Shown piece after piece: positions 1 through 64,000 of a DNA stretch of 64,000 bases; within the stretch, counting starts at the first letter, position 1, and every line of letters begins with the position of its first letter. This stretch comes from Gemmatimonadota bacterium (GTDB lineage Bacteria > Gemmatimonadota > Gemmatimonadetes > Longimicrobiales > Gaopeijiaceae): assembly GCA_030428885.1 (NCBI GenBank), contig JAUIEJ010000009.1, positions 62,001 to 126,000 of the forward strand, in the 5' to 3' direction. The notes under the pieces are model-generated. The model worked only from the letters and a program-made list of their open reading frames with translations. It was not told the origin of the DNA and did no database searches. The position numbers and the translations under genes were made by a program.

Positions 1-277
1 ACCACTCGGCCACGAGTTCGGGGCCCTCGGGGTGGGAGTCGAGGGACTCCACCAGGGTCCGGAAGGCCCCCAGGTCGTCGGGATGGACGAACGCGGCGGC
101 ACCGGCCCAGTCCCGGGCGAAGAGAGCGGCCCGGTAGCGCTCCAGCACCGCCACCGGGGCCGCGACTGCGTCTTCGGAGATCCCCGCCGCCGGATCGGCC
201 TGGCCCGCCACCGGCCCCGGCGCCAGAGCCACGCCCAGGGCGAGGACGACGACCCGCGCCGGGAAACGCCGCGGCAC
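1..277 (-). CDS. Secreted protein, C-terminus cut by window edge (NTF2-like fold suspected)
   Basis: About 92 codons are visible, starting at a GTG 8 bases after the stop of the upstream membrane gene, so the two are probably co-transcribed. Residues 1-25 are a typical export signal: basic start, hydrophobic core rich in Val/Leu/Ala, then a small-residue cleavage region ending in Gly-Gln-Ala. The mature part begins with 'VAVLERYRAALFARDW' and a short stretch about adding a loss term, which resembles the first helix of NTF2-like or SnoaL-like proteins, small cone-shaped domains with varied functions. That resemblance is an inference from a few residues. The rest of the gene lies beyond base 1, so no function is assigned. 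Confidence 0.6.
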   Translation of the reverse strand, partial: MPRRFPARVVVLALGVALAPGPVAGQADPAAGISEDAVAAPVAVLERYRAALFARDWAGAAAFVHPDDLGAFRTLVESLDSHPEGPELVAEW

Positions 278-284
278 GGGCGGC

Positions 285-1145
285 CTACCGGCGCCCGAAG
301 CCCCGGGGCGCACGAAACGCTCCCGTGAGCATCTGGGCGTCGAAGCCCTCCACGTGGCCGCCGGTGGCGTGGCGGTAGAGGGCCGCCGTGTAGATGCCCT
401 GGAGCGCCGAGGCCACGAGCCCCAGCACGACGTAGCCCATGACGCCCACGGCCACCACCGGGAGGATCACGGCGGGTCCGCCGCCGAACTGGGCCGCCAC
501 GACGATCATGGCCACGAAGACCAGGGTCCACGACATGCCCATGAGGAAGAACGCCCACCCGATCCCGAAGCTCGCCACCATCTGCTCACCCCAGGTGCGC
601 TTGAAGAGGGCGGCGCTCTCCTTCACGGCGTCGATGGGCCCGACGTCCTTGGACACCAGCACCGGCACGGCGAGGTATGTGGCCACGGTCCACCCCATAC
701 CCACCAGGCCCACGACGAGCTTCCCGACGAAGCCCACCCGCTCCGAGATGGCCCGGAGCACCATGCCGACGGTGGCCGAAATGGCGGCGTAGCCCAGGAT
801 CGAGCCGATCCGGTCCATGGCGATGCTCATGCCGTCGGACACCGTGGGATCACCCCCTTCGAGGCGGATCATGGCGGCCCCCACCAGGGCGGAGTTGAAG
901 AAGAAGATCACGGTGTACTGGACCAGGTAGAACAGGAATCCCACCACGTAGCCCAGGTAGCCGCCGCCCTCTTCGGCGAAGATCTCCCACCCCCCCGTGA
1001 GGGCCATGGGCGCGATGAAGCTGACCGCCACGAGCACCGTCGCGATGCCCGACAGCAGGGGAAACACCAGCAGCTCCTTGTCGAGCTTCAGCACGTGGGC
1101 GCTGGCCTTCACGAGGGACCACGAATTGGAGAGGGAGCCGGCCAT
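285..1145 (-). CDS. DUF6159 family multi-pass membrane protein
   Basis: A 286-residue integral membrane protein of unknown function. It opens with 'SLSNSWSLVKASAHVLKLD' followed by KELLVFPLLSG, the signature start of the DUF6159 family, then has about six hydrophobic segments, including a Gly-rich pair near residues 200-270. I chose the ATG at 1145 over an upstream in-frame GTG because the conserved family start begins here and GAAAGGTG lies about 9 bases before it. The family is widespread in Actinobacteria, Gemmatimonadota and relatives, and no activity is established. The stop is 8 bases from the next gene on the same strand. It is divergent from the DUF2239 gene across a 155-base intergenic region. 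Confidence 0.8.
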   Translation of the reverse strand: MAGSLSNSWSLVKASAHVLKLDKELLVFPLLSGIATVLVAVSFIAPMALTGGWEIFAEEGGGYLGYVVGFLFYLVQYTVIFFFNSALVGAAMIRLEGGDPTVSDGMSIAMDRIGSILGYAAISATVGMVLRAISERVGFVGKLVVGLVGMGWTVATYLAVPVLVSKDVGPIDAVKESAALFKRTWGEQMVASFGIGWAFFLMGMSWTLVFVAMIVVAAQFGGGPAVILPVVAVGVMGYVVLGLVASALQGIYTAALYRHATGGHVEGFDAQMLTGAFRAPRGFGRR

Positions 1146-1233
1146 GAACGCGCACCTTTCGGAAGGGGACGGGGACGGGTTCGTCCACTCCACTCTACGA
1201 ACCAACCCCTCGGTTCTTCAATGGGACTCCCCC

Positions 1234-1262
1234 TTGACCAACAATTAATACCCGGGTTTAAT
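1234..1262 (+). promoter_or_regulatory. Strong sigma-70-like promoter for the DUF2239 gene
   Basis: TTGACC (1234-1239) and TTTAAT (1257-1262) are separated by exactly 17 bases, in an AT-rich patch that stands out from the GC-rich surroundings. The downstream ATG at 1301 would give a leader of about 30 bases. AT-rich sequence such as TATTAAT read on the opposite strand could also serve the divergent DUF6159 gene. Confidence 0.6.
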
Positions 1263-1300
1263 TCCAACCCTGCCGCCGAGCCCCCCTCCCCCACCCCGCC

Positions 1301-1927
1301 ATGCCCTCGTCTTCGCCCGTGCCCGGACCCTTCGTCGCCTTCCACGGCCACCGGCGCATCGCCGAGGGCGACCTGGAGCGCGTGGCCCTGGCCGTCTACG
1401 ACGCCACCCGGGGCGACGCCGCCCGGGTCCTGGCCTTCGACACCACCGACGGGCGTCAGGTGGACGTGGACCTCCGAGGGGATCGGGCGGGCGTGGGCCG
1501 GTGGGCCCGGGCGTGGCTCGCCCGGGAAGGCGCCGAGGGCCCATCGGCGCCCGCCGAGCCCCGCCGCGGCCGGGGGCGGCCCCGCCTGGGGGTGGTGTCC
1601 CGGGAAGTCACGCTCCTGCCCCGCCACTGGGCCTGGCTGGCCGCCCAGGGCGGCAACGTCTCGGCCACCCTCCGCCGCCTGGTGGACCAGGCCCGCCGGG
1701 CCGACGACGACCGGGCCCGGGTGCGGACGGCCCAGGACGCGGCGTTCCGATTCATGTCGGCGGTGGCCGGAGACCTTCCCCACTTCGAAGAGGCGGTCCG
1801 GGCCCTCTACGCCGGCGACGCCGCCGCATTCCGGACCCGCACCGGGGCCTGGCCCCCCGACGTGTCCGAGCTCGCCCGCACCCTGGCCGCTCCGGCCCTG
1901 ACCCCTCCCCCTTCGTCCGGGAGCTGA
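1301..1927 (+). CDS. DUF2239 family protein
   Basis: A 208-residue soluble protein of unknown function. The central motif 'GRGRPRLGVVSREVTLLPRH' followed by WAWLAAQGG (around residues 93-125) is the hallmark of DUF2239, and the length matches the family. The N-terminal third has the family's 'FVAFHGHRRIAEGDL' and 'VLAFDTTDGRQVDVDLRG' strands. The segment PRHWAWLAAQ..SATLRRLVDQARR looks helical and is reminiscent of small DNA-binding modules; several family members are annotated as possible regulators, without proof. The next gene starts 3 bases after the stop, so it is co-transcribed with the MATE exporter from the promoter at 1234-1262. Confidence 0.8.
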   Translation: MPSSSPVPGPFVAFHGHRRIAEGDLERVALAVYDATRGDAARVLAFDTTDGRQVDVDLRGDRAGVGRWARAWLAREGAEGPSAPAEPRRGRGRPRLGVVSREVTLLPRHWAWLAAQGGNVSATLRRLVDQARRADDDRARVRTAQDAAFRFMSAVAGDLPHFEEAVRALYAGDAAAFRTRTGAWPPDVSELARTLAAPALTPPPSSGS

Positions 1928-1930
1928 CCG

Positions 1931-3298
1931 GTGGAAGACCTCACCGAAGGCCCCATCCCCACCCACATGATCCGCATGGCCGTGCCCATCGCGGTGGGGA
2001 TGGTCTTCCAGACGCTCTACTACCTGGTGGACCTCTACTTCGTGGGCCGCCTGGGCGACGCCGCCATCGCCGGGCTGTCCACCGCGGGCAACCTCCAGTT
2101 CCTCATCATGGCCCTGACCCAGGTTCTGGGCGTGGGGACCATGGCCCTCATCGCCCAGGCCAGCGGACGGAAGGACCGGGCCGACGCCAACCTGGTCTTC
2201 AACCAGAGCCTGACCCTCGCCGGAGCGTGTGCCGCCCTGACCCTCGTGGGGGGATACGCGTCGGCGCCGGCGTACATGGACCTCCTGGGCGCCGACGCCG
2301 CCACCCGCCAGGCGGGCCTGACCTACCTCTGGTGGTTCCTCCCGGGGCTGGGACTCCAGTTCGCCCTGGTGTCCATGGGCGCCGCCCTCCGGGGCACGGG
2401 CATCGTCCGCCCCACCATCGTGGTGCAGATCCTCACGGTGCTCCTGAACGCCGTCCTCTCGCCCATCATGATCGCCGGATGGTTCACGGGCCGGCCCCTG
2501 GGCGTCCTGGGCGCGGGGCTGTCCACCACCATCTCGGTGGCCGTGGGGGTCGTGATGCTCTCGGTCTACTTCGTCCGGCTCGAGCGATTCGTGGCCTTCG
2601 ACCGGGCGTTGATCCGGCCCCGGGTCGCCGAGGCGAAGCGGATCCTGGCCGTGGGACTCCCTCCCGGCGGCGAATTCGCCCTGCTCTTCGTCTACATGGG
2701 CGTCATCTACTGGACGATCCGGGGATTCGGCCCCGAAGCCCAGGCCGGCTTCGGCATCGGCAATCGGGTGATGCAGGCCATCTTCCTCCCGGCCATGGCC
2801 ATCGCCTTCGCGGCGGCGCCGGTGGCGGGCCAGAACGTGGGCGCCGGAAAAGGCGATCGGGTCCGGGCCACCTTCCGGTGGTCGGCGGGAGTGCTGAGCG
2901 CCATCATGCTGGTGCTCACCGCCCTCTGTCAGATCCGACCCGAGTTCTTCATCGGTCTCTTCACCGACGAGGCCGAGGTGATCCGAATCGGGGCCGAGTT
3001 CCTCCGCATCGTGTCGCTGAACTTCGTGGCCACGGGGATCGTCTTCACCTGCTCGGGGATGTTCCAGGCGCTGGGCAACACGGTGCCGTCGCTGGCGGCC
3101 AGCGCCACCCGCCTGGTGACGTTCGTGATCCCGGCGGTGTGGCTGTCGGGGCAGACGTGGTTCCGGCTCCCCCACCTCTGGACCGTGTCGGTAGTGACGG
3201 TGGCGCTCCAGGCGGCGTTCGCCTGGTGGCTCCTGGCCCAGGAGCTCGGGCAGGCCTACCCGAGCGTGGCCACGGCCTCCAGGAACCGGGCGCCGTAG
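1931..3298 (+). CDS. MATE family multidrug/toxin exporter
   Basis: A 455-residue inner-membrane antiporter of the MATE superfamily (MatE repeats), which exports cationic drugs and metabolites using Na+ or H+ gradients. Twelve hydrophobic segments form two homologous halves; the N-terminal half has '[19 protein letters not shown]' and the [15 protein letters not shown] segment typical of the family. GTG is the likely start, with GGGAG 8 bases upstream and only 3 bases after the DUF2239 stop. The substrate cannot be read from sequence. The 3' end overlaps the convergent recQ gene by 43 bases, so the two coding regions share sequence on opposite strands. Confidence 0.9.
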
Positions 3299-4947
3299 CG
3301 CTCCAGCTTGGCCGGCCCCACACCGGGAACGTCCAACAGCTCGGCCGACGTGGCGGGCCGGCGGGCCACCATCTCCCGGAGCACCTTGTCGTTGAAGACG
3401 ATGTAGGCCGGCACCCCCTCCCGGTCGGCGATCTCCTTGCGCAGGGTGCGGAGGGACTGGAAGGCCGCCTCGTCGGCCGGCGTCACGTCGTCGGGCACGG
3501 CGGCTCGGCTCCCGCCGGACCGGCGCCGAAGGGCCGCGGCTCCCCGGGTCCGCTCCTCCACCGTGCGTCCGGTGCAGGCGTCGCACGACACGTCGCAGGG
3601 CGCCATCTCCTCGTCGAAGTAGCGCACGATGCCCTGGTGTCGGCATCCCCCGGCTTCCACGAGTTCGAAGAGGTCGACGGTGGCCTGGCGCTTCCGGGCC
3701 CAGACCTCGGGGTCGTCGATCTCGTTCAGGAAGCGCTCGTGCATCTTCACGTCGGCCCACGAATAGAAGAGCACGCAGTCGCTCTCCAGCCCGTCGCGGC
3801 CCGCCCGGCCGAACTCCTGGTACCACGACTCCACGTCCTTGGGCATGTCCCGATGGATCACGAAGCGCACGTCGGGTTTGTCGATGCCCATGCCGAAAGC
3901 CACGGTGGCCACCATGACCTCCACCTCGTCTTTCTGGAAGCGCTCCTGGTTCCGCGTCCGGACCGGGTCGTCGAGCCCGGCGTGGTAGGGGGCCGCGTTG
4001 ACGCCCTCCCGCACCAGGAAGTCGCAGGTCTGCTCCACGGCCTTTCGCGACAGGCAGTAGACGATGCCGCTCTCCCCCGCGTGCTCCCGGACCAGGGCCA
4101 GGATCTCCTTCCGGGTGTTGCCCCCCTGCCCCTTCTTCCGCACCGAAAGCGTGAGGTTGGGCCGGAAGAACGATCCCTTGTAGCCCGCGGGCTTCCGCAT
4201 GCCCAGTTGGCGCAGGATGTCCACCGCGACCTGACGGGTCGCCGTGGCCGTGAGGGCAAGTACGGGCACGTCGAGCTCGTGCTTGAGCCCCTGGAGACGC
4301 CGATAGCTGGGGCGGAAGTCGTGCCCCCACTGGCTGATGCAGTGGGCCTCGTCCACCACCAGGAGCGAGATGGGGCACCCCTGGACGAAGTCCCGCAGTC
4401 GACCGTCCAGCGCCTCGGGCGCCAGATACACCAACTCGTAGTGTCCCCGCCGCAGATCGTCCAGGCGGCGGCGGCGCTCGTCGAAGTCCAGGGTCGAGTT
4501 GATCTCGGCGGCCCGGAACCCGTAGCGCAGCAGGGCGTCGACCTGGTCCTTCATGAGGGAGATGAGGGGCGAGATCACCACCACGGTGCCCGGCAGCATG
4601 CGGGCGGGCAACTGATAGGTGAGGGACTTTCCCGCCCCGGTGGGCATGACGGCGATGCAGTCCTTCCCCGCCAGCACCGCGTCGATGATCTCTCGTTGAC
4701 CCGGTCTGAACGACGGAAAGCCGAACACGCTGCGGAGCACCGCCACGGGGTCCGACGGGTCACCCGCCGGCGTACCCGGAGCCGGGCCGGAGGGGCGGGC
4801 GGGGGACGACGGGTCCAGGGGAAGGGAATTCTGCACGGCGGGGGGAACGGGGGTCGGACGGGGAGGGACGCCTGAGGGTAACGGGATCGACGGGCGGGGC
4901 AACCGGCGTTCTGGAACCGCCGCGCCCGCCGGCGGTACGTTGGTCAT
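3256..4947 (-). CDS. recQ: RecQ family ATP-dependent DNA helicase without the winged-helix (RQC) domain
   Basis: A 3'-5' superfamily 2 DNA helicase for recombination repair, 563 residues from the ATG at 4947. The first 66 residues are Pro-rich and low in complexity, and in-frame GTG codons near residue 68 could be the true start. Helicase motifs are intact: Walker A MPTGAGKS (about 101-108), DEAH (199-202) with [11 protein letters not shown] (RecQ motif 0/II region), and the late motif 'FGRAGRDG'. The zinc cysteines follow ([10 protein letters not shown]). After the zinc domain the protein goes straight to an HRDC domain ([33 protein letters not shown]), so the RQC winged helix is missing. 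The gene is divergent from the first selenoprotein, 28 bases apart, and overlaps the MATE gene at its 3' end. Confidence 0.92.
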
Positions 4948-4975
4948 GATCCTCCACCCTCGACCAGGAGCCACC

Positions 4976-5560
4976 ATGCGCCGTTGGGCTGCACTGGGAC
5001 TGCTGACGGGCGTGCTGAGCATGGGGGCCACCACGCCCGCCACGGCCCAGGAGAACGACTTCCTGGCCGTGGGCACCGAGGCCCCCGACGTAACGTTCAC
5101 CGGTGCCACGCGCTACGGCGTGGTGGGTGAGCACAGCCTCAGCGACTTCCGCGGCGAGACCGTCGTACTGGCCTTCTTCTTCCGCGCCCGAACACGCGGC
5201 TGAACGATTCAAATGCAAGCGTACCGTGATCAGTACGCACGTCTCTTCCACGACGGACGCAACGTCCATCTCGTGGGCCTGTCGGCCGACACCCCCGAGG
5301 AGCTCGCCTCCTGGGCGTCGGACGATGATTTCCAGTTTCTGTTCGGAAGCGATCCCGGGAGCACCGCCTACGCCGCATTCGGTGGCGATCCCCGGGACAA
5401 CGGCATGGTGGGAAGCCGAGCGGTCATCGTGGTGGCGCCCGACGGCACCATCGCCCACGTCATGCCCTCGTTCAATCAGGTGGATCCCGGGGCCTACGAG
5501 GAACTGGCCGCGGCCATCGACGCCGTGACCCCCGATCCGGACGACGAGGGCGGCGCCTGA
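4976..5560 (+). CDS. Exported peroxiredoxin-like selenoprotein (Sec at in-frame UGA), Sec-Prx1
   Basis: A 194-residue thioredoxin-fold peroxiredoxin-like protein, read through an in-frame TGA at 5201-5203 (residue 76). ATG at 4976 has AGGAG 5 bases upstream. Residues 1-25 are a signal peptide, so the protein is likely periplasmic. The mature part runs [12 protein letters not shown], the strand [13 protein letters not shown], then [12 protein letters not shown]. The UGA sits exactly at the peroxidatic Cys of the BCP/PrxQ-like 'F..A.T.GC' motif, and homology continues without a frame change to the stop. The translated protein has no Cys at all, so it would be a one-Sec enzyme needing an external reductant. 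Codons just after the UGA (att, caa, caa, gcg, cgt, gat, gca, cgt) are AT-rich compared with the gene, as expected if RNA structure constrains them. Pseudogenisation is unlikely given the second case at 8266. Confidence 0.85.
5219..5238 (+). promoter_or_regulatory. Candidate bacterial SECIS hairpin for Sec-Prx1
   Basis: A perfect 6-bp inverted repeat GCGTAC / GTACGC encloses the 8-base loop CGTGATCA. The loop starts 21 bases after the UGA, inside the 16-37 base window known for bacterial SECIS elements, and has G at its second position as the consensus asks. It lies inside the coding region, as bacterial SECIS elements must for SelB to deliver tRNA-Sec. Confidence 0.75.
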
Positions 5561-5598
5561 CCGACCTCGCTCCAGCGGTCCCGGTTCGTGGAACGGGA

Positions 5599-5632
5599 GA
5601 GGCCCGACGTGCCCTGGGGCGCGTCGGGCCTC
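5599..5632. terminator. Bidirectional terminator hairpin between convergent genes
   Basis: An 11-bp perfect stem GAGGCCCGACG / CGTCGGGCCTC (5599-5609 with 5622-5632) with a 12-base loop sits in the 94-base gap between Sec-Prx1 and the convergent DUF1579 gene. The + side continues GTCGTTTCC, a weak U-tract. It probably ends transcripts from both sides. Confidence 0.6.
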
Positions 5633-5654
5633 GTCGTTTCCGGGCTTCGTCGCT

Positions 5655-6212
5655 TCAGCGGAGGAACCGCACCGTCATGAAGTCCTGCTCGGGCCGCTCC
5701 GGGACCCGGGTGTCCACGAAGCGGGTCTGGACGCCCCACCCCCCGTCGGGATCCAGGTCCAGGGCGAAGACGAACTCCTTGGCCAGGCCCATGGCCGCCA
5801 TGACCGGATCGTCGTCGGCCCCCTCGGTGGCCACCCAGCCGCCCACCTCCCGGCGCGCCCCCTGGGCCATCACCAGGTAGGTGGCCGAGTCGTCGAGGTT
5901 GACCACCTGGTAGCGCTCGTTGCGCCGGTCGAAGCCCACGATGTAGACCACCTGCTCCGCCGGGGCCCCCTCGTCGAGGGACGCGTCCACCACCAGGAAA
6001 CGACCCCCCAGGATCGCGCTGGCCTCGGCCCGGCCCGTGGCCGCCACCCGATCACCGCCGGCGCCGTGAAGGACGACCTCCACCTGCCACCGCCCGGCCA
6101 GGTTCTGGAGGGCTTCGTGTTCCCCCGACGGGCCGGACATCTCATCGGCGCTCTGGCCGGCGGCCGGCGACGCCGCCAGGGCCAGCACGAGCCCGGCGGC
6201 CACGGCCCTCAT
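5655..6212 (-). CDS. Secreted DUF1579-like protein
   Basis: A 185-residue exported protein with a clear signal peptide (MRAVAAGLVLALAASPAAG, cleavage near residue 20). The body contains 'LQNLAGRWQVEVVL', 'GRAEASAILGGRFLVVDAS' and a VVYIVGFDRRNERYQVV strand, the pattern of DUF1579, a lipocalin-like barrel family of unknown activity. The ATG overlaps the stop of the TlpA-like gene by ATGA, so translation is coupled. It is the last gene of the three-gene run CcdA-TlpA-DUF1579 that lies between the two selenoprotein genes. A role as a periplasmic binding or chaperone partner of the redox cassette is only a guess. Confidence 0.75.
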   Translation of the reverse strand: MRAVAAGLVLALAASPAAGQSADEMSGPSGEHEALQNLAGRWQVEVVLHGAGGDRVAATGRAEASAILGGRFLVVDASLDEGAPAEQVVYIVGFDRRNERYQVVNLDDSATYLVMAQGARREVGGWVATEGADDDPVMAAMGLAKEFVFALDLDPDGGWGVQTRFVDTRVPERPEQDFMTVRFLR

Positions 6213-6721
6213 CGCTCGGTGCCCAGAAGCTCCTGCACGGCCCCCACGAGGTCCTGGTCCCGCCCCACGCCCGAGTACACCACGGTGCCCTCGCCGTCGA
6301 GCAGCATCACGATGGAGGTGGTGGCGGCGTTGTAGGCCCGAACCGCGTTGCCGCCTCCGTCCCACAGATAGGGGAACGGGGCGCCGTGTTCGTCCACGTG
6401 GCGCTGGACCCGCCGCTGGGACTGACTGACCGCCACGGCCACGGCCACGATGTTGATCCGGTCGGCGAAGTCCTCGGCGATCCGGTCGAGCTGGGGCTGG
6501 AGCGCCTCGCAGTTCTCGCACCAGGTGGCCCAGAACTCCAGGAGGGTGGGCACCCCGGCCTCGAAGAAGTCCGAGAGCTGCACGGCGTTGCCGTTCAGGT
6601 CCTCGAGTTCGGCGTCGGGAGCCGCGGTCCCCACGGCGAGTCCCACGCCCTGCCCCTGCACGGGAAGGGCGACGAGGGCCGCGGCGACGAACGCGAAGAC
6701 GAGAGGGAGGGACGAGCGCAT
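6209..6721 (-). CDS. TlpA-like periplasmic thioredoxin with WCENC active site
   Basis: A 170-residue exported thioredoxin-fold protein. Residues 1-24 form the signal peptide. The redox motif W-C-E-N-C (Cys 68 and Cys 71) follows the strand VPTLLEFWAT, and a later 'TTSIVMLLDGEGTVVYSG' carries the thioredoxin-fold strands, although the usual cis-Pro is replaced by a Thr-Ser pair. Family members reduce disulfides in apocytochrome c or other periplasmic targets, with electrons supplied by CcdA. The gene lies 9 bases after the CcdA-like gene and overlaps the DUF1579 gene. Its placement between two exported peroxiredoxin-like selenoproteins makes it a good candidate for the reductant that recycles them, which is an inference from context. 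Confidence 0.88.
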   Translation of the reverse strand: MRSSLPLVFAFVAAALVALPVQGQGVGLAVGTAAPDAELEDLNGNAVQLSDFFEAGVPTLLEFWATWCENCEALQPQLDRIAEDFADRINIVAVAVAVSQSQRRVQRHVDEHGAPFPYLWDGGGNAVRAYNAATTSIVMLLDGEGTVVYSGVGRDQDLVGAVQELLGTER

Positions 6722-6730
6722 GGGAGTCCT

Positions 6731-7462
6731 CTACAGATTGTAGCCGGCTTTCACGAAGTAGTACTGAGCCACGCCCAACATGATCACGGCCGCCGCCCGC
6801 TTCATCCACACGAGCCAGCGGCCGGACCGGGGCAGGGCGGCCAGGGCCCCGGAGAACAGTCCCACCACCACCAGAAGCGCCGTCATGCCCAGGGAGAAGA
6901 CGAACAGATAGACGAAGCCCATGAGCCCCGCCTGGGTGGCGGCCACCCAGGTCAGGACCACGGCGAACGCCGGGGCCCCGCAGGGCGCGGCCACCACCCC
7001 CGAGCTCGCCCCCAGGAGAAACACGGCCCCGTACGAGCCCCCTTCCTGGCGGCCCGCCCAATCCAGCAGCCGCCGGGGCACGGGCACCGGGAGCACGTCG
7101 AACATGACCAGGGCGAAGAGGAGCAGTAGGTTGCCGATGGCCAGGAGGGCCCAGGGGTTGGCGCTCACCGACCCGAAGAGGGTGCCGGAGAGACCCGCCA
7201 CCAGTCCCAGCGTGGCGTAGAGCATGGCCATGCCCACCACGTAGGTCAGGGTGAGGGCCAGGGTGCGACCCTTCGACTGGTTCTCGGTGGCCGTCCCCGA
7301 AATCACCGAGACGGTGATGGGAATCATGGGGTAGACGCAGGGGGTGAGACTCGTCAGGACTCCGGCCCCGAAGAGGGTGGCCAGAGCCAGGACGGGACTC
7401 GCCGACAGGCTCTCGGAGAGGGCCTGCGTGCTACCGATCTGGGCCGCGATGGAGAAGAGCAT
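6731..7462 (-). CDS. CcdA/DsbD-type transmembrane electron carrier
   Basis: A 243-residue membrane protein that passes electrons from cytoplasmic thioredoxin to periplasmic thiol proteins. The two redox cysteines are in the family's membrane motifs: TPCVYPM (Cys 42) and APCGAPAF (Cys 161), in homologous three-helix halves. A SafE/CcdA-like C-terminal helix follows. It has no soluble DsbD alpha or gamma domain, so it matches CcdA/ScsB-core size. The downstream TlpA-like gene, 9 bases away, would be its periplasmic partner. Together they form a complete reductant relay to the space where the two selenoproteins are predicted to reside. Confidence 0.9.
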   Translation of the reverse strand: MLFSIAAQIGSTQALSESLSASPVLALATLFGAGVLTSLTPCVYPMIPITVSVISGTATENQSKGRTLALTLTYVVGMAMLYATLGLVAGLSGTLFGSVSANPWALLAIGNLLLLFALVMFDVLPVPVPRRLLDWAGRQEGGSYGAVFLLGASSGVVAAPCGAPAFAVVLTWVAATQAGLMGFVYLFVFSLGMTALLVVVGLFSGALAALPRSGRWLVWMKRAAAVIMLGVAQYYFVKAGYNL

Positions 7463-7507
7463 GGCCCCCGTGCAACCCGTCGAGGCGGGACGGGGTTCCC
7501 GGACCCG

Positions 7508-8134
7508 TCACCGCCGGTAGGTCACCCCCACCTCCAGGGTGCGGAACGCCGTGGTGCCGCAGTAGGGGTAGTAGATGTCCTCGATGCAGGTGGTGACCTG
7601 GGGGCTGTCCCGCCGGGCGGAGAGGGCCGCCGCCCACTGCCGGGCCCACCGCCACGACACCCCCACCACCGCCGACATGCCCCAGTGGGCCTCCCGGGGG
7701 GCCCGGCCCAGGGTGGCGCCGGTATCCTGCCCGCGCCACTCGCCGTCGAACGACCCCCGGGTCCACTGGAGCGCGCCCTCCAGCCCCCAGCGATCCGAGA
7801 GGGGCACCGTGACCTGGGGCCCCACGCTCAGGGTGGTGAGGGTGAACGCCGACTGGAAACGGTCGTCCTGGCAGAGGTCGCTGGAGGGATCGATGAGCCC
7901 CTGGCAGGTGGAACGGAACCACGACTGTTCGTCGGCATGCCGACGAGCGTCGAAGCGGACGCCCAGCCACCCCACCACGGGCACCGCCACCCCCACGCCC
8001 ACCACCGTGGGCGAATCGTACTCCCGGAGATCGGAGTTCGAGACCCCGGCCGATACGGTCACCGACTGGGCCGCCGCCGGGAGGGCCGCGGCACTCATCA
8101 CCCACAGGCCCCACCACCCTTCGCGTCCGCGCAT
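7508..8134 (-). CDS. Small outer-membrane beta-barrel protein
   Basis: A 208-residue exported protein. The start ATG at 8134 is preceded by GGGAGGTG at good spacing; an adjacent GTG at 8137 is less likely. The signal peptide runs to about residue 23 (…SAAALPAAAQ). The rest alternates hydrophobic and polar residues in strands such as TVVGVGVAVPVVGWLGVRF and ends with a barrel-like 'TLEVGVTYRR' C-terminus, typical of OmpA-like or OMP_b-brl porin families. Four Cys (in STCQG, DLCQD, TTCIE, YPYCG) could form two periplasmic-side disulfides. No specific family is recognised. It is divergent from Sec-Prx2 across 131 bases. Confidence 0.65.
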   Translation of the reverse strand: MRGREGWWGLWVMSAAALPAAAQSVTVSAGVSNSDLREYDSPTVVGVGVAVPVVGWLGVRFDARRHADEQSWFRSTCQGLIDPSSDLCQDDRFQSAFTLTTLSVGPQVTVPLSDRWGLEGALQWTRGSFDGEWRGQDTGATLGRAPREAHWGMSAVVGVSWRWARQWAAALSARRDSPQVTTCIEDIYYPYCGTTAFRTLEVGVTYRR

Positions 8135-8265
8135 CACACACCTCCCGTTGGGGGACTCACGGCCATCACTCCGTGCTACAACGATCCACCGGGGCCGATC
8201 CGGACGGGAACCCCACCGACCGCCCGGGGGATTGGTACCCGAACCTTCCCCCCACCCTCCCCGAC

Positions 8266-8880
8266 ATGAAGCGACTCACGCTCGTTCTCATCTTCGCCGC
8301 CGCCCTGGTGGCCGGGCTTCGCCTCACCCGCTCGTCTCCCATGCCCCTGGGGCCCGCCGACGGCCACGATCTGGCCGCCGTGGACACGGGGCGGGTCGCC
8401 CTGGGCGACGTGGCCCCGGACTTCACCCTGGAATCCCGCTCCGGGGAACGCATCACCCTCTCCGCACTCCGGGGACGTAGGGTCCTCCTGGTGTTCTACC
8501 GGGGCCACTGGTGACCCTGGTGCGCATCTCAGCTCGTGGAGCTGAACGGACTGCTCACCGATGACCAGAAGGCCGACACCGACATCCTGGCCGTGTCCAT
8601 CGACCCACCGGACCTCCTGGACCGCATGGTGGAGCGCATCGTGGACGAGGGCGGGTTCGATCCGGCCGACGCCCCGGACTTCGCCTTCCTCTCCGATCCA
8701 GGCCACCGGGTGATCGATCGTTACGGGATCCGAAACCCCGACGACGAACGGGGGATTCCCCATCCCACGACCCTCGTGCTGGACCGGGACGGCGTGGTGC
8801 GGTGGAAGTTCATCGAAACCGACTACCGGATCCGACCCACCAACGACATGATCCTCGACGCGCTGGCGGGAATCGAGTGA
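8266..8880 (+). CDS. Membrane-anchored or exported peroxiredoxin-like selenoprotein with UxxC motif, Sec-Prx2
   Basis: A 204-residue AhpC/TSA-type redoxin read through an in-frame TGA at 8512-8514 (residue 83). Residues 1-20 are a hydrophobic signal or anchor. 'GDVAPDFTLESRSGERITLS' begins the redoxin domain; the strand LLVFYRGHW leads into U-P-W-C-A-S-Q-L, where homologues read FYRGxWCPxC. The Sec therefore replaces the peroxidatic Cys and Cys 86 would be the resolving thiol. The frame stays open for 122 more residues with the family's 'ILAVSID', 'FLSDPGHRVIDRYGI' and 'TLVLDRDGVVRW' strands. No Shine-Dalgarno sequence is obvious before the ATG. The protein likely reduces peroxides or disulfides outside the cytoplasm. 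Confidence 0.87.
8529..8545 (+). promoter_or_regulatory. Candidate bacterial SECIS hairpin for Sec-Prx2
   Basis: A perfect 7-bp stem TCAGCTC / GAGCTGA closes the 3-base loop GTG. The loop begins 22 bases after the UGA at 8512-8514, within one base of the spacing seen for Sec-Prx1, and its first base is G as in the bacterial SECIS consensus. Confidence 0.75.
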
Positions 8881-8948
8881 GGGACCCCATCTTGGCGGTC
8901 TCCACCCCACGATCCGCCCCCCGACCCACCCAACGGAGTTTCGCGCCC

Positions 8949-9542
8949 ATGCGCCATGCGCCCCTCGCTCTCGTCCTCGCCCTGGCCCTGGCCCCCGTCG
9001 CCTGCGGGGGCGACGCCGCAGACGACGCCGCCCAGTCCGCCGCCGACGCCATGCAACAGGCCGCCGACGCCATGCAGCAGGCCGCCGACAACATGGCCTC
9101 CAACGGATCGAACGACGACGCCGAGCCCATGACGGCCGAGGAGATGCAGGAAGCCCTCCCCGAGGAGCTGGCCGGCCTGGATCGCACCTCCACGGAGCGC
9201 CAGTCCATGGGCGCCGGCGGCATGAACATGGCCCAGGCGAGCGCCACCTACGAGGGCGACGGCAAGACCCTGGAGGTGGGGATGATGTCGGGCGGCGGGA
9301 TCATGGCCGGTCCCGCCATGGCCTTCACCATGGTGTCGTTCGACCGCACGACCGACGACGGCTACGAGCGCACCATCGAGTACGACGGCATGAAGGGCAT
9401 GCAGGAGTACGAGGAAAACGGCGACTACATGCGGGCCGTCATGATGGTGCTCGTGAACAACAGCCTCATGGTGCGCCTCGAGGCCGAAGGCATGACCATG
9501 GACGAGGTCGAGGACGCCTTCGACGACCTCAACATGAACTGA
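8949..9542 (+). CDS. Met/Asp-rich lipoprotein of unknown function
   Basis: A 197-residue predicted lipoprotein: signal MRHAPLALVLALALAPVAC with the acylated Cys at 19. Residues 25-60 are an Ala/Gln-rich helical linker containing two near-identical DAMQQAA repeats. The C-terminal domain is unusually rich in Met (for example MGAGGMNMAQ, VGMMSGGGIMAGPAMAF, GMKGMQEYEENGDYM) and acidic residues. Met-rich exported proteins sometimes bind copper or are sacrificial oxidant targets, but here this is only a compositional hint. It begins 68 bases after Sec-Prx2 on the same strand and 20 bases before the DUF305 lipoprotein. Confidence 0.6.
   Translation: MRHAPLALVLALALAPVACGGDAADDAAQSAADAMQQAADAMQQAADNMASNGSNDDAEPMTAEEMQEALPEELAGLDRTSTERQSMGAGGMNMAQASATYEGDGKTLEVGMMSGGGIMAGPAMAFTMVSFDRTTDDGYERTIEYDGMKGMQEYEENGDYMRAVMMVLVNNSLMVRLEAEGMTMDEVEDAFDDLNMN
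9042..9083 (+). repeat. Two 21-base tandem repeats coding for DAMQQAA
   Basis: Positions 9042-9062 and 9063-9083 differ at a single base (caacag versus cagcag) and encode the same seven residues. A degenerate third unit follows (DNMAS). The repeat lies in the linker of the lipoprotein and is an in-frame expansion. Confidence 0.7.
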
Positions 9543-9562
9543 GCGGCCGTCGAGAGACCGCC

Positions 9563-10279
9563 GTGGCTTTCCCCTCCCGGCGTCGGGGCCCTCCGGCCGC
9601 CCTCGTGGGCCTGCTCCTGGCGGGGTGCGCCGGGGCCGGAGCGCCGGAGCCGGCCCCGGCCCCGGCGCCCCAGGGGCGCATCGTCCAGGCCGGGGCGCCG
9701 GGCGAATCGACCCGGGCCTTCGACGGCGGGAGGTTGGGCGCCGTCGAGGGCACGGCGTACACCGACGCCGACGTGGCCTTCATGCAGGGCATGATCCACC
9801 ATCACGCCCAGGCCCTGGAGATGACGGCCCTCATCGCCGACCGGGCCGAGGCCGACGCCATCCGGCAGATGGGCCTCCGCATGGAGATCTCCCAGGCCGA
9901 CGAGATCGGCCTCATGGAGCGGTGGTTGCGGGAGCGGGGCGAAGCGGTGCCCATATGGCGCGGGCCCGCCGCCGACCACGCGGGCATGGATCATGGAGCC
10001 ATGGGCCACGACGGCGCGGGGTCGGACCCCGCCATGCCCGGCATGCTCACCCCCGATCAGATGGCGGCGCTGGACGCCGCCCGGGGGGCCGCCTTCGACC
10101 GCCTCTTCCTCGAGCTCATGATCCAGCACCACCTGGGCGCCCTCACCATGGTCCGGGACCTCTACAACACCCCGGGCGCCGCCCAGGAATCCACGGTCTA
10201 CAAGTTCGCCAGCGAGGTCGACGCGGATCAGGACATCGAGATCCGCCGCATGCGTCAGCTCCTGGACGCCTGGCGCTGA
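9563..10279 (+). CDS. DUF305 family lipoprotein
   Basis: A 238-residue lipoprotein: signal with lipobox LLAGC (Cys about 22), a Pro/Ala linker, then a DUF305 ferritin-like four-helix domain. The two diagnostic motifs are MIHHHAQALEM and MIQHHLGALTM, whose His and Met residues suggest metal binding; family members are often linked to copper handling. A His/Met-rich insert (DHAGMDHGAMGHD) lies between the halves. GTG at 9563 is the likely start. The gene is followed after 34 bases by the LVIVD-repeat protein. Confidence 0.88.
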   Translation: MAFPSRRRGPPAALVGLLLAGCAGAGAPEPAPAPAPQGRIVQAGAPGESTRAFDGGRLGAVEGTAYTDADVAFMQGMIHHHAQALEMTALIADRAEADAIRQMGLRMEISQADEIGLMERWLRERGEAVPIWRGPAADHAGMDHGAMGHDGAGSDPAMPGMLTPDQMAALDAARGAAFDRLFLELMIQHHLGALTMVRDLYNTPGAAQESTVYKFASEVDADQDIEIRRMRQLLDAWR

Positions 10280-10313
10280 CGCCGGGCCCACCCCCCTCCC
10301 TTCCCGACGCCCC

Positions 10314-12137
10314 ATGCCCCACCCACGCCCCTCCCTCGTTTCCGGCCGCCTCTCCCGGGCCCCCCTTCTTCCGGCGCTCGTCGTCCTCGCCGCGACCGCG
10401 GTGGGCGCCCCGGTGGCCGGGCAGGAGCCCGCCATGGCCGAGCCCCGCATGACGTGGGATCCCAACGATCCGCGCCCGGGGCTCCGGGCCGGATGGCGGG
10501 ACGCCGAGGAGGCGTCGTGGAATCTCTCGCTGGTGGCGAGCCTGCCCCGGCCCGAGGGGTTCATGAACCCCGAGACCCCGGGCGACGGCCGGTTCACCAA
10601 CACCGACCTGGCGTTTCAGGGCGACCGGCTCTTTCAGGGCAACTACAACGGCTTCCAGGTCTTCGACATCTCCGACCCGACGAACCCCCGGCTCGAGGTG
10701 GCCGTCGTCTGCCCCGGCGGTCAGGGCGACGTGTCGGTGTACGGCGACCTGCTCGTCATGTCGGCCCAGGAGAACCGGGGCCGCCTGGACTGCGGCGTGG
10801 AGGGCGTGGAGGAGACGGTGAGCGACCAGCGCCTCCTGGGCGTGCGGATCTTCGACATCTCCGATCTCTCCAACCCGCGGCAGGTGGCCGCGGTGCAGTC
10901 CTGCCGCGGGTCCCATACCCACACCCTGGTGGAAGACCCGAACGACCCCGACCACGTCTACGTCTACATCCAGGGTACGGGCCGTGTCCGCCCCGGTGAG
11001 GAGCTTCCGGGCTGCATCGACGCCGAGCCCGACGAGGACGAGAACACGGCCCTCTTCCGCATCGAGGTGGTGCGGGTGCCCCTGGCCGCCCCGGAACAGG
11101 CGGAGGTGGTGAACATGCCCCGGATCTTCGCCGACTACGAGACGGGCGACATCGCCGGTCTCTGGGGGGGCGGCGACCACGGCGAAGGCACCCAGCAGAC
11201 CCGGCGCACCCACCAGTGCCACGACATCACGGCCTACCCCGCCATCGGCCTCGCCGCCGGCGCCTGCTCGGGCAACGGGATCCTCCTGGACATCTCCGAC
11301 CCGGTGAACCCGGTGCGCATCGAGGAAGTGCTGGACCCCAACTTCGCCTACTGGCACTCGGCGACCTTCACCAACGACGCGTCGAAGGTGCTCTTCACCG
11401 ACGAGTGGGGCGGCGGATCGGCCCCCCGCTGCCGGCCCACCGATCCCCATACCTGGGGCGCCAACGCCATCTTCCGCCTCGACGACGGCGAACTCGAACT
11501 CGCGGGCTACTACAAGCTGCCCGTGCCCCAGCGCGACACCGAAAACTGCGTGGCCCACAACGGGTCGCTGATCCCGGTGCCCGGCCGGGACATCATGGTC
11601 CAGGCGTGGTACCAGGGCGGGGTGTCGATCCTGGACTTCACCGACCCGGCCCACGCCTACGAGATCGCGTACTTCGATCGGGGACCCCTGAGCGACGACG
11701 AACTCTACACCGGCGGCTACTGGTCCACCTACTGGTACAACGGCCAGATCTACGGAGCCGAAATCTCCCGGGGCATCGACGTGTTCGAGCTGGTGGCCGG
11801 CGAACACCTCTCCGAAGCCGAGATCGCCGCGGCGAAGCTCGCCACCCTGGACGAGTTCAACGCCCAGATGCAGCCCCGCTTCACCTGGCCCGCCGCCGTG
11901 CCGGTAGCTCGGGCGTATCTGGAGCAGTTGGTGCGCCACGGGGGCATCCTCCAGGAGCGCGCGAGCCAGGTCGAGGGCGTGCTCTCGGGCAACGCGCCGG
12001 CGGCCCGATTGAATGCGGTGGCCGACGCCCTGGAGGCCGACGTGCAGGGCATCCGGGAGGCACGACTCGGCGGCGACGCCGACAAGCTGGCCGCCCTGGC
12101 CGAGGTGCTCCGGGGACTGGGCGCCCTCACACCTTGA
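10314..12137 (+). CDS. Secreted LVIVD-repeat beta-propeller protein
   Basis: A 607-residue exported protein with a signal peptide ending near residue 36 (…GAPVAGQ). The body has repeated 'FDISDPTNPRL', 'FDISDLSNPRQ', 'LDISDPVNPVRI' and 'LDFTDPAHAYEI' segments, one per blade, which is the LVIVD-repeat pattern of bacterial surface propellers. 'HTHTLVEDP', 'THQCHDITAYP' and 'YWHSATFTND' carry His residues conserved in this group. The C-terminal 100 residues are helical. The function of this group is not established; metal binding or surface attachment have been suggested by context. The 3' end overlaps the convergent acyltransferase gene by 11 bases. Confidence 0.8.
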   Translation: MPHPRPSLVSGRLSRAPLLPALVVLAATAVGAPVAGQEPAMAEPRMTWDPNDPRPGLRAGWRDAEEASWNLSLVASLPRPEGFMNPETPGDGRFTNTDLAFQGDRLFQGNYNGFQVFDISDPTNPRLEVAVVCPGGQGDVSVYGDLLVMSAQENRGRLDCGVEGVEETVSDQRLLGVRIFDISDLSNPRQVAAVQSCRGSHTHTLVEDPNDPDHVYVYIQGTGRVRPGEELPGCIDAEPDEDENTALFRIEVVRVPLAAPEQAEVVNMPRIFADYETGDIAGLWGGGDHGEGTQQTRRTHQCHDITAYPAIGLAAGACSGNGILLDISDPVNPVRIEEVLDPNFAYWHSATFTNDASKVLFTDEWGGGSAPRCRPTDPHTWGANAIFRLDDGELELAGYYKLPVPQRDTENCVAHNGSLIPVPGRDIMVQAWYQGGVSILDFTDPAHAYEIAYFDRGPLSDDELYTGGYWSTYWYNGQIYGAEISRGIDVFELVAGEHLSEAEIAAAKLATLDEFNAQMQPRFTWPAAVPVARAYLEQLVRHGGILQERASQVEGVLSGNAPAARLNAVADALEADVQGIREARLGGDADKLAALAEVLRGLGALTP

Positions 12138-13536
12138 AGTAGATCCGCCGGCGGTCCATCCACGTCGTGATGCCGCCCCAGAGGGCCACGAAGCCCAGGG
12201 CGAAGAGGAGCGAGGCGACGCGCTCGTCGCCGGGGAGGGCGCCCAGGGCCCGGTACAGCCAGCCCTGGACCGAGACGGTGGTCGGGGCCCCCGAGGCGTC
12301 AGCGGGCCCGGCTACGGTGAGGTTGCCCAGGGTCACGGCCATCATGCCCGACGCCACGAAGGCGAAGATGGCGTTCATCCCGTAGGCCCGGAACGCCTCG
12401 AAGGGCCGACGGACGCCCCGGATGTCGATGGCGTGGTAGGCGACCCCGAGGCAGAGCAGTGCCATCCCCGCGGTGAACACCGTGTACGAGCTGGTCCAGA
12501 GCCGCTTGTTCATGGGCATCCAGAGGCTCCAGAGCACGCCGACCAGGCAGAGCCAGCACCCCGCCACCAGCAGGCCGCCCAGGATCCGGCTGGGATCCCG
12601 ATCGTCCCGGGCCATCCAGAGGCCCGTGAGCACGCCGAACAGTACCGAACAGACCGCCGGCACCGTGCTGACGATCCCCTCGGGGTCGAACGACCAGACC
12701 AGGGCTCCGTCGCGATAGAGACGGCGGGCGCTCCAGGTGTGCTCCCCCAGCACGTGGGTGTCGATCCAGAAGGCCCAGTTGGAGAACAACTCCTCCAGGG
12801 GCGTGGCGTCGGTGGGAAATCCCCGGGACAGATCGGGCACGCCGAAGCCCGGCACGGGCACCACGGTCATCCAGAGGGCATAGGCCAGGAGGAGTCCCAC
12901 GATCCACCGCACCAGGGCCCGGCGCGACGGCGTGGTGAGGTAGATCGCCGAGGCCACGAGGTAGCACACGGCGATGCGCACCAGCACGCCCGAGATCCGG
13001 ATGCCGGCGATCCGCGACAGGAGGGGATCGGTGAAGCCCAGGGCCACGGCGGACCCGAGGAAGGCCACCACCCCTGCCCCCAGCGCCGCCCCCCACACCC
13101 TCGGCCGGCGGGTCCCGGCCAGGAGCACCACGGCGGCCAGGAGGGCCACCGGATACGCGACCCGAAGAAGCACGGCGGCGCCCCCCCACTCCATCCCCCC
13201 GCGGGGCCACAGGATCGGCGACCAGCTCGCGCCCCACCACCCCAGGAGGGCCAGGGCCGCCGCCCGCCGCGCCACGTGGCCCATCAACGCGCCCCGGGAC
13301 GCGCCTCTCGCCGTCCGCCGGTCGAACGAAAACACCATGGCCACGCCCACGATGAACAGGAAGAACGGGAAGATCAGGTCGGTGGGCGTCCACCCGTTCC
13401 ACGCCGCGTGCTCCAGGGGATCGTAGATGTGGCTCCACGAGCCCGGATTGTTGACCAGGAGCATGCCGGCGATGGTGGCCCCCCGGAACACGTCGAGGGA
13501 GACCACCCGCGACGAGGGACCCGGCGCGACGCTCAC
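12127..13536 (-). CDS. NagX/HGSNAT-like membrane acyltransferase (DUF5009/DUF1624 type)
   Basis: A 469-residue protein with ten or more membrane segments. The N-terminal motif 'SRVVSLDVFRGATIAGMLLV' followed later by 'WNGWTPTDLIFPFFLFIVG' is diagnostic for the heparan-alpha-glucosaminide N-acetyltransferase/NagX group, which moves acetyl groups across the membrane to amino sugars. The GTG at 13536 overlaps the stop of the serine hydrolase gene as GTGA. In many bacteria such proteins sit with sugar-polymer recycling genes; the neighbour here is a serine hydrolase, so the substrate may be a cell-wall or glycan fragment, which is inference. Confidence 0.82.
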   Translation of the reverse strand: MSVAPGPSSRVVSLDVFRGATIAGMLLVNNPGSWSHIYDPLEHAAWNGWTPTDLIFPFFLFIVGVAMVFSFDRRTARGASRGALMGHVARRAAALALLGWWGASWSPILWPRGGMEWGGAAVLLRVAYPVALLAAVVLLAGTRRPRVWGAALGAGVVAFLGSAVALGFTDPLLSRIAGIRISGVLVRIAVCYLVASAIYLTTPSRRALVRWIVGLLLAYALWMTVVPVPGFGVPDLSRGFPTDATPLEELFSNWAFWIDTHVLGEHTWSARRLYRDGALVWSFDPEGIVSTVPAVCSVLFGVLTGLWMARDDRDPSRILGGLLVAGCWLCLVGVLWSLWMPMNKRLWTSSYTVFTAGMALLCLGVAYHAIDIRGVRRPFEAFRAYGMNAIFAFVASGMMAVTLGNLTVAGPADASGAPTTVSVQGWLYRALGALPGDERVASLLFALGFVALWGGITTWMDRRRIYFKV

Positions 13537-14648
13537 CCCCAGGGCCACGCCTCCACCTCGACCCCCTTCGCCTCGAGCAGGAGCTCCAGCATCCGCTGCC
13601 AGGAGTCCCACGACGTGGTGCGGCTGTAGACCGAGTTCGTCTTGTGGGCGATGACCAGGTCCACGGCCGGCAGGACCGTGATCCACTGGCCGATGGCGCC
13701 CCGCCCCGTGTAGGCCCCCTCGAAGGGGCCCGTGGCCCGGGGGCCGTCCCACACCCACCACATGGTCCCGTAGCCGAAGTAGCCGTCGCGGCGATCCACG
13801 GGGTTCATCTCGTCCAGGGGCGTCACGACGCTCGAGATCGTGGCCAGCCAATCGCGGGACAGGACCTGTTCGCCGTCCCACTCGCCCTTCCGGAGCATGA
13901 GGTAGCCGATCCGGGCCATGTCGCGGGTGGAGATCCACATGTGGTAGGCCGGGTTCCGGGAGATCTCCAGGTTGCCGCTCTTGCGCTGGGCCGCCCGATC
14001 CCAGTCCTGGAACTGCAGGGGGAGGGCGATCTGGGACTCCAGTTCGTCGTAGATGTCGCGCCCCGTGAGTTGCTCGAACACGGCGCCGGCGGCGTTGAAG
14101 TCCCAGTTGTTGTAGAGCATGTACGCGCCCGGCTCCTTCGACCCCCGCTCCGGAGCATTGGCCAGGTCGTCGCCGCCGTTGGACGCCGCGTGGTAGATGC
14201 CCGAGCGGGCCGTGATCAGGTCCCGCACCCGCGCCCGCTTCTCGATGTCGAGCAGCCCACCGACGTCGTCGACCCCGAGGTCGGCCAGGGTGGCGTCGAG
14301 GTCGATGGTGCCGTCCTCCACCCAGCGTCCGTAGAGCATGGCCAGGATGCTCTTCCGCACCGAGGCCAGATAGCTCAGCTCCTCCACGTCGCCGTAGTCG
14401 AACACCACCCGACCCCGGTCCACCACCACGAGCCCCGTCGTGTTGGCGCTGTCGCGGATGAAGGCGAAGGTCTCCTGGAGGCCGTCGGGGGACCACCCGT
14501 AGCCGGCGAGATCGCCGCGGCCCACCTCGTCCCATTCGGCCCCGGGCCACACGACGTCGACGTCGACCTGGGCGTCGGCGGGCGCACAGGCGGCCAGGAC
14601 CACGGCGGCGAGGGCGAGGAACGGGCGGGCGACGCGAGACGGACGCAT
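13533..14648 (-). CDS. Beta-lactamase-fold serine hydrolase lipoprotein
   Basis: A 371-residue class C beta-lactamase-fold hydrolase (AmpC/EstB/6-aminohexanoate-dimer hydrolase group). Lipobox-like VVLAAC places the acylated Cys at 21. The nucleophile motif S-V-R-K is at 96-99 and the second motif Y-N-N at 178-180. A third element near HKTNS could supply the KTG-like triad. Such enzymes cleave amides or esters and only some act on beta-lactams. I chose the ATG at 14648 because the signal peptide starts there; the coding frame extends upstream without a sensible start. It is translationally coupled to the NagX-like gene. Confidence 0.85.
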   Translation of the reverse strand: MRPSRVARPFLALAAVVLAACAPADAQVDVDVVWPGAEWDEVGRGDLAGYGWSPDGLQETFAFIRDSANTTGLVVVDRGRVVFDYGDVEELSYLASVRKSILAMLYGRWVEDGTIDLDATLADLGVDDVGGLLDIEKRARVRDLITARSGIYHAASNGGDDLANAPERGSKEPGAYMLYNNWDFNAAGAVFEQLTGRDIYDELESQIALPLQFQDWDRAAQRKSGNLEISRNPAYHMWISTRDMARIGYLMLRKGEWDGEQVLSRDWLATISSVVTPLDEMNPVDRRDGYFGYGTMWWVWDGPRATGPFEGAYTGRGAIGQWITVLPAVDLVIAHKTNSVYSRTTSWDSWQRMLELLLEAKGVEVEAWPWG

Positions 14649-14732
14649 GGACGGGCTCCGGGCGAGGCGAGGGGACACCGCCGCGAAGGTAGGGTGCGCC
14701 GCGGAGCCCCGCGAGCGGAAACGGCGGGGCCC

Positions 14733-14784
14733 TTGACGCCGGCGGATCGAAGGTGATACATACACTGTCGATATCAACACTGTA
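14733..14784 (+). promoter_or_regulatory. Promoter and near-palindromic PadR operator upstream of padR-1
   Basis: TTGACG (14733-14738) and GATACA (14755-14760) are 16 bases apart. Immediately after them, 14761-14784 is a 24-base near-palindrome centred on GATATC: half-sites TACAcTGTcGAT and ATCaACAcTGTA match in 10 of 12 pairs. It lies 9 bases before the PadR start. TACA/TGTA half-sites fit the ATGT-N8-ACAT style of known PadR operators, so autorepression is likely. Confidence 0.65.
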
Positions 14785-14793
14785 TGGATTGCC

Positions 14794-15114
14794 ATGACCG
14801 ACGTCCTGGGCGGGTTCGAGCACAGAGTTCTCCTCGCGGTTCTCCGCCTCGGATCGGAGAGCTACAGCGTGCCCATCGTGGAGGAGCTGGAAGCGGTGAG
14901 CGGGCGCTCCGTCTCCCCGTCGGCCGTCTACGTCACGCTCCGGCGCCTGGAACGCCGGGGTCTGGTCACGTCGACCATGGCGCCCCCGGCGCCGGGCGAA
15001 GGGGGTCGGGAGCGGCGGGTGTTCCGCATCACCGACGGGGGCGTCACGCTGCTGCGGGACACCCGAGCCGACCTCGATCGCCTCCACGAGGGGCTCGAGG
15101 TCCTGGATGGGTGA
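14794..15114 (+). CDS. PadR family transcriptional regulator (padR-1)
   Basis: A 106-residue winged-helix repressor of the PadR family. The motif 'SPSAVYVTLRRLERRGLVTS' is the recognition helix and wing, preceded by 'IVEELEAVSGR'. Its C-terminal helix is short, as in PadR subfamily-2. The stop overlaps the following permease start by 8 bases, so the pair is an operon. The regulated gene is presumably the permease; the inducer is unknown. The near-palindrome at 14761-14784 is the likely operator. Confidence 0.9.
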   Translation: MTDVLGGFEHRVLLAVLRLGSESYSVPIVEELEAVSGRSVSPSAVYVTLRRLERRGLVTSTMAPPAPGEGGRERRVFRITDGGVTLLRDTRADLDRLHEGLEVLDG

Positions 15115-17737
15115 CGCTCCGGGCGGGAGGCGGCGCCGATGGGCCGGGCGTCTGTTGCGGCCGTGGGTGGGGCGGGTCGAGGCCGAGGCCATCGCCCGGG
15201 ATCTGGAGGAGTTGGCACGGCAGCGGGGCACGGCCTGGTTCTGGCGGTCCCTGGCGGCCTATCCGGTTCGGCTGATCCTCGACGGGATCCGGGCCGAGGG
15301 AGACACGACGGCACGAGGGAGGGGAGGCATGGACGGGTGGAGCGGAGACCTTCGGCATGCGGTGCGGGGTTTGGTGCGGGCCCCGGGGTTCGCCCTCACG
15401 GCGGCGGCCATCCTGGCCTGCGCGCTGGGGGCGTTCACGGCCCTGTACGGGGTGGTCCACGGTGTCCTCCTGGAGCCCCTGCCCTACCACCGGGCCGAAT
15501 CGCTCCACGCCCTCTGGCTCGAGGCCCCCGACGGCACCCGGGGCCGCATGACCCCCGGGCACGCCCGGGCCGCCACGGCGCTGGAGGCCTTCGACGCCGG
15601 AGCGATCTTCCAGGGAGCCAGCGCGTCCCTCGGAGGCGAAAGCGCGTCGGAGTTCGTGCGCGGGGGGCGGGTCACGCCGGGCTACTTCGCCACCCTGGGC
15701 ATTCCCCTGGCGCTGGGGCGGGAATTCGAAGCGGACGAAGGGGACCCGGGGGGCGCCCCCGTGGCGATCCTGGGCCACGGGCTGTGGCAGCGGGCCTTCG
15801 GCGGGGACCCCCGGGTGCTGGGGACGTTCGTCGAGCTCGACGGGCGTCGCCACCGGGTGGTGGGTGTGGCCGGGCCGGGGCTGTACCCGACGACGGTCCT
15901 GGTCTCCGCCGAGATCCCCTTCACCCGGACCGCCCAGGACTACTTCGTACCCCTCTCCTTTTCGTCGGAGTTCTGGGGTCAGCATCGATCCCACATCCTG
16001 GGCGCGGTGGTGCGCCGAGCTCCGGGGACGTCGGAGGACGCCGCCCAGGAGGCCCTGGCCGCCCTGGGTGGAGCCATCGGCGACGCCGATCCCGTGGCCG
16101 CCGGCGAAACCATCGTCCTCACGTCCCTGGCCGACGAGATCGTGGGCGACGTGCGCTCCGCGTTGCTGCTCCTCCTCCTGATGGCGGCCCTCGTCCTGAC
16201 CATCGCCGTGGTGAACGTGGGCGCCCTCTTCACCCTCCGCGCCGACGATCGCGCCTCCGAGATCGATCTGCGCCGCACCCTGGGCGCGCCGTGGAGCCGC
16301 ATCGTTCGGGGACTGGTCACCGAGAGCGCCATGGTGGTGGCCCTGGCCGCGCTCGGAGCCCTGGCGGTGGCTCGCCTCATGGTCGGGGGCATGCAGCGGG
16401 CGGTGCCCTACTCGATTCCCCGCATGGACGAGGTGGGCCTGGACGCCGGGGTGCTGGCCGTGGGCACCGCCCTGGCCGCCCTCCTGGCGGTGGGGTTCGG
16501 AACGGCCCCGGCGTGGAGGCTGTTCCGACGGGCCCACCGGTCCGGGAACCGGACGGTGGCGGGCAGTCTCCGGAGCACCCGTCTACAGGGTGTGGTGGTG
16601 GCCGTGCAATCGGCGCTGGGGGTGGTGGTGCTGGTGGGAGCGGTGCTCCTGATCCGGAGCTTCGCCGCCCTCCGGGCGGTGGACCCGGGCTTCGAGGCCC
16701 GGGACACCTGGGTGTTCGAGGTGTCCGGGGCCGGCGACGGCATCGACGCCGTCCTCGAGGAAGTCCGGGGGCTCGCCGGCGTGGCGTCGGCGGCGGTGAC
16801 CTACGATCACCCCCTGGAGCGAAACTGGGTCGACGGGTTCCGACTCCCGGGCGTCCCGACGGACGACCGGTCCCCTCCCCGCTCCGCCTCCCTCCGCCCC
16901 GTGGGAGACGGATACTTCGACGCCATCGGGGTCGGGGCCGTGGACGGCGAACTGCCCGGTGCGGCCGTGTTCTCCGGAGCCACCCGGGTGGCGGTGGTCA
17001 ACGAGGCGTTCCGGGACCGCTTCCTGGGGGATCGCTCGCCGCTGGGACAGGTGGTGGAGGTCCCCACCGCGGCCCGCATGTTCGGCGAGGACGCCGGAGA
17101 GTTCGTCATCACCGCCGTGATCGAGAACGTCCGCTTTCGGGGGCCCGGCCAGGAGTTGGAGCCGGCCTTCTACCTTCCCCTGCGGCACTTCCCCGCCGGA
17201 GCCTCCACCCTGGTGGTTCGCCCCCGGGTCGCCGGGGCGGCCCTCTCGGGACCGGTGGGCGACGTGGTGCGCCGGGTCGCGCCGGGGGCCGCCATTCGAT
17301 CGGCCAGCCGTCTGTCCGACCTCATGGACGACCTCCTGGCCCGGCCCCGCTTCAACATGATGCTGGTGACCGCCCTGGGGGTGCTGGGGCTCGCCTTGTG
17401 CGCCCTGGGGACCTACGGACTCACGGGGCGGGCGGTGGCGAACCGCCGGCGGGAGATCGGCATCCGCCTGGCCCTGGGGGCGCCTTCCGGCGGGGTCTTC
17501 CGCCTCGTCCTCGGTGCGGCGCTCCGGCCCCTCGCGGCCGGCGTCTTCGTGGGACTCCTGGTGGCCTGGCTGGGGACCGGGACCCTCCGTTCCCTGCTCT
17601 TCGGGGTCGGCCCGGGCGACCCGGCCAGCTTCGCCGGAGCCACGACCTTCATGGTGGTTATAGCTCTCGCCGCCGCGGCGCTGCCCACGGCCCGGGCCCT
17701 CGCCGCGGACCCCGTGAGGAGCTTGCGCTCGGAGTAG
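15107..17737 (+). CDS. ADOP family duplicated ABC-type permease (ADOP-1)
   Basis: An 876-residue membrane protein of the 'acidobacterial duplicated orphan permease' family. A short cytosolic prefix of about 60 residues (RWAGRLLRPWVGRVEAEAIARD...) precedes two MacB-like periplasmic core domains, each followed by FtsX-type membrane helices. The first unit begins 'DLRHAVRGLVRAPGFALTAA'; the C-terminal FtsX motif is 'REIGIRLALGAPSGGVFRLV'. No ATP-binding subunit is encoded nearby, as is usual for this family, so it either borrows one or acts without ATP, perhaps as a mechanotransmission device. The 8-base overlap with padR-1 shows co-expression. Confidence 0.9.
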   Translation: MGDAPGGRRRRWAGRLLRPWVGRVEAEAIARDLEELARQRGTAWFWRSLAAYPVRLILDGIRAEGDTTARGRGGMDGWSGDLRHAVRGLVRAPGFALTAAAILACALGAFTALYGVVHGVLLEPLPYHRAESLHALWLEAPDGTRGRMTPGHARAATALEAFDAGAIFQGASASLGGESASEFVRGGRVTPGYFATLGIPLALGREFEADEGDPGGAPVAILGHGLWQRAFGGDPRVLGTFVELDGRRHRVVGVAGPGLYPTTVLVSAEIPFTRTAQDYFVPLSFSSEFWGQHRSHILGAVVRRAPGTSEDAAQEALAALGGAIGDADPVAAGETIVLTSLADEIVGDVRSALLLLLLMAALVLTIAVVNVGALFTLRADDRASEIDLRRTLGAPWSRIVRGLVTESAMVVALAALGALAVARLMVGGMQRAVPYSIPRMDEVGLDAGVLAVGTALAALLAVGFGTAPAWRLFRRAHRSGNRTVAGSLRSTRLQGVVVAVQSALGVVVLVGAVLLIRSFAALRAVDPGFEARDTWVFEVSGAGDGIDAVLEEVRGLAGVASAAVTYDHPLERNWVDGFRLPGVPTDDRSPPRSASLRPVGDGYFDAIGVGAVDGELPGAAVFSGATRVAVVNEAFRDRFLGDRSPLGQVVEVPTAARMFGEDAGEFVITAVIENVRFRGPGQELEPAFYLPLRHFPAGASTLVVRPRVAGAALSGPVGDVVRRVAPGAAIRSASRLSDLMDDLLARPRFNMMLVTALGVLGLALCALGTYGLTGRAVANRRREIGIRLALGAPSGGVFRLVLGAALRPLAAGVFVGLLVAWLGTGTLRSLLFGVGPGDPASFAGATTFMVVIALAAAALPTARALAADPVRSLRSE

Positions 17738-17739
17738 GG

Positions 17740-18867
17740 CTACGGCCCGGGCCTCCGGAGCCCGTGGACCCGGACCCGTTCCACCCCGAAGGCGTCGCGC
17801 CACAGCACGAGAACCGCGTCGTCGGCCACGTCGCGGATCTCGGCCCCGACGGGGGCGCGCACCTCGGCCACCACGGCGCCGTCGGCGTCCAACACGAGCC
17901 ACCGGGCGCCTTCGTCGCCCGCGTCCCACGCTTCCACCCACAGTTCGTCGGGTCCGGCGGCGATGAGCGACCGGATCCGGGGGGTCCGCTCCGCCACGGG
18001 CATCCCTTCGGCCCATTCCCGGATCACCCGCTGGTCGTTGGCCGTGCCTCCCACCCGGAGCATGGCCTCCACGTGGCGGGTCCGGTCGTCGGGGGTCACC
18101 GCCCGGGGCCGGAGGGACACGACGAGGGATCCCTCGACGCCTCCATCCGACCGCCGCCGCTCGATCCGGGGACGGTCCGAGGGGGTCACGAACACCCGCC
18201 CACCGGCATCGTCGAAGAGGAGCTCGGTCCGGGGGGCGTAGGGGCGAGGCAGGGGCGGGTCGCCCTCGGCCCGGCCCGAGTCCGCGGGAAACCACCCGAG
18301 GGTGTCGAGCCCCCCCGCCCCGGGGGCGACCCGGATCAGGCCCACGGTCTGCCGGTACTCTCCCTGGACCCGCCCGAAGAGACGCTCCTGGCAGCGCACC
18401 ACCGCCGACCCGTCGGCCAGCAGCCCCCCGATCCCCGGGTTCCACTCGGATCCGCACACCGAGGGGAGCTCGATGCGCTCGTCCCGAACCAGCGTCCCCC
18501 GAGGCCCGAAGACGGTGCGTCTCCCGTCGCCGTCGAGGACGACCACGCTGTCCCGCACCACGGCCACGGCCCGGGGAGCCCGGAATTCCCCCGGTCCCTC
18601 ACCGGGGCGGCCCAGGTCGGGGAGGGGCACGCCCTCGGCGGTGAAGCGACGGACCGCCGCCGGGGTCCCGTCCAGGACGATCACGCTCCGCTCGGGGCCG
18701 AAGGCGAGATCCACCACGCGGCCGAACTGGTCCCGGGGGTCGTCGGGGGATGCGCCCAGTTCCACCCGGGCGACGGGGTCCACCACCCAGGACGCGGGCT
18801 GGGCCGGCAGTCCCGGCGCCGAGGCCGCCAGGGCCAGGAGGACGACGCCGAGAGGGTGGCTCCTCAC
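17740..18867 (-). CDS. Secreted six-bladed beta-propeller protein
   Basis: A 375-residue exported protein. GTG at 18867 overlaps the stop of ADOP-2 as GTGA. The signal peptide ends near residue 23 (…APGLPAQPASW). Repeated 'GEGPGEFRAPRAVAVVRDS' and 'VRRFTAEGVPLPDLGRPG' are the hallmark of 6-bladed beta-propeller proteins of the NHL/TolB type common in Gemmatimonadota and Bacteroidota. The function is unknown; propellers of this kind usually bind ligands or partner proteins at the cell surface. The gene is downstream of PadR-2 and ADOP-2, so it may be a substrate-binding or scaffold partner of that permease. Confidence 0.75.
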   Translation of the reverse strand: MRSHPLGVVLLALAASAPGLPAQPASWVVDPVARVELGASPDDPRDQFGRVVDLAFGPERSVIVLDGTPAAVRRFTAEGVPLPDLGRPGEGPGEFRAPRAVAVVRDSVVVLDGDGRRTVFGPRGTLVRDERIELPSVCGSEWNPGIGGLLADGSAVVRCQERLFGRVQGEYRQTVGLIRVAPGAGGLDTLGWFPADSGRAEGDPPLPRPYAPRTELLFDDAGGRVFVTPSDRPRIERRRSDGGVEGSLVVSLRPRAVTPDDRTRHVEAMLRVGGTANDQRVIREWAEGMPVAERTPRIRSLIAAGPDELWVEAWDAGDEGARWLVLDADGAVVAEVRAPVGAEIRDVADDAVLVLWRDAFGVERVRVHGLRRPGP

Positions 18868-21533
18868 TCGGCCCGCAGGCTGCGCACCGGGTCCACCCGG
18901 GCGGCCCGGGCCGCGGGCCACCACGCCGCCAGGGCGGCCACGGCCAGAAGGAGGAGGGGCGCCGTCACGAAGGCCAGGGGATCGCGAGAGCCCGTGTCGT
19001 ACAGCAGGGACTCCATGACGCCGGCCCCGGCCAGCGCCACCAGCGTGCCCACCAGGACGCCGATGCCGGCCAGGAACAGGGCGCCGAAGAGCACCAGGCG
19101 GACCACGGCGGGCCGCTGCGCCCCGAGAGCCATGCGCACCCCGAACTCCGGCACCCGGCGCCGTACGACCTGAGCCGTGACCCCGTAGATTCCCACGGCC
19201 GCCAGGAGAAGAGCCAGGGTGGCGAACGACCCGAAGAGCAGGGAGAGGAACCGGGCGTCGGCGGAGGCGGCCTCCACGATGGTCTCCATGCTGCGGAGCG
19301 ATCCCAGGGGAACCGCCGGATCGACCTCGGCCACCGCGGCGGCCAGCGCCCCCCGCAGATCGTCCGCCGGGCCCGACCGCTTCAGGACGATGGTGCGGAC
19401 GAGGCCCCAGTCCTGGGGAAACGGTTCCCAGACCTCGGGGTCGGGGGGCTGGCTCAGCGTCGCCTGTCGTTCGTCGCCCACGACGCCCACGATGGTGCGC
19501 CAGACCGAGTTCTCGGTGGGTTCCCGGTCGAAGGTCACGAGGCGTCCCAGCACCGGTTCTCCCGGAAAGAACGTCTCGACGAAGGTGTGGTTGACCACCG
19601 CCACGGGTTCGCCGTCCAGGCCGTCGCCGTCCCGGAAGGTGCGCCCCTCCAGCAGGGGGACCCCCATGACGTCGAAGTAGCCCGGCGTCGCCGCCCGGTG
19701 CCGGACGTCGAACGCCACCCGGCCGGGCTCCCACTCCCGGGCCACCAACTGGCTCGTCCATCCCGCGAAGGTCAGGGGCACGCCGCCGGTGACGGCCGCC
19801 CGCTCCACTCCGGGGATCGCTTCGATCCGCTCCAGCACCCCGTCGAAAAAGCCGAGGGCGGCGTCCCGGTTCGCGTATCGGGTCCCGGGGATCGCCAGCT
19901 CCAGCGCCCAGACCCCCTCGGGCTCGATTCCGGCGTCTTCGGCCTGGAGGCGGGTGAAGCTTCGGGTCACGAGACCGGCGGCGAGGACCAGGATCACGGC
20001 AAGACCGGTCTGGAGGGGGACGAGCCCTCGGCCCAGCCCGCCCCGGACCCGGCGCGCCGCCGCGCCCCGTCCACCGGCCAGGGACACGGGGGCGGCCCCC
20101 CGGGCGGCCCGCACCGCGGGAAGGGTCCCGAAAAGCAGCGCCGCCCCCAGCGAGGTGACCACGCCGAAGGCCAGCACCGCACCGTCCAGCGACACGGAGG
20201 TGACGCCGGCCACGCCCAGGGGCCGGAGCGCCGTGAGGAGTCGGATGCCCGCCACGCTCAGGCCGATTCCAACCACCCCGCCGGCTGCGCCCACCAGGAG
20301 GGCCTCGGCCAGGAGCTGCCCTACGATCCGCTCGGGGGTCGCCCCCACGGCCCGGCGCACCGACAGCTCGTCGAGGCGTCCCCACGCCCGCACCAGGAAG
20401 AGGTTGCCCACGTTCACGCACGCCAGGAGCAGCAGGAGCCCCACTCCCGCCATGAGGGTGCGGAGGGGCCGGTCCAGGTGGCCCACCAGCCGCTCCCGGA
20501 GGGGCGTGAGGCCGGCGAACATGTTGGTGTTGAGGTCGGGGTGCTCCTGCTGGAGCTGGAGGGCCACGGCGTCGAGCTGGGCCCGGGCCTGCTCCACCGT
20601 GGCGCCGTCGGCGAGACGGGCCACCGGCACGACGAAGTGGGCCCGGCGGAACCACGCCTGCCCCACGGCGGCCGGGTCCCAGTAGTACGGGGTCCAGAGG
20701 TCGGCCTCGTCGTTGGGGAACGACACGCCGGGGTCCAAAACCGCCTGGACCCGCACCCGGAGGCCGTCGAGGTCCAGGAGACGGCCCACGGCGTCGGGAT
20801 CGCCCCCCAGGGACTCGGTCCAGAAGCGGTGACTCACCACCGCCCAGGGATCGCCCGTGGACCAGGTATCGTCGAAGGTGGGGAAGGTCCCGAGGTGGGG
20901 GCGCAGTCCCAGCACGTCGAAGAGATTGCCCGTGACCTGGACCGTGGCGACCCGCCTCGGGTCCCCCGCCTCGTCGATCCACGTCGCTCCCCCCAGGGAT
21001 CCGTCGCGGTAGGCCGCCACGTCGTCGAAGGCCTCCACCCGCTCCCGCCAGTCCAGGACGTTGGCGGGGGCCGCCTGCTCCTGCTCCCATCCGAAATCGG
21101 GATTGCGTTCCCAGAGGCCCACGAGACGATCGGGCTCGTGGAACGGCAGGGGCGCCAGGAGCACCGCGTGCACGCCGCTGAAGATCGTGGTGGTGGCCCC
21201 GATCCCGGCCCCCAGCACCAGCACCGCCGCCGCCACGAAGCCGGGTCGGCGCCGCAGCGACCGCACCCCGTATCGAACGTCCTGCATCCAGTTCCCCAGC
21301 ATCCCCACCTCCCGTGGTTCAGTGGTCCAGCGGCCCGTCACCGCCGCAGCCAGCGCGCCCAACGCCTCCTTCCCCCGGTGGCCGATCCAGGCCGCCACCC
21401 CCCGCTCCGCCGCCGCCCGGTCCCGTCCCACCGCCGTCTCCAGCCACTCGACCCCGTACTCCCGCCGGATGGACCGGGACTGGAGGCGGAGGAGGAACCG
21501 GAACCACCGGCTCGGGGGCCGCGGATCAGCCAC
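18864..21533 (-). CDS. ADOP family duplicated permease (ADOP-2)
   Basis: An 889-residue permease of the same family as ADOP-1. A cytosolic prefix (about residues 1-75, 'RFLLRLQSRSIRREYGVEWLE') is followed by 'DVRYGVRSLRRRPGFVAAAV', a MacB-PCD domain and FtsX segments, then a second MacB-PCD/FtsX unit ending in VRSLRAE. 'LFLVRAWGRLDELSVRRAVG' marks the first FtsX coupling helix. The start overlaps PadR-2 by 8 bases and the end overlaps the propeller gene by 4 bases, giving a three-gene operon. Again no ATPase gene is adjacent. Confidence 0.9.
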   Translation of the reverse strand: MADPRPPSRWFRFLLRLQSRSIRREYGVEWLETAVGRDRAAAERGVAAWIGHRGKEALGALAAAVTGRWTTEPREVGMLGNWMQDVRYGVRSLRRRPGFVAAAVLVLGAGIGATTTIFSGVHAVLLAPLPFHEPDRLVGLWERNPDFGWEQEQAAPANVLDWRERVEAFDDVAAYRDGSLGGATWIDEAGDPRRVATVQVTGNLFDVLGLRPHLGTFPTFDDTWSTGDPWAVVSHRFWTESLGGDPDAVGRLLDLDGLRVRVQAVLDPGVSFPNDEADLWTPYYWDPAAVGQAWFRRAHFVVPVARLADGATVEQARAQLDAVALQLQQEHPDLNTNMFAGLTPLRERLVGHLDRPLRTLMAGVGLLLLLACVNVGNLFLVRAWGRLDELSVRRAVGATPERIVGQLLAEALLVGAAGGVVGIGLSVAGIRLLTALRPLGVAGVTSVSLDGAVLAFGVVTSLGAALLFGTLPAVRAARGAAPVSLAGGRGAAARRVRGGLGRGLVPLQTGLAVILVLAAGLVTRSFTRLQAEDAGIEPEGVWALELAIPGTRYANRDAALGFFDGVLERIEAIPGVERAAVTGGVPLTFAGWTSQLVAREWEPGRVAFDVRHRAATPGYFDVMGVPLLEGRTFRDGDGLDGEPVAVVNHTFVETFFPGEPVLGRLVTFDREPTENSVWRTIVGVVGDERQATLSQPPDPEVWEPFPQDWGLVRTIVLKRSGPADDLRGALAAAVAEVDPAVPLGSLRSMETIVEAASADARFLSLLFGSFATLALLLAAVGIYGVTAQVVRRRVPEFGVRMALGAQRPAVVRLVLFGALFLAGIGVLVGTLVALAGAGVMESLLYDTGSRDPLAFVTAPLLLLAVAALAAWWPAARAARVDPVRSLRAE

Positions 21534-21867
21534 CGCGGGCTCCGCCGCCCCGGAGGGCCTGCACCGCCTCGTCGTCGAGCAGAGACGCCATGCGTTCCAC
21601 CTCGAGGCGGGCCGCGTCTCTCCCCGCGCTGGTCAGGGCCCAGTACCGACGCCGACCGTCGGCATCGGCGGGGGGATCGGCGGCCGGGCCGATGAGGCCC
21701 TCGCGCTCCAGACGCTGCAGGGCCAGGTAGAGCGCACCGGTGGAGGGCGCCTCCCGGCCGTCGGTGCGGGCCTCGATCTCCTTCAGCATGCCGTAGCCGT
21801 GGCTCGCCCCTCGCACCAGGGAGAGCAGGATGTGGAACGACAGCGGCGTCAGGGGGGAGGGGGCCAT
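21526..21867 (-). CDS. PadR family transcriptional regulator (padR-2)
   Basis: A 113-residue PadR protein, ATG at 21867. The segment 'LTPLSFHILLSLVRGASHGY' then GMLKEIEARTDG is the classical PadR start, and 'STGALYLALQRLEREGLIGP' is the recognition region. A short C-terminal helix (GRDAARLEVERMASLLDDEA) would serve dimerisation. The stop overlaps the ADOP-2 start by 8 bases. The AT-rich near-palindrome at 21892-21903 is its likely operator. Confidence 0.92.
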   Translation of the reverse strand: MAPSPLTPLSFHILLSLVRGASHGYGMLKEIEARTDGREAPSTGALYLALQRLEREGLIGPAADPPADADGRRRYWALTSAGRDAARLEVERMASLLDDEAVQALRGGGARGG

Positions 21868-21891
21868 GGCACGGGCTCGAATTAAGTAAAC

Positions 21892-21903
21892 GATAAATAT
21901 ATC
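21892..21903 (-). promoter_or_regulatory. AT-rich near-palindrome, likely PadR-2 operator and promoter
   Basis: GATAAATATATC matches its own reverse complement at 10 of 12 positions and lies 24 bases before the padR-2 ATG, in a 40-base AT-rich patch (21880-21905) that is exceptional in this GC-rich DNA. It likely doubles as the -10 region, so PadR binding would block transcription. Confidence 0.5.
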
Positions 21904-21972
21904 TGCGACAGAGACACTGCCGACGCAAGGCCGCGGGGGAACGGAGTCCGGGGCCGGGGGGTTGGGCCTGCC

Positions 21973-22917
21973 ATGGAGTCCCAGTCCGAACTCTTCCGCA
22001 CGGGTCCCGCCGCACCGGTGGACGTCGCCCCCGAGGCCGCCGCCCTGGCTCCCCTCGCCCAGCGGGTTCCGGCGGGCATCCGCCTGGGTACCAGCTCGTG
22101 GTCGTTTCCGGAGTGGGCAGGCCTGGTGTACGACCGCGCCGCCGATCCGAAGACCCTGGCCCGCCACGGTCTCGAGGCCTACGCCCGGCATCCCCTGCTC
22201 CGGACCGTGGGCGTCGACCGCACCTACTACGAACCCCTCGCCGAGGCGGCCTACGCCGAGTACGCCGCCGCCGTGTCCGAAGACTTCCGGTTCGTCGTGA
22301 AGGCGACCCGCACCCTGACCACGCCCGGCGAGGAGGGGTTTCTGGATCCGGGTCTGGCCCTGGACTCGCTGGTGGGCCCCGCGTGGAGTGGGCTGGGCGG
22401 GAAGCTGGGTGCCCTGCTCTTCCAGTTCCCCCCTACGGCCCCCGGCGCTACGGGAGGCCCCCGGGGGTTCGCCGAAGCCCTGTATCGATTCCTCCGGGAA
22501 CTGCCGGCCGGGGTGCCGACGGCCGTGGAGATTCGCACGCCGGCCTGGTACACCGCCGACTACCGGGCGGCCCTCCGCCACGGCGGCGCCACCCACGGCT
22601 GGGTGGTGCACCCGCGCATGGTTCCGCTGGACGAGCAGCGGGCGCTGGGAGCGCCCGACGCCGAGGGACCCACGGTGATCCGTTGGATGCTCGCCCCGGG
22701 GGCGAGCTACGAGGCGGCCCGGGACGCCTGGGCGCCGTTCCAGCGCCTACAGGCTCCAGATCCGGAGAATCGGGACCGGGTGGCGCGCCTCGCCCTGGAG
22801 GCCGCCGCCGCGGGCAGCCCGGTCTTCGTGGTGATCAACAACAAGGCCGAGGGCAGCTCGCCCCGATCGGTGGCGGCCCTGGCCGAGCGGCTGGCCGGGG
22901 GCGAACACCCCGCCTGA
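21973..22917 (+). CDS. DUF72 family TIM-barrel protein
   Basis: A 314-residue soluble protein of the DUF72 (YecE-like) family. 'IRLGTSSWSFPEW' near residue 38 is the N-terminal family motif, followed by 'RTVGVDRTYYEPL', 'FRFVVKATRTLT', 'LGALLFQFPPT' and 'TAVEIRTPAWY', with 'PVFVVINNKAEGSSPRSV' at the end as in all members. Structures show a TIM barrel; no reaction is known. ATG at 21973 is shared with a 105-base divergent gap from padR-2. Some relatives have been linked to iron-sulfur or metal handling, without proof here. Confidence 0.88.
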   Translation: MESQSELFRTGPAAPVDVAPEAAALAPLAQRVPAGIRLGTSSWSFPEWAGLVYDRAADPKTLARHGLEAYARHPLLRTVGVDRTYYEPLAEAAYAEYAAAVSEDFRFVVKATRTLTTPGEEGFLDPGLALDSLVGPAWSGLGGKLGALLFQFPPTAPGATGGPRGFAEALYRFLRELPAGVPTAVEIRTPAWYTADYRAALRHGGATHGWVVHPRMVPLDEQRALGAPDAEGPTVIRWMLAPGASYEAARDAWAPFQRLQAPDPENRDRVARLALEAAAAGSPVFVVINNKAEGSSPRSVAALAERLAGGEHPA

Positions 22918-22952
22918 AAAAAGGAACGCCCCGGAGCCGAAGCCCCGGGGCG
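22917..22952 (-). terminator. Rho-independent terminator facing the AIM24 gene
   Basis: Read on the minus strand, the stem CGCCCCGG / CCGGGGCG (22952-22945 with 22934-22927) with a 10-base loop is followed by TTCC and six T residues. It therefore best ends transcripts coming from the AIM24 gene, about 235 bases away. It has no U-tract in the + direction. Confidence 0.6.
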
Positions 22953-23186
22953 AACCACCCACCACCCCACACATACCCACTGCTCACGTCACACACACAC
23001 CACCCACACACGTCCCTTCACAGAGGCAGGATGCGTGCCGAAATCGCCCGGATGCCGATTCGTCGCACCAGCTCGCCACATTCGCGGCTCCGGGTCGGCG
23101 GGGAGGGCGGTTCGAGATCGCCCGACCGTGGGAATCGCCGTCCCGGAACCGGACACCGGGCGGTCGGTGATCCGCCTCCCGCCACC
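22953..23186. other. Non-coding gap with CA-rich tract and hairpins
   Basis: From 22960 to 23015 the sequence is a CA-rich, almost pure alternating stretch (cacacaca, cacccacacac). A GC-rich hairpin follows around 23095-23132, where GGTCGG...CCGACC enclose an inner GGGCG/CGCCC stem with loop GTTCGAGAT. I see no convincing coding region, promoter or RNA gene. The hairpin may be the untranslated 3' end of the AIM24 transcript. Confidence 0.4.
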
Positions 23187-23969
23187 TCAGAACTTCCGGT
23201 CGCCACCCAGGAGTCCCCCGAGAATCTCCCCCCCGATGCCCGCGGCGCCCTTCTTTTCACCCCGGGCGTGGCGAACCCCCACCTTCGACGCCTGGATGAT
23301 GCGGTCGGCCAGGCGCGAGAAGGGCAGGCTCTGGAGGTAGACGCGGCCCGGGCCCTGGAGCTTGGCCAGGAACACCCCCTCGCCCCCGAAGAGGGCGTTC
23401 TTGAAGCCGCCCACGAACTGGATGTCGTAGTCCACGGCGCTGGAAAAGCCCACGATGCAGCCCGTGTCGACCCGGAGCGTCTCGCCGGCGCCCAACCGCT
23501 TCTCCACCAGCATGCCTCCGGCGTGGACGAACGCCATGCCGTCGCCCTCGAGGCGCTGGAGGATGAAGCCCTCGCCCCCGAAGAACCCGGCCCCGATGCG
23601 CTTGGTGAAAGCCACCTCGATCTCCACGCCGGCGGCGGCGCAGAGGAACGAGTCCTTCTGGCAGAGGAAGGTTCCGTCGAACTCCCGGAGGTCGATGGGC
23701 ACCACCTTGCCGGGATAGGGGGCCCCGAAGGCCACGTGCCCCGGGGTGCGCCCTTCGTGGACGAAGTTGGTGATGAAGAACGATTCGCCCGTGACCATGC
23801 GCTTCAGGCCCTTGAAGACCCCGCCCCCGGTGTCGGTCTGCATGCGGATGCCGTCTTCCATGTACATCATGGCGCCGGCCTCGGCCCGCACGCCCTCGCC
23901 GGGGTCCAGTTCGACCTCGACGATCTGCATGTCGTCTCCGAGGATCTCGTATTCGATGATGTCGGCCAT
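23187..23969 (-). CDS. AIM24 family (TIGR00266) protein
   Basis: A 260-residue protein of the AIM24/TIGR00266 family. 'YEILGDDMQIVEVELDPGE' followed by GVRAEAGAMMYMEDGI is the N-terminal signature; repeated 'GEGFILQRLEGDGMAFVHAGG' and 'GEGVFLAKLQGPGRVYLQSL' form the double-psi-like barrel repeats. Related proteins may scaffold membranes or bind redox partners, but no molecular function is established. ATG at 23969 has GGAG about 12 bases upstream; an in-frame ATG 15 bases earlier is possible. The C-terminal tail GGEILGGLLGG is Gly-rich. Confidence 0.9.
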   Translation of the reverse strand: MADIIEYEILGDDMQIVEVELDPGEGVRAEAGAMMYMEDGIRMQTDTGGGVFKGLKRMVTGESFFITNFVHEGRTPGHVAFGAPYPGKVVPIDLREFDGTFLCQKDSFLCAAAGVEIEVAFTKRIGAGFFGGEGFILQRLEGDGMAFVHAGGMLVEKRLGAGETLRVDTGCIVGFSSAVDYDIQFVGGFKNALFGGEGVFLAKLQGPGRVYLQSLPFSRLADRIIQASKVGVRHARGEKKGAAGIGGEILGGLLGGDRKF

Positions 23970-24042
23970 GACGCGGGGCTCCATGTCGGGGGTGGGACGG
24001 ACGAGACTTCCCTCCAAGGTACACCCCCGCTCCGGAGGAGCC

Positions 24043-24246
24043 ATGCGTCGCCTGTCCGTTCTCCTGCTCGCCACGGCGATCCTCGGTGCCTGCGCCGGCG
24101 ATCCCCCGGCCGACGAACCCGCCGCCGAGGAACCCGAAGTCACGAGTTCGGCCCCGGCCCTTCCCGGCTCCCGGGCCATCGACCGCGCCCGAGGCGCCGC
24201 CGACGCCGCCAACGCCCGAGCGCTGCAGCACGACACGATCCGGTGA
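24043..24246 (+). CDS. Small lipoprotein of unknown function
   Basis: A 67-residue predicted lipoprotein with GGAGGAG 4 bases before the ATG. The lipobox is ILGAC (Cys 18). The mature part is acidic, Pro/Glu/Ala-rich ('DPPADEPAAEEPEVTSSAP'), then a short helix. No family is recognised. It sits in the divergent gap between AIM24 and ADOP-3, and its stop is 87 bases before the ADOP-3 start, with two hairpins between. Confidence 0.65.
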   Translation: MRRLSVLLLATAILGACAGDPPADEPAAEEPEVTSSAPALPGSRAIDRARGAADAANARALQHDTIR

Positions 24247-24268
24247 GGGAGTCGCGGCCGAATCCGTA

Positions 24269-24331
24269 ACGGCCCCGGGGCCGTACGGGACTCCGAGGTA
24301 CCGGGCAGTTCCCCACCCGACTCGGAGTCCC
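24269..24331 (+). promoter_or_regulatory. Double-hairpin leader of ADOP-3 that can hide its ribosome binding site
   Basis: Hairpin 1 is the 16-base perfect palindrome ACGGCCCCGGGGCCGT (24269-24284). Hairpin 2 pairs GGGACTCCGAG (24287-24297) perfectly with CTCGGAGTCCC (24321-24331) around a 23-base loop. The right arm of hairpin 2 contains the GGAG that should serve as Shine-Dalgarno for the ATG at 24334, so folding would close translation. Hairpin 1 could instead be the terminator of the small lipoprotein gene, but has no U-tract. Confidence 0.5.
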
Positions 24332-24333
24332 CC

Positions 24334-26775
24334 ATGCGTGACCTCCTGCAGGACCTGCGCTTCGGCGCGCGAATGCTGCTCAAGAACCCGGGCTTCACCC
24401 TGGCGGCGGTGACGACGCTGGCCCTGGGCATCGGCCTGAACGCGGCCACCTTCAGCGTGGTGAGCGGCCTCCTCCTCAAGCCCCTGCCGGGGGTGGAGGA
24501 GCCCGACGAGCTCGTTCAGCTCTACCAGGCCTTCGACAGCGACTTCCTCTACGGCTCCAACTCCATTCCCCACTACCGGGACCTTCGGGACCGGTCGGGC
24601 GAGGTGTTCGAGTCGGTGGCGGCGTGGGCCTTCACGCCCCTCTCCATCGCCGAGGGGGGCCGGAGCGAGCGGGTCATGGGCCTGCTGGTCTCGGCCAACT
24701 TCTTCCAGACCTTCGGCGTGGACCCCGCGGTGGGGCGGGCGTTCGTGCCGGGGGTGGAAGACGAAGGAGCCGAAGCCCATCCGGTGGCCGTGCTGGGCCA
24801 CGGCTACTGGCTGGACCGCTTCGGCGGCGACCCCGGAGTCGTGGGGCGCACCGTGACGGTCAACGGGCGCCCCTTCGAGGTGGTGGGGGTGGCGCCCGCC
24901 GACTTCAACTCGCCCCTGGCCGTGGCGGCGCCTCCTCTGTTCATCCCGTTGGTCATGCAACCCGTGGCCCAACCGGGGCGGAACCTCCTGGAGTCCCGGG
25001 GCAACAGCTTCATGAACGTCCACGCGCGCCTGCGCGACGGGGTGACCATGGAGCGGGCCCGGGAGGGCACCGAAGCCGTCTTCGCCGGGATCCGGGCCGA
25101 CCATCCCGACGAGTACGACGAGGATCGGGGCGTCACCTTCGTGCCCCAGTCGGAGGCGGGCATCTACCCCACCTTTCGCTCGGCCCAGATGGGGCTCAGC
25201 GGCGTCATGATGGTGGTGGTGGGACTTCTGCTCCTCATCGCCTGCGTGAACGTGGCCAACCTCTTCCTGGCGCGCAGCCGGGAGCGGGCCCGGGAGATGG
25301 GCATTCGTATGGGACTGGGGGCGAACCGGGGGCGCATCGTTCGCCAGCTCCTCACCGAGAGCCTCCTCTTCGCCGCGGTGTCGGGGGCGGCGGGGATCGG
25401 GCTGGCGTGGGCGGTGACGAAGGCCCTGTCGGGATTCCGTCCGCCCTTCGAGGGCCCCTGGGTCATGGACGTGGGCCTGGATCCCACGGTCCTGGTCTTC
25501 ACCACGGTGATCGCCCTGGGCACCGGGATCGTGTTCGGACTGGCGCCGGCGCTCCTGGCGTCCCGCCCCGACACGCTGGCGGCGCTCCGCACCTCCACGG
25601 CCCGGGCCGGTGGCGGGGGCACGAGCCGGGGACTCGTGGTGGCCCAGATGGCCCTCTCCCTGGTCCTCCTGGTCGGATCCGGGCTGTTCCTCCGGTCGCT
25701 CCAGGGGGCGACGGCATTGGACAAGGGATTCGATTCCCGGGGACTCCTCCTGGCCTCGGTGGACCCGGGGCTCCAGGGCTATTCCAGGGACGAGGCCCGG
25801 GCGTTCTACCGGGACCTGCTGGATCGGGTGCGGGCCCTTCCGGGGGTGGACGTGGCGGGACTGGGGGAGATCGTGCCCCTGGGCATGGGCAACCAGCAGC
25901 GGGGCATCGAGGTGCCGGGCTACGAGTTCGCCGAGGACGAAGGCAACTCGGTAGACTACAACCTGGTGGGCTCGGGCTACTTCGAGGCCATGGGCATCCC
26001 TCTCCTGGCGGGACGGGGCTTCCGGGACTCGGACGGCGCCGACGCCCCCGGGGTGGTGGTGGTGAACCAACGCTTCGCCGACCGGTTCTGGCCCGACCAG
26101 GACCCCCTGGGCCGCATCGTCCGCACCGCCGGTGAAGACCGGCAGGTCGTGGGCGTGGTCCCCGACGGCAAGTACCGCACGTTGGGGGAGGCGCCCCTCC
26201 CCTACATGTATCTGGCCCAGGACCAGGTGTGGACGTTCGGCACCACGCTGCACATCCGGGCCGAGGGCCCCGTGGGAGGGCTGGCCGGACAGCTCCGGAC
26301 GGTGATCCGGGAACTCGACCCGGACCTCCCCGTGTTCGACGTGCGCACCATGGACAACCACCTGGGCTACGCGCTGCTGCCGGCCCGCCTGGGGGGCGGG
26401 GCGCTGGGCCTCTTCGGTCTGCTGGGGCTGTTCCTGGCCGCCGTGGGCATCTACGGCGTCATGGCGTATTCGGTGAGCCGGCGCACCCGGGAGCTGGGGA
26501 TCCGAACGGCCCTGGGTGCGGAACGGGGAGCCGTGATCCGTCAGGTCCTGGGCGAAGGGCTCCGCCTCACGGGCGTGGGCATGGTCCTGGGGCTCGTGGT
26601 GGCGGCCCTGGGGGCTCGGGCCGTCCAGGGCATGCTCTACGACGTGGGGGCTTTCGATCCGGTGGCGTTCGTCGGTGTGCCCGTGCTCCTCGTGGGGGTG
26701 GCGGCACTGGCCATCTGGATCCCGGCCCGGCGGGCGGCGTCGGTGGATCCGGTGCGGGCGCTCCGGGCGGATTGA
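24334..26775 (+). CDS. ADOP family duplicated permease without prefix domain (ADOP-3)
   Basis: An 813-residue member of the ADOP family. Unlike ADOP-1 and ADOP-2 it starts directly with 'DLLQDLRFGARMLLKNPGFT', so it lacks the cytosolic prefix, and there is no PadR gene beside it. First FtsX coupling helix: 'RSRERAREMGIRMGLGANRG'; second: 'RRTRELGIRTALGAERGAVI'. The C-terminus is the family's 'AARRAASVDPVRALRAD'-like end. Its regulation may be translational, through the leader hairpins, in place of PadR. Confidence 0.9.
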   Translation: MRDLLQDLRFGARMLLKNPGFTLAAVTTLALGIGLNAATFSVVSGLLLKPLPGVEEPDELVQLYQAFDSDFLYGSNSIPHYRDLRDRSGEVFESVAAWAFTPLSIAEGGRSERVMGLLVSANFFQTFGVDPAVGRAFVPGVEDEGAEAHPVAVLGHGYWLDRFGGDPGVVGRTVTVNGRPFEVVGVAPADFNSPLAVAAPPLFIPLVMQPVAQPGRNLLESRGNSFMNVHARLRDGVTMERAREGTEAVFAGIRADHPDEYDEDRGVTFVPQSEAGIYPTFRSAQMGLSGVMMVVVGLLLLIACVNVANLFLARSRERAREMGIRMGLGANRGRIVRQLLTESLLFAAVSGAAGIGLAWAVTKALSGFRPPFEGPWVMDVGLDPTVLVFTTVIALGTGIVFGLAPALLASRPDTLAALRTSTARAGGGGTSRGLVVAQMALSLVLLVGSGLFLRSLQGATALDKGFDSRGLLLASVDPGLQGYSRDEARAFYRDLLDRVRALPGVDVAGLGEIVPLGMGNQQRGIEVPGYEFAEDEGNSVDYNLVGSGYFEAMGIPLLAGRGFRDSDGADAPGVVVVNQRFADRFWPDQDPLGRIVRTAGEDRQVVGVVPDGKYRTLGEAPLPYMYLAQDQVWTFGTTLHIRAEGPVGGLAGQLRTVIRELDPDLPVFDVRTMDNHLGYALLPARLGGGALGLFGLLGLFLAAVGIYGVMAYSVSRRTRELGIRTALGAERGAVIRQVLGEGLRLTGVGMVLGLVVAALGARAVQGMLYDVGAFDPVAFVGVPVLLVGVAALAIWIPARRAASVDPVRALRAD

Positions 26776-26892
26776 TGCATCGATACACCCTCGTGACGAG
26801 GGGCGACGCAACGATTTGAATCCCTTCGACGTCCCATACGTAGGGAAGGGTGCACGAGAGCCGGAGAGATTCTCCGGACGGCAAACGAGGGG
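26776..26892 (+). other. Intergenic leader with hairpins before a small membrane-protein gene
   Basis: The 117-base gap holds TTGAAT (26815-26820) followed by a weak -10-like TACGTA, an inverted repeat CCCTTC/GAAGGG around 26823-26849, and a perfect 7-bp hairpin CCGGAGA-gat-TCTCCGG at 26861-26877, 15 bases before the next ATG. These may form a promoter and structured leader. Confidence 0.35.
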
Positions 26893-27102
26893 ATGACGAT
26901 GACACGCTTTGGACGGGCCAGCCGATCGATGGACCTACTCGGTCTCGCCCTGCTGACGATGATGATGGTCCTGCTGTGGGTGCAGCATTCCGCCCTCGCG
27001 GCCGACCTGGACGCGCGTACCGCTCCGGACGCGGTGGGTGCGGTGGAGAGTGGTGTGGGGATGACGGGACCGGTCGCGCCCGCGGGGGTGGAGCACCTGT
27101 AG
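26893..27102 (+). CDS. Small single-pass membrane or exported peptide
   Basis: A 69-residue predicted protein: basic start, one hydrophobic segment at about 14-36 (LLGLALLTMMMVLLWVQHSA), then a short tail rich in Ala, Val and Gly. A GAGGGG sequence directly before the ATG is a rather close ribosome site. It could be an uncleaved membrane peptide or a signal peptide plus a 33-residue secreted tail. No homologue is recognised. It is isolated by hairpins on both sides: a leader stem upstream and a terminator at 27145-27184. Confidence 0.5.
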   Translation: MTMTRFGRASRSMDLLGLALLTMMMVLLWVQHSALAADLDARTAPDAVGAVESGVGMTGPVAPAGVEHL

Positions 27103-27144
27103 AACACGGGACTGCGCCCAGGGGGCGCGGTGTCCGACATAGAT

Positions 27145-27184
27145 GCGAAGGGCGCCTCCCGGCCATGCCGGGGGCGCCCTTCGC
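27145..27184. terminator. Strong terminator hairpin between convergent genes
   Basis: A 12-bp perfect stem GCGAAGGGCGCC (27145-27156) with GGCGCCCTTCGC (27173-27184) and a 16-base loop, followed by CGTTTC on the + side. It lies between the small membrane-protein gene and the convergent esterase gene and can serve both. Confidence 0.65.
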
Positions 27185-27188
27185 CGTT

Positions 27189-28952
27189 TCAGTACCTCCA
27201 GCTCGACACGTCGGCGCCCCCGGGGGCGGTGGCGGCGGCCCGCCGGGCGATGCGGTCGGCGAACATGGAGATGTACCGGAGTCGGCTGATGGCGTTGGGC
27301 TGTGTGGGGTCACCGTTCCAGCAGTGCTCGTCCCGGGCCCCGTAGCCGATGTCGCCCTCGAAGGGCGGATCGGTGGTGGAGGCCAGGAAGTCCTCGGCAA
27401 GATAGACGGCGTTGTTCAGGTAGTAGTTGTCCATCTCGCCCACGTAGATGTTCAGCTTGCCTCGGAGGCGGGGCCCCAGGGTGGCCCAGTCCCGCCGCAC
27501 GATGTGCATGAGGTCGTAGTTCTCCCGCCAGTACGCCGCCACCTCCGGGTCGATCTCCCCCGTGACCTTGTCCCAGATGCGCCGGGGGTAGCCGTCGTCG
27601 CCCACGGGGGAATACACGGCCTCCCAGATGTCCCACTGCTGGCCCGAACGGGAATGCGAGCCGAGCACCAGCTCGTAGTGGTTCATCTCCTCCAGGGTCG
27701 CCGACACGTGCCCCAGGTAGTCCCGATGTCCGGGGCGGGGTGTGCGCTTGAAGGGGGCGTCCAGATAGTAGGCGTTTCGGTCCTCGTACAGGTCCACCAC
27801 CGTGTACGCCCGGAAGTCGATGGGATCGGGGCAGGCGATGAAGGCGCCGTTGTACTCGTCGGGATAGAACACCTGGACGGCCATGGCCTCCCAGCCGCCG
27901 GTGGATCCCCCGTAGGTGAAGCGGGCCCACCCCTCACCGATGCCCCGGAACCGCTCTTCGATGGCCGGGATCAGCTCGTACTGGATGGCGTCGCCGTAGG
28001 GGCCGTTGTTTTCGGAATTCACCGCGTACGAATCGTCGTAGTACGGCGTGGGATGCTGGATCTCGGCCACCAGCATGCGGGGAAAGTCCGGCCCGGACCA
28101 CTGCTGGAACAACCCGTACTGCTCCTCCTGCTGGATCCGGTTGTAGCAGTCCAGATCGAAGCGGGCGCTGTAGACGCAGGGCGCCGTGGTGTCGGGCGGC
28201 TCGGTGCGGATGTGGGAGAACGACGACGGGAAGTGGCCGTGGAAGACCGCCAGGGGGTAGCGGGCCTCGGGGTGCTCGTCGAATCCCGCCGGGAGCAGGA
28301 CCCAGGCGGCCAGGAAGACGTCGGTGCCCCAGAATTCCGAGAGCCGGTCGGAGCGGATCCGGACGTACTTCACCCAGTCGGTCTCCTGCTCCGCGAAGTC
28401 GGCCACCGCCGGGATCTCGTCGGCCAGCTCCAGGGCGATGGAGACGGCGCCGTCGCCCACGGTCACCTCGGTGGGTGCGCTGAGCAGGTTGCCCGGCTTA
28501 CGGTTCCACTGCTGCCCTTCGCCCCGGTCCGGGGGGAGCTTCACCGTGTAGCCGTCGGATCGGGTGAAGGTCTCGTAGCGGTTCAGGATGGCCTGGGCCC
28601 GGTACGTCCCCGGCGGCAGGGCACCCAGGCGCCCTGCCGGGAAGCCGAACACCGTGTCGGTGAGGGCGGCCTCGGTGCCGGGCGCCCACCCCTCGACGTC
28701 GATGCCGTACATGGGAACGGCCTCGGCTCCGGTGGAGGCGTGGAAGCGGGGCTCCCCGTCGTCGCGGTTCGAGAGGACCACCACGAGGCGGCCGTCCACG
28801 GGCCCGTCGGACAGACCTTCGGGGAGGGTCACCCGCACCTCCACGTCCCGGAGGCCGTCGGCGGGGGCGCCACCGGGGCCCGGGGGCGCACAGGCCGGTA
28901 CGGTGGTGGCGAGGAGGGAGAGGGCGGACCAGCGGATCCACGCACTGCGCAT
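27189..28952 (-). CDS. Exported alpha/beta-hydrolase (esterase-like), probable lipoprotein
   Basis: A 587-residue protein with a signal ending in a lipobox-like TTVPAC (Cys 21). The first 200 residues are beta-rich, with no recognised fold. The C-terminal part is an alpha/beta-hydrolase: nucleophile motif G-G-S-T-G-G (Ser about 350), a late acidic region GEMDNYYLNNA and a C-terminal DEHCWNG that could supply the catalytic His. The group resembles the putative-esterase family (Esterase D/PHB depolymerase-like). Several Cys may form disulfides. The substrate is unknown. It stands alone, 82 bases from btuB on the same strand. Confidence 0.75.
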   Translation of the reverse strand: MRSAWIRWSALSLLATTVPACAPPGPGGAPADGLRDVEVRVTLPEGLSDGPVDGRLVVVLSNRDDGEPRFHASTGAEAVPMYGIDVEGWAPGTEAALTDTVFGFPAGRLGALPPGTYRAQAILNRYETFTRSDGYTVKLPPDRGEGQQWNRKPGNLLSAPTEVTVGDGAVSIALELADEIPAVADFAEQETDWVKYVRIRSDRLSEFWGTDVFLAAWVLLPAGFDEHPEARYPLAVFHGHFPSSFSHIRTEPPDTTAPCVYSARFDLDCYNRIQQEEQYGLFQQWSGPDFPRMLVAEIQHPTPYYDDSYAVNSENNGPYGDAIQYELIPAIEERFRGIGEGWARFTYGGSTGGWEAMAVQVFYPDEYNGAFIACPDPIDFRAYTVVDLYEDRNAYYLDAPFKRTPRPGHRDYLGHVSATLEEMNHYELVLGSHSRSGQQWDIWEAVYSPVGDDGYPRRIWDKVTGEIDPEVAAYWRENYDLMHIVRRDWATLGPRLRGKLNIYVGEMDNYYLNNAVYLAEDFLASTTDPPFEGDIGYGARDEHCWNGDPTQPNAISRLRYISMFADRIARRAAATAPGGADVSSWRY

Positions 28953-29034
28953 GGCGGCCTCCGGAGGCGGAGCGGGGAGGAGGGTCGGCGCCCCCGAGTG
29001 TACGCACCCCGGGGGCGCCGGGCGAGGTGCCGCC

Positions 29035-31017
29035 CTATCGCCCGCCGAAGCTCAGACGCCCTCCCACGGTGACCCCCCGCCCGGGCGCATCGAATCCGAA
29101 GACCTCCTGGTACGCCTCGTCCAGGAGGTTCTCGGCCCGGACCGACAGGGTGAGTCCCGGTCGTCGCCCCCGGGCCTCGCTCACCCGGAGTTGGGCTCCA
29201 AGGTCCACCACGGCGTACGACGCCAAGGTCACCGGTTCGGCCGGGAAGGCCGAGAAGTCCCGGTCGCTCCGGGCACCCACGTACCGCACCGCGGCGTCCA
29301 CGGCGACGGGGCCCTCCGGCGCCCACGACGCGGCCACCCGCACCTGGTCGTCGGGCCGACGGATCAGGGCCTCGCCCTCCACGAACGTCGCCGAGGGTCC
29401 CTCGTCGAAGCCCGCGTCCACGACGTCGGTGTCCAACCGGGTCCAGTCCACCGACCACCGGGCCGGGCCCACGGCCCCGTCGACGCCCACCTCCAGGCCC
29501 CGGGACCGGGCCTCGGCCACGTTGAAGTAGTTCGGCCCGCCCGGCTCCGGCGAGGTCCCGGTGTACTGGATGAGATCCCGGAGGTCGTGACGGAACGCCG
29601 TCGCCCGGACCCGCACAGCCTCGTCGCCGAAGCTGCGGTCCAGTCCCACTTCGAAGGTGCGCGACCGCTCCGGGGCCAGATCCGGGTTGCCCACGGTGAA
29701 GCCCGTGGCGAAGGCCTCGAAGAAGGTGGGCTCCTTCACGCCGGTGCCGGCGGCCGCCCGGAGCCGGGTGGCCGCGTCCACCGACCACGACGCCCCCACC
29801 TGCCAGGTGGTGAATCCGCCGTACTGGTCGTTGTCGTCCCGCCGAAGGCCGGCGTTGGCCGCCAGGTCGCCGAATCCCGCGACCATGTGACCGTACGCGG
29901 CCCGATTGCCCCGGCGGTATTCGCTCCGACCGGCCGACGGCCCGAACGCCGACAGCGACTCGTTGAACGACCGCACCCGCTGCTGTTCGAACTCCGATCC
30001 CACCGTCAGGGTCGTGCCGCCGGTCAGGGTGGCGTTGGCCCGCAGGTCGACCCCGGTGCGCCGCATGGCGTCGAGGCTCTGGTACCCGTAGAAGCCCAGC
30101 GTGTCGGCCGGGCCGTCGGGGGCGTCGTCGGTGCCCCCCTCCATGTCGGCCAGGGTGACCAGGGCCCGGAGATCGACGCCGGCCCCCAGGCGCCGATCCA
30201 GCTCCACCGCCAGGGTCGTCTCGTCGCCGAAGGTGTGCTGGTTCCGGTCCACCACCGCCCCGGATCCGTCGGTGGGAAACCCGTAGGTGCGGTCCGACGT
30301 GCGGGCCGCGATGCGGGCCCGGGTGGCTTCATCGACGCGGATCCGGGCCTGGCCCGACACCACCGTCTGCTCCAGCCGGTTGTTGAAGGCCAGGATCCCG
30401 TCGGTGGTGAGGCGGGAGACGGTGACGCCGTACGACGCCGTCGCCCCCGCGCCGTGCACCGACACCGTCCCGTCGAGTCGGCCGAAGCTCCCCCCCCGCA
30501 CGGTGGCCGAACCGGTGGGGCCGGCGCCGCCCCGACGGGTGATGATCTGGATGACCCCGGCCACGGCGTCGGAGCCGTACAGCGCGCTCCCCGACCCCGG
30601 GACCACCTCGATGCGTTCCACCTCGTCCACCCCCAGAGAGGCGAAATCGAAGGCGCCGCCGGGTTGGTTCACCTGCACCCCGTCGACCAGCACCTGGACG
30701 TGGTCGCTCTCGGCGCCACGGAAGAACACCGACGTCACGGCGCCGAACGACCCGTTCCGGGCCACCACCACCCCGGGCACGGAGCGGAGGGCGTCGACGA
30801 CCCGGGTGATGCCCCGGAGGCGCAGCTCCTCGCCGTCGAGGACGGTGACGGACGCCCCCAGCGCCGAACGCTCCACGGGGACGGGAGTGGCCGTGATGAC
30901 CAGCCCGTCGATCTCGACGGGATCGGGATCCTCGACCTGGGCCTGGAGGAGGGACGGCACGAACCAGGGGGCCGCCGCCAGGACGACGGCGACGGACAGC
31001 GTACGGACACGCAGCAT
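29035..31017 (-). CDS. btuB: TonB-dependent outer-membrane receptor, probable cobalamin transporter BtuB
   Basis: A 660-residue receptor: signal peptide (about 1-26), TonB-box-like 'EIDGLVITATPVPVE', a plug domain with 'RVVDALRSVPGVVVARNG', then a 22-strand barrel ending LSFGGR. The last residue is Arg and not the usual Phe/Trp, which is a little atypical. Vitamin B12 specificity is supported by the cobalamin riboswitch directly upstream (31067-31222), with the ATG at 31017. The riboswitch would lower expression when cobalamin is plentiful. BtuFCD genes are not in this window. Confidence 0.9.
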   Translation of the reverse strand: MLRVRTLSVAVVLAAAPWFVPSLLQAQVEDPDPVEIDGLVITATPVPVERSALGASVTVLDGEELRLRGITRVVDALRSVPGVVVARNGSFGAVTSVFFRGAESDHVQVLVDGVQVNQPGGAFDFASLGVDEVERIEVVPGSGSALYGSDAVAGVIQIITRRGGAGPTGSATVRGGSFGRLDGTVSVHGAGATASYGVTVSRLTTDGILAFNNRLEQTVVSGQARIRVDEATRARIAARTSDRTYGFPTDGSGAVVDRNQHTFGDETTLAVELDRRLGAGVDLRALVTLADMEGGTDDAPDGPADTLGFYGYQSLDAMRRTGVDLRANATLTGGTTLTVGSEFEQQRVRSFNESLSAFGPSAGRSEYRRGNRAAYGHMVAGFGDLAANAGLRRDDNDQYGGFTTWQVGASWSVDAATRLRAAAGTGVKEPTFFEAFATGFTVGNPDLAPERSRTFEVGLDRSFGDEAVRVRATAFRHDLRDLIQYTGTSPEPGGPNYFNVAEARSRGLEVGVDGAVGPARWSVDWTRLDTDVVDAGFDEGPSATFVEGEALIRRPDDQVRVAASWAPEGPVAVDAAVRYVGARSDRDFSAFPAEPVTLASYAVVDLGAQLRVSEARGRRPGLTLSVRAENLLDEAYQEVFGFDAPGRGVTVGGRLSFGGR

Positions 31018-31066
31018 GGAGACCTCCCGTCCCGCCCATCGCGGGACACGAATGGAAGTGTCGCGT

Positions 31067-31222
31067 GTGGGTCAGGTCTCCTGGCTCGAGGCCGATCGAC
31101 TCGCCTTCCCGGAACCGCGTCGGTTCCAGTGGCTGAAGTGAGCCGTCGTTCCGAGGCATGCCTCGGACCTCTCACAGTGGCGGGGCCGCGCCGGATTCTC
31201 ACCGGCTTCCGGGTTGACCCAC
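31067..31222 (-). ncRNA. Cobalamin (AdoCbl) riboswitch upstream of btuB
   Basis: Read on the minus strand the conserved core is clear: GAAGCCGGTGAGAATCCGGC, the GCGGCCCCGCCACTGT block and the B12 box GCCAGGAGACCTGACC (31086-31071). P1 is formed by GTGGGTC (31222-31216) with GACCCAC (31073-31067). A second GACCCAC in the RNA (31242-31236) could pair with the same P1 5' strand. The 8 bases AGGTCTCC just before the btuB ATG are complementary to GGAGACCT in the B12 box. A hairpin GTCCCGC/GCGGGAC (31047-31029) lies just before the Shine-Dalgarno GGGAGG, which points to translational control. Confidence 0.95.
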
Positions 31223-31284
31223 CCGCATTCGAGTTGTGGGTCGAGGCTACCGCGGCCCGCGGGCGCCCACAAGGCGCCCCGGGG

Positions 31285-31590
31285 TCAATCGTCGGTTCTG
31301 CGCCACTTCTCCGATGGTCCCAGCGCCGGCGGAGCGTCGCCGCGCTCCAGGAGCCGGTCGGTGAACTCCTGACGCTCCTCCATGAGCTGGAGGCGCTGGT
31401 TCATGGTCTCCAGCATCTCCCGCACGTGGGTCATCTCCTGGTTCCGCCCCGGATCGAGGCGCTCCCGGGTCATGGCCTCCAGGAGGGCGCCGAGATGCTT
31501 CGCGATGGGTCGGAGGATCAGGACCCCGCCCACGGTGAGGATCAGGACCACGCCCATGATGAGAGGCGCCAGGTATTCCCAGATGAGCAT
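31285..31590 (-). CDS. Small membrane protein with coiled-coil tail
   Basis: A 101-residue protein: one strongly hydrophobic segment at about 5-28 (LAPLIMGVVLILTVGGVLIL), then a helical, charged tail with heptad-like 'LLEAMTRERLDPGRNQEMTH' and 'EMLETMNQRLQLMEERQEF'. ATG at 31590 with GGAG about 10 bases upstream. It resembles short membrane proteins annotated as 'phage shock-like' or hypothetical in Gemmatimonadota. It lies 113 bases downstream of ccoS, so it might be read from the cco operon or its own promoter. Confidence 0.6.
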   Translation of the reverse strand: MLIWEYLAPLIMGVVLILTVGGVLILRPIAKHLGALLEAMTRERLDPGRNQEMTHVREMLETMNQRLQLMEERQEFTDRLLERGDAPPALGPSEKWRRTDD

Positions 31591-31703
31591 CTCGAGGGAC
31601 TCCGGATCGGTTGGGGGGCGACGGCTGGGTAAAGGCCCGTACGGTACCGTGCGGAGGCGAGTTTCCCCAGGTGTCGCCGGAACGCAGGGCGACGCGCCCC
31701 TGC

Positions 31704-31844
31704 TCAGTCGTCGTCTTTCAGGATCCGCCGGGGCGGGTCGTCCAGATCCTCGAACTGGCCGTCCCGGGCCGCCAGCAGGAAGAAGATCAGGAAGACCAGG
31801 GCCAGGATCACGGCCACCGGCAGGAGGACCACCACGATGTTCAT
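31704..31844 (-). CDS. ccoS: cbb3 oxidase assembly protein CcoS
   Basis: A 46-residue single-pass membrane protein: 'VVVLLPVAVILALVFLIFFL' followed by 'AARDGQFEDLDDPPRRIL', the exact family pattern (hydrophobic helix, then G-Q-F-D/E-D-L...P..R-I-L). CcoS is needed to insert heme or copper into cbb3 oxidase. The ATG overlaps the ccoI stop as ATGA. Too short for most gene finders but well supported. Confidence 0.93.
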   Translation of the reverse strand: MNIVVVLLPVAVILALVFLIFFLLAARDGQFEDLDDPPRRILKDDD

Positions 31845-34228
31845 GCGGCCTCCCGGGCGCCGGGGCCCCGACCGTCCGAGGCGTCGGGCGCCGGCACCGC
31901 TGCTCCCGCCGGATCCCGGGCCTCGGCCCGCCGCACCGACGCCTCGACCCGGGAGGCACCCCACAGGACCAGGCCGCTGGAGAGGGGCATGAGAATCGCG
32001 GCCACCAGGGGGTTCACCCATCCCAGGGCCGCCGCCCCCACCGCCGTGACGTTGTAGACCAGGGAGCGGATCAGGTTGCCTCGGATCGCCCGCCGGGCGG
32101 CCCGAGCGGCTCGGATCGCCGCCGCCACCGGCGCCACCGAAGCGGTAGCCAGCACGCCGTCGGCGGCCAGGATGGAGCTTGCGGCTCCGGTGCCCATGGC
32201 CACCCCCACCCGGGCCGCCGCCAGGGCCGGGCCGTCGTTGAGGCCGTCGCCCACGAACACCACCCGGTGCCCCTCCGCCGTGGCCTCCTCGATCCAGGCC
32301 GTCTTGTCGTCGGGCGAGCGGCGGGCCAGGACCGTGGCGATTCCGGCCCCGTCGGCCATGTGGCGCGCCGGTTCGGGATCGTCGCCCGTGAGGAGCACCA
32401 CCTCGAGTCCCAACGCCCTCAACGCCGCCACGGCGGGCCCCGAATCGACCCGGAGCTGATCGCCCAGGTAGATCGCCCGCCGCGTATCGTCGTCGGCCAC
32501 CAGGTCGACCCGGCCCGGGCCGCCCCGCTCCAGGCGCCACCGCCGCTCGTCGATGCGCCCCTCGATCCCCGTTCCCGCCGTCTCCCGGACCTCGGACGCC
32601 GCCGGCAGGGGAATGCCCCGGGCTGTGGCCTCCCGGGTCACGGCCCGGGCCACCGGGTGCACGCTGAAGCGCTCGAGGCCCGCTGCGACCCGGAGCACGT
32701 CGTCGTCGGCCGCCACCACCACCATCTCTCCGCCGGTGACGGTCCCGGTCTTGTCCAGCGCCGCCACGTCGATGTCGGCCAGCTCCAGCAGCGCGTCGGA
32801 ACTCCGGAACAGGAGTCCCCGCCGAGCAGCCGCCCCGAGCCCCGCGGCCGCCGCCAGGGGATGGGAGAGGGCCAGGGCGCACGGGCACGCCACCACCAGA
32901 ACCGCCACCGTGGCCTTCAGAGCCAGGGCCACGCCGGCCGCGGCCACCCACACCCCGAAGGTGAGGGCCGCCACACCCAGGGTGACGCCGGTGAACCACG
33001 GAGCCAGTCGGTCGGCGGCGGTGGGCGCCGTGGCCCGATCGGCGGCCCGGCGAAGATCTTCGGCCATGCGGTGCACCACGGTGGCGTCGGAGGCCGCGGC
33101 CACCCGCACTTCCAGGGCGCCGTCGTCCAGGAGCGTGCCGGCAAACACCCGACCGCCGGGCTCCACGGGCACCGGATCGGCCTCTCCCGTGAGGAGGGCC
33201 AGGCGCACCAGCCCCTCCCCGCCCGCCACCACCCCGTCGGCGGGAATCTCCTCGCCGGCGGCCACCACCACCCGGTCGCCCACGGCCAGGTCGGCCGACG
33301 GCACCACGGCCACCGAACCGTCGTCCCGGAGCCGCCGAGCCGTGGCGGGCACCACCGCGGCGAGCGAGACCGCGGCATCGGCAGCGCGACGACGCCCCCG
33401 CCCCTCGAGAAGCCGTCCGGTGAGGAGGAGCGCCACCAGCATGGTGAGGGAGTCCAGGTAGGGCTCGCCCAACCCCGCGTCGGGGCCCGCCACCGTCACC
33501 GCGGCTCCGTGGACGTACAGCACCGCCACGGCCAGGGCGATGGGGAGGTCCATGTGGAGGACCCGGTGCCGGAGACCCGACAGGGCTCCGGCGAAGAAGG
33601 GGGCGGCCGACCAGAGGGCCACCGGTGTGGCCACGGCCAGCGACACCCACTGGAAGAACACCACGAAGCGGGGGGCCATGTCGCCGAACCACCCGGCGTA
33701 GAGGGCCGCCGAGAAGAGCATGACGTTGAGGGCGCCGAAGGCGGCGACGCCGAGGCGCATGACCAGGTCCCGGTCGGGGCGGGCCTCCTCCCCCAGCAGC
33801 CGGGGCCGGTACCCCAACGCCGAGATCGTGCCCGCCAACCGGGGGAGATCGACCTGCCGGGGGTCCCACCGGAGCGTGGCCCGACCCGTGGCGTAGCTCA
33901 CCCGGGCCTCGGCGACACCCGGGGTGCGCTGCAGCACGTTTTCAGTGACCCAGACGCACGAGGCGCAGCGCAACCCGTCCACCATGAGGCCCACCGAGCA
34001 GGTGCCGTCGTCGCCGGTCTCCACGGGGACGGTGTCCCATCCCCGGGCCGCGGCTTCGGGACGGGGCGCGAAGGCCTCCCGATCGTCGTAGTACCGCTCG
34101 AGCCCTGCCCCGGCGATGATGGCCGCGGCCATTTCGCAGCCGGAACAGCACCAGGTGTCGTCGGGCCCCTCCACCGGCGTTCCGCAGTGGGGACACCGGG
34201 ACACCCCGTCCGCCGGGGCCGGGGTCAC
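31841..34228 (-). CDS. ccoI: Cu(I) P1B-type ATPase CcoI/FixI for cbb3 oxidase
   Basis: A 795-residue copper-transporting P-type ATPase that exports Cu for cbb3 oxidase assembly. The N-terminal Cys-rich zinc-ribbon-like start (CPHCG..CCSGC) and the heavy-metal-associated motif GLRCASCVW are followed by eight membrane segments. The metal-binding CPC is at about residue 447, the phosphorylation motif DKTGT at about 492 and GDGLND near 690. It overlaps ccoS by 4 bases and the FixH-like gene by 4 bases, in the standard FixI position. Confidence 0.95.
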   Translation of the reverse strand: MTPAPADGVSRCPHCGTPVEGPDDTWCCSGCEMAAAIIAGAGLERYYDDREAFAPRPEAAARGWDTVPVETGDDGTCSVGLMVDGLRCASCVWVTENVLQRTPGVAEARVSYATGRATLRWDPRQVDLPRLAGTISALGYRPRLLGEEARPDRDLVMRLGVAAFGALNVMLFSAALYAGWFGDMAPRFVVFFQWVSLAVATPVALWSAAPFFAGALSGLRHRVLHMDLPIALAVAVLYVHGAAVTVAGPDAGLGEPYLDSLTMLVALLLTGRLLEGRGRRRAADAAVSLAAVVPATARRLRDDGSVAVVPSADLAVGDRVVVAAGEEIPADGVVAGGEGLVRLALLTGEADPVPVEPGGRVFAGTLLDDGALEVRVAAASDATVVHRMAEDLRRAADRATAPTAADRLAPWFTGVTLGVAALTFGVWVAAAGVALALKATVAVLVVACPCALALSHPLAAAAGLGAAARRGLLFRSSDALLELADIDVAALDKTGTVTGGEMVVVAADDDVLRVAAGLERFSVHPVARAVTREATARGIPLPAASEVRETAGTGIEGRIDERRWRLERGGPGRVDLVADDDTRRAIYLGDQLRVDSGPAVAALRALGLEVVLLTGDDPEPARHMADGAGIATVLARRSPDDKTAWIEEATAEGHRVVFVGDGLNDGPALAAARVGVAMGTGAASSILAADGVLATASVAPVAAAIRAARAARRAIRGNLIRSLVYNVTAVGAAALGWVNPLVAAILMPLSSGLVLWGASRVEASVRRAEARDPAGAAVPAPDASDGRGPGAREAA

Positions 34229-34380
34229 CGCTCTTCGGTGTTGTACGACTCCACCACCTCGTCGGCTCCGCTCACGGCCACCACGATGAAGCCGACGTTC
34301 ACCGCGATCACGAGGAACAGCCCCAGGGCGATGCCCACGGGCCAGATCCAGGCCTTCTTCGGTCGGTCAGCGCGATCCAC
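34225..34380 (-). CDS. Short FixH/CcoH-like membrane protein
   Basis: A 51-residue protein: basic start, one membrane helix (about 10-32, WPVGIALGLFLVIAVNVGFI) and a short tail ending ESYNTEER. Position between ccoG and ccoI and the N-terminal pattern (W..G...L....N..F) match FixH/CcoH, but the usual periplasmic domain of about 100 residues is absent. GTG at 34380 has GGAGGAG about 7 bases upstream and overlaps ccoG by 14 bases. It is either a minimal CcoH or a shortened relic. Confidence 0.65.
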   Translation of the reverse strand: MDRADRPKKAWIWPVGIALGLFLVIAVNVGFIVVAVSGADEVVESYNTEER

Positions 34381-35722
34381 CGGAGGCTCCTCCGACGCGG
34401 GCGTCGGTGAGGAAGGTGGCCGGGACGAAGATCTCCCCCTGCTCCGACGCCACCCGCACGTCGAAGGGCAGCGACCGACCCGCCGCCGCATCTTCGGCGG
34501 GCACCCGGATTATGAGGGGTACGGTGCGGGTCTCGGTGGACGCCAGGAGCACCGGATCCGACAGCACCTCGGCCCCGTCGAGGCCGTCCAGGGTCACGGC
34601 GTAGGTGGCCGAGGACGTCTCGGCGTCCTTGTTGGTGATCTTCAGGAGGTAGGTGTTGCGCACCCACCCGTCGGCGTCCACCACGAACGACGAGCCCGGT
34701 GCCCGGTTCACCGTGGCCTCGAAGGGCACCCGGGCCAGAAGGAGGACGGTGGCCGCCGAGGCGAGGGCCGTGAGGAGTCCCCCGTACACCACGGTGCGGG
34801 GCCGGAGCCGCCGGAGCGGGCGGCCTTCGTCCACGGCCACCGAGCTGTAGCGAACCAGGGTCTCGTGACCCAGCGGCTCCATGACCGATTGGCAGGCATC
34901 CACGCAGCGGGCGCACTGGATGCACTCCAACTGGAAGCCGTCCCGGATGTCGATGCCCTGAGGGCAGACCACCACGCACTTGCTGCAGGAAATGCAGTTG
35001 CCGGCCTCGGCGGCGGCCTTGCCCCGACCCCGGGGCTCACCCCGATCCAGGTCGTACGAGATCAGGAGCGATTCGTCGTCGGTGAGGGCGCTCTGGAACC
35101 GGGCGTAGGGACACAGATAGTTGCAGAACTGCTCCCGGAACCAGGTGAAGTCCAGATACCAGACCGCCGTGAGGATGGCCACGAAGGTGTACGACGCGGT
35201 GCTGGCCTGCCCGGTCCAGAGGGGCCGCGCCCCGGCGAAGATGCTCATCATGGCCATGGCCAGGAGGAACGACACCGCCAGGAACGACGACCACTTCGCC
35301 GCCTTGCGCCAGACGCGGTCGAACGTCCATCCCCCGGCGTCGCGCCGCTTCCGCTGCGAGCGATCCCCCTCGATCCAGAGTTCCAGCGGACGGATCCAGG
35401 ACTCCAGGAAGACGGTCTGGGGGCAGGCGTAGCCGCACCACACCCGGCCGAACACGGCGGTGAAGAAGAACAGCGTGAACGCCATGAACAGCAGGAACAA
35501 CAGCAGGAACAGCGTATCGGTGGCCGTGAAGATCTGGCCGAAGAGGAACAGGCGCCGGTGCGGCAGATCGACCAGGATGGCGGGATGGCCCTGGATGGTG
35601 ATCCACGGCGCGGCGAAGAGGAGGACGTGGAGGCCCACGAACGTCCATCGACGGAGCTTGGTGAAGCTGCCGTCGATGGACTGGGGATAGACCCACTCCC
35701 GGGTCTGCTGGAAGCCGAACAT
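34367..35722 (-). CDS. ccoG: cbb3 oxidase accessory protein CcoG (FixG/RdxA)
   Basis: A 451-residue membrane ferredoxin that reduces Cu(II) before delivery to cbb3 oxidase. Five membrane segments include 'RRLFLFGQIFTATDTLFLLL'; two [4Fe-4S] motifs follow, CISCSKCVVVCP and CIQCARCVDAC, and the C-terminal Ig-like FixG_C domain has 'VRNTYLLKITNKD'. The preceding ccoP stop is 15 bases away. Part of the cco operon. Confidence 0.94.
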   Translation of the reverse strand: MFGFQQTREWVYPQSIDGSFTKLRRWTFVGLHVLLFAAPWITIQGHPAILVDLPHRRLFLFGQIFTATDTLFLLLFLLFMAFTLFFFTAVFGRVWCGYACPQTVFLESWIRPLELWIEGDRSQRKRRDAGGWTFDRVWRKAAKWSSFLAVSFLLAMAMMSIFAGARPLWTGQASTASYTFVAILTAVWYLDFTWFREQFCNYLCPYARFQSALTDDESLLISYDLDRGEPRGRGKAAAEAGNCISCSKCVVVCPQGIDIRDGFQLECIQCARCVDACQSVMEPLGHETLVRYSSVAVDEGRPLRRLRPRTVVYGGLLTALASAATVLLLARVPFEATVNRAPGSSFVVDADGWVRNTYLLKITNKDAETSSATYAVTLDGLDGAEVLSDPVLLASTETRTVPLIIRVPAEDAAAGRSLPFDVRVASEQGEIFVPATFLTDARVGGASGGSR

Positions 35723-35737
35723 GGCGGTGAACGCCTC

Positions 35738-36337
35738 CTACCCCTCGGCCCCCGTGGAGCCGGTGTCGGGAGCTTCCTCGGAGGCCGCGGGGGCGGCCTC
35801 GGGATCCCGCAGGAAGTCGTCGATGGGTCGGCCCGTCGCTTCGGAATTCTTCGAGATGACGTAGGCGGCCACGTTGTTGATCTGTTCGGGACTCAGAATG
35901 CCGTCCCACGCCACCATTCCCTTGTCCAGGACGCCCGTGCGGATGGTGTGGATCACTTCGCTGGCGGTGCCGCCGTGGATCCACTCGTCGTCCAGGAACG
36001 AGGGGCCGATGAGCCCCTCCAGACCGGCGGCGTGGCAGGGGGCGCAGTTCTGCGTGTACACGGCCTCGCCCGCGGTGACCGCCGCGTCGCTCATGGCGAA
36101 CTGGATCTCGGCCCGAGCCTGCTCGGGCCACCGGGCTTCGGCGGCCGCCACTTCCGCCGCCAGGCGCTTCACCTGCGAGCGTTCGCCGATGAAGTGGTAG
36201 TGCACGCCGTAGACCAGGGCCCAGATGATGGTGAACCAAAAGAGGCCCAGCCACCAATCGGGCAACGGGTTGTCGTACTCCTCGATGCCGTCGGCCTCGT
36301 CGGCGTGACCCAGGAGTCGATTGGTTTCCTTGCTCAC
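35738..36337 (-). CDS. ccoP: cbb3 oxidase cytochrome c subunit CcoP with a single heme
   Basis: A 199-residue membrane-bound cytochrome c that feeds electrons to CcoN. It has the CcoP N-terminus (HADEADGIEEYDNPLPDWW), one membrane helix (about 31-48) and just one CXXCH, CAPCH at 98-102, with Met ligand region 'VLDKGMVAWDGIL'. Typical CcoP proteins are about 300 residues with two hemes; this one lacks the second cytochrome domain. GTG at 36337 overlaps the ccoQ stop. Confidence 0.9.
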   Translation of the reverse strand: MSKETNRLLGHADEADGIEEYDNPLPDWWLGLFWFTIIWALVYGVHYHFIGERSQVKRLAAEVAAAEARWPEQARAEIQFAMSDAAVTAGEAVYTQNCAPCHAAGLEGLIGPSFLDDEWIHGGTASEVIHTIRTGVLDKGMVAWDGILSPEQINNVAAYVISKNSEATGRPIDDFLRDPEAAPAASEEAPDTGSTGAEG

Positions 36338-36513
36338 TCGATCCCTCCATCCGCAAAAGGCAGGCGGGCGGCGTCCTCGAACTGCGCCTTCCGCTTCGGG
36401 GAATACGCCCAGACGGTCCACGCCACGAAGAACACCAGGAAGAGCCCCGTCATGACGCCGAGTACCCATCCACCCTGAATGGTCTCGGCGGCGGCCCGGG
36501 TCACCGTATTCAT
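36334..36513 (-). CDS. ccoQ: cbb3 oxidase subunit CcoQ
   Basis: A 59-residue single-helix protein: the helix 'GGWVLGVMTGLFLVFFVAWT' then 'WAYSPKRKAQFEDAARLPF', the family's YSPKRKxxFxxxARLPF motif. CcoQ stabilises the oxidase complex. The ATG overlaps the ccoO stop as ATGA and its stop overlaps ccoP. It falls below the length cut-off of many gene finders. Confidence 0.93.
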   Translation of the reverse strand: MNTVTRAAAETIQGGWVLGVMTGLFLVFFVAWTVWAYSPKRKAQFEDAARLPFADGGIE

Positions 36514-37322
36514 CGGCTCCCTCCCGCCCCGCTCACCTCGGAGGCGTCGGCGGTGCGGGTGTCGTCCGCGGCGTCGGCCTCTTCGGCCTGGGCGGTCTCC
36601 CGGGCCTCCAGCACCCGTCGCCCGTCGGTGCCCAGCCGCTGCAGGTAGGCGATGACGGCGATGATCTCCCGGTCCCAGCTCGTCTCGATGCCGGTCTGGG
36701 CCAGATTGGCCACGATGGTCTCTCCCTGGGACTGCATCTGGCCCCGGACCCACTCCTCATCGGTGCTCTCGTAGGGATGGCCGAGCTTCGACAGGGCCCG
36801 GACCGACGCCGTCACGTCGGCGGGATCGGTGGTCCAATCCAGGAGCCACGAATAGGCCGGCATGACGCTGCCGGGAGACGTGGCCCGGGGGTCGCGCATG
36901 TGCTCGTAGTGCCAGGCGTCGGGGTATTTCCCGCCGACCCGGTGCAGGTCCGGCCCCAGGCGGCGGGAGCCGAGCTGGAACGGGCGGTCGTACTGGTATT
37001 CCCACGCGCGGCTCCACTCGCCGTATCGCAGGATCTCGGCCCGCATGGGCCGCACCATCTGGGAGTGGCAGAGGTAGCACCCCTCCCGCACGTAGATGTC
37101 GCGCCCCGCCTGCTCCAGGGGCGTGTACGGCGTCACCTCGGCGATGGTCTCGGGGCCGAGGCTCGCCGAGAACATGGGTACGATCTCCACGATGCCGCCG
37201 ATGGAGATGGCCACCGTGGTGGCGATGGCGAAGACGGCGGCCCGGCCCTCCAGGACCCTCCGGTGGAACCGCCCGTAGGCGGTCTCCGACTCGTGGGCGC
37301 CGTTGTTCTGTTCGTCAGCCAT
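36510..37322 (-). CDS. ccoO: cbb3 oxidase monoheme cytochrome c subunit CcoO
   Basis: A 270-residue membrane-anchored cytochrome c. One N-terminal helix, then the heme motif CYLCH (82-86) in the context 'IYVREGCYLCHSQMVRP', and the sixth-ligand region 'SPGSVMPAYSWLL'. The C-terminal 40 residues are an acidic, Ala/Glu/Asp-rich tail. Located 15 bases after ccoN; the stop overlaps ccoQ. Confidence 0.95.
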   Translation of the reverse strand: MADEQNNGAHESETAYGRFHRRVLEGRAAVFAIATTVAISIGGIVEIVPMFSASLGPETIAEVTPYTPLEQAGRDIYVREGCYLCHSQMVRPMRAEILRYGEWSRAWEYQYDRPFQLGSRRLGPDLHRVGGKYPDAWHYEHMRDPRATSPGSVMPAYSWLLDWTTDPADVTASVRALSKLGHPYESTDEEWVRGQMQSQGETIVANLAQTGIETSWDREIIAVIAYLQRLGTDGRRVLEARETAQAEEADAADDTRTADASEVSGAGGSR

Positions 37323-37337
37323 GGTCGTCGCTCCCCG

Positions 37338-38792
37338 TCAGGCGGCCCGGGCCGCGGCCTCGACGGGCCGGCCGGATCCACGAATGGTCTGCCAGAAGTT
37401 GATGGCCATCATGATGGCGCCCACCAGATACATGGTCCCGCCGATGAGGCGCAGCCACAGGAACGGCTCGAGGCGGGCGGTGATGTCCAGGAAGATGGGG
37501 TTGGCCAACTGGCCGGCGTCGTTGATGGCACGCCACTGGAGGCCTTCCATGAGGCCGGCGGCCCACATGGCCACCGTGTAGAGCACGATCCCGATGGTGG
37601 CCAGCCAGAAGTGGTGGCTCACCCAGGTGGGGTGACGGACTTCCCGTCCAAAGATCCGGGGCACCATCCAGTACAGCATGCCGAACGAGATCATCCCCAC
37701 CCATCCCAGGGCTCCGGAATGAACGTGGCCGATGACCCAGTTGGTGTAGTGGGCCAGGCCGCTCACGGCCCGGATCGACATCATGGGGCCTTCGAAGGTG
37801 CTCATGCCGTAGAACGAGACGGCCACGACCATGAATTTCAGGATCGGGTCGGACCTCAGCTTGTTCCACGCCCCCTTCAGGGTCAGGAGGCCGTTCAGCA
37901 TCCCGCCCCACGACGGGGCCAGGAGCATGATGCTGAAGACCATGCCCAGGGTCTGGGCCCACTCGGGCAGGGCCGAGTAGAGCAGGTGATGGGGCCCGGC
38001 CCAGATGTAGAGGAACACCAGCGCCCAGAAGTGGATGATGGACAGCCGATAGCTGTACACCGGACGCTCCGCCGCCCGGGGCAGGTAGTAGTACATCAGG
38101 CCCAGGAACGGCGTGGTGAGGAAGAAGCCCACGGCGTTGTGCCCGTACCACCACTGGACCAGGGCGTCGGTCATGCCGGCGTAGACCGGGTACGACCGGA
38201 CGAGGGTCGCCGGGATGGCGAGACTGTTGAAGATGTGGAGGACCGCGATGGTCAGCACGAACGACATGTAGAACCAGATCGCCACGTACATGTGCTTCAC
38301 GCGGCGGCGCGCCAGCGTCCCGAAGAAGTTGATGGCGAACACGACCCAGATCACCGTGATGGCCACGTCGATGGGCCAGATCAGTTCGGCGTACTCCTTG
38401 GCCTGGGTCAGCCCCAACGGCAGCGTGACGGCGGCCGCCACGATGATGCCCTGCCACCCCCAGAAGTGGATCCTGGAGAGGGTGTCGTTGAACATCCTCG
38501 TCTTCAGGAGCCGCTGGGTGGAGTGGTAGATCCCCGTGAAGCAGACGTTGCCCGCGAACGCGAAGATGACCGCGTTCGTGTGCAGGGGGCGGAGGCGACC
38601 GAAGGTCGTCCAGGGGAGTCCGAGGTTCGCCGGCCACCAGGCGAGCTGGAGGGCGATGATCACGCCCACGAGCATGCCAACCAGCGCCCAGACCACGGTG
38701 GCGGTGAAGAACATCTTCACCACCGCGTCGTCGTAGACGGGTGTGACCGCCGCGCCTGTGGCGGGCTGGGTTGCGGTCCGATCGGGGTCCAT
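37338..38792 (-). CDS. ccoN: cbb3-type cytochrome c oxidase catalytic subunit CcoN
   Basis: A 484-residue heme-copper oxidase subunit I of the C-type, the high-affinity terminal oxidase used at low oxygen. Twelve membrane helices carry the low-spin heme His (RPLHTNAVIFAFAGN), the CuB His in 'WWYGHNAVGFFLTTP', the helix VII 'YIWAGPHHLLYS' and the heme ligands in 'IGHVHSGALGWVG'. ATG at 38792 has GAGGAAGG 4 bases upstream. It follows the TauE/SafE-like gene after 23 bases, which is therefore the probable first gene of the operon. Confidence 0.96.
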   Translation of the reverse strand: MDPDRTATQPATGAAVTPVYDDAVVKMFFTATVVWALVGMLVGVIIALQLAWWPANLGLPWTTFGRLRPLHTNAVIFAFAGNVCFTGIYHSTQRLLKTRMFNDTLSRIHFWGWQGIIVAAAVTLPLGLTQAKEYAELIWPIDVAITVIWVVFAINFFGTLARRRVKHMYVAIWFYMSFVLTIAVLHIFNSLAIPATLVRSYPVYAGMTDALVQWWYGHNAVGFFLTTPFLGLMYYYLPRAAERPVYSYRLSIIHFWALVFLYIWAGPHHLLYSALPEWAQTLGMVFSIMLLAPSWGGMLNGLLTLKGAWNKLRSDPILKFMVVAVSFYGMSTFEGPMMSIRAVSGLAHYTNWVIGHVHSGALGWVGMISFGMLYWMVPRIFGREVRHPTWVSHHFWLATIGIVLYTVAMWAAGLMEGLQWRAINDAGQLANPIFLDITARLEPFLWLRLIGGTMYLVGAIMMAINFWQTIRGSGRPVEAAARAA

Positions 38793-38815
38793 GGCCTTCC
38801 TCGTGCGAAGGAACG

Positions 38816-39538
38816 TCAGCGCCCGGCGTCGGCCGGGGCGGGGGTGGAGGGGCGCTCGACGTCGTCGCCGGGCGCCGGGGTGTGGGTGTTCGTCGCATCC
38901 GGGGCGGCGTGGGCTCCGTGGTTCATGGAGCCCATGCGGGGAAGGACCCCCTGGCGCATGCCCACGGATACCAGCCCGAGGATCAACACGCCAGCCGCCA
39001 GGGCGCGGCGGAAGCGCAGATCCCGGAGCACGAGCCGTCGAGCCCCCAGCGTCATGGCCACCAGGGCCGGGGCCGTCCCCAGGCCGAACGCCACCATGGA
39101 GAGCGCGCCCACCAGGGGCGTGCCCGATGCCACGGGGATCGCCAGGGCCGCGTAGACCAGCCCGCACGGGAGGAGTCCCGTGGTCAGCCCCAGCAGATAG
39201 CCCGGCACGAAGCCGTTTCCCCGGGCGGCCCGGCCCGCGAGGGTCGAGACGCCGGGAATCCGGAGAGTGGGTTCGGGGACGAGGCCCGCCAGGGCTCCGG
39301 CGAACCAGATCAGAAGCACCGCCGAGACCACGGCGGCCACCCAGCTCGGCCCGGGGAGCGCGGCGCCGAAGGCTCCGGCCAGAGCCCCGAGAACGGCGTA
39401 GGTGGTGAGTCGCCCGGCGTGCCACGCGAGGCCGCGACGCCCCCCGCCGCACGCCATGGCGAACCCGCCGCACATGCCCATGCAGTGGGGGCTTCCGACC
39501 AGACCGGCGAGCGCGGCTGCGCCCAGGGAGGGGAACAT
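38816..39538 (-). CDS. Sulfite exporter TauE/SafE-like (DsbD_2) membrane protein, first gene of cco operon
   Basis: A 240-residue protein with six membrane segments. It starts 'LAGLVGSPHCMGMCGGFAMA', the Cys-rich signature of the DsbD_2/UreH-like group that is often found with cbb3 oxidase genes and probably takes part in copper supply or thiol chemistry during oxidase assembly. A second motif is 'GLLPCGLVYAALA'. The His/Met-containing tail (MGSMNHGAHAAPD) may bind copper. The next gene, ccoN, begins 23 bases on, so it is co-transcribed. Confidence 0.85.
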   Translation of the reverse strand: MFPSLGAAALAGLVGSPHCMGMCGGFAMACGGGRRGLAWHAGRLTTYAVLGALAGAFGAALPGPSWVAAVVSAVLLIWFAGALAGLVPEPTLRIPGVSTLAGRAARGNGFVPGYLLGLTTGLLPCGLVYAALAIPVASGTPLVGALSMVAFGLGTAPALVAMTLGARRLVLRDLRFRRALAAGVLILGLVSVGMRQGVLPRMGSMNHGAHAAPDATNTHTPAPGDDVERPSTPAPADAGR

Positions 39539-39549
39539 GGACTCTCAGG

Positions 39550-39576
39550 ATTGTAGGGCGACGATCGAAGAATCGT
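39550..39576 (-). promoter_or_regulatory. Candidate promoter of the cco operon with inverted repeat
   Basis: On the minus strand a TACAAT -10-like box (39555-39550) would place the start of transcription about 5-8 bases before the ATG at 39538, a nearly leaderless mRNA. No good -35 is present; instead ACGAT-N6-ATCGT (39561-39576) fills the -20 to -35 region, which suits activation by a bound regulator. No canonical FNR box is visible. The hairpin TGTGGGG-cagac-CCCCACA lies farther upstream at 39622-39640. Confidence 0.4.
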
Positions 39577-39660
39577 ACGACTCCACTCGTGCTCCATCTG
39601 TCGGGAGTGTGCGGAGAGCCCTGTGGGGCAGACCCCCACATCCGTGTCCCGAGGCCCCGG

Positions 39661-40314
39661 TCACATCTCCTTGAGGAGTCCCACCCGCAGCGCGAAGCGC
39701 ACGAGCTCCGAGCGGTGGTTCAGGCCCAGCTTGTCCATGATCCGGGCCCGATAGGTGTCGACGGTCTTGGGAGAGATGAAGAGCTTCTTGCCGATCTCCC
39801 GGGAGCTGAAGCCCTCGGCGGTGAGGGCCAGAACCTCCTGCTCCCGGCTGCTCAACTCGTGGAGGCCGGCCAGGTCGGGATTCTGCTCCGCCGACTTGTA
39901 CTGCTGGAGCAGGAGCCGCGTCGCCTTGGGCGGGAGAAACACCTCGCCCCGGGCCACCACCATGAGGGCCTCGATGAGGTCCCGGTCGGCGCTGGTCTTG
40001 GTGAGGTACCCGCTGGCGCCGGCCTCCACCACCGGCACGAGGTACTCCTCCTCGGCGTGGACCGTGAGGACCAGCACCCGGGTGTCGAGGCCCAGGGCGG
40101 CGATGCGTCGGGTGGCCTCCAGCCCGTTGGAGTCGGGCATGGAGAGGTCCATGACCACCACGTCGGGCTTCAGGGCCCGGACCTGGTCCACGGCGTCGTC
40201 GCCCGACGCCGCCTCGCCCACCACCGTGAGGCGATCTTCGGATTCGAGGAGGGCCTTGATGCCGGCCCGGAACATGGCGTGGTCGTCGACCAGGAGAATG
40301 CGGGTTTCAGACAC
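39661..40314 (-). CDS. NarL/FixJ family response regulator
   Basis: A 217-residue two-component regulator. Receiver domain 1-120 with acidic pair D10-D11, phosphorylation site Asp 56 (VVVMDLSMP), and Lys near 104 (YLTKTS). LuxR-type HTH at about 150-212: 'LSSREQEVLALTAEGFSSRE' with IGKKLFISPKTVDTYRARI. It overlaps the histidine kinase gene by 8 bases, so they are a cognate pair. It lies 122 bases upstream of the cco operon on the same strand, and cco genes are an attractive target by analogy with FixJ. Confidence 0.93.
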   Translation of the reverse strand: MSETRILLVDDHAMFRAGIKALLESEDRLTVVGEAASGDDAVDQVRALKPDVVVMDLSMPDSNGLEATRRIAALGLDTRVLVLTVHAEEEYLVPVVEAGASGYLTKTSADRDLIEALMVVARGEVFLPPKATRLLLQQYKSAEQNPDLAGLHELSSREQEVLALTAEGFSSREIGKKLFISPKTVDTYRARIMDKLGLNHRSELVRFALRVGLLKEM

Positions 40315-41413
40315 GACCGAGTTCCTCGGCGATCTCCACGGGAATCCGGAAGCGAACCCGGGTGCCCTGGCCGGGCAGGGACTCCACCCGGACGTCGCCC
40401 CCGAGCATGACGGCGCGTTCCTGCATGCCGAGGAGTCCGAGTCCCCGGCCCTGGAGGGCCAGGTGCTGGGGGAAGAACCCGGTGCCCTGGTCTTCCACCA
40501 GGCCGATGATCTGCTCCTCCTCCACCCGGATCCGCACCCGGGCCTGAGGCACCCCGGCGTGGCGCACCACGTTGTTCAACGCTTCCTGCACGATCCGATA
40601 CAGGATCAGGGTCCCGTCGGGCGTGAGGAGCCGGTCCACCGGCTCCACGTCCAGAAGCACGTCCACTCCCCGGCCCTCCCGGAGCAGGCGGGCATGGGAG
40701 CGGAGGGCCGACTCGAGCCCGGTGTCCTCCAGCTCCGGCGGGCGGAGTCCCCGGGCGATGCGACGGACGCCGTCGGCGGTGTCGGTGATGGCCTGACGGA
40801 TGTCGTCGAGTCGCTGCAGGGTGTCGGGGTCGTCGATGTCCTTCTCCAGCAGCTTCAGCCGCACCAGGACGGTGGCCAGTCTCTGGGCCGTGTCGTCGTG
40901 GAGATCCCGGGCGATGCGGGCGCGCTCGTCTTCCGAGGCCCGGAGCGCCCCCGCGCCGAAGTCCCGGAGCCGCTTGTGGAGGGAGATGTCCCGGACCGTG
41001 GCCACGGTCCAGTCCTGCCCTTCGGGCCCCTCGAACGGGGCGAGGGAGATCTCCACGGGGAACTCCACGCCGCCCTGACGGACCGCCCGGAGTTCCATGC
41101 CGATGCCCATGGGGCGAACCGCCGCCGCACGCTGATATCGGGCCCGATGCTCGTCATGGGCACCGCGGGCGGAGGGGGGAACGAGTTGCTCCACCGCCAT
41201 GCCGTGAAGCGCCTCGGCGGGGTAGCCGAACAGCTTCTGGGCCATGGCGTTCGCTCTCCGGATGACCCCGGAGGCATCCACCAGGAGGATCCCGTCGGGG
41301 GAACTCTCGAAGATCGCCTGATCGTTGGGGCTGGTCACGAGCTCGGGAGGGAAACCGCAAGATGCGTGGGTGAATCCCCCACAGGGCGGAGGGAGGCTTT
41401 CCGACAGACGCAC
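40307..41413 (-). CDS. PAS-domain sensor histidine kinase with FixL-like heme-binding residues
   Basis: A 368-residue soluble kinase: PAS domain about 33-145, HisKA_3 dimerisation domain with phosphoacceptor His 172 (RIARDLHDDTAQRL), and an HATPase with 'RIVQEALNNVVRHAG' and DQGTGF. No membrane segment. In the PAS domain, His 86 with Arg 92 (AHDEHRARY) and GIG at 103-105 align with His200, Arg206 and GIG of FixL, while the distal Arg220 equivalent is Met 106. It could therefore bind heme and sense O2, CO or NO, though many PAS domains share this motif without proof of heme. A GTG at 41338 is an alternative start that would drop the first 25 residues. Confidence 0.88.
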   Translation of the reverse strand: MRLSESLPPPCGGFTHASCGFPPELVTSPNDQAIFESSPDGILLVDASGVIRRANAMAQKLFGYPAEALHGMAVEQLVPPSARGAHDEHRARYQRAAAVRPMGIGMELRAVRQGGVEFPVEISLAPFEGPEGQDWTVATVRDISLHKRLRDFGAGALRASEDERARIARDLHDDTAQRLATVLVRLKLLEKDIDDPDTLQRLDDIRQAITDTADGVRRIARGLRPPELEDTGLESALRSHARLLREGRGVDVLLDVEPVDRLLTPDGTLILYRIVQEALNNVVRHAGVPQARVRIRVEEEQIIGLVEDQGTGFFPQHLALQGRGLGLLGMQERAVMLGGDVRVESLPGQGTRVRFRIPVEIAEELGRV

Positions 41414-41501
41414 GGGTATACGCCGATCAATTTACGCATAACCGCCCGTGCCGCGAGGGGTCGCGACGGGCACCCCTCCCCCACCACTGGAGGCGCGCGC
41501 C

Positions 41502-42635
41502 ATGAAGGCGACGCCCGCCCCTCCTGAATTCCCGCGCGTCACGGCGCGTTCCGCGTCGGTCGCCCCGCGACCGACGTGGCTCCGTGCGGCCCTTCGCGCG
41601 CCCCTCTTCTGGAAGATCTTCGTCCCCCAGGCGGCGTTGCTGGGCGGGTTGGTGGCCTTCATGGCCGCCGCCGTGCCTCGGGTCACGTCGCCGGGCGGGA
41701 TCGTCGGCGTGGTGGGCCTCGGCGTCGTCGTCACCGCCGCCCTCTCGGCCTGGATCATCCACCTGGCCCTGAACCCCATCCACGCCCTCACCGAGGCGGC
41801 CCGGCGCGCCGCCGACGGCGAAGTGGCGGTCCGGGCCCCCGACTCGGCCCACGCCGACCCCCGGATCGCCGGACTCACCGCGGTCTTCAACGAGATGCTG
41901 GAGTGCCTGGAGCGGACCCGCGCCGACCAGCGGGACGGCTCCCGACGGGTGTTGGCCGCCGAGGAGAGGGAACGGGAGCGCATCGCCCACGAGCTCTATG
42001 CGGGAACGGCCCAGACCCTGGCGGGGGTCCTGATCCGGCTGCGCATTCTCGAACGGGCCCAGGACCGCGGCGACCCCCGGCCCGTGTTCGAGGAGGTCCA
42101 GTCCGAGGTGCGGAGCGCCCTGGAGGAGGTGCGGGCGGTGGCCCGTCGGCTCCGCCCGCCCGAACTCGACGAGCTGGGGGTGCGCGCCGCCCTCGAGGCC
42201 CACGCCCGGCAGTTGGAGGAGTCGTTCGGAGTGCCCGTGGCGTTCCACGGCGACCTCCCCGAAGACCTCCTCGACCCCGGCGCCCGCCTGGCCCTCTTCC
42301 GCATCGTCCAGGAGGCGTCCACCAACGCGGTCCAACATTCCGGCGCCTCCCGGGTGGACGTTCGGTTCCGGTCGCGTCGCACCGCCTTCTGCGCCGAGGT
42401 GGTGGACGACGGGTCCGGATTCGATCCGGCGTCGGCCGTGCCCTCCACCGACGCCCAGCTCGGGCTCGTGGGCATGCGGGAGCGGGCCGAATACGTCCGG
42501 GGGCGCTTCAGCATCGACTCCACCCCCGGCGGGGGGACGGTCCTTCGCCTCGACCTCCCCTGGGCTCCCACCGAACCCCTGCCCGAGGCGCCGTTCGCCC
42601 CGGCGTTGGAGCTCGACCTGGCGCATCACTTCTGA
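41502..42635 (+). CDS. Membrane HAMP histidine kinase with missing phosphoacceptor His
   Basis: A 377-residue protein, ATG at 41502 after GGAGG. Two membrane helices (about 38-58, 66-88), a HAMP domain (88-140), a HisKA_3-like segment and an intact HATPase: N box 'RIVQEASTNAVQHSG', G1 DDGSGF, G2 LGLVGMRERAEYV. In the HisKA_3 segment the usual E-L-H-D reads E-L-Y-A (Tyr 166), so the phosphoacceptor is lost; a His two to three positions earlier (His 163) is out of register. ATP binding should remain. It may be a pseudokinase modulating the neighbouring kinase, or an ATP-dependent regulator. No receiver gene follows it. Confidence 0.88.
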   Translation: MKATPAPPEFPRVTARSASVAPRPTWLRAALRAPLFWKIFVPQAALLGGLVAFMAAAVPRVTSPGGIVGVVGLGVVVTAALSAWIIHLALNPIHALTEAARRAADGEVAVRAPDSAHADPRIAGLTAVFNEMLECLERTRADQRDGSRRVLAAEERERERIAHELYAGTAQTLAGVLIRLRILERAQDRGDPRPVFEEVQSEVRSALEEVRAVARRLRPPELDELGVRAALEAHARQLEESFGVPVAFHGDLPEDLLDPGARLALFRIVQEASTNAVQHSGASRVDVRFRSRRTAFCAEVVDDGSGFDPASAVPSTDAQLGLVGMRERAEYVRGRFSIDSTPGGGTVLRLDLPWAPTEPLPEAPFAPALELDLAHHF

Positions 42636-42664
42636 CATCCCCGCCCTTCGGCCCGGAGGCCGTC

Positions 42665-43564
42665 ATGTTCAAGTCGATCCTGGTCTCTCTCGACGGTTCG
42701 CGCTTCGCCGAATCGGCTCTTTCGGCGGGGCTGTCCCTGAGTCGGGTCACCGGCGCCGACCTGCACCTCGCCACGGTGCACGAGCCCGTGCCGAGCTTCT
42801 CGTACGACGAGTGGGAGTCGGCGGCGTGGGACTGGTCGGAGGAATACACCCAACGCGTCCAGACCGAGGCCGCACCCCTGGCCGGCGGCGGCGTCGACGC
42901 CTGGGTGGGGTCGGGCCGGGTCCTGGACTGCCTCCAGCTTCGGGCCGACGACGTCCAGGCCGATCTGGTGGTCATGGCCACCCACGGACGGGGCGCCTTC
43001 ACCCGGGCCTGGCTGGGCAGCACCGCCGACGCGTTGGTGCGTCATGCCCGCCGGCCCGTGCTCCTGATCCGCCCCGACGACGACGGGCCCCCGGCGCTCG
43101 ACGCGGACTGGGCCTTCAAGCGGATCCTGGTGCCCCTGGACGGGTCGCCCCTGTCGGAGACCGAACTCGACCTGGCCCGGGAGATGGCCGGGCTCTTCGA
43201 CGCCGAGCTCGTGCTCGTGCGGGTCGTGGCCTATCCGGTGGAGATCGCCTCGCCGTATCTGCCCCACACGGTCCAGATGAACCAGCAGATCGTCGACGAG
43301 GCGCGCGACGTCGCCCAGGCGTACCTCCACGACGCCGCCCAACGACTCCAGAGCGACGGATTCACCGTGCGGACCTTCGTGAAGGTCGACGCCCAGCCCG
43401 GCCACGCCATCGCCACCCTGGCCGCCGACGAGGAGGTGGATCTGGTGGTCATGGCGACCCACGGACGGGGCGGCCTGCAGCGCGCTCTCCTGGGGAGCAC
43501 CACCGACAAGGTGATCCGGGGCGTGCACGTGCCGGTCCTGGTGCGACGACCCACCGAATCCTGA
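42665..43564 (+). CDS. Tandem-domain universal stress protein (UspA)
   Basis: A 299-residue cytosolic protein with two UspA domains (about 1-145 and 155-297). Each has the ATP-binding signature G-x2-G-x9-G-S: 'THGRGAFTRAWLGSTADAL' and 'THGRGGLQRALLGSTTDKV'. Tandem Usp proteins act in redox, hypoxia and starvation responses. The gene starts 29 bases after the atypical kinase and precedes the CBS-domain gene by 40 bases, typical companions in hypoxia regulons. Confidence 0.93.
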   Translation: MFKSILVSLDGSRFAESALSAGLSLSRVTGADLHLATVHEPVPSFSYDEWESAAWDWSEEYTQRVQTEAAPLAGGGVDAWVGSGRVLDCLQLRADDVQADLVVMATHGRGAFTRAWLGSTADALVRHARRPVLLIRPDDDGPPALDADWAFKRILVPLDGSPLSETELDLAREMAGLFDAELVLVRVVAYPVEIASPYLPHTVQMNQQIVDEARDVAQAYLHDAAQRLQSDGFTVRTFVKVDAQPGHAIATLAADEEVDLVVMATHGRGGLQRALLGSTTDKVIRGVHVPVLVRRPTES

Positions 43565-43604
43565 CCTGAATCCCCCCCTCCACCGCTGGCCAGAGGGAAG
43601 TCCC

Positions 43605-44147
43605 ATGTTGACCGTACGCGACATCATGCAGACCGAAGTGGTCACCGTCGGCCCGGAAGCCACGGTCCGCGAACTCACCCGGATCCTCGCCGATTCGGGC
43701 ATCAGCGGCGTACCGGTGGTGAGCGCCTCGGGGACCGTCCTGGGCGTCGTGTCGTCGTCCGACATCGTGCGCCTCGCCGCCGAGGAACGGGAAGCCGGCC
43801 TGGTCTCTCCCGGGCATTGGGCCGCGCTGCCCCTGGGCGAGGCCGCCCGGGATCCCGAAGACGACGTCGTGGACCCCCTGGGGGCGTACTTCCTGCCGGA
43901 AGACGCGCCGCTCCTCCAGCCGGAGTGGGGGTCGGCGCCCGACGATGGACCCATGGACGAGCTCACGGTGTCCGACATCATGACGCCCGTGACCTTCACC
44001 CTTCCCATCACGGCCTCGGTCACCGACCTGGCGGACTTCCTGGTGCGGGGCCGGATCCATCGAGCGGTGGTGGTGGAGGACGGACGCCTCCAGGGCATCG
44101 TCACCACCATGGACGTGCTCCGGGCTCTGGCGGACGGGCGCCTCTGA
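43605..44147 (+). CDS. Tandem CBS-domain protein
   Basis: A 180-residue protein with two CBS motifs: 'TVRDIMQTEVVTVGPEATVR' through GVVSSSDIVRLA at about 1-62, and 'TVSDIMTPVTFTLPITASVT' through GIVTTMDVLRAL at about 122-178. CBS pairs bind adenosine nucleotides and sense energy charge. The 60-residue segment between the motifs is long for the family. It follows the UspA gene and is commonly found beside it in stress operons. Confidence 0.92.
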   Translation: MLTVRDIMQTEVVTVGPEATVRELTRILADSGISGVPVVSASGTVLGVVSSSDIVRLAAEEREAGLVSPGHWAALPLGEAARDPEDDVVDPLGAYFLPEDAPLLQPEWGSAPDDGPMDELTVSDIMTPVTFTLPITASVTDLADFLVRGRIHRAVVVEDGRLQGIVTTMDVLRALADGRL

Positions 44148-44190
44148 GCCATCTTCAGCCGTTCTTCGCGACCCCACAGGAGTCCCTCCC

Positions 44191-44751
44191 ATGATGCGCA
44201 GGTTCATCCTCCCCGCCGCCGCGGGGGTGTTTCTTCTCGCGCCCTCGACCTCCACGGCGTCCGCTCAGGAGAACCCGGTTCCCTCGGTGATTCCCCAGGA
44301 CTCGGTCACCCTGGCGCTGACCCGCTTCCAGACGCTCCAGCAGCAGGTCCAGGCGCTCCAGCAGGAGGTCATGAACGCCTCGCCCACCCTGCAGGAGCAG
44401 CAGGCCGCCGTGTCGGGCATGGTGGAGTCGGCCGTGGCCGAGATCGACCCCACGCTCCAGTCCGAGATGGAGGCGCGCATGCCCTCCATCCAGCAGGAGG
44501 CCCAGACGGCCCAGGCCGCCGGCGACACCACCCGGCTCCAGGCGCTGGAAGCCGAGTTCGTGGCCCTGCGCACCCGGGCGGAAGAGGCCCAGCAGGCGGC
44601 GGTGGATCGGCCCGAGATCGCCGCCGAGATCGAGTCGTTCGAGGACTCCCTCCGATCGGAGATGGCGGCGCGCAACCCCGACATCGCCGACACCCTGGCC
44701 GAACTCGAAGCACTGGCGGGGCGGCTCGACGCCACCCTCGGGGGCGGTTGA
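44191..44751 (+). CDS. Exported coiled-coil protein
   Basis: A 186-residue protein with a signal peptide to about residue 25 (…TSTASAQ). The mature protein is almost entirely helical and Gln/Glu-rich, with heptad-like repeats (LQQQVQALQQEVMNA, EAEFVALRTRAEEAQQAA). No Cys and no recognised domain; it resembles OmpH/Skp-like or spheroplast-type coiled coils only in composition. The stop overlaps the TTG start of the iron-sulfur membrane protein. Confidence 0.7.
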   Translation: MMRRFILPAAAGVFLLAPSTSTASAQENPVPSVIPQDSVTLALTRFQTLQQQVQALQQEVMNASPTLQEQQAAVSGMVESAVAEIDPTLQSEMEARMPSIQQEAQTAQAAGDTTRLQALEAEFVALRTRAEEAQQAAVDRPEIAAEIESFEDSLRSEMAARNPDIADTLAELEALAGRLDATLGGG

Positions 44752-45707
44752 AGCCCTCCGGTCCCCCCTGGGCCGTCCTGGGCCGGCGACTCTGTCTCGC
44801 CGGTCTCGTCGCGGTGGCCGCGGGCCTGGTGTTCCAGCCCGCCGTCACCGCGACCGTGTTCTGGTGGGGCCTGGTGCCCCTCCTTCCCGCCACGTTCCTG
44901 GTGCACCCGGGGCTGTGGCGGAACGTCTGCCCCCTGGCCACCCTCTCCATGGGACCGGACACGGTCCCGATCCGCCTCGGGGCCGCCGCCGAAGCGAGTC
45001 CCTGGGCCGGGGCCGCCGGGGTGCTCCCCTTCCTGGCCCTGGTGGCGTGGCGGGGCACGGGACTGGATTCCGATCCCGCGGGCACGGGGGCCCTCCTGGC
45101 CGGCGTCCTGGGCTTCGCGGTGGTGGCGGGGCGGCGGGGGGAGCGCCGCAGCGGCTTCTGCAATCGGTTCTGCCCACTTCTTCCCGTGGAACGCCTCTAC
45201 GGGCAGCGTCCGTGGGTCGAGATCCAGGACTCCCGGTGCGCGTCGTGCACCCTCTGCACGCCCCGGGGCTGCGTCGATCTGTCGCCGCCGGCCGCGGCGG
45301 CCCAGCTCCTGGGACCGGGTCGCCGGGGCATGGAGTGGCTCCTGACCCCGTTCGGGGCCTTCGCGGCGGCGTTCCCCGGATTCATCGTGGCCTGGTTTCG
45401 AACGGTGCCGGCGTCTCCCGCGGTGCTGAACCTCCTGGGGGCCCTCGCCGTGGGGCTGGTGGTCTCGTGGTTCGTGGTGGCCGCGGTAGTCCGCTGGAGC
45501 GGCGTGCCCTGGCGCCTCGCCCTCCCCACCCTGGGCGCGCTGGCTGCGGGCCTCTACTACGCGTACGCGGCCCCTCGCGCCGTGGCGGCCCTGGGGGGCG
45601 GAGCGGGACTCGGGCGCTGGATCCAGGTCGGGGCCGTGGCGTTCGTGGCGGCGTGGTGGATCCGGGCCGTGCGCCGAGCGGGATCCCGGGGAGCCCGCCC
45701 GGTTTAG
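44748..45707 (+). CDS. NapH/NosR-like membrane iron-sulfur protein
   Basis: A 319-residue protein with about seven membrane helices and Cys motifs like polyferredoxins of the NapH/NosR/RdxA type: NVCPL (Cys 61), GFCNRFCPLLP (138, 142) and a ferredoxin-like C164-x2-C167-x2-C170-x4-C175. The last group could hold one [4Fe-4S] cluster. Proteins of this type pass electrons from quinol to periplasmic partners. TTG at 44748 overlaps the upstream stop; another start cannot be excluded. Its partner is not obvious; the barrel protein follows 7 bases on. Confidence 0.75.
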   Translation: MKPSGPPWAVLGRRLCLAGLVAVAAGLVFQPAVTATVFWWGLVPLLPATFLVHPGLWRNVCPLATLSMGPDTVPIRLGAAAEASPWAGAAGVLPFLALVAWRGTGLDSDPAGTGALLAGVLGFAVVAGRRGERRSGFCNRFCPLLPVERLYGQRPWVEIQDSRCASCTLCTPRGCVDLSPPAAAAQLLGPGRRGMEWLLTPFGAFAAAFPGFIVAWFRTVPASPAVLNLLGALAVGLVVSWFVVAAVVRWSGVPWRLALPTLGALAAGLYYAYAAPRAVAALGGGAGLGRWIQVGAVAFVAAWWIRAVRRAGSRGARPV

Positions 45708-45714
45708 TACCCGC

Positions 45715-46278
45715 ATGAATCCTCTCCGCCCGAACACCCAGCGACGCCGCGCCGGCGTCCTCGCCACCACGGCGTCGGCCGTGGCTCTCCTGGGCCTCAC
45801 GGCTCTCCCCCTCCAGGCCCAATTCCGAGGCGGCGACCAGGGCTTCCAGCGCCCAGGTGCTCAGCGGACGCTGGTGGCGGGCGCCCGGGGGGGCTTCGAC
45901 TTCCAGGGCGACGCACCCGTGGTGGGGGGCTTCGCCCGCACCTCGCTGGTGTCGCGTTTCGCCGTCCAGGGATCGGCCGAGGCCACCTTCCTGGACGGGC
46001 TCACCGAGCGGCAGTTCGGCGCCGACCTCCTCTACGCGGTGGGCCCCGGGTTGAGCGTGGGAGGGGGGCCCGTGTGGCGGTACAGCGCCTACGACGTCAC
46101 TCCCGAGAGCGCCGGAGTCCAGGAGACCCGCGTGGGGTATTCCCTCGCCCTGATCCTCGGGGGCACCAGCGGCCCGGGCCGGGTCATCACCGGGTTGGAG
46201 TTCCGCTACACCAAGGTCGACGAGCTCGACCCCCAGACCCTCTCCATCCAGCTCGGGTTCGCTCTGGCCCGCTGGTAG
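45715..46278 (+). CDS. Outer-membrane beta-barrel protein
   Basis: A 187-residue exported protein; signal peptide ends near residue 35 (…LPLQAQF). Alternating strands such as 'LVAGARGGFDFQG', 'VVGGFARTSLVSRFAVQGSA', 'RVITGLEFRYTKVDELDP' and 'LSIQLGFALARW' form an eight-stranded barrel of the OmpA/OmpW size class, with an aromatic last residue. No specific family. The gene is 7 bases after the NapH/NosR-like gene and converges on hrpB after 5 bases. Confidence 0.72.
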   Translation: MNPLRPNTQRRRAGVLATTASAVALLGLTALPLQAQFRGGDQGFQRPGAQRTLVAGARGGFDFQGDAPVVGGFARTSLVSRFAVQGSAEATFLDGLTERQFGADLLYAVGPGLSVGGGPVWRYSAYDVTPESAGVQETRVGYSLALILGGTSGPGRVITGLEFRYTKVDELDPQTLSIQLGFALARW

Positions 46279-46283
46279 GGGAC

Positions 46284-48836
46284 TCAACTCCCCCGCCGGG
46301 GCACGCCCCGGAGGGCCCGGGCCTCCAGCGGGTCGTCGGGCCACGCGTGCTTCGGATACCGCCCCCGCAGGTCTTTCCGCACGTCGAAGTAGGTGTCCCT
46401 CCAGAAGCTGGCGAGATCGGTGGTGATCTGCACGGGACGGGAGGCGGGGGAGAGGAGATGCAGGGTCAGGGGCACCCGCCCCTGGGCGATGCGCGGCGTC
46501 TCCACCCACCCGAACACCTCCTGGAGTCGCACGGCGAGAACGGGCGCCGCCGGGTCGGAGTAGTCCACGGCGATCCGGGAGCCGCTGGGCACCTCGACAT
46601 GGGTGGGCGCTCCTTCGTCGAGGCGACGACGTGCGTCCCACCCCACCCGCGCCGACAGAGCCGCGCTGAGGTCGACCCTCCGCAGGTCGTCCAGGCTCTT
46701 CATGCCCGGAAGGAACGGGGCGAGCCAGCGTTCCAGATCGTCCACCAGGGCCGGGTCGGAGCCGTCGGGCCAGCCCTGGGGCTCGACCCGGCGCATGAAC
46801 CGCAGGCGGTCTTTCAGTTGGAGGGACTCCCGGGTCCAGGGCAGGACCTGGAGGCCGGCCTCCCGCACGCCCTGGCAGAGGGCCTCCGCCACCGCACCGG
46901 GGTCGGGGTCCTCCAGGGGGGCCTGCACCAACTCCAGGGCCCCCAGACGACGCACCCGCCGCGCCCGCACCCTCCCCGAGGGGGCATGGAAGGCCACCTC
47001 TTCCTCGTCCACCACCTGGTCTTCGAACCCCCGGGCCAGGGCCTCCGGAGCGAGGGGCGCCGCCAGGAAGATCCTCGCCTCCCGCCCCGCCCCGTCCAGG
47101 TGGGCCGCAACCAGGGCGTCGCTCCCGGCCAGGGGGTCGTCGTCGAACAGGTGGGCGCCCCGTCCGTTGCGCAGCAGGTAGCGGGTTCGTCCCTCCTCCC
47201 GGCGGAGGGCCACCCGATCGGGGTAGGCCCAGGCCACCAGGGGGCCCACGGCCGCCAACGTCTCGGCATCGGCCTTCACTCCGCCCGGGTCCACGCCCAG
47301 TCGGCGGGCCAGGTGGTCGGCCTCCCGTTCGATGCGGGCGAGCCCTCCCCGGTCGACCCGGTGGCCCCCCGGCCCCACCGATCCGCGCCGCGCCACGGCC
47401 TCCACCCGCAGACGGAGGTCCGCCGACGGAGCCCGGCCGTCGCCCCGCACGGGGTCCCGTTCCCCCAGCACGGCCGCCAGCAGGCAGGCCAGTCCGCCGC
47501 GCCCCTCCGCCCGTCCCCGGACCAGCATGTGACCCAGGCGAGGGTGGACCCCCAACCCCACCACCGCCTCCCCGTCGGCGGTGATGCGGCCCGCGGCGTC
47601 CACCAACTCCAGCGCCGTCAGGAGTTCCCGGGCCTGGGCCAGACCGGCGTCGGGGGGAGGATCGAGCCAGGCCAGTTCCCCGGGCGCCGCGCCGAAGGCC
47701 GCCAGGTCCAGGAGGAGGGGCGCCAGGTCCGCCTCCCGCACCTCCGGGACCCGGGCCGGAATCAAGCCCCGGTCCTCGTCCTCCGACCAGAGTCGAAGGC
47801 ACACGCCGGGCCCGGTACGTCCAGCTCGACCCCGGCGCTGGTCCGCCGCGTCCCGGGTCACCCGGACCGTCTCCAGGCGCGTCATCCCCGACCCGGGATC
47901 GAAGCGCGGCACCCGCATCCAGCCGCTGTCCACCACCACCCGCACGCCGTCGATGGTGAGGGACGTCTCGGCGATGGAGGTGGCCAGCACCACCTTCCGG
48001 CGCCCGGGCCGGGACGGGGCCACCGCCCGGTCCTGGGCGCCCCGGTCCAGACGACCGTGGAGGGGCACCACGTCGACCTCGGGGCCCGGCTCCGCCTCCG
48101 CCAGCGCCTCGGCTACCCGGCGAATCTCACCCGCCCCGGGGAGGAAGACGAGAACGTCGCCGTCCTCCCGGGCGAGGGCCTCCAGAACACCTCCGGTCAC
48201 GGCCCGGGCCACGGCCCACGGCGCGGCGTCGCGCCCTGCCGGAGGCGGCACGTACCGGGTGTCCACGGCGAAGGCCCGCCCCTCGCTGGCCACCACCGGC
48301 GCGTCTCCGAGAAGGGCCGCCACAGGCCCGGCGTCCAGGGTCGCCGACATGACCACCACCCGCAGGTCGGGACGGAGCAGGGACCGGGCGTGGAGGGTGA
48401 GGGCCAACCCCAGGTCCGCCGGGAGGGACCGCTCGTGAAACTCGTCCAGGATCACCGCACCCACCCCCTCCAGCGACGGGTCGCCCTGGAGCATGCGGGT
48501 CAACACCCCCTCAGTGACCACCTCCACCCGGGTCGTGGGCCCCACCCGGGTGTCGAGGCGCACCCGGTACCCCACCGTGCCCCCCACCTCGCTCTCGCCC
48601 AGGAGTCGGGTCATGTGGGCCGCCGCCGCGCGGGCCGCCAGGCGGCGGGGCTCGAGCATCACCACCCGGCGCCCCTCCATCCACGGTTCGTCCAGGAGGG
48701 CCAGGGGAACCCGGGTGGTCTTCCCCGCCCCGGGAGGTGCCACCAGAACCGCCGACGGGCCGGCGGTCAGGGCCCGCCGGAGCGCCGGAAGCACCGCGTC
48801 CACCGGAAGGGCCGGCCCCCTCGGGGGGCGACTCAC
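46284..48836 (-). CDS. hrpB: ATP-dependent RNA helicase HrpB
   Basis: An 850-residue DEAH/RHA helicase. Walker A 'APPGAGKTT' (33-41), DEFH box in 'VILDEFHERS', motif III SATLD, motif VI 'QRRGRAGRTGPGVCLRLWSE', then HA2 and the HrpB C-terminal domain ending 'YPKHAWPDDPLEARALR', characteristic of HrpB. GTG at 48836 overlaps the upstream stop (GTGA). The role in most bacteria is unclear; it is thought to act on RNA. It is a complete, family-length protein. Confidence 0.93.
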   Translation of the reverse strand: MSRPPRGPALPVDAVLPALRRALTAGPSAVLVAPPGAGKTTRVPLALLDEPWMEGRRVVMLEPRRLAARAAAAHMTRLLGESEVGGTVGYRVRLDTRVGPTTRVEVVTEGVLTRMLQGDPSLEGVGAVILDEFHERSLPADLGLALTLHARSLLRPDLRVVVMSATLDAGPVAALLGDAPVVASEGRAFAVDTRYVPPPAGRDAAPWAVARAVTGGVLEALAREDGDVLVFLPGAGEIRRVAEALAEAEPGPEVDVVPLHGRLDRGAQDRAVAPSRPGRRKVVLATSIAETSLTIDGVRVVVDSGWMRVPRFDPGSGMTRLETVRVTRDAADQRRGRAGRTGPGVCLRLWSEDEDRGLIPARVPEVREADLAPLLLDLAAFGAAPGELAWLDPPPDAGLAQARELLTALELVDAAGRITADGEAVVGLGVHPRLGHMLVRGRAEGRGGLACLLAAVLGERDPVRGDGRAPSADLRLRVEAVARRGSVGPGGHRVDRGGLARIEREADHLARRLGVDPGGVKADAETLAAVGPLVAWAYPDRVALRREEGRTRYLLRNGRGAHLFDDDPLAGSDALVAAHLDGAGREARIFLAAPLAPEALARGFEDQVVDEEEVAFHAPSGRVRARRVRRLGALELVQAPLEDPDPGAVAEALCQGVREAGLQVLPWTRESLQLKDRLRFMRRVEPQGWPDGSDPALVDDLERWLAPFLPGMKSLDDLRRVDLSAALSARVGWDARRRLDEGAPTHVEVPSGSRIAVDYSDPAAPVLAVRLQEVFGWVETPRIAQGRVPLTLHLLSPASRPVQITTDLASFWRDTYFDVRKDLRGRYPKHAWPDDPLEARALRGVPRRGS

Positions 48837-49354
48837 CCCGACGTGCACCCCGAGGGCGGCGGCACCGGGGCGGCCACGAAGAGCCGCCCCACCACCGGCC
48901 CATCTCCTCGGGTCACGGCCCGTTCCAGGCGGCCCCCCAGGGAATCCCCCACCGGCCCCAGGCGAGCCCGGAGGCCTCCCGGCACGGGGCCCAGGGTGAC
49001 GTAGACGGTGTCGAGGCGGATCAGGTAGCTCCCCACCTCGGGGCCCCGCGCCTCGGCGTCCACCGCCACGATCCGTCCGTCCCGGGCGAGAAACGTGGCG
49101 TCCGACCGCCCGGCGGCCAGGGTGGAATCGACCTCCACGGGCCACTGCCCCGAGCGGTAGCCCAGGGAATCCAGCACGAAGCGGAAGTGCCCGCACCCCA
49201 CCATGCGGCGGTCCACGGCGGCGGAGTCGGCCCGGGGCACGGCCACGGGCTGGGGAGTCATGCCCCGGCTCACCCGTCCCAGGAGAAGGCGCAGACTCAC
49301 CGCCGACACCAGGGAGAGGCCCACGATGAACAGGAGGGGCTTGAGACGAGACAT
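48833..49354 (-). CDS. Membrane-anchored or secreted protein of unknown function
   Basis: A 173-residue protein; ATG at 49354, with a hydrophobic segment at about 5-25 (LLFIVGLSLVSAVSLRLLL) as signal or anchor. The body has short beta-strand segments (FRFVLDSLGYR, WPVEVDSTLAAGRS, DATFLARDGRIVAVDAEAR) and two Cys. No homologue recognised. It is coupled to hrpB by a GTGA overlap, and divergent from padR-3 across an AT-rich 87-base gap. Confidence 0.55.
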   Translation of the reverse strand: MSRLKPLLFIVGLSLVSAVSLRLLLGRVSRGMTPQPVAVPRADSAAVDRRMVGCGHFRFVLDSLGYRSGQWPVEVDSTLAAGRSDATFLARDGRIVAVDAEARGPEVGSYLIRLDTVYVTLGPVPGGLRARLGPVGDSLGGRLERAVTRGDGPVVGRLFVAAPVPPPSGCTSG

Positions 49355-49397
49355 GGGGGCGTCTACCCGAGGGCCTCTTGACCGTGCCCGGAGTCCC

Positions 49398-49426
49398 ATA
49401 TATCGTCGCTCTATATATCGACGCTC
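49398..49426 (+). promoter_or_regulatory. Tandem ATATATCG repeat, candidate PadR-3 operator
   Basis: Two 14-base direct repeats ATATATCGwCGCTC (49398-49411 and 49413-49426) differ at one base and are 15 bases apart, about 1.5 helical turns. They end 15 bases before the padR-3 start and lie in an AT-rich island between padR-3 and the divergent secreted-protein gene, so they may control both directions. Confidence 0.5.
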
Positions 49427-49441
49427 TCACCAAGAGGCCCC

Positions 49442-49786
49442 ATGCCCGTCGAGATGCAGTCCCTGATCCGCGACGTCAACGAACTCCTCGTCCTGTCGAG
49501 CCTCCGGGAGGGCCCCAAACACGGGTACCAGATCGCCCTGGACGTGGAGTCCGACAGCCGGGGCATGTTCTCATTTCAACACGGCACCCTCTATCCGATC
49601 CTGCACCGCCTGGAGAAGGAGGGGCTGCTGTCGGGACGGTGGTCCAGGGGTCCGGGGCGGCGCCGCAAGGAGTACACCCTCACGGCCCGGGGGCGCACGG
49701 CCCTGGAGGGGCGTTCACGGACGCTGGACGACGTGGTGTCCCGGCTGCTCCAGGTGGTGCGGGGCGCCGAGCCGGAGGCGTCGTGA
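49442..49786 (+). CDS. PadR family transcriptional regulator (padR-3)
   Basis: A 114-residue PadR protein. 'NELLVLSSLREGPKHGYQIA' followed by LDVESDSRGMFSF is the helix-turn-helix; 'QHGTLYPILHRLEKEGLLSG' is the recognition region and 'RRRKEYTLTARGRTALEG' the wing, all canonical. The GTGA overlap with the next gene shows an operon of padR-3, a membrane protein and a MotA/TolQ-like protein. Confidence 0.92.
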   Translation: MPVEMQSLIRDVNELLVLSSLREGPKHGYQIALDVESDSRGMFSFQHGTLYPILHRLEKEGLLSGRWSRGPGRRRKEYTLTARGRTALEGRSRTLDDVVSRLLQVVRGAEPEAS

Positions 49787-50520
49787 GCCGGCCCGCGTCC
49801 CGCCTGCCCCTGGCCGTCCGGTCCCGCCTGGGGCGGGAGCTGGCGGCGGATCTCGAGGGGGCCTACCACGTGCTCCTGGCCCGGGGATGGTCCCGGGAGC
49901 ACGCCCTGGCTCGGGCCCGGGAGCTGGTCCTTCCCGACGACGACGCCCTGGAGCGCCTGGCGGGCGTGCACCGCCCTCTCTACGAGCGGCTGGCGGAGCG
50001 ATTCTCGCCCCACGCGGTGCGGCGGGGCGAGCGGGCGGCCATGGTGGCCGTGGCGGCGGTGACCCTGGCCATGCTCGCCGGCTTCCTCGCGCAGGCCGGC
50101 ATCTTCGTCCACCCCTCGCCGTTCCTGGTGCCCGTCCTGGGGGTGGGATCGGTGACCGTCGCCGCGGTGGCGGCGAAGGCCTTCCACCTCTTCGCCGCGA
50201 AGCCCAGCGACCCCCGCGCCTTGAGACGAGGGCTCGCCGCGCCCCTGGCCGCGGGGGTGGTCACCCTCCTCGCCGGGGCCGGGGGCGCTCTGGTGGACAC
50301 CTATGGCTTCGCGGCCGAGGTGGGCGAGGCGGCCCCCACCACCCTGCTCCCCGTCGTCGTCTTCGTGGGCAGCACCGCCGTGCTGCTCGCCGTGGCCCTG
50401 GGACTCGCCCTGGCCGGCGCCCTGGGGTGGTTCCTCCTGCTGCAGTGGACCGTCGGCATCGAGGCCGACGTCCCTCTTCTTCCGCCCACGTCGGGCCCCA
50501 TCCTGGAGTCGCACCCATGA
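49783..50520 (+). CDS. Membrane protein with cytosolic helical prefix, PadR-linked
   Basis: A 245-residue protein. The first 80 residues are a helical cytosolic domain ('LGRELAADLEGAYHVLLARG' and 'SREHALARARELVLPDDDAL') of the kind fused to permeases controlled by PadR regulators. Four or five membrane helices follow (about 88-105, 113-133, 150-172, 185-225). The segment 'TVAAVAAKAFHLFAAKPSDP' lies between. No known transporter family fits. GTG at 49783 overlaps padR-3; the stop overlaps the MotA/TolQ-like gene by ATGA. Confidence 0.65.
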   Translation: MSRPASRLPLAVRSRLGRELAADLEGAYHVLLARGWSREHALARARELVLPDDDALERLAGVHRPLYERLAERFSPHAVRRGERAAMVAVAAVTLAMLAGFLAQAGIFVHPSPFLVPVLGVGSVTVAAVAAKAFHLFAAKPSDPRALRRGLAAPLAAGVVTLLAGAGGALVDTYGFAAEVGEAAPTTLLPVVVFVGSTAVLLAVALGLALAGALGWFLLLQWTVGIEADVPLLPPTSGPILESHP

Positions 50521-50894
50521 ACTTCATCACCGAAGCCGGAGTCACGAGCTATCCGATTCTGCTGTGCGCCGCCCTCACCGTGGGACTCGCGATTCGAGGG
50601 TTCCTGCGTCTCGGGCGGGGCGAGGCCGCCGATCCCCGCACCGCCACGGGCATCGATGCCGTGCTCTTCTGGGGGGCCTTCGGGGCGGTGGTGGGACTGC
50701 TGGGCACGCTGGGGGGCATCGCCCAGGCCGCCGGAGCCATCGAGCGCGCCGGCGGGGTCGACGCGGGGCTGGCGTGGGGGGGACTCCGGATCGCCCTCCA
50801 TCCGCTGCTCATGGGACTCCTGATCTTCTCCGTGGCCCTGCTGCTGTGGTTCACCCTCCGCACGCGGCAGGTGGGACAGTCGGCCACCGAGTAG
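50517..50894 (+). CDS. MotA/TolQ/ExbB-type proton-channel-like protein
   Basis: A 125-residue membrane protein with a helix near the N-terminus and a hairpin of two helices containing 'VLFWGAFGAVVGLLGTLGGI' and 'GGLRIALHPLLMGLLIFSVA', which matches the core of MotA/TolQ/ExbB subunits (the 'G...GLLGTV..I' pore region). It is much shorter than ExbB (about 230 residues), and no ExbD/TolR/MotB partner lies beside it; the 245-residue upstream protein may take that place. Translation is coupled by ATGA. Confidence 0.7.
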   Translation: MNFITEAGVTSYPILLCAALTVGLAIRGFLRLGRGEAADPRTATGIDAVLFWGAFGAVVGLLGTLGGIAQAAGAIERAGGVDAGLAWGGLRIALHPLLMGLLIFSVALLLWFTLRTRQVGQSATE

Positions 50895-50904
50895 GGGGCC
50901 GCTC

Positions 50905-51279
50905 TCAGGTCGACGCCTTCGACAGGGCTTCGTCGATCAGGGCCCTCCACAGCTCTTCGTCGAGGTCGGGAATCTCGACCCAGGCCTTGAAAACCCGCCC
51001 TGCCGGGGCGAAGGGGCGCCCCACGCCTTCGCCGATCAGAGCCGACACCCGGGCCGGGGTCAGCTTGACCACCAGGTGACCGGTGACGTGGTGGACCGTG
51101 GCCGCGAACCCACCACCGGGCGACGCCCGCAGGCAGTCGAACCCCATGAGGGTCCCCCGCTCGGCGGTCCCGGCCCGGATCGGGACCTCGGCGAGGCGCC
51201 AGAAGAGGGACGGTCCAGGCGGGGTCGGGGACTCGAGATCGTCGGGAGACACGGGCACGCTCCGGGAGAGGGACGTCAT
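50905..51279 (-). CDS. TfoX/YjbR-like small protein
   Basis: A 124-residue cytosolic protein. The C-terminal two-thirds ('GHLVVKLTPARVSALIGEGV' then GRPFAPAGRVFKAWVEIP) have the TfoX_N/YjbR pattern of short proteins with unknown roles; TfoX itself regulates competence but most relatives do not. ATG at 51279 chosen; the frame extends upstream but is Pro/Gly-rich and unlikely to be coding. It is divergent from ppk2 across 132 bases. Confidence 0.65.
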   Translation of the reverse strand: MTSLSRSVPVSPDDLESPTPPGPSLFWRLAEVPIRAGTAERGTLMGFDCLRASPGGGFAATVHHVTGHLVVKLTPARVSALIGEGVGRPFAPAGRVFKAWVEIPDLDEELWRALIDEALSKAST

Positions 51280-51411
51280 GGGCGAGGTCGCCGGGTCGTA
51301 CGGAGGCCGGACGTCCGGATTACCGCTGCCGGGCCGCGACGGGGTTGGGCCGGGAGCACCCGGCTCGCTATGATCGATTTCCGGTCCACATCCCCCCGGG
51401 AGGAGTCCCCC

Positions 51412-52290
51412 ATGCACCCCGTGCCCTCACCCTACCTCGTGCCCTTCGACGGATCGTTCCGCATCGGCGCCGCGCCCACGGCACCCCCCGACGACACGCC
51501 GAAGGACAAGGTCCTGGAGAAGCGCCTCGAAGACCTCAACGAGGAGCTGGCCGACCTGCAGCGGGTGCTCTACGCCCACGACCGGTACGCCGTGCTCCTG
51601 GTCTTCCAGGCCATGGACGCCGCGGGCAAGGACGGGACCATCCGGAAGGTGCTCCGGGGCGTGAATCCCGCGGGGTGTCAGGTGTTCTCGTTCAAGCAGC
51701 CGTCCAAGGAGGAGTTGGACCACGACTTTCTCTGGCGCGTGGCCCAGCGGCTCCCGGAGCGGGGGCGCATCGGGGTGTTCAATCGGAGCCACTACGAGGA
51801 GGTCCTGGTGGTTCGGGTCCACCCCGAATACCTGGACGGCCAGCGCCTTCCCGTGGCCGACGCCGGATCCGAGGCGTTCTGGAATCGGCGCCTCAACGCC
51901 ATCGGCGACTGGGAGCGCCACCTGGCCGACACGGGGACGGTGGTTCTGAAGTTCTTCCTGAACGTGTCGAAGGAGGAACAGCGTCAGCGCTTCCTGGCCC
52001 GCCTGGACGAGCCCGAGAAGAACTGGAAGTTCTCGGTGGGCGACGTGAAGGAACGGGGCCACTGGGACGCCTACATGGCGGCGTACGAGGCGGCACTGGC
52101 GGCCACCTCCCGGCCCTGGGCCCCCTGGTACTCGATCCCCGCCGACGACAAGGACTACATGCGCCTGACCGTGGCGGGCATCGTGTCGGACACCCTGAAG
52201 AGCCTGCCCCTGGCCTACCCGCCGGTAGCCGACGCGGACCGGGCCCGTTTCGCCGAGATGCGCACCCTTCTGGAGAACCAGGCCGAGTAG
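51412..52290 (+). CDS. ppk2: Polyphosphate:nucleotide phosphotransferase PPK2
   Basis: A 292-residue kinase that uses polyphosphate to phosphorylate AMP, ADP or GDP. Walker A 'AMDAAGKDGTIR' (67-78), Walker B-like 'GVFNRSHYEEVLVVRVHP', and the lid 'NVSKEEQRQRFLARLDEPEK' followed by 'NWKFSVGDVKER' are the family's diagnostic motifs, at family length. ATG has GGGAGGAG upstream. Class (AMP- or ADP-specific) cannot be decided by eye. It stands alone, converging on the TPR gene after 13 bases. Confidence 0.94.
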   Translation: MHPVPSPYLVPFDGSFRIGAAPTAPPDDTPKDKVLEKRLEDLNEELADLQRVLYAHDRYAVLLVFQAMDAAGKDGTIRKVLRGVNPAGCQVFSFKQPSKEELDHDFLWRVAQRLPERGRIGVFNRSHYEEVLVVRVHPEYLDGQRLPVADAGSEAFWNRRLNAIGDWERHLADTGTVVLKFFLNVSKEEQRQRFLARLDEPEKNWKFSVGDVKERGHWDAYMAAYEAALAATSRPWAPWYSIPADDKDYMRLTVAGIVSDTLKSLPLAYPPVADADRARFAEMRTLLENQAE

Positions 52291-52303
52291 ATCCGCCCCG
52301 GTT

Positions 52304-53236
52304 CTACCGCCTCCGCACGTAGAGGCCGTCGAAGGTCACGACCCAGGTCTCGCCGCCGTCGTTGGACTGCTCGAAGACCTGGCGGACCGTGTCGGGATGA
52401 ACGTCGAAGAACGTCAGCTTCTGGGGAATGCTGTCTCCCGCCGGGGAGATCGTGTGGCCCCGGAAGCGCATCGCGCCGTCGGAATAGTGCCCGTCGTAGT
52501 AGTCGAGGGTGTTGCCCTGATCGGCCACCCAGAGCTGGCGCCAGCGCGGCTCCCGGAAGGTCGACCGGTCGACCCAGTTGAAGCTCTTCCCTTCCCGGCC
52601 GCCGACGTTGGTCCAGTTCTCCAACAGGGCGCACTGGCCCAGCATGGGCTCGATGATGTTGGTGCCGGCCTGGGTCCCGCCCACGTAGACGTCCCAGGTG
52701 CCGATCCAGAAGTCGAACTGTCGGATCACCTCGTCGTCGCGGCAGGGCCAGGCGGCGGCCTCCACCGCCTGCACCACCGCCTGGAACCGGGGATTCTCCG
52801 CCAGGGGGGCGAAATCGGGGATCCCGGTCAGGGTGCCACCCCCGCCGATGCCGGCGACGGGCTGGATGCGTTCAAGGGCGGTGAGGGCCTCGTCGGTGCG
52901 GTCCAGACGAACGAGGGCGCGGGCCTGGAAGACGTAGAGGAAGGGCGTCTGGAGGCCGGCGCCGGGCACCCGATCGAACGCGGCCAGCGCCTCGTCTTCG
53001 CGGCCGATCTCCATCAGGGCCCGACCGAGGCGAAGCCACGCCAGACCGTCGGACGGGTCCGCGTCCACCACGCCCCGGTAGGCGTCGGCGGCGGCGGCCC
53101 AGTCCCCGGACTGGTAGACGGCCGCCGCCGCCGCGGCGGCCTCCGAGGGGGGGGCGGCCTGGGCCCGGGCCCCCGGTGCGAAGAGGAGTCCCCCCAGAAG
53201 GAGGAGTGCCGTCGATCGGGCGAGCGTCCCCATCAT
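52304..53236 (-). CDS. Exported TPR plus DUF1579-like protein
   Basis: A 310-residue secreted protein. Signal peptide to about 26; two TPR-like helical repeats at about 35-130 ('YQSGDWAAAADAYRGVVDAD', 'GRALMEIGREDEALAAFDRV'); then a C-terminal domain with 'FDFWIGTWDVYVGGTQAGT' and 'ENWTNVGGREGKSFNWVD', the calycin-like DUF1579 pattern. The neighbouring gene carries a related domain, so a local duplication is likely. ATG at 53236 overlaps the stop of that gene. Confidence 0.75.
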   Translation of the reverse strand: MMGTLARSTALLLLGGLLFAPGARAQAAPPSEAAAAAAAVYQSGDWAAAADAYRGVVDADPSDGLAWLRLGRALMEIGREDEALAAFDRVPGAGLQTPFLYVFQARALVRLDRTDEALTALERIQPVAGIGGGGTLTGIPDFAPLAENPRFQAVVQAVEAAAWPCRDDEVIRQFDFWIGTWDVYVGGTQAGTNIIEPMLGQCALLENWTNVGGREGKSFNWVDRSTFREPRWRQLWVADQGNTLDYYDGHYSDGAMRFRGHTISPAGDSIPQKLTFFDVHPDTVRQVFEQSNDGGETWVVTFDGLYVRRR

Positions 53237-53841
53237 CGTCCGTCCTCGCCGGGCATCCGGCGCTCGAAGTCCATGGTCCATTGCGTCGTCCAGTTCTCCC
53301 CGCCGTCGTTCGAAACGGCGTAGTCCCAGCCGGCCGCGTCGTCGCCCACGTCGAACCACCGGATCCGGGTGCGGAGCGGGCCGTCGCCGTCGCCGTCGGA
53401 CAGGAAATCGCCTGCTCCATCGGTGAGGGTCCCGGTCCACCGGCCCACCCGCCCCGGAGCGTCGGTGGAGAGCCAGGTGATCACCCAGTGCTCCGCCGTC
53501 GGGTCGTAGTACCGCGTGCCCATGCCGCTCATGGGCCGCGGGCCGAAGGCACCCGACGCATAATCCACCAGCACGCACCCGCCGGCCCGCTTCTCGGCCA
53601 CCCACGACTGGGTCGTCTCCCGCCACGATCCGTCGGGAAGGAGAAAGCGCGACTCCACCGCCCACGTGCCCGGCCAGAAGTCGAAGGCGTGAAACGGCTC
53701 GGCGTCGCAGGCCGGATCGTGGGCCTCGGCGGCGGCCATGGGCCCTTGAGCCGACAGCGGCACCGGAAGGGTCCACGACGCGATCAGTGCGGTCACCACC
53801 GCCGCGCCGTGACCCGTGCATCGGTTCGCTCGCTTCGTCAT
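53233..53841 (-). CDS. Exported DUF1579-like protein
   Basis: A 202-residue protein: signal peptide about 1-32 (…TLPVPLSAQ), then 'FHAFDFWPGTWAVESRFLLP', 'YYDPTAEHWVITWLSTDAPG' and 'TRIRWFDVGDDAAGWDYAVS', the same calycin-like fold as the C-terminal half of its downstream neighbour. Two Cys (CDAEP, GGCVLV) may be bridged. ATG at 53841 has GGGAGGGG upstream. Divergent from the MocR-type regulator across 116 bases. Confidence 0.75.
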   Translation of the reverse strand: MTKRANRCTGHGAAVVTALIASWTLPVPLSAQGPMAAAEAHDPACDAEPFHAFDFWPGTWAVESRFLLPDGSWRETTQSWVAEKRAGGCVLVDYASGAFGPRPMSGMGTRYYDPTAEHWVITWLSTDAPGRVGRWTGTLTDGAGDFLSDGDGDGPLRTRIRWFDVGDDAAGWDYAVSNDGGENWTTQWTMDFERRMPGEDGR

Positions 53842-53914
53842 CCCCCCTCCCGGCCACCGCCTGTTCGGTTCATGGACAAAACTCCGCCGATACCGGTTGG
53901 CCCTCAAGAGCCGG

Positions 53915-53939
53915 AATGGTCATGTTCGAGCATACCATT
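53915..53939 (+). promoter_or_regulatory. Inverted repeat AATGGT-N13-ACCATT, candidate MocR operator
   Basis: Perfect 6-base arms at 53915-53920 and 53934-53939, extended inwards by ATG/CAT with a one-base bulge, ending 18 bases before the regulator's GTG start. MocR/GntR regulators usually bind such repeats in the intergenic region. It might control both the regulator and the divergent DUF1579 gene. Confidence 0.45.
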
Positions 53940-53957
53940 TACCCCGGATGAACCGCC

Positions 53958-55415
53958 GTGCCGCGAAGATCCCAGGGGACCATTCCCCTCCTCACCCTCG
54001 ATCCCGGGGCGGCGAACCCCCTCTACCGGCAGCTCGCCGACGCGCTCCGGCGCGCCATTCTCGAGGGCCGGGTCGCCCCGGGCACCCGCCTGCCCTCCAC
54101 CCGCTCCCTGGCCGACGACCTGGCCGTGTCACGCTCCACCGTGGTCACGGCGTTCGAACAACTGAACGCCGAGGGATACCTGGTGAGTCGGGTCGGATCG
54201 GGCACATCGGTGCCCGGTGATCTCCCCGTGGCCTCGGCGGGCCCCCTCCCCACGGGCCCGGGAGACGGCACGGCCGCGCGCCCCTGGGCCCCGCCCCCGC
54301 CCCGGCCGTTCCGGCCCGGGATTCCCGCCCTGGACGAGTTCGGCCGAGGCCCCTTCGGCCGCATGCTGCGGAGCGTCTGGCGGAGCCCGGACGCCCACGC
54401 CCTGGCCCTCACCCCGCCGGCCGGCGACCCCGACCTCCGGGTGGCCGTGGCCCGGCACCTCCGGGGCAGCCGGAACGTGCGCTGCTCCCCCGAGGACGTA
54501 CTCGTCACCTTCGGCGCCCAGGAGGGACTGGCCGTGGCATTCGAGGCCGTGGCGGGCCCGGGGCGGGAGGTGTGGATGGAGCATCCCGGATACATCGGAG
54601 CCCGCCACGCCGCCGAGAGCGTGGGCGCACGACCGGTGCCCGTCCCCCTCGACGAGCACGGACTCGACGTCGCCGCGGGGCGACGGCGCTGGCCCGACGC
54701 CGTGGCCGCCTACGTCACCCCGTCGCACCAGTTCCCCACGGGCTGCACCCTCTCCCTCCCCCGCCGCCTGGAACTCCTGGAGTGGGCGGCCGAGGGCGAC
54801 CGCTGGATCGTGGAGGACGACTACGACTCGGAGTTCCGTCTCGCGGGGCGCCCCCTGCCGGCCCTCCAGGGGCTGGACGAAGCCGGACGGGTCGTGTACG
54901 TGGGGACGTTCTCCAAGTCGTTGGCGCCGTCTCTGCGCCTGGGGTGGATCGTGGTGCCCGAGCCCCTCCGCAGCCGGGCCCTGGGGTTGCGACTGGCCCG
55001 GGCGGGTGCCGGCAGCCCCTGGCTCCAGCAGGCCCTGGCCCGGTTCATGGAGGAGGGCCATTTCGCCCGGCACATCCGTCGGACCCGCCGGCTCTACCGG
55101 GCCCGCCGGGCCGCGCTGGCCCAGGCCGTGGCCACCCACCTCTCACCGCGGGGGGTGGTCCTCCGGGAACCCACCGGCGCCATGCACGCCCTCCTCGATC
55201 TTCCGCCGGGACTCCGGGCCGCCGCCGTGGCCCGCTCCGCCCGGGACCGGGAGGTCGAGGTGCTTCCCCTGGACTACTTCGCCATTCCCCCGGACACCGA
55301 CGTGGGCGAGGCGCTGCTCCTGGGCTTCGCCGGGTACGACGAGGCGGCCATCGCCGACGGCGCGGCGAGGCTGGCCCGGGCTCTGGACGACGTGGGGGAG
55401 GCGCCCCCCCACTGA
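53958..55415 (+). CDS. MocR/PdxR-type regulator (GntR wHTH plus aminotransferase-like domain)
   Basis: A 485-residue fusion: GntR winged helix at about 10-80 ('NPLYRQLADALRRAILEGRV', 'RLPSTRSLADDLAVSRSTVV') and a fold-type I PLP aminotransferase domain from about 115. The PLP lysine is Lys 320 in 'VGTFSKSLAPSLRLGW', preceded by 'VEDDYDSEFR'. Family members control pyridoxal or amine/taurine genes and respond to PLP. Start is GTG at 53958. The neighbouring aldo/keto reductase (55478) may be a target. Confidence 0.92.
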   Translation: MPRRSQGTIPLLTLDPGAANPLYRQLADALRRAILEGRVAPGTRLPSTRSLADDLAVSRSTVVTAFEQLNAEGYLVSRVGSGTSVPGDLPVASAGPLPTGPGDGTAARPWAPPPPRPFRPGIPALDEFGRGPFGRMLRSVWRSPDAHALALTPPAGDPDLRVAVARHLRGSRNVRCSPEDVLVTFGAQEGLAVAFEAVAGPGREVWMEHPGYIGARHAAESVGARPVPVPLDEHGLDVAAGRRRWPDAVAAYVTPSHQFPTGCTLSLPRRLELLEWAAEGDRWIVEDDYDSEFRLAGRPLPALQGLDEAGRVVYVGTFSKSLAPSLRLGWIVVPEPLRSRALGLRLARAGAGSPWLQQALARFMEEGHFARHIRRTRRLYRARRAALAQAVATHLSPRGVVLREPTGAMHALLDLPPGLRAAAVARSARDREVEVLPLDYFAIPPDTDVGEALLLGFAGYDEAAIADGAARLARALDDVGEAPPH

Positions 55416-55477
55416 ACCGTGCGTCCACCTTCGTGGTAGTGACGACTCTCCTTCGCCTCTTCCCGTGAGCCTCCATC

Positions 55478-56488
55478 ATGACCGACTCCACCACCCGTTC
55501 CCGCCCCCTGGGCCGTACCTCCACGACGATCCACCCCATCGGCCTCGGCTGCATGGGCATGTCGGAGTTCTACGGGCCCGCCATGGACGAGGGCGCGGCC
55601 GAGCGCTTCCTCCACGAGGCCGTGGAGCGGGGCGTCGACCACTTCGACACCGCCGAGATGTACGGCATCGGCCACAACGAGTCCCTCGTGGGACGCGCAC
55701 TGCGCGACCGTCGGGACGGACTGACCATCGCCACCAAGTTCGGCCCGCTCCGGGACCCCGAGACCGGTGCCTTCACGGGCATCGACGGGTCTCCGGCCAA
55801 CGTGCGCCGGGCCTCGGAAGGCAGCCTGGCCCGGCTCGGCATGGAGCGCATCGACCTCTACTACCTGCACCGGGTCGATCCCTCCACCCCCATCGAAGAA
55901 ACGGTGGGGGCCATGGCCCGCCTGGTGGACGACGGGAAGGTGGGCGCCCTGGGCCTCTCCGAGGCCAGTGCCGAGACCGTTCGCCGGGCCCACGCGGTGC
56001 ACCCCATCTCGGCCCTCCAGACCGAATACTCCATCTTCAGCCGCCACGTCGAAGACGAGATCCTCCCCACCTGCCGGGAGCTGGGCATCACTCTCGTGGC
56101 CTACTCGCCTCTGGGCCGGGGACTCCTCACGGGTCGGTTCACCGAATCCGACCGACCCTCGGGCGACGCCGACTTCCGGGGCGGCGGCGGGCAGCCCCGA
56201 TTCGAGGGGGAGAACTACGACGCGAACCTGCGTCTCGTGGACACCGTACGCTCGGTGGCCCGGCGCCACGAGGTGCTGCCGGCCCAGGTGGCTCTGGCCT
56301 GGGTGCTCTCCCGGGGCGACGACGTGGTGGCCATTCCCGGCACCACCAAGTCGAAGCACCTCGTCTCCAACCTGGGCGCCCTGGACGTGGCCCTCACCGA
56401 CGCCGACCTCGAGACGCTGAACGCCCTGAGCGACCAGGTGAAGGGGGAGCGGTACAACGAGGGAAGCATGCAGAGCGTGCAGCAGTAG
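55478..56488 (+). CDS. Aldo/keto reductase
   Basis: A 336-residue NADPH-dependent TIM-barrel reductase. N-terminal 'IHPIGLGCMGMSEFYG', catalytic Asp/Tyr in 'HFDTAEMYGIGHNESLVG', Lys in 'IATKFGPLRD', His in 'DLYYLHRVDPSTPIEE', cofactor region 'IPGTTKSKHLVSNLGAL'. The pattern fits the AKR13/YakC-like subgroup that reduces aldehydes such as pyridoxal or methylglyoxal. The upstream MocR regulator makes pyridoxal a fair guess (pyridoxal reductase), which is inference. Confidence 0.92.
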   Translation: MTDSTTRSRPLGRTSTTIHPIGLGCMGMSEFYGPAMDEGAAERFLHEAVERGVDHFDTAEMYGIGHNESLVGRALRDRRDGLTIATKFGPLRDPETGAFTGIDGSPANVRRASEGSLARLGMERIDLYYLHRVDPSTPIEETVGAMARLVDDGKVGALGLSEASAETVRRAHAVHPISALQTEYSIFSRHVEDEILPTCRELGITLVAYSPLGRGLLTGRFTESDRPSGDADFRGGGGQPRFEGENYDANLRLVDTVRSVARRHEVLPAQVALAWVLSRGDDVVAIPGTTKSKHLVSNLGALDVALTDADLETLNALSDQVKGERYNEGSMQSVQQ

Positions 56489-56596
56489 CCCGGGTCGGTC
56501 GATCCCCTGGGCGCCGGACCACAGGCGCACAGGGGCGTTGGCCGACACCCGCGTAGGGCTTTTCCCGATGGGGCACGGCCCCTCCCCGGACCGAAC

Positions 56597-56608
56597 GTGC
56601 ATATGCAC
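56597..56608 (+). promoter_or_regulatory. 12-base perfect palindrome upstream of the DUF134/cytochrome operon
   Basis: GTGCATATGCAC is a perfect palindrome 23 bases before the DUF134 start, the only AT-rich patch in the 143-base gap. It is a plausible operator for the DUF134 regulator or a global regulator; it is not a standard FNR or NarL site. The rest of the gap (56489-56596) holds nothing else I can support. Confidence 0.5.
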
Positions 56609-56631
56609 ACAATCGCCCCGGGAGGACCGCC

Positions 56632-56979
56632 GTGCCCCGTCCGCGCAAAGATCGCATCTGCCGCCAGTTCCAGGGCCTTCGGGTGTTCGTGCCCTGCGGG
56701 GCCGAGGCCGATGGTGAACTGAAGTTCCAGCGCCTCGCCTTCGATGAGCTCGAGGCCCTCTGCCTCTGCGATCTCGAAGGAATGACCCAGGCGGAGGCCG
56801 GGGCGCAGATGGGCGTGTCCCGGGGCACGGTCCAGCGGCTCCTGGGGCGGGCCCGGGCCACGGTGGTCCGGGCTCTCCTGGAGTCCCACGCCCTGGTCCT
56901 GGGCCGGGAGACCGATCCCGACGCCTCGGCGCCCCCGGAGCGTCCCACGCTCGTGGAAGCCGCGGGAGTCCCGTCATGA
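56632..56979 (+). CDS. DUF134 family helix-turn-helix protein
   Basis: A 115-residue protein. 'PRPRKDRICRQFQGLRVFVP' at the start and 'LKFQRLAFDELEALCLCDLE' then GMTQAEAGAQMGVSRGTVQRLL are the DUF134 signature; the second half is a sigma-70 region-4-like HTH. GTG start at 56632 with GGGAGGA upstream. It is probably a DNA-binding regulator of the downstream genes, which it overlaps by 4 bases (ATGA). Confidence 0.9.
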   Translation: MPRPRKDRICRQFQGLRVFVPCGAEADGELKFQRLAFDELEALCLCDLEGMTQAEAGAQMGVSRGTVQRLLGRARATVVRALLESHALVLGRETDPDASAPPERPTLVEAAGVPS

Positions 56980-58403
56980 GCCCCGCGCGCCCCGACCGGG
57001 GCACGGGCGCATCGGTGCTTGTCGTGGCCCTTCTGGCCGTGGCCATTCCCCTCATCGTCGTCTCGACCCGGGGGCCCGCCCCTCTGGACGACCCCTGGGC
57101 CCACGTGCCCGCGGCCCTGCCTCACACCGACCACGGGCCCCTCATGCCCGGCCCCTACGCCACCGGGCCCGACGTCACCGAAGCCTGTCTCGCCTGCCAC
57201 GAGGACGAGGGCCACGAGCTCCTGGGCACGTCCCATTTCACCTGGGAGAGCGCCCCCACCCTGCTGCCCGGACGCGACACCGCCGTCGTCCTGGGCAAGA
57301 AGCACGTCATCAACAACTTCTGCATCTCGGTGGAGTCCAACTGGTCGGGGTGCACGTCGTGCCACGCGGGCTACGGCTGGACCGACGAGGGGTACGAGTT
57401 CAGCGACCCCGGCACCGCCGACTGCCTCGTGTGCCACGACGGCACGGGGTCCTACGCCAAGACCAACGGGGGACTCCCGGCCGAGGGCGTCGACCTCACG
57501 GCCGTGGCCCGGAGCGTGGGCTCGCCCACCCGGGCCACCTGCGGCAGTTGCCACTTCCGAGGCGGGGGCGGAGACGCGGTGAAGCACGGCGACCTGGACG
57601 GCAGCCTCACCAACCCCCGGGCCCGCCTCGACGTGCACATGGGCGAACACGCCATGGAGTGCACCGACTGCCACCGCACCACCGACCACGAGATCCGGGG
57701 CCGGGCCCTCTCGGTGAGCGCCGACGGCGGCAACCAGGTGGCCTGCACCGACTGCCACGCCGCCGCGCCCCACACCGACGCCCGGCTCAACGACCACCTG
57801 GGCGCCGTGGCCTGCGCCACCTGCCACGTGCCCGAGGTGGCCCTCAGGGAAGCCACCAAGACCCATTGGGACTGGTCGGAGGCGGGGCAGGACCTGCCCG
57901 AAGACACCCACGAGTACCTGAAGAAGAAGGGCCGCTTCGAATACGAGGCCGAACTCGCCCCCGAGTACGCCTGGTACGACGGCCGGGGCGACCGCTACGT
58001 CATGGGGGACCGCATCGCCGACGAGGGGCCCACCGCCCTGAACCCGCCCCGGGGTTCCATCGACGAGGCCGACGCCCGGATCTGGCCCTTCAAGGTGCAT
58101 CGGGGCGTGCAGCCCGCCGACGCCGTCTACCGCACCCTCATGGTGCCCCGAACCGTGGGCCCGGGGGGATACTGGGAGGTCTTCGACTGGGATCGGGCGC
58201 TCCGGGAGGGCGCGGCCGCCACGGGCCTGCCGTACAGCGGCGAGTACGAGTTCGTGGAAACCACCATGCACTGGCCCCTGGCCCACATGGTCCAGCCCGC
58301 CTCCGCAGCCCTCCAGTGCCGGGACTGCCACGGCGACGAGGGGCGCATGGACTGGGCGGCCCTGGGCTACCCGGGCGACCCGGCCCATTGGGGTGGACGA
58401 TGA
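56976..58403 (+). CDS. Octaheme cytochrome c, tetrathionate reductase family (OTR-like)
   Basis: A 475-residue periplasmic multiheme cytochrome with an N-terminal membrane or signal helix (13-30). Eight CXXCH motifs: CLACH 71, CTSCH 126, CLVCH 150, CGSCH 189, CTDCH 229, CTDCH 257, CATCH 280 and CRDCH about 440. The order and 'VVLGKKHVINNFCIS' segment match the octaheme tetrathionate reductase family (TIGR04315), whose Shewanella member reduces tetrathionate, nitrite and hydroxylamine. A C-terminal insert between hemes 7 and 8 is about 155 residues. Overlaps DUF134 and the heptaheme gene by ATGA each. Confidence 0.9.
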   Translation: MSPARPDRGTGASVLVVALLAVAIPLIVVSTRGPAPLDDPWAHVPAALPHTDHGPLMPGPYATGPDVTEACLACHEDEGHELLGTSHFTWESAPTLLPGRDTAVVLGKKHVINNFCISVESNWSGCTSCHAGYGWTDEGYEFSDPGTADCLVCHDGTGSYAKTNGGLPAEGVDLTAVARSVGSPTRATCGSCHFRGGGGDAVKHGDLDGSLTNPRARLDVHMGEHAMECTDCHRTTDHEIRGRALSVSADGGNQVACTDCHAAAPHTDARLNDHLGAVACATCHVPEVALREATKTHWDWSEAGQDLPEDTHEYLKKKGRFEYEAELAPEYAWYDGRGDRYVMGDRIADEGPTALNPPRGSIDEADARIWPFKVHRGVQPADAVYRTLMVPRTVGPGGYWEVFDWDRALREGAAATGLPYSGEYEFVETTMHWPLAHMVQPASAALQCRDCHGDEGRMDWAALGYPGDPAHWGGR

Positions 58404-60538
58404 ACGCCCTCCGCGGGACCGGGGTGGGTTCGCGGTTGGCGGCACTGCTGATCCTGCTGGGAGGGGCCACGGTTCCCGCCTCAGCCCAGACGTCGTCGCT
58501 GCACCCGGAGGTGACGCTGCGCAACGCCCGAGGCGAGGTCGTGGCCGGGCCCGGCGCTGCCGTGTCGGCCCGGGCCACCTGCGGCGAATGCCACGACGTG
58601 GACTTCATCACCACCCACGCCACCCACGGCCCCGAGGCCTTCGCCGAGCCCGCGGTGGACGGCCTCCCCCGGGGCCTGGCCGTGCCGGGGGGCGCCCCCG
58701 GCTCGACCCCCGACGAGGTGGACTGCCTGGCCTGCCACCTTCCCACCGACCGGACCGGGTTCGACGCCGGCCTCCTCCGCCCCACCCGCACCGAAAACTG
58801 CCTGGCCTGCCACGACCTGGACGGCATCGTCGACGACCGGCGCCTCTCGGACTCGGACCTGAACCTGACCGGCAAGACGACCCTCACCCGGAGCGCCGAC
58901 GTCCACGCCGAGCGCCTGGTGGAGTGCGCCGACTGCCACCGTTCGTCCAACGACCCGGTCTTCGCCCCGGCCACCAACCCCGCCGAGGTTCCCGCCGGCC
59001 TTCTCTTCGATCCCCGCCGCATCGAGCCCGGTGCCTGGCTCCACCGCCCCGATCATCGCCTGGCGGGCACGGCCGACGCCGCCCTGGCGTGCACCGACTG
59101 CCACGACCCCGCCCCCAGCCACACCTGGCTGCCCTACGCCGAGCGCCACGGCCAGGCCCTCACCTGCCAGGCGTGCCACATTCCGGTGGTCTACACCCCC
59201 CGGGTGGAGACGGTGGACTGGACGGTGCTGGACGACGAGGGGCAGCCCGCCCTCACCTGGCGGGGATGCGACGGCCCCTGCGACGACGATCCGGCCCGGC
59301 TCCTCACGGGCTGGACCCCCGCCCTTCTGGCCGAGGCCGGCGCCGACGGCCGCACCCGCCTGGCACCCTACGAGCTGATCGCGGCGTGGCGGTGGGTGGA
59401 CGAGGGCGGGGCCGACGTGCCCCTGGCCGCCGTGCGGCGGGCCTCGGCAGGGGCCTCCGACCGGGCTTCCGTGGGCCGTGCGCTGGCGGCCGCGGGAGTC
59501 CGGGGCCCCCGGGTCGACGGCCGCCTCGACGCCCGCCCCGTGCATCACGGCACGGCCCCGTCCGAGTGGGCCACCCGGGAATGCACCGCCTGCCACGAAT
59601 CCGACTCCCGGCTGGCCGGCACGGTGGTCCTCTCCGGCCCGGACCCGGAGCTCCCGGCACCGGTCCTGGCGTCGGACGACGACCGTCTCGCCCTGGCGGG
59701 CACCCTGGCCCGCGACGCCGCCGGCCGGGTGGTCTACCGCACCGACCCCGCCTCGGTGGGCGTCCACGTCCTGGGCCACCACCGGGCGGGCTGGGCCGAC
59801 CGCTTCGGTGTGGCGGCCCTTCTGGCCACCCTCCTGGGCGTGGCGGTCCACGCCGGCCTGCGGTGGCGGGCCCGGCGCCGGGGCGTGACCCCGGCGGCCC
59901 ATGCGGCCCCCCGGGTCTACATGTACACCGTCTACGAGCGCCTCTGGCACTGGCTCCAGGCCGGAGCCCTCATGGTGCTGCTCTGGACCGGCCTGGAGAT
60001 CCACGCCGGATGGCCCGGCGTCGCCTCGTTCGCCGTGGCGGTGCGCATGCACAACGTCATGGCCTGGATCGTGGTGGCCAACGCCCTCCTGGCGGCGTTC
60101 TACCACCTGGCCTCGGGCGACATCCGCCAGTTCCTGCCCGAACCGAAGGGCTTCTTCGCCAAGGCCGCCGTCCAGGCCCGCTACTACCTGTGGGGCATCT
60201 TCCGGGGCGACCCCCACCCCTTCGCCCGCACCCCGGAGCAGAAGCTCAATCCGCTCCAGCAGATCACCTATCTGGGCATCCTCAACGTGCTCCTTCCCCT
60301 CCAGGTGCTCACGGGGATCGCCATGTGGGGCGCCCAGCGCTGGCCCGCCGTCGACGGCCTGCTCGGCGGCCTGGCGATTCTCGCCCCGATCCACGCCCTG
60401 GCGGCCTGGCTGTTCGCCGCCTCCCTGCTGATGCACGTCTACCTCACCACCACCGGACCCACCCCCACCGCCCACATCCAGGCCATGGTGGCCGGATGGG
60501 ACGGGGGCGAGGTCCCCGACGGGGAGCCCGCGGCATGA
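58400..60538 (+). CDS. Seven-heme cytochrome c fused to a b561-type membrane domain
   Basis: A 712-residue protein. Signal peptide to about 30; a periplasmic part (30-490) with seven CXXCH motifs (CGECH 61, CLACH, CLACH, CADCH, CTDCH, CQACH, CTACH); then a helix and a cytochrome b561/FdnI-like module (about 505-700) with His pairs in 'YERLWHWLQAG', 'MHNVMAWIVV', 'FYHLAS' and 'SLLMHVYL'. It can oxidise quinol through b hemes and pass electrons to the c hemes, then to the octaheme enzyme. This fusion is unusual; related systems use separate genes. Overlaps the YedE gene by ATGA. Confidence 0.85.
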   Translation: MNALRGTGVGSRLAALLILLGGATVPASAQTSSLHPEVTLRNARGEVVAGPGAAVSARATCGECHDVDFITTHATHGPEAFAEPAVDGLPRGLAVPGGAPGSTPDEVDCLACHLPTDRTGFDAGLLRPTRTENCLACHDLDGIVDDRRLSDSDLNLTGKTTLTRSADVHAERLVECADCHRSSNDPVFAPATNPAEVPAGLLFDPRRIEPGAWLHRPDHRLAGTADAALACTDCHDPAPSHTWLPYAERHGQALTCQACHIPVVYTPRVETVDWTVLDDEGQPALTWRGCDGPCDDDPARLLTGWTPALLAEAGADGRTRLAPYELIAAWRWVDEGGADVPLAAVRRASAGASDRASVGRALAAAGVRGPRVDGRLDARPVHHGTAPSEWATRECTACHESDSRLAGTVVLSGPDPELPAPVLASDDDRLALAGTLARDAAGRVVYRTDPASVGVHVLGHHRAGWADRFGVAALLATLLGVAVHAGLRWRARRRGVTPAAHAAPRVYMYTVYERLWHWLQAGALMVLLWTGLEIHAGWPGVASFAVAVRMHNVMAWIVVANALLAAFYHLASGDIRQFLPEPKGFFAKAAVQARYYLWGIFRGDPHPFARTPEQKLNPLQQITYLGILNVLLPLQVLTGIAMWGAQRWPAVDGLLGGLAILAPIHALAAWLFAASLLMHVYLTTTGPTPTAHIQAMVAGWDGGEVPDGEPAA

Positions 60539-61059
60539 CCACTCGAGAAGGGCCTCGCCCCTACTGGAATCCGTACGTGGCCGGCGCTCTCCTGGGCGTG
60601 GTCCTCTTCGCCGCCTTCTTCCTCACGGGTACGGGTCTGGGGGCGTCGGGCGGCATGGCCCGGATCCTCGCCGCCGGCGAAGACGTGGTGGCGCCCCGCC
60701 ACGTGGATCAGGTGGCGGTGCTGAGCGACATGGCCGGGGGCGACACCAACCCCCTGGACCACTGGATCGTCCCCCTCACCCTGGGCACGCTCCTCGGGGG
60801 ACTGGTCTCGGCCCTCTACCACGGCCGGGCCCGGGTGGAGACGCAGAAGGGGCCCCGCATCTCGGTGCGCACCCGGTGGGCCTTCGCCGTGGCGGGGGGG
60901 GTCTTCATGGGATTCGGGGCCCGCATGGCCCGGGGCTGCACCTCGGGTCAGGCCCTGTCGGGCGGCGCCGTCCTCTCGGTGGGCAGTTGGGCCTTCATGT
61001 TCGCCGTCTTCGCCGGCGGCTACGCTCTGGCGTGGTCCGTCCGCAAGCTCTGGACCTGA
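60535..61059 (+). CDS. YeeE/YedE half-transporter (GCTSG half)
   Basis: A 174-residue membrane protein with four or five helices. It holds the motif 'GGVFMGFGARMARGCTSGQA', the N-terminal or C-terminal conserved Cys region of YeeE/YedE (TsuA-like) thiosulfate/sulfur transporters, in which Cys residues relay the substrate. A full TsuA protein has two such halves in about 350 residues; here they are two genes, this one and the next. Operon with the cytochromes through an ATGA overlap. The YedE family also contains proteins named for selenium metabolism (YedE/FdhT). Confidence 0.88.
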   Translation: MTTREGPRPYWNPYVAGALLGVVLFAAFFLTGTGLGASGGMARILAAGEDVVAPRHVDQVAVLSDMAGGDTNPLDHWIVPLTLGTLLGGLVSALYHGRARVETQKGPRISVRTRWAFAVAGGVFMGFGARMARGCTSGQALSGGAVLSVGSWAFMFAVFAGGYALAWSVRKLWT

Positions 61060-61070
61060 GGAGGAGTCCC

Positions 61071-62342
61071 ATGGAACTCGCTCCACTCCCCCTGGTCGCC
61101 CTCCTGGGCAAGCCCCTGGCCTTCGCCGTCTACGGACTCATCGGCGTGGCCTTCGGCGCCGTCCTCGAGGCCGCCGGATTCGCCAACAGCCGCAAGCTCG
61201 CCGCCCAGTTCTACCTGAGCGACATGACGGTGCTCAAGGTCATGTTCACCGGCATCGTGGTGGCCATGGTCCTGGTGTTCCTGACCTCGTCCCTGGGCCT
61301 CCTGGCCTTCGACCGCGTCTACGTGCCCCCGACCTATCTGGCGCCCGCCGTCGTGGGGGGACTCATCATGGGCGTGGGCTTCATCCTGGGCGGGTTCTGC
61401 CCCGGCACGTCGCTCGTGGCCGTGGCGTCGCTCAAGATCGACGGCTGGTTCTTCCTCCTGGGCACCCTGGGAGGCATCGCCCTCTTCGGCGAAACCGCCC
61501 ATCTCTTCTCGGACTTCTGGTACGGCACCTACATGGGTCGCTTCATCCTGCCCGAGTGGCTGGGTTGGAGCACGGGCGCCACGGTGGTGGCGGTAGTGGT
61601 CATGGCCCTGGGCGCCTTCGCGGCGGCCGAGTGGTCGGAGCGGGCCCTGGGCGGCCGGGCTCCCCGACTGCCCATCGCCGTGGGACCCCTGGGCCGCCCC
61701 TCCCGCCTGGCCGGCGCCGGCGTGCTGGTGGCCCTGTCCCTGGTGCTCATGGCCATGGGCCAACCCACCCCCGAGCGACGCTGGCAGCGCATGGCCGGAG
61801 AGCACCAGGCCCGGATCGCCGACCGGGCGATCCAGATGCACCCCGGCGAATTCGTGGCCGTGGCCACGAACCGCCAACTGGCCCTCAACCTGGTCGACGT
61901 CCGGGACGAGTCCGACTACAACCGCTTCCATCTGGTGGACGCCGAGCGGATCCCGCTGGCCGACATCGAGGCGGGGCGCACCACGAAACGGTTCCTGGCG
62001 CTGGCCCCCAACACCGTGACCATCGTGGTGTCCAACGACGAGGCCCGGGCCACCGACGCCTGGCGCTGGTTGGTGGCCGAAGGGGTGCCCAACGTCTACG
62101 TCCTGGAGGGGGGCGTAAACGGGTGGCTCACCCGCTTCGCCCCGGACGGAGGCTGCGACGAGTGCCGGCCCCTGGCCGACGCCACGGCCCCGGCCGACGA
62201 GACCCTGCGCTGGAGTTTCCCCGCGGCCCGGGGGGCCCGCTACCCCATCGCCGACCCCGACCACTTCGCCGACCGGGCGTTCCTCTACCCGGCGGTGCTG
62301 GAGATGGAGGTGCGCACCCCCATCAGCGGAGGGTGCGGCTGA
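61071..62342 (+). CDS. YeeE/YedE half-transporter fused to a Cys-less rhodanese domain
   Basis: A 423-residue protein; GAGGAG before the ATG, 11 bases after the first half-transporter. Residues 1-240 hold six or seven helices with 'GVGFILGGFCPGTSLVAVAS', the second YeeE/YedE Cys motif. Residues about 262-360 form a rhodanese domain (NLVDVRDESDYNRFHLVDAE, NVYVLEGGVNGWL). The catalytic Cys of rhodaneses, expected in I-V-V-Y-C, is replaced: I318-V-V-S321-N322. The C-terminus ends ISGGCG, a possible thiol-carrying tail. The rhodanese is probably a binding or transfer partner and not an active sulfurtransferase. Confidence 0.88.
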   Translation: MELAPLPLVALLGKPLAFAVYGLIGVAFGAVLEAAGFANSRKLAAQFYLSDMTVLKVMFTGIVVAMVLVFLTSSLGLLAFDRVYVPPTYLAPAVVGGLIMGVGFILGGFCPGTSLVAVASLKIDGWFFLLGTLGGIALFGETAHLFSDFWYGTYMGRFILPEWLGWSTGATVVAVVVMALGAFAAAEWSERALGGRAPRLPIAVGPLGRPSRLAGAGVLVALSLVLMAMGQPTPERRWQRMAGEHQARIADRAIQMHPGEFVAVATNRQLALNLVDVRDESDYNRFHLVDAERIPLADIEAGRTTKRFLALAPNTVTIVVSNDEARATDAWRWLVAEGVPNVYVLEGGVNGWLTRFAPDGGCDECRPLADATAPADETLRWSFPAARGARYPIADPDHFADRAFLYPAVLEMEVRTPISGGCG

Positions 62343-62427
62343 GAACGAGGCCGAGCCCGCGGGCGGACGGCGGCGCGGCGCCCTAGTTTGGACCCCGCGC
62401 CTCCGTCCCCTCCCGGCTCCCCTCCCC

Positions 62428-63714
62428 ATGCTCCGCCCCCTCGCCTTCGCAGCGGCCGCCCTGATCCCGGCGGCGGCCCTCGCCCAGACGGACTCCGACG
62501 CCACCTATCTCCGGGCCGCCCGCCTCCTGGACGTGGAGGCCGGCGCCTACGTCGACGACGTGCTCGTGGAAGTGGCCGACGGACGCATCGTCTCCGTGGG
62601 CCCCGCCCCCACGTCGCTGCCGGCGGGAACCGTCGACCTGGGCGACCGCACGGTGCTTCCGGGCCTCATCGACGTCCACACCCATCTGGGCGACAACAGT
62701 TGGTTGCCCGCGGAGCAGTACGATCCCTGGACCCTGACCCCCGCGGCCTTCGGGATCGCCGGCACGGTCAACGCCCGGGCCACGCTCCACGCCGGGTTCA
62801 CCACGGTCCGCAACGTGTCCGAACCGTACTTCACCGGGATCGCGTTGCGGGACGCCATCGCCGGCGGCTGGATCGAAGGGCCCCGCATGTTCGTGAGCGG
62901 CCCCATGATCACCATCACCGGCGGCCACGGCGCCTGGGGCAACTGGATGGCCCCCCAGTTCGATCGTTCCGGCCTCGACCACGCCGTGGCCGACGGAGAG
63001 GACGAGGTTCGCCGCACCGTCCGGGAGCACATTCGGGCGAGTGTGGATCTGATCAAGGTCGCCGCCACGGGAGGGTTCGGAACCACGGGAACGGTGCCGG
63101 GCGCCGCCTCGTTCACCGAGGCCGAACTCCGGGCCGCGGTGGACGAGGCCCGGAAACGGGGACTCCACGTCGCCGCCCACGCCCACGGGGAAGAGGGCAT
63201 TCTCAACGCCATCGCCGCCGGGGCCCACTCCATCGAACACGCCACCATGATGGGGCCGGAGGGCATCGCCGCCGCGCGGGCGGCGGGCACGTGGCTGGTC
63301 ATGGACCTCCTGGCCGCCCACTACGACCTGATCGAGGTCGACCAGGACTACTCCGACAAGGAGTTGGAGGGCGACAACGCCGACGTTTACCGCGACTACG
63401 AAGGCGTCTTCCGGGCGGCCTACGACGCCGGGGCCCGCATGGCGTTCGGCACGGATGCCGGCGTGGTTCCCCACGGTCGCAATGCCGAGCAGTTCGCCCT
63501 CATGGTCGCGGCGGGCATGTCCCCCGCCGACGCGGTCCGCTCGGCCACGATCCGTGCCGCCGAGTTGCTGGGGATCGAGGACGAGGCTGGCCACCTGCGA
63601 CCCGGAGCCCGGGCCGACCTCGTGGCGGTCCGGGGCGACCCCCTGGCCGACCCCGGCGTCCTCACCGGGATCGACTTCGTCATGCAGGGGGGGCGGGTGG
63701 TCCGTCGCCCCTGA
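62428..63714 (+). CDS. Exported amidohydrolase (imidazolonepropionase/prolidase-like)
   Basis: A 428-residue metal-dependent hydrolase with a signal peptide (1-20, …AAALAQ). Amidohydrolase motifs: metal His in 'PGLIDVHTHLGD', carboxylated Lys in 'VDLIKVAATGG', His in 'HVAAHAHGEEG', His in 'SIEHATMMG' and Asp in 'FGTDAGVVPHG'. Secreted members of this group act on dipeptides, carbamates or Xaa-Pro compounds. The last 35 bases overlap the convergent bioY gene. Confidence 0.88.
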   Translation: MLRPLAFAAAALIPAAALAQTDSDATYLRAARLLDVEAGAYVDDVLVEVADGRIVSVGPAPTSLPAGTVDLGDRTVLPGLIDVHTHLGDNSWLPAEQYDPWTLTPAAFGIAGTVNARATLHAGFTTVRNVSEPYFTGIALRDAIAGGWIEGPRMFVSGPMITITGGHGAWGNWMAPQFDRSGLDHAVADGEDEVRRTVREHIRASVDLIKVAATGGFGTTGTVPGAASFTEAELRAAVDEARKRGLHVAAHAHGEEGILNAIAAGAHSIEHATMMGPEGIAAARAAGTWLVMDLLAAHYDLIEVDQDYSDKELEGDNADVYRDYEGVFRAAYDAGARMAFGTDAGVVPHGRNAEQFALMVAAGMSPADAVRSATIRAAELLGIEDEAGHLRPGARADLVAVRGDPLADPGVLTGIDFVMQGGRVVRRP

Positions 63715-64000
63715 GGCGCCGCGGCCCCCCCAGGGGCGTCCAGGCCAGAAGGGCCGCCCCCACCCCGGCCTTGACCGCGCCCCCCCACAGGAACGGCGTC
63801 ACCCCGCCGCTCCACGCCGCCCCGGCCCCGATCTCCCGGGCCAGCCAGGCCCATCCCGGAAGCAGAATGAGGAGGTGGCCCAGCGCCGCCCAGGCCAGTG
63901 CGGGGCCGAAGCGAGCGAGACGTCCGCCGTCGCCCGCCCACCCCATGAGGGCCGCCGCGGCCACGAAGCCGGCCAGGTACCCGGCGGTGGGGCCCACCAG
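63680..64000 (-). CDS. bioY: BioY-family biotin transporter S-component, N-terminus cut by window edge
   Basis: The last 106 residues of a BioY-like membrane protein are visible. 'GPTAGYLAGFVAAAALMGWA' is the diagnostic BioY motif that follows the third helix, and 'AALGHLLILLPGWAWLA' and 'GAGAAWSGGVTPFLWGGAVK' are later helices. BioY binds biotin and works with the ECF ATPases. The start lies beyond base 64000. Its end overlaps the amidohydrolase gene. Confidence 0.88.
   Translation of the reverse strand: MVGPTAGYLAGFVAAAALMGWAGDGGRLARFGPALAWAALGHLLILLPGWAWLAREIGAGAAWSGGVTPFLWGGAVKAGVGAALLAWTPLGGPRRLRGDGPPAPPA

Follow-up and report, generated by a model that had tools for sequence, protein, structure and literature searches.

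A predicted exported one-selenocysteine peroxiredoxin conserved over most of the Gemmatimonadota

Marine metagenomes are rich in peroxiredoxins with selenocysteine (Sec) in a TxxU motif, a kind of enzyme known since PrxU of Eubacterium acidaminophilum (PMC1088965, PMC2398784, PMC13188914). Their PxxxTxxU motif has been called highly conserved (PMC13188914). The hairpin that directs Sec insertion is described by a bSECIS model with a loop of 3-9 nt, a stem of 4-16 bp, a spacing of 16-37 nt and an MFE of at most -7.5, which also asks for a G within the first two loop positions (PMC13188914). Peroxide reduction in the cell envelope is known experimentally from Caulobacter, where the work of Cho et al. 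2012, as described in PMC5403849, gave the route ScsB -> TlpA -> PprX. The Gemmatimonadota are not mentioned in the selenoprotein review PMC13188914, and in the open-licence literature we found no paper on Gemmatimonadota selenoproteins and no account of a Sec peroxiredoxin family in this phylum or of its export, motif change and neighboring CcdA and TlpA genes. The gene analyzed here (Sec-Prx) resembles the TxxU Sec peroxiredoxins (PrxU and the metagenomic forms, PF00578) in its AhpC/TSA fold, the Thr at -3, a predicted peroxidatic Sec and a bSECIS hairpin just downstream.

The gene and its homologues

The window, that is, the whole stretch of 64,000 nt that was analyzed (G000:C22:62001-126000), is part of a genome of 5.39 Mb. 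The nearest named relatives are Gemmatimonadota MAGs (Longimicrobiales, Gemmatimonadales), with the same TGA in 6 of 6. Features of the gene are as follows.

4976-5560, + strand: Sec-Prx gene, 194 aa with Sec as predicted residue 76; PF00578 match; 102 TGA-bearing homologues
4976-5050, + strand: probable signal peptide, residues 1-25, with a hydrophobic N-terminus and the end A-x-A-Q
5180-5182, + strand: Phe69, which replaces the proline of PxxxTxxC, at the motif position compared between Sec and Cys forms
5201-5203, + strand: UGA codon, very probably read as Sec (residue 76), aligned with the Cys of homologues, with sel machinery in the genome
5219-5238, + strand: bSECIS hairpin GCGUAC-CGUGAUCA-GUACGC, 20 nt, with a 6-bp stem and an 8-nt loop (5225-5232)

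The frame starts with an ATG at 4976, closely preceded by a Shine-Dalgarno-like AGGAG, and ends with a TGA at 5558-5560. As claimed in the earlier note, it is open from 4976 to 5560 but for one TGA, at 5201-5203 (codon 76), and the decoded protein would be otherwise Cys-less, there being zero Cys codons within the frame. Among the 102 Sec homologues, 95% have a hydrophobic N-terminus of the signal-peptide type by a simple hydropathy test, and it is very likely that the product is exported.

Relatives of Sec-Prx were found in 290 of the 298 Gemmatimonadota genomes searched, a large share of them with one TGA inside the match, and 139 distinct copies extracted from the phylum formed the homologue set. 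The earlier note had proposed looking for homologues with Cys or U at residue 76, and at exactly codon 76 the set has TGA in 102 copies and TGC or TGT in 37. Two ways in which that reading might have failed were not seen: homologues do not end at the UGA but run on past it, and a sequencing error does not account for a TGA that recurs in more than 100 genomes. A search of plasmids found only distant homologues, with <60% identity.

Ordinary gene callers would stop the ORF at the TGA, leaving a downstream ORF at 5213-5560, which is what might be expected of a pseudogene, a sequencing error or a true stop, with the downstream ORF dead or separate. Such a reading is hardly credible given a TGA shared by more than 100 genomes, purifying selection on both sides of it, an invariant hairpin behind it and sel machinery in the genome. 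Reassignment of UGA (e.g., to Trp), or its read-through as a residue other than Sec, is favored by the open frame after the TGA and by nothing beyond; since TGA also terminates this gene, the homologues have Cys rather than Trp, and a SECIS and sel genes are present, its chances are minute. Conservation was the ground for rejecting a pseudogene, a sequencing error and a change of code alike.

Sec machinery and the hairpin after the UGA

Absence of the sel genes had been named in the earlier note as grounds for rejecting Sec, and all were found in the source genome on contigs other than that of the window: a tRNA-Sec of 74.5 bits with anticodon TCA (ARAGORN), selA (519 bits), selB (317 bits) and selD (355 bits). 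The last is itself a UGA gene, with an in-frame TGA in the active site UACK. Across the homologue set, 90 of the 102 Sec forms are in genomes with selB above the cut-off. Of the other 12 genomes, below the selB cut-off in the wide scan, 10 have a tRNA-Sec of 65-79 bits and three have selB fragments, leaving two, G286 and G160, both of them drafts, with neither selB nor tRNA-Sec; a true lack of selB in these 12 was set aside, draft fragmentation being the explanation for the larger part. The 37 Cys forms come nearly all from genomes without Sec machinery, and in the 12 selB-less Cys-form genomes that were tested the tRNA-Sec score was at most about 50 bits in all.

The hairpin at 5219-5238 lies within the ranges of the bSECIS model, with a loop of 8 nt, a stem of 6 bp and a UGA-to-loop spacing of 21 nt. 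A G is present in the first two loop positions, with U after it (CGU), and the 51-nt segment from the UGA on folds with an MFE of -8.5 kcal/mol, below the limit of the model. Of the 102 Sec genes, 93 carry exactly this 20-mer, against 0 of the 37 Cys genes, and it is invariant at synonymous sites although 1,536 codings exist for the peptide it encodes, AYRDQYA. Because the Cys set was taken mainly from genomes lacking selB, the unbiased test is that of the hairpin against selB: the hairpin occurs in 162 of 219 selB genomes versus 11 of 77 others (Fisher p = 3e-20, a value that overstates independence, related loci sharing ancestry). Of 296 genomes, 173 have its 16-mer core, in about one copy each, and the reversed control gave 0; at least this number of the sampled Gemmatimonadota genomes carry a hairpin-marked selenoprotein gene whose product would be cut short by standard gene calling. 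The outer pair (columns 18/39) covaries as G-C/U-A/C-G with 23 two-sided changes, a count reached in 0 of 500 shuffles, and it is unpaired in 42 of 83 sequences.

The codons after the UGA had been described as unusually AT-rich, as though the RNA were under structural constraint, and both parts of that description held up. Third-position GC over codons +1 to +14 is 0.63 versus 0.81 elsewhere in the Sec genes (Wilcoxon p = 8e-16), whereas in the Cys genes it is 0.89 over the same codons and 0.87 in the rest; at codons +8/+9 it falls to 0.02-0.03 in Sec genes versus 0.78-0.89 in Cys genes. The cause is the conserved hairpin at 5219-5238. Hairpin stability alone gave no separation of Sec from Cys genes by synonymous resampling (z of -0.72 versus -0.61), and it is the invariance of the hairpin sequence, not its stability, that separates them. 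That invariance across the phylum seems far above what SelB recognition needs, as other hairpin sequences serve selD and the second UGA gene in the window; the loops of these, read from the sequence, likewise start with GU. The loop of the Sec-Prx hairpin contains the self-complementary UGAUCA.

Because the downstream hairpin is Sec-specific and agrees with the bSECIS model in all four respects, the assignment of codon 76 to Sec is, at the level of sequence, close to certain, and we have scarcely any doubt that Sec would actually be inserted at the UGA at 5201.

A coding-statistics scan revealed only one other convincing TGA gene within the window, at 8266-8880 (+ strand). It is AhpC/TSA-like with the sequence FYRGHWUPWC (UxxC), has a hairpin, CAGCUC-GUG-GAGCUG, spaced from the UGA as in Sec-Prx, and likely encodes a peroxiredoxin-like thiol:disulfide selenoprotein.

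Active site and the motif proline

The description of the product as peroxiredoxin-like in the earlier note agrees with its match to AhpC-TSA (PF00578; 74.9 bits, cut-off 26) and with the predicted fold. An AlphaFold2 model with Cys replacing Sec (pLDDT 90.9, pTM 0.83) has the peroxiredoxin fold, with residue 76 opening helix 74-85, and the top Foldseek matches are all peroxiredoxins, including Bcp/PrxQ, AhpE and 2-Cys Prx such as Prx3, with target TM-scores up to 0.87. The Thr/Ser and Sec part of the PxxxT/SxxC motif is present: Thr73 (-3 to Sec76) is kept in 100 of the 102 Sec forms. The Gly at -1 is kept as well. Arg148, which we take from known peroxiredoxins to be the active-site arginine, is invariant in 57 aligned sequences. 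Beyond residue 35, no Cys other than at position 76 was found in 100 of the 102 Sec forms and in all 37 Cys forms, and this is therefore a one-Sec/one-Cys family without a resolving Cys.

The proline part of the motif is lacking in Sec-Prx, which has Phe69. At this position the 102 Sec forms have 78 F, 20 Y, 1 I, 1 V and 2 P, whereas all 37 Cys forms have P. A pattern search of 395 genomes, blind at the proline position, gave 86 Cys-type matches, 81 of them with a Pro codon; two of the other five are chance frames. The remaining three are BCP-type Cys peroxiredoxins that have Gln for Pro, at G087:C1:152014, G205:C38:6342 and G188:C1:124991 (FFQKASTPGCT). A tree built without either column has five changes each of Sec/Cys and of Pro/non-Pro, three of them forced by well-supported branches; in the forced pairs the two change nearly always together, although three pairs cannot reach significance. 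The Cys forms of G006, G096 and G037 are nested within the Sec clade, and all carry Pro. In G006 (L067, L162), selB and tRNA-Sec are kept and the nested form has Cys, so that Sec was apparently given up in the peroxiredoxin gene while the machinery stayed.

A strict link of Sec with proline loss was softened by genus g55, in which nine Sec copies keep Pro, each in tandem with a Cys copy that also has it (L182, L183, L184, L186, L187, L188, L190, L191, L192). These pairs possibly represent an intermediate stage of the Cys-to-Sec change. Because of the Pro-bearing copies the rule must be stated loosely: among the sequences compared, Cys forms always keep Pro, and Sec forms tolerate an aromatic residue there, most of them having one. 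A broader proposal is that replacing Cys with Sec freed this peroxiredoxin from a near-universal proline, Sec lineages moving to Phe/Tyr and the lineages that returned to Cys (G006, G096, G037) moving back to Pro, and that F/YxxxTxxU marks a distinct exported class served by a CcdA-TlpA chain. We regard this as tentative and somewhat doubtful. If true, it would mean a mechanistically distinct class, present in most of the phylum, whose active-site pocket or substrate differs. In any case, Cys and Sec forms that occur side by side and show a linked Pro/aromatic change are a natural experiment on the value of Sec to a peroxiredoxin.

Because the motif proline is missing, peroxidase activity should not be taken for granted. 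The UGA could encode Sec in a protein other than a classical peroxidase, one acting on another oxidized substrate or as a thiol/selenol oxidoreductase together with TlpA, as might be suggested by the loss of proline in 100 of 102 Sec forms against its retention in 37 of 37 Cys forms and by the adjoining TlpA-like partner. We consider this improbable, as the Thr at -3, the Gly at -1 and the active-site Arg are kept in a peroxiredoxin fold, the CxxC/UxxC motif of thiol:disulfide oxidoreductases is absent, and the Sec copies of g55 retain the proline. A peroxide is the likely substrate of Sec-Prx.

Neighboring genes, electron supply and comparison with known systems

In the window the Sec-Prx gene converges on genes for a DUF1579 protein, a TlpA-like protein and a CcdA/DsbD-type protein, the last two of which are candidates for its electron supply.

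6209-6721, - strand: exported TlpA-like thioredoxin with WATWCENC (Pfam AhpC-TSA/Redoxin/Thioredoxin), proposed direct reductant
6731-7462, - strand: CcdA/DsbD-type transmembrane electron carrier (PF02683 DsbD_TM, 158 bits), proposed cytoplasmic electron source

TlpA and CcdA genes adjoin the peroxiredoxin gene in 42 of 54 Sec loci (the window and 41 of 53 others) versus 1 of 20 Cys loci, an adjacency that spans families f1, f2, f4, f5, f7 and f9 and whose p-values overstate the route, the loci being related. The TlpA-like neighbors keep W-C-x-x-C, nearly all as WxxWCxxC. Both genes are transcribed toward the peroxiredoxin gene and share no operon with it. Most of the 12 Sec loci (of 54) without the pair nearby belong to family f5, and neither neighbor is present at the nested Cys revertants G006, G096 and G037. 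No other neighbor that was tested is conserved at Sec loci; RecQ, DUF1579, OMP and Prx2 were rejected as partners because they are not syntenic.

The earlier note had reasoned that a one-Sec enzyme must be reduced by a partner, and the conserved TlpA and CcdA neighborhood supports that view; the partner genes, like the proline change, are additions to it. Since these genes adjoin Sec loci and only rarely Cys loci, a CcdA -> TlpA -> Sec-Prx route is suggested. Alternatively, the gene neighborhood could be incidental, and a low-molecular-weight thiol or a different exported protein with a thioredoxin fold could act as reductant, the UxxC selenoprotein at 8266-8880 being one candidate. The 12 Sec loci without TlpA/CcdA nearby would fit this alternative, but it is unlikely considering that the pair, and no other neighbor, is adjacent across six families and that Prx2 is not syntenic. 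Judged from gene order, the neighboring electron-supply system probably recharges Sec-Prx, with TlpA/CcdA its likely reductant.

In the proposed mechanism, SelB with Sec-tRNA-Sec, recruited by the hairpin at 5219-5238, would serve ribosomes at the UGA at 5201, and Sec would be inserted at the peroxidatic position. The selenolate of the exported enzyme would reduce a peroxide, and the resulting selenenic acid, which no Cys of the same chain could resolve, would be reduced by the neighboring TlpA-like thioredoxin, which CcdA would recharge across the membrane from cytoplasmic thioredoxin (cytoplasmic thioredoxin -> CcdA -> TlpA -> Sec-Prx -> peroxide). Taken together, we have good confidence that the gene encodes an exported one-Sec peroxiredoxin that would be reduced via CcdA -> TlpA and act on peroxide. 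At the sequence level the arrangement of UGA, fixed hairpin and electron-supply neighbors is conserved over most of the phylum, and it points to a selenium-based antioxidant route of the cell envelope in a group that is abundant, partly aerobic and found in soil and marine environments.

Sequence searches of NCBIfam and PDB identified only distant relatives of Sec-Prx. The best in both sequence and fold are BCP/PrxQ proteins (2cx3, 2ywn, 3hjp), and the best NCBIfam match, NF006960 (BCP/PrxQ), scores 51.7 bits, under its cut-off of 140. Unlike these proteins, Sec-Prx has Sec, a probable signal peptide and no resolving Cys at +5, where it has Q and where no homologue has Cys. It also resembles AhpE of Mycobacterium tuberculosis (4x0x, 1xxu), a fold relative of the one-Cys type. 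AhpE is cytosolic and Cys-based, has the motif proline and uses different reductants. The NCBIfam PrxU model NF040737 gives 25 bits, far under its cut-off of 270.

With the ScsB-TlpA-PprX system, as described in PMC5403849, the locus shares the order of membrane carrier, exported TlpA and exported peroxiredoxin, the parts being partly homologous, and co-encoding of carrier, thioredoxin and peroxiredoxin of that type is seen in the 42 Sec loci noted above. It differs in its CcdA-size carrier and in having predicted Sec for Cys, and the link between the parts is here drawn purely from gene neighborhood. Unlike proteins of the PrxU type, the Gemmatimonadota Sec-Prx is predicted to be exported, has no second Cys and carries the motif F/YxxxTxxU. 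What is new relative to the known TxxU Sec peroxiredoxins is this phylum-wide and very probably exported form in the Gemmatimonadota.

Follow-up and report, generated by a model that had tools for sequence, protein, structure and literature searches.

A natural clade of HisKA_3 proteins without the phosphoacceptor histidine adjoins a FixL-like kinase/regulator pair in Gemmatimonadota and probably acts on it as a brake or reader

To our knowledge, few natural pseudo-histidine kinases have been studied well, with DivL being the standard case and the best-studied one with Tyr at the phosphosite. Pseudo-histidine kinases are already known as a kind: DivL of Caulobacter crescentus has Tyr at the phosphosite, keeps the regulator-facing residues of a normal DHp docking face, binds a regulator within a multi-component circuit and is described as having neither kinase nor phosphatase activity (PMC4211667), and an evolved ChrS variant of Corynebacterium glutamicum is an inactive kinase that affects a neighbouring system (PMC9491836). 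For DesK, the Gln five residues after the phosphoacceptor His (H+5) is reported to position the water for dephosphorylation, positions H+5, H+8 and H+12 to touch the regulator, and the His to lie buried inside the DHp core in the phosphatase state (PMC5231405); for NarX, phosphatase activity is reported to require both the Asp and the Gln of the DxxxQ motif (PMC3510030). The light-activated phosphatase phytochrome DrBphP is another kinase-shaped protein that acts as a phosphatase; however, it is a photoreceptor, and its abstract does not mention a missing His.

Here, we describe a pseudo-histidine kinase gene at 41502..42635 (+ strand; ORF call) of the window, the whole 64-kb stretch of DNA that was analysed. 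The 377-aa product has two predicted membrane helices, HAMP-like helices, a HisKA_3 domain without the phosphoacceptor His and a HATPase_c domain. Pfam recognises HisKA_3 at residues 157-222 (40.6 bits, over the cut-off of 24) and HATPase_c at residues 262-354 (46.2 bits, over the cut-off), while residues 68-139 resemble the HAMP part of other sensor kinases, with HAMP itself below the Pfam cut-off. Residues 160-173 read RIAHELYAGTAQTL. The replacement of the phosphoacceptor His by Tyr166 (TAT, 41997..41999, +) and of the following Asp of kinases by Ala167, first proposed in the first-pass annotation, was confirmed in this ORF. The nearest orthologues (G004 and G003, 59 and 57% identical) also read ELYAGTAQ and 20 of 21 divergent orthologues have no His, so the change is due neither to a sequencing error nor to chance. 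Gln171 (H+5; CAG, 42012..42014, +) aligns with the phosphatase-motif Gln of NarX/DesK, and the ATP-binding boxes (42309..42491, +) are intact, with QEASTNAVQHS as N, DDGSGFD as G1 and LGLVGMRERA as G2. AlphaFold2, given the 21 orthologues, returned one confident, kinase-like chain (mean pLDDT 84.5, pTM 0.57), and this predicted structure supports a kinase-like fold only; we read its helices at 35-60 and 64-104 as the two membrane helices continuing into the HAMP-like helix. In a fold search, structures of DesK were the top matches.

Compared with DivL, which is a PAS-domain protein of alphaproteobacteria acting on a hybrid kinase, the window protein is of the HisKA_3 type, has two membrane helices, belongs to a clade that also has Phe, Leu or Val at the phosphosite, and lies beside a FixL-like kinase in Gemmatimonadota. 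With NarX and DesK it shares the DHp family and Gln H+5, but it has no His, and the Asp of DxxxQ is missing here and in 15 of the 21 family members. The ChrS variant carries a laboratory-evolved frameshift in the ATP domain and keeps its His, whereas the His loss described here is natural and clade-wide. Our literature search, which included few subscription papers, returned no description of this gene or of a HisKA_3 group that extends across a clade next to a FixL-like pair, and no paper linking HisKA_3 with a pseudokinase.

The gene is divergent from that of a partner histidine kinase (40307..41413, -) consisting of a FixL-like PAS domain, HisKA_3 with the His present (RIARDLHDDTAQRL) and HATPase_c; the start of this kinase is probably a GTG at ~41338 rather than 41413, because the conserved part begins near there. 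It is followed by a gene for a NarL/FixJ-type response regulator with a receiver and a LuxR-type DNA-binding domain (39661..40314, -). A PDB search matched the PAS domain of the partner to FixL (E 1.4e-12), and the His that aligns with the FixL haem ligand, which we take to be His200, is kept in 27/27 PAS kinases aligned; by this position, the partner kinase looks FixL-like and oxygen-sensor-like. The pair is further like FixL/FixJ in that cbb3 genes are adjacent, and differs in that the DHp domain of the partner kinase is HisKA_3 and in that haem binding is only predicted from sequence. Beyond the regulator lie genes for a DsbD_2 protein and for the cbb3 oxidase (ccoN, ccoO, ccoP and ccoG; 34367..39538, -), an arrangement also found in G001, G002, G003 and G005 in addition to the window genome (G000), and, after them, a copper-type P-ATPase gene (31841-34228). 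Directly downstream of the pseudokinase are genes for a double universal stress protein (Usp; 42665..43564, +) and, based on Pfam and gene order, a CBS-pair protein (43605..44147, +).

We searched 77 genomes of relatives and then 121 genomes of the same family and read the regions around the matches. In 21 same-family genomes, including G000, a HisKA_3 gene is divergent from a PAS kinase/NarL-type regulator pair; for G003, in which the pseudokinase and the kinase/regulator genes lie at the ends of different contigs, we infer this pairing. The phosphosite is occupied by Tyr in 10 of the 21 proteins (G000, G001, G002, G003, G004, G007, G024, G041, G115 and G127), Phe in five (G005, G031, G118, G123 and G126), Leu in four (G013, G021, G122 and G124), Val in one (G119) and His in one (G010, ELHNELAQ). 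Absence of the phosphoacceptor is therefore conserved in 20/21 same-family orthologues; orthologues with His at 166, named in the first-pass annotation as its refutation, number 1/21 (G010). The residue pair varies in a second respect, with Leu-Asp in G013 and G021 versus Tyr-Ala in the window protein. Although the G010 protein has the His, it has lost the N-box Asn and the G2 Gly and is therefore probably inactive as a kinase as well; the His may be a reversion or a retention. One further candidate (G117:C181), considered as a 22nd family member, reads ELHDDTAQ and has no partner kinase in the stretch read; we regard it as a canonical relative and did not count it with the family. It might be argued that these proteins still autophosphorylate on another residue, be it Tyr166, His163 or elsewhere, as the ATP boxes of the window protein are intact and Tyr is the commonest site residue. 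However, other orthologues have Phe, Leu or Val instead of Tyr, and only 9/21 have His163, which precedes the site by three residues and was rejected as a replacement acceptor; with no acceptor conserved, we consider this explanation very unlikely.

A wider genome scan gave 25 loci, of which 17 were non-His members, all from Gemmatimonadota (some labelled Longimicrobiales or Gemmatimonadales), and the remaining eight were distant canonical kinases from other phyla. In a search of 249 genomes of the phylum, we found, outside the family, proteins with Tyr (G240, G244 and G278) or Gln (G301) at the site, each divergent from a kinase/regulator pair, with a PAS kinase in the three Tyr cases. In G280 (L206), the gene for a protein with Glu at the site follows a regulator gene and a kinase fragment on the same strand, and in G047, one with Arg immediately precedes a regulator. 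Another protein with Gln, in G297 (L204), adjoins a regulator gene with no PAS kinase between and has degraded ATP boxes. G066 (L051/L122) encodes a HisKA_3 protein with Glu at the site, and no partner kinase was found within the 12 kb that was read. The Glu-site proteins of G066 and G280 group apart from the main pseudokinase clade.

The partner kinases of the same 21 genomes allow a matched comparison. His, Asp, Gln H+5 and the N-box Asn are each present in all 21 partners; in the 21 pseudokinases, the corresponding numbers are 1, 6 (Asp at H+1), 21 and 18. The second Gly of the G2 box is kept in 6/20 pseudokinases versus 20/21 partners, G1 and G2 being counted out of 20 because the G007 pseudokinase is cut by a contig end. 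These counts argue that the kinase chemistry has eroded while Gln H+5 has not. Five of the 21 (G001, G031, G010, G024 and G115) have damaged ATP-binding boxes but still carry Gln H+5; accordingly, the earlier proposal that N, G1 and G2 are intact and the ATPase is kept holds for the window protein but not for the clade. Gln H+5 is present in all 28 members of the non-canonical set (21 from the family and 7/7 non-His proteins from outside it). All canonical relatives compared have it too (29/29 PAS kinases and 28/28 HAMP-type kinases, G066 being counted among the latter), so that its retention is the retention of an ancestral residue. Altogether, the His and usually the next Asp have been lost across an orthologous, co-inherited group, and the residues of the DHp fold and Gln171 have been kept. 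The clade thereby shows which kinase residues are dispensable (His, Asp and, in some members, the ATP boxes) and which cannot go (Gln H+5 and the PPxLxELG stretch), and it offers a natural test of what the histidine-kinase fold serves once phosphorylation is gone, in a set of 21 same-family orthologues and their relatives, most of which adjoin an intact partner kinase and regulator.

We suggest that the pseudokinase is probably a brake on the adjoining system, or a reader of it, and not a kinase. In our preferred reading, to which we assign a probability of roughly 45%, it is a regulator-docking protein that provides membrane-linked feedback, either by phosphatase action or by trapping the phosphorylated regulator, and that is probably made when the pathway is on. 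The DHp helix would dock on the adjoining NarL-type regulator using Gln171, and docking would lower or hold the phosphorylated regulator, with the two membrane helices as the signal input; members in which an acidic residue survives could be Gln-dependent phosphatases, while members without one could be traps. At the three positions described for DesK, the pseudokinases resemble their partners, both having Gln at H+5, Ala or Ser at H+8 and, one Met excepted, an aliphatic residue at H+12. We speculate that the replacement of His by Tyr, Phe, Leu or Val suits a side chain that is permanently buried. Several points weigh against this reading. The DxxxQ motif has its Gln but has Ala167 in place of the Asp, which is kept in only 6/21, and eight of the 21, including the window protein, have no acidic residue at either H+1 or H+2, which speaks against strong phosphatase activity in those members. 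DivL binds a regulator, yet is not a phosphatase (PMC4211667), Gln H+5 is ancestral, and the pseudokinase is dispensable, because 19 other kinase/regulator loci that we read are without it. From the comparisons with DesK, NarX and DivL, we settle on docking to the regulator with negative feedback, which may work either by phosphatase action or by trapping.

Two rival explanations were weighed against this reading. One would make it a reader in the manner of DivL, which binds the phosphorylated regulator without enzyme activity and passes the information to the PAS kinase. The Tyr, the normal docking face and the reported lack of both activities in DivL, together with the missing Asp of DxxxQ in most of the family, would suit such a role; however, DivL carries PAS domains and its target is the hybrid kinase CckA, whereas the window protein has only two membrane helices with a HAMP-like linker and is not flanked by a hybrid kinase, and we regard this explanation as improbable. 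The other, and the main rival, is the one put forward in the first-pass annotation, namely that the pseudokinase heterodimerises with the neighbouring kinase. Joined via the DHp helices to the soluble PAS kinase, it would recruit this kinase to the membrane and alter its activity, or lend it an ATP domain in trans. DHp helix 1 is indeed alike in the two proteins, with R-8, L-1, A+4, Q+5 and L+7 identical in 20-21 of 21, the genes are tightly linked and divergent with matching sub-groups in both trees, the ATP boxes of the window protein are intact, and native ChrS and HrrS, both histidine kinases from one organism, are reported to heterodimerise in two-hybrid assays (PMC9491836). By contrast, the Arg at H-3, invariant in the partners (21/21), is found in only 5/21 pseudokinases, the later helical turns diverge, and in the same source the truncated ChrS pseudokinase itself gave no heterodimer. 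ATP lending is not general, since the boxes are damaged in five members. Because Gln H+5 is kept in all, His and Asp are lost and the ATP site is decaying in some, direct action on the regulator fits the residue pattern at least as well, and we consider heterodimerisation unlikely. The interpretation in the first-pass annotation is thus supported in part: the lineage-wide loss of the phosphoacceptor and the tie to the complete neighbouring pair stand, the latter from synteny, matching tree sub-groups and shared control DNA.

This shared DNA is a composite element, CCCACA-N17-CCGACAG, which lies between the divergent genes at 41378..41407 (+), directed towards the pseudokinase gene, with a second copy at 39598..39627 (-) upstream of and directed towards the DsbD_2/cbb3 oxidase genes. 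These are the only two exact matches in the 5.39-Mb genome. In its general form, approximately TGTGGRGRAWWYCCCCACA followed after ~15 bases by YCCGACAG, the element is found in the divergent intergenic region of most pairs, directed towards the pseudokinase or, in loci without it, towards Usp. A strict form is present in 14/21 divergent regions, and weaker forms are visible in those of G041, G024, G115, G126 and G127; none was seen in the G010 region, and the G003 region was unreadable. Because these intergenic regions served to define the element, finding it in them is partly circular, while its scarcity elsewhere and the reversed control are not: the stricter form has 37 matches in the 121 family genomes versus 2 for the reversed control. 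Among the 37, 13 are at the kinase/regulator locus and two precede cbb3 genes. Others precede a nitrous-oxide reductase gene (nosZ) with a cytochrome c in G123, seen as a fragment at the end of the locus, a gene for a copper nitrite-reductase-like (nirK-like) protein below the NCBIfam cut-off in G117, a Usp gene in G001 and a gene for a radical-SAM protein of a haem-synthase-like family in G002. Five near-identical matches from one genus (g11) and matches in G000:C2, G003 and G134 have no link to the system and are probably due to chance. Matches with one mismatch were dropped as background (9 in the window genome versus 6 in the control), and a scan of the 64-kb window allowing two mismatches gave no excess (4 matches versus a shuffle mean of 5.5); in the window, only the two exact matches were used.

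We infer that the element is probably the site of the NarL-type regulator and that the predicted regulon concerns low oxygen and nitrogen oxides. Because it precedes both pseudokinase-Usp-CBS and the cbb3 genes, the pseudokinase would itself lie inside this regulon and would probably be produced when the oxygen-sensor-like pathway is on, to feed back on that pathway. From the cbb3 adjacency and the elements before nitrous-oxide-reductase and nitrite-reductase-like genes in relatives, the circuit may matter for respiration at low oxygen and for N2O turnover in Gemmatimonadota.

In a tree built without the two site columns, the 21 family pseudokinases form one clade (SH-aLRT 86), the support falling to 62 once distant members from outside the family are added. 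Six sub-groups are common to the pseudokinase and partner trees (G007/G010, G013/G122, G021/G124, G118/G123/G119, G000/G003/G004 and G024/G115). A single His loss for all is not supported, as the tree with outside-family members needs at least four His/non-His changes. In several of the 19 loci without the pseudokinase, Usp and CBS themselves directly occupy the divergent position, so more than one loss or gain of the gene has taken place. Over nine pairs, with synonymous sites near saturation except in G021/G124 and G024/G115, the pseudokinase has dN/dS values of 0.19-0.40 and the partner has values of 0.16-0.32; in the two close pairs, they are 0.19 and 0.29 versus 0.22 and 0.28, respectively. 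This shows that the pseudokinase is under purifying selection. A decaying gene without function would be suggested by the long branches, the absence from 19 loci and the ATP-box decay in some members; however, the frame is open in the members read, and 24 columns are invariant across the 21 sequences at a mean column identity of 39%. Together with the dN/dS values, these columns led us to reject the pseudogene reading, the least probable of all those considered here.

More tentatively, and with a good deal of doubt, we suggest that histidine kinases of this phylum have repeatedly been turned into non-kinase, regulator-docking membrane feedback elements of an oxygen/nitrogen-oxide regulon. If true, these proteins would be a natural class of phosphatases or traps that derive from kinases and are dedicated to response regulators, with Tyr, Phe, Leu, Val, Gln, Glu or Arg at the site and Gln H+5 always kept. 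Downstream of Usp-CBS, the window encodes two proteins without a Pfam match (44191-45707, +); the first is conserved in G001 and G004 and the second (44748-45707) in G003, G004 and G005, with gene order kept in each case.
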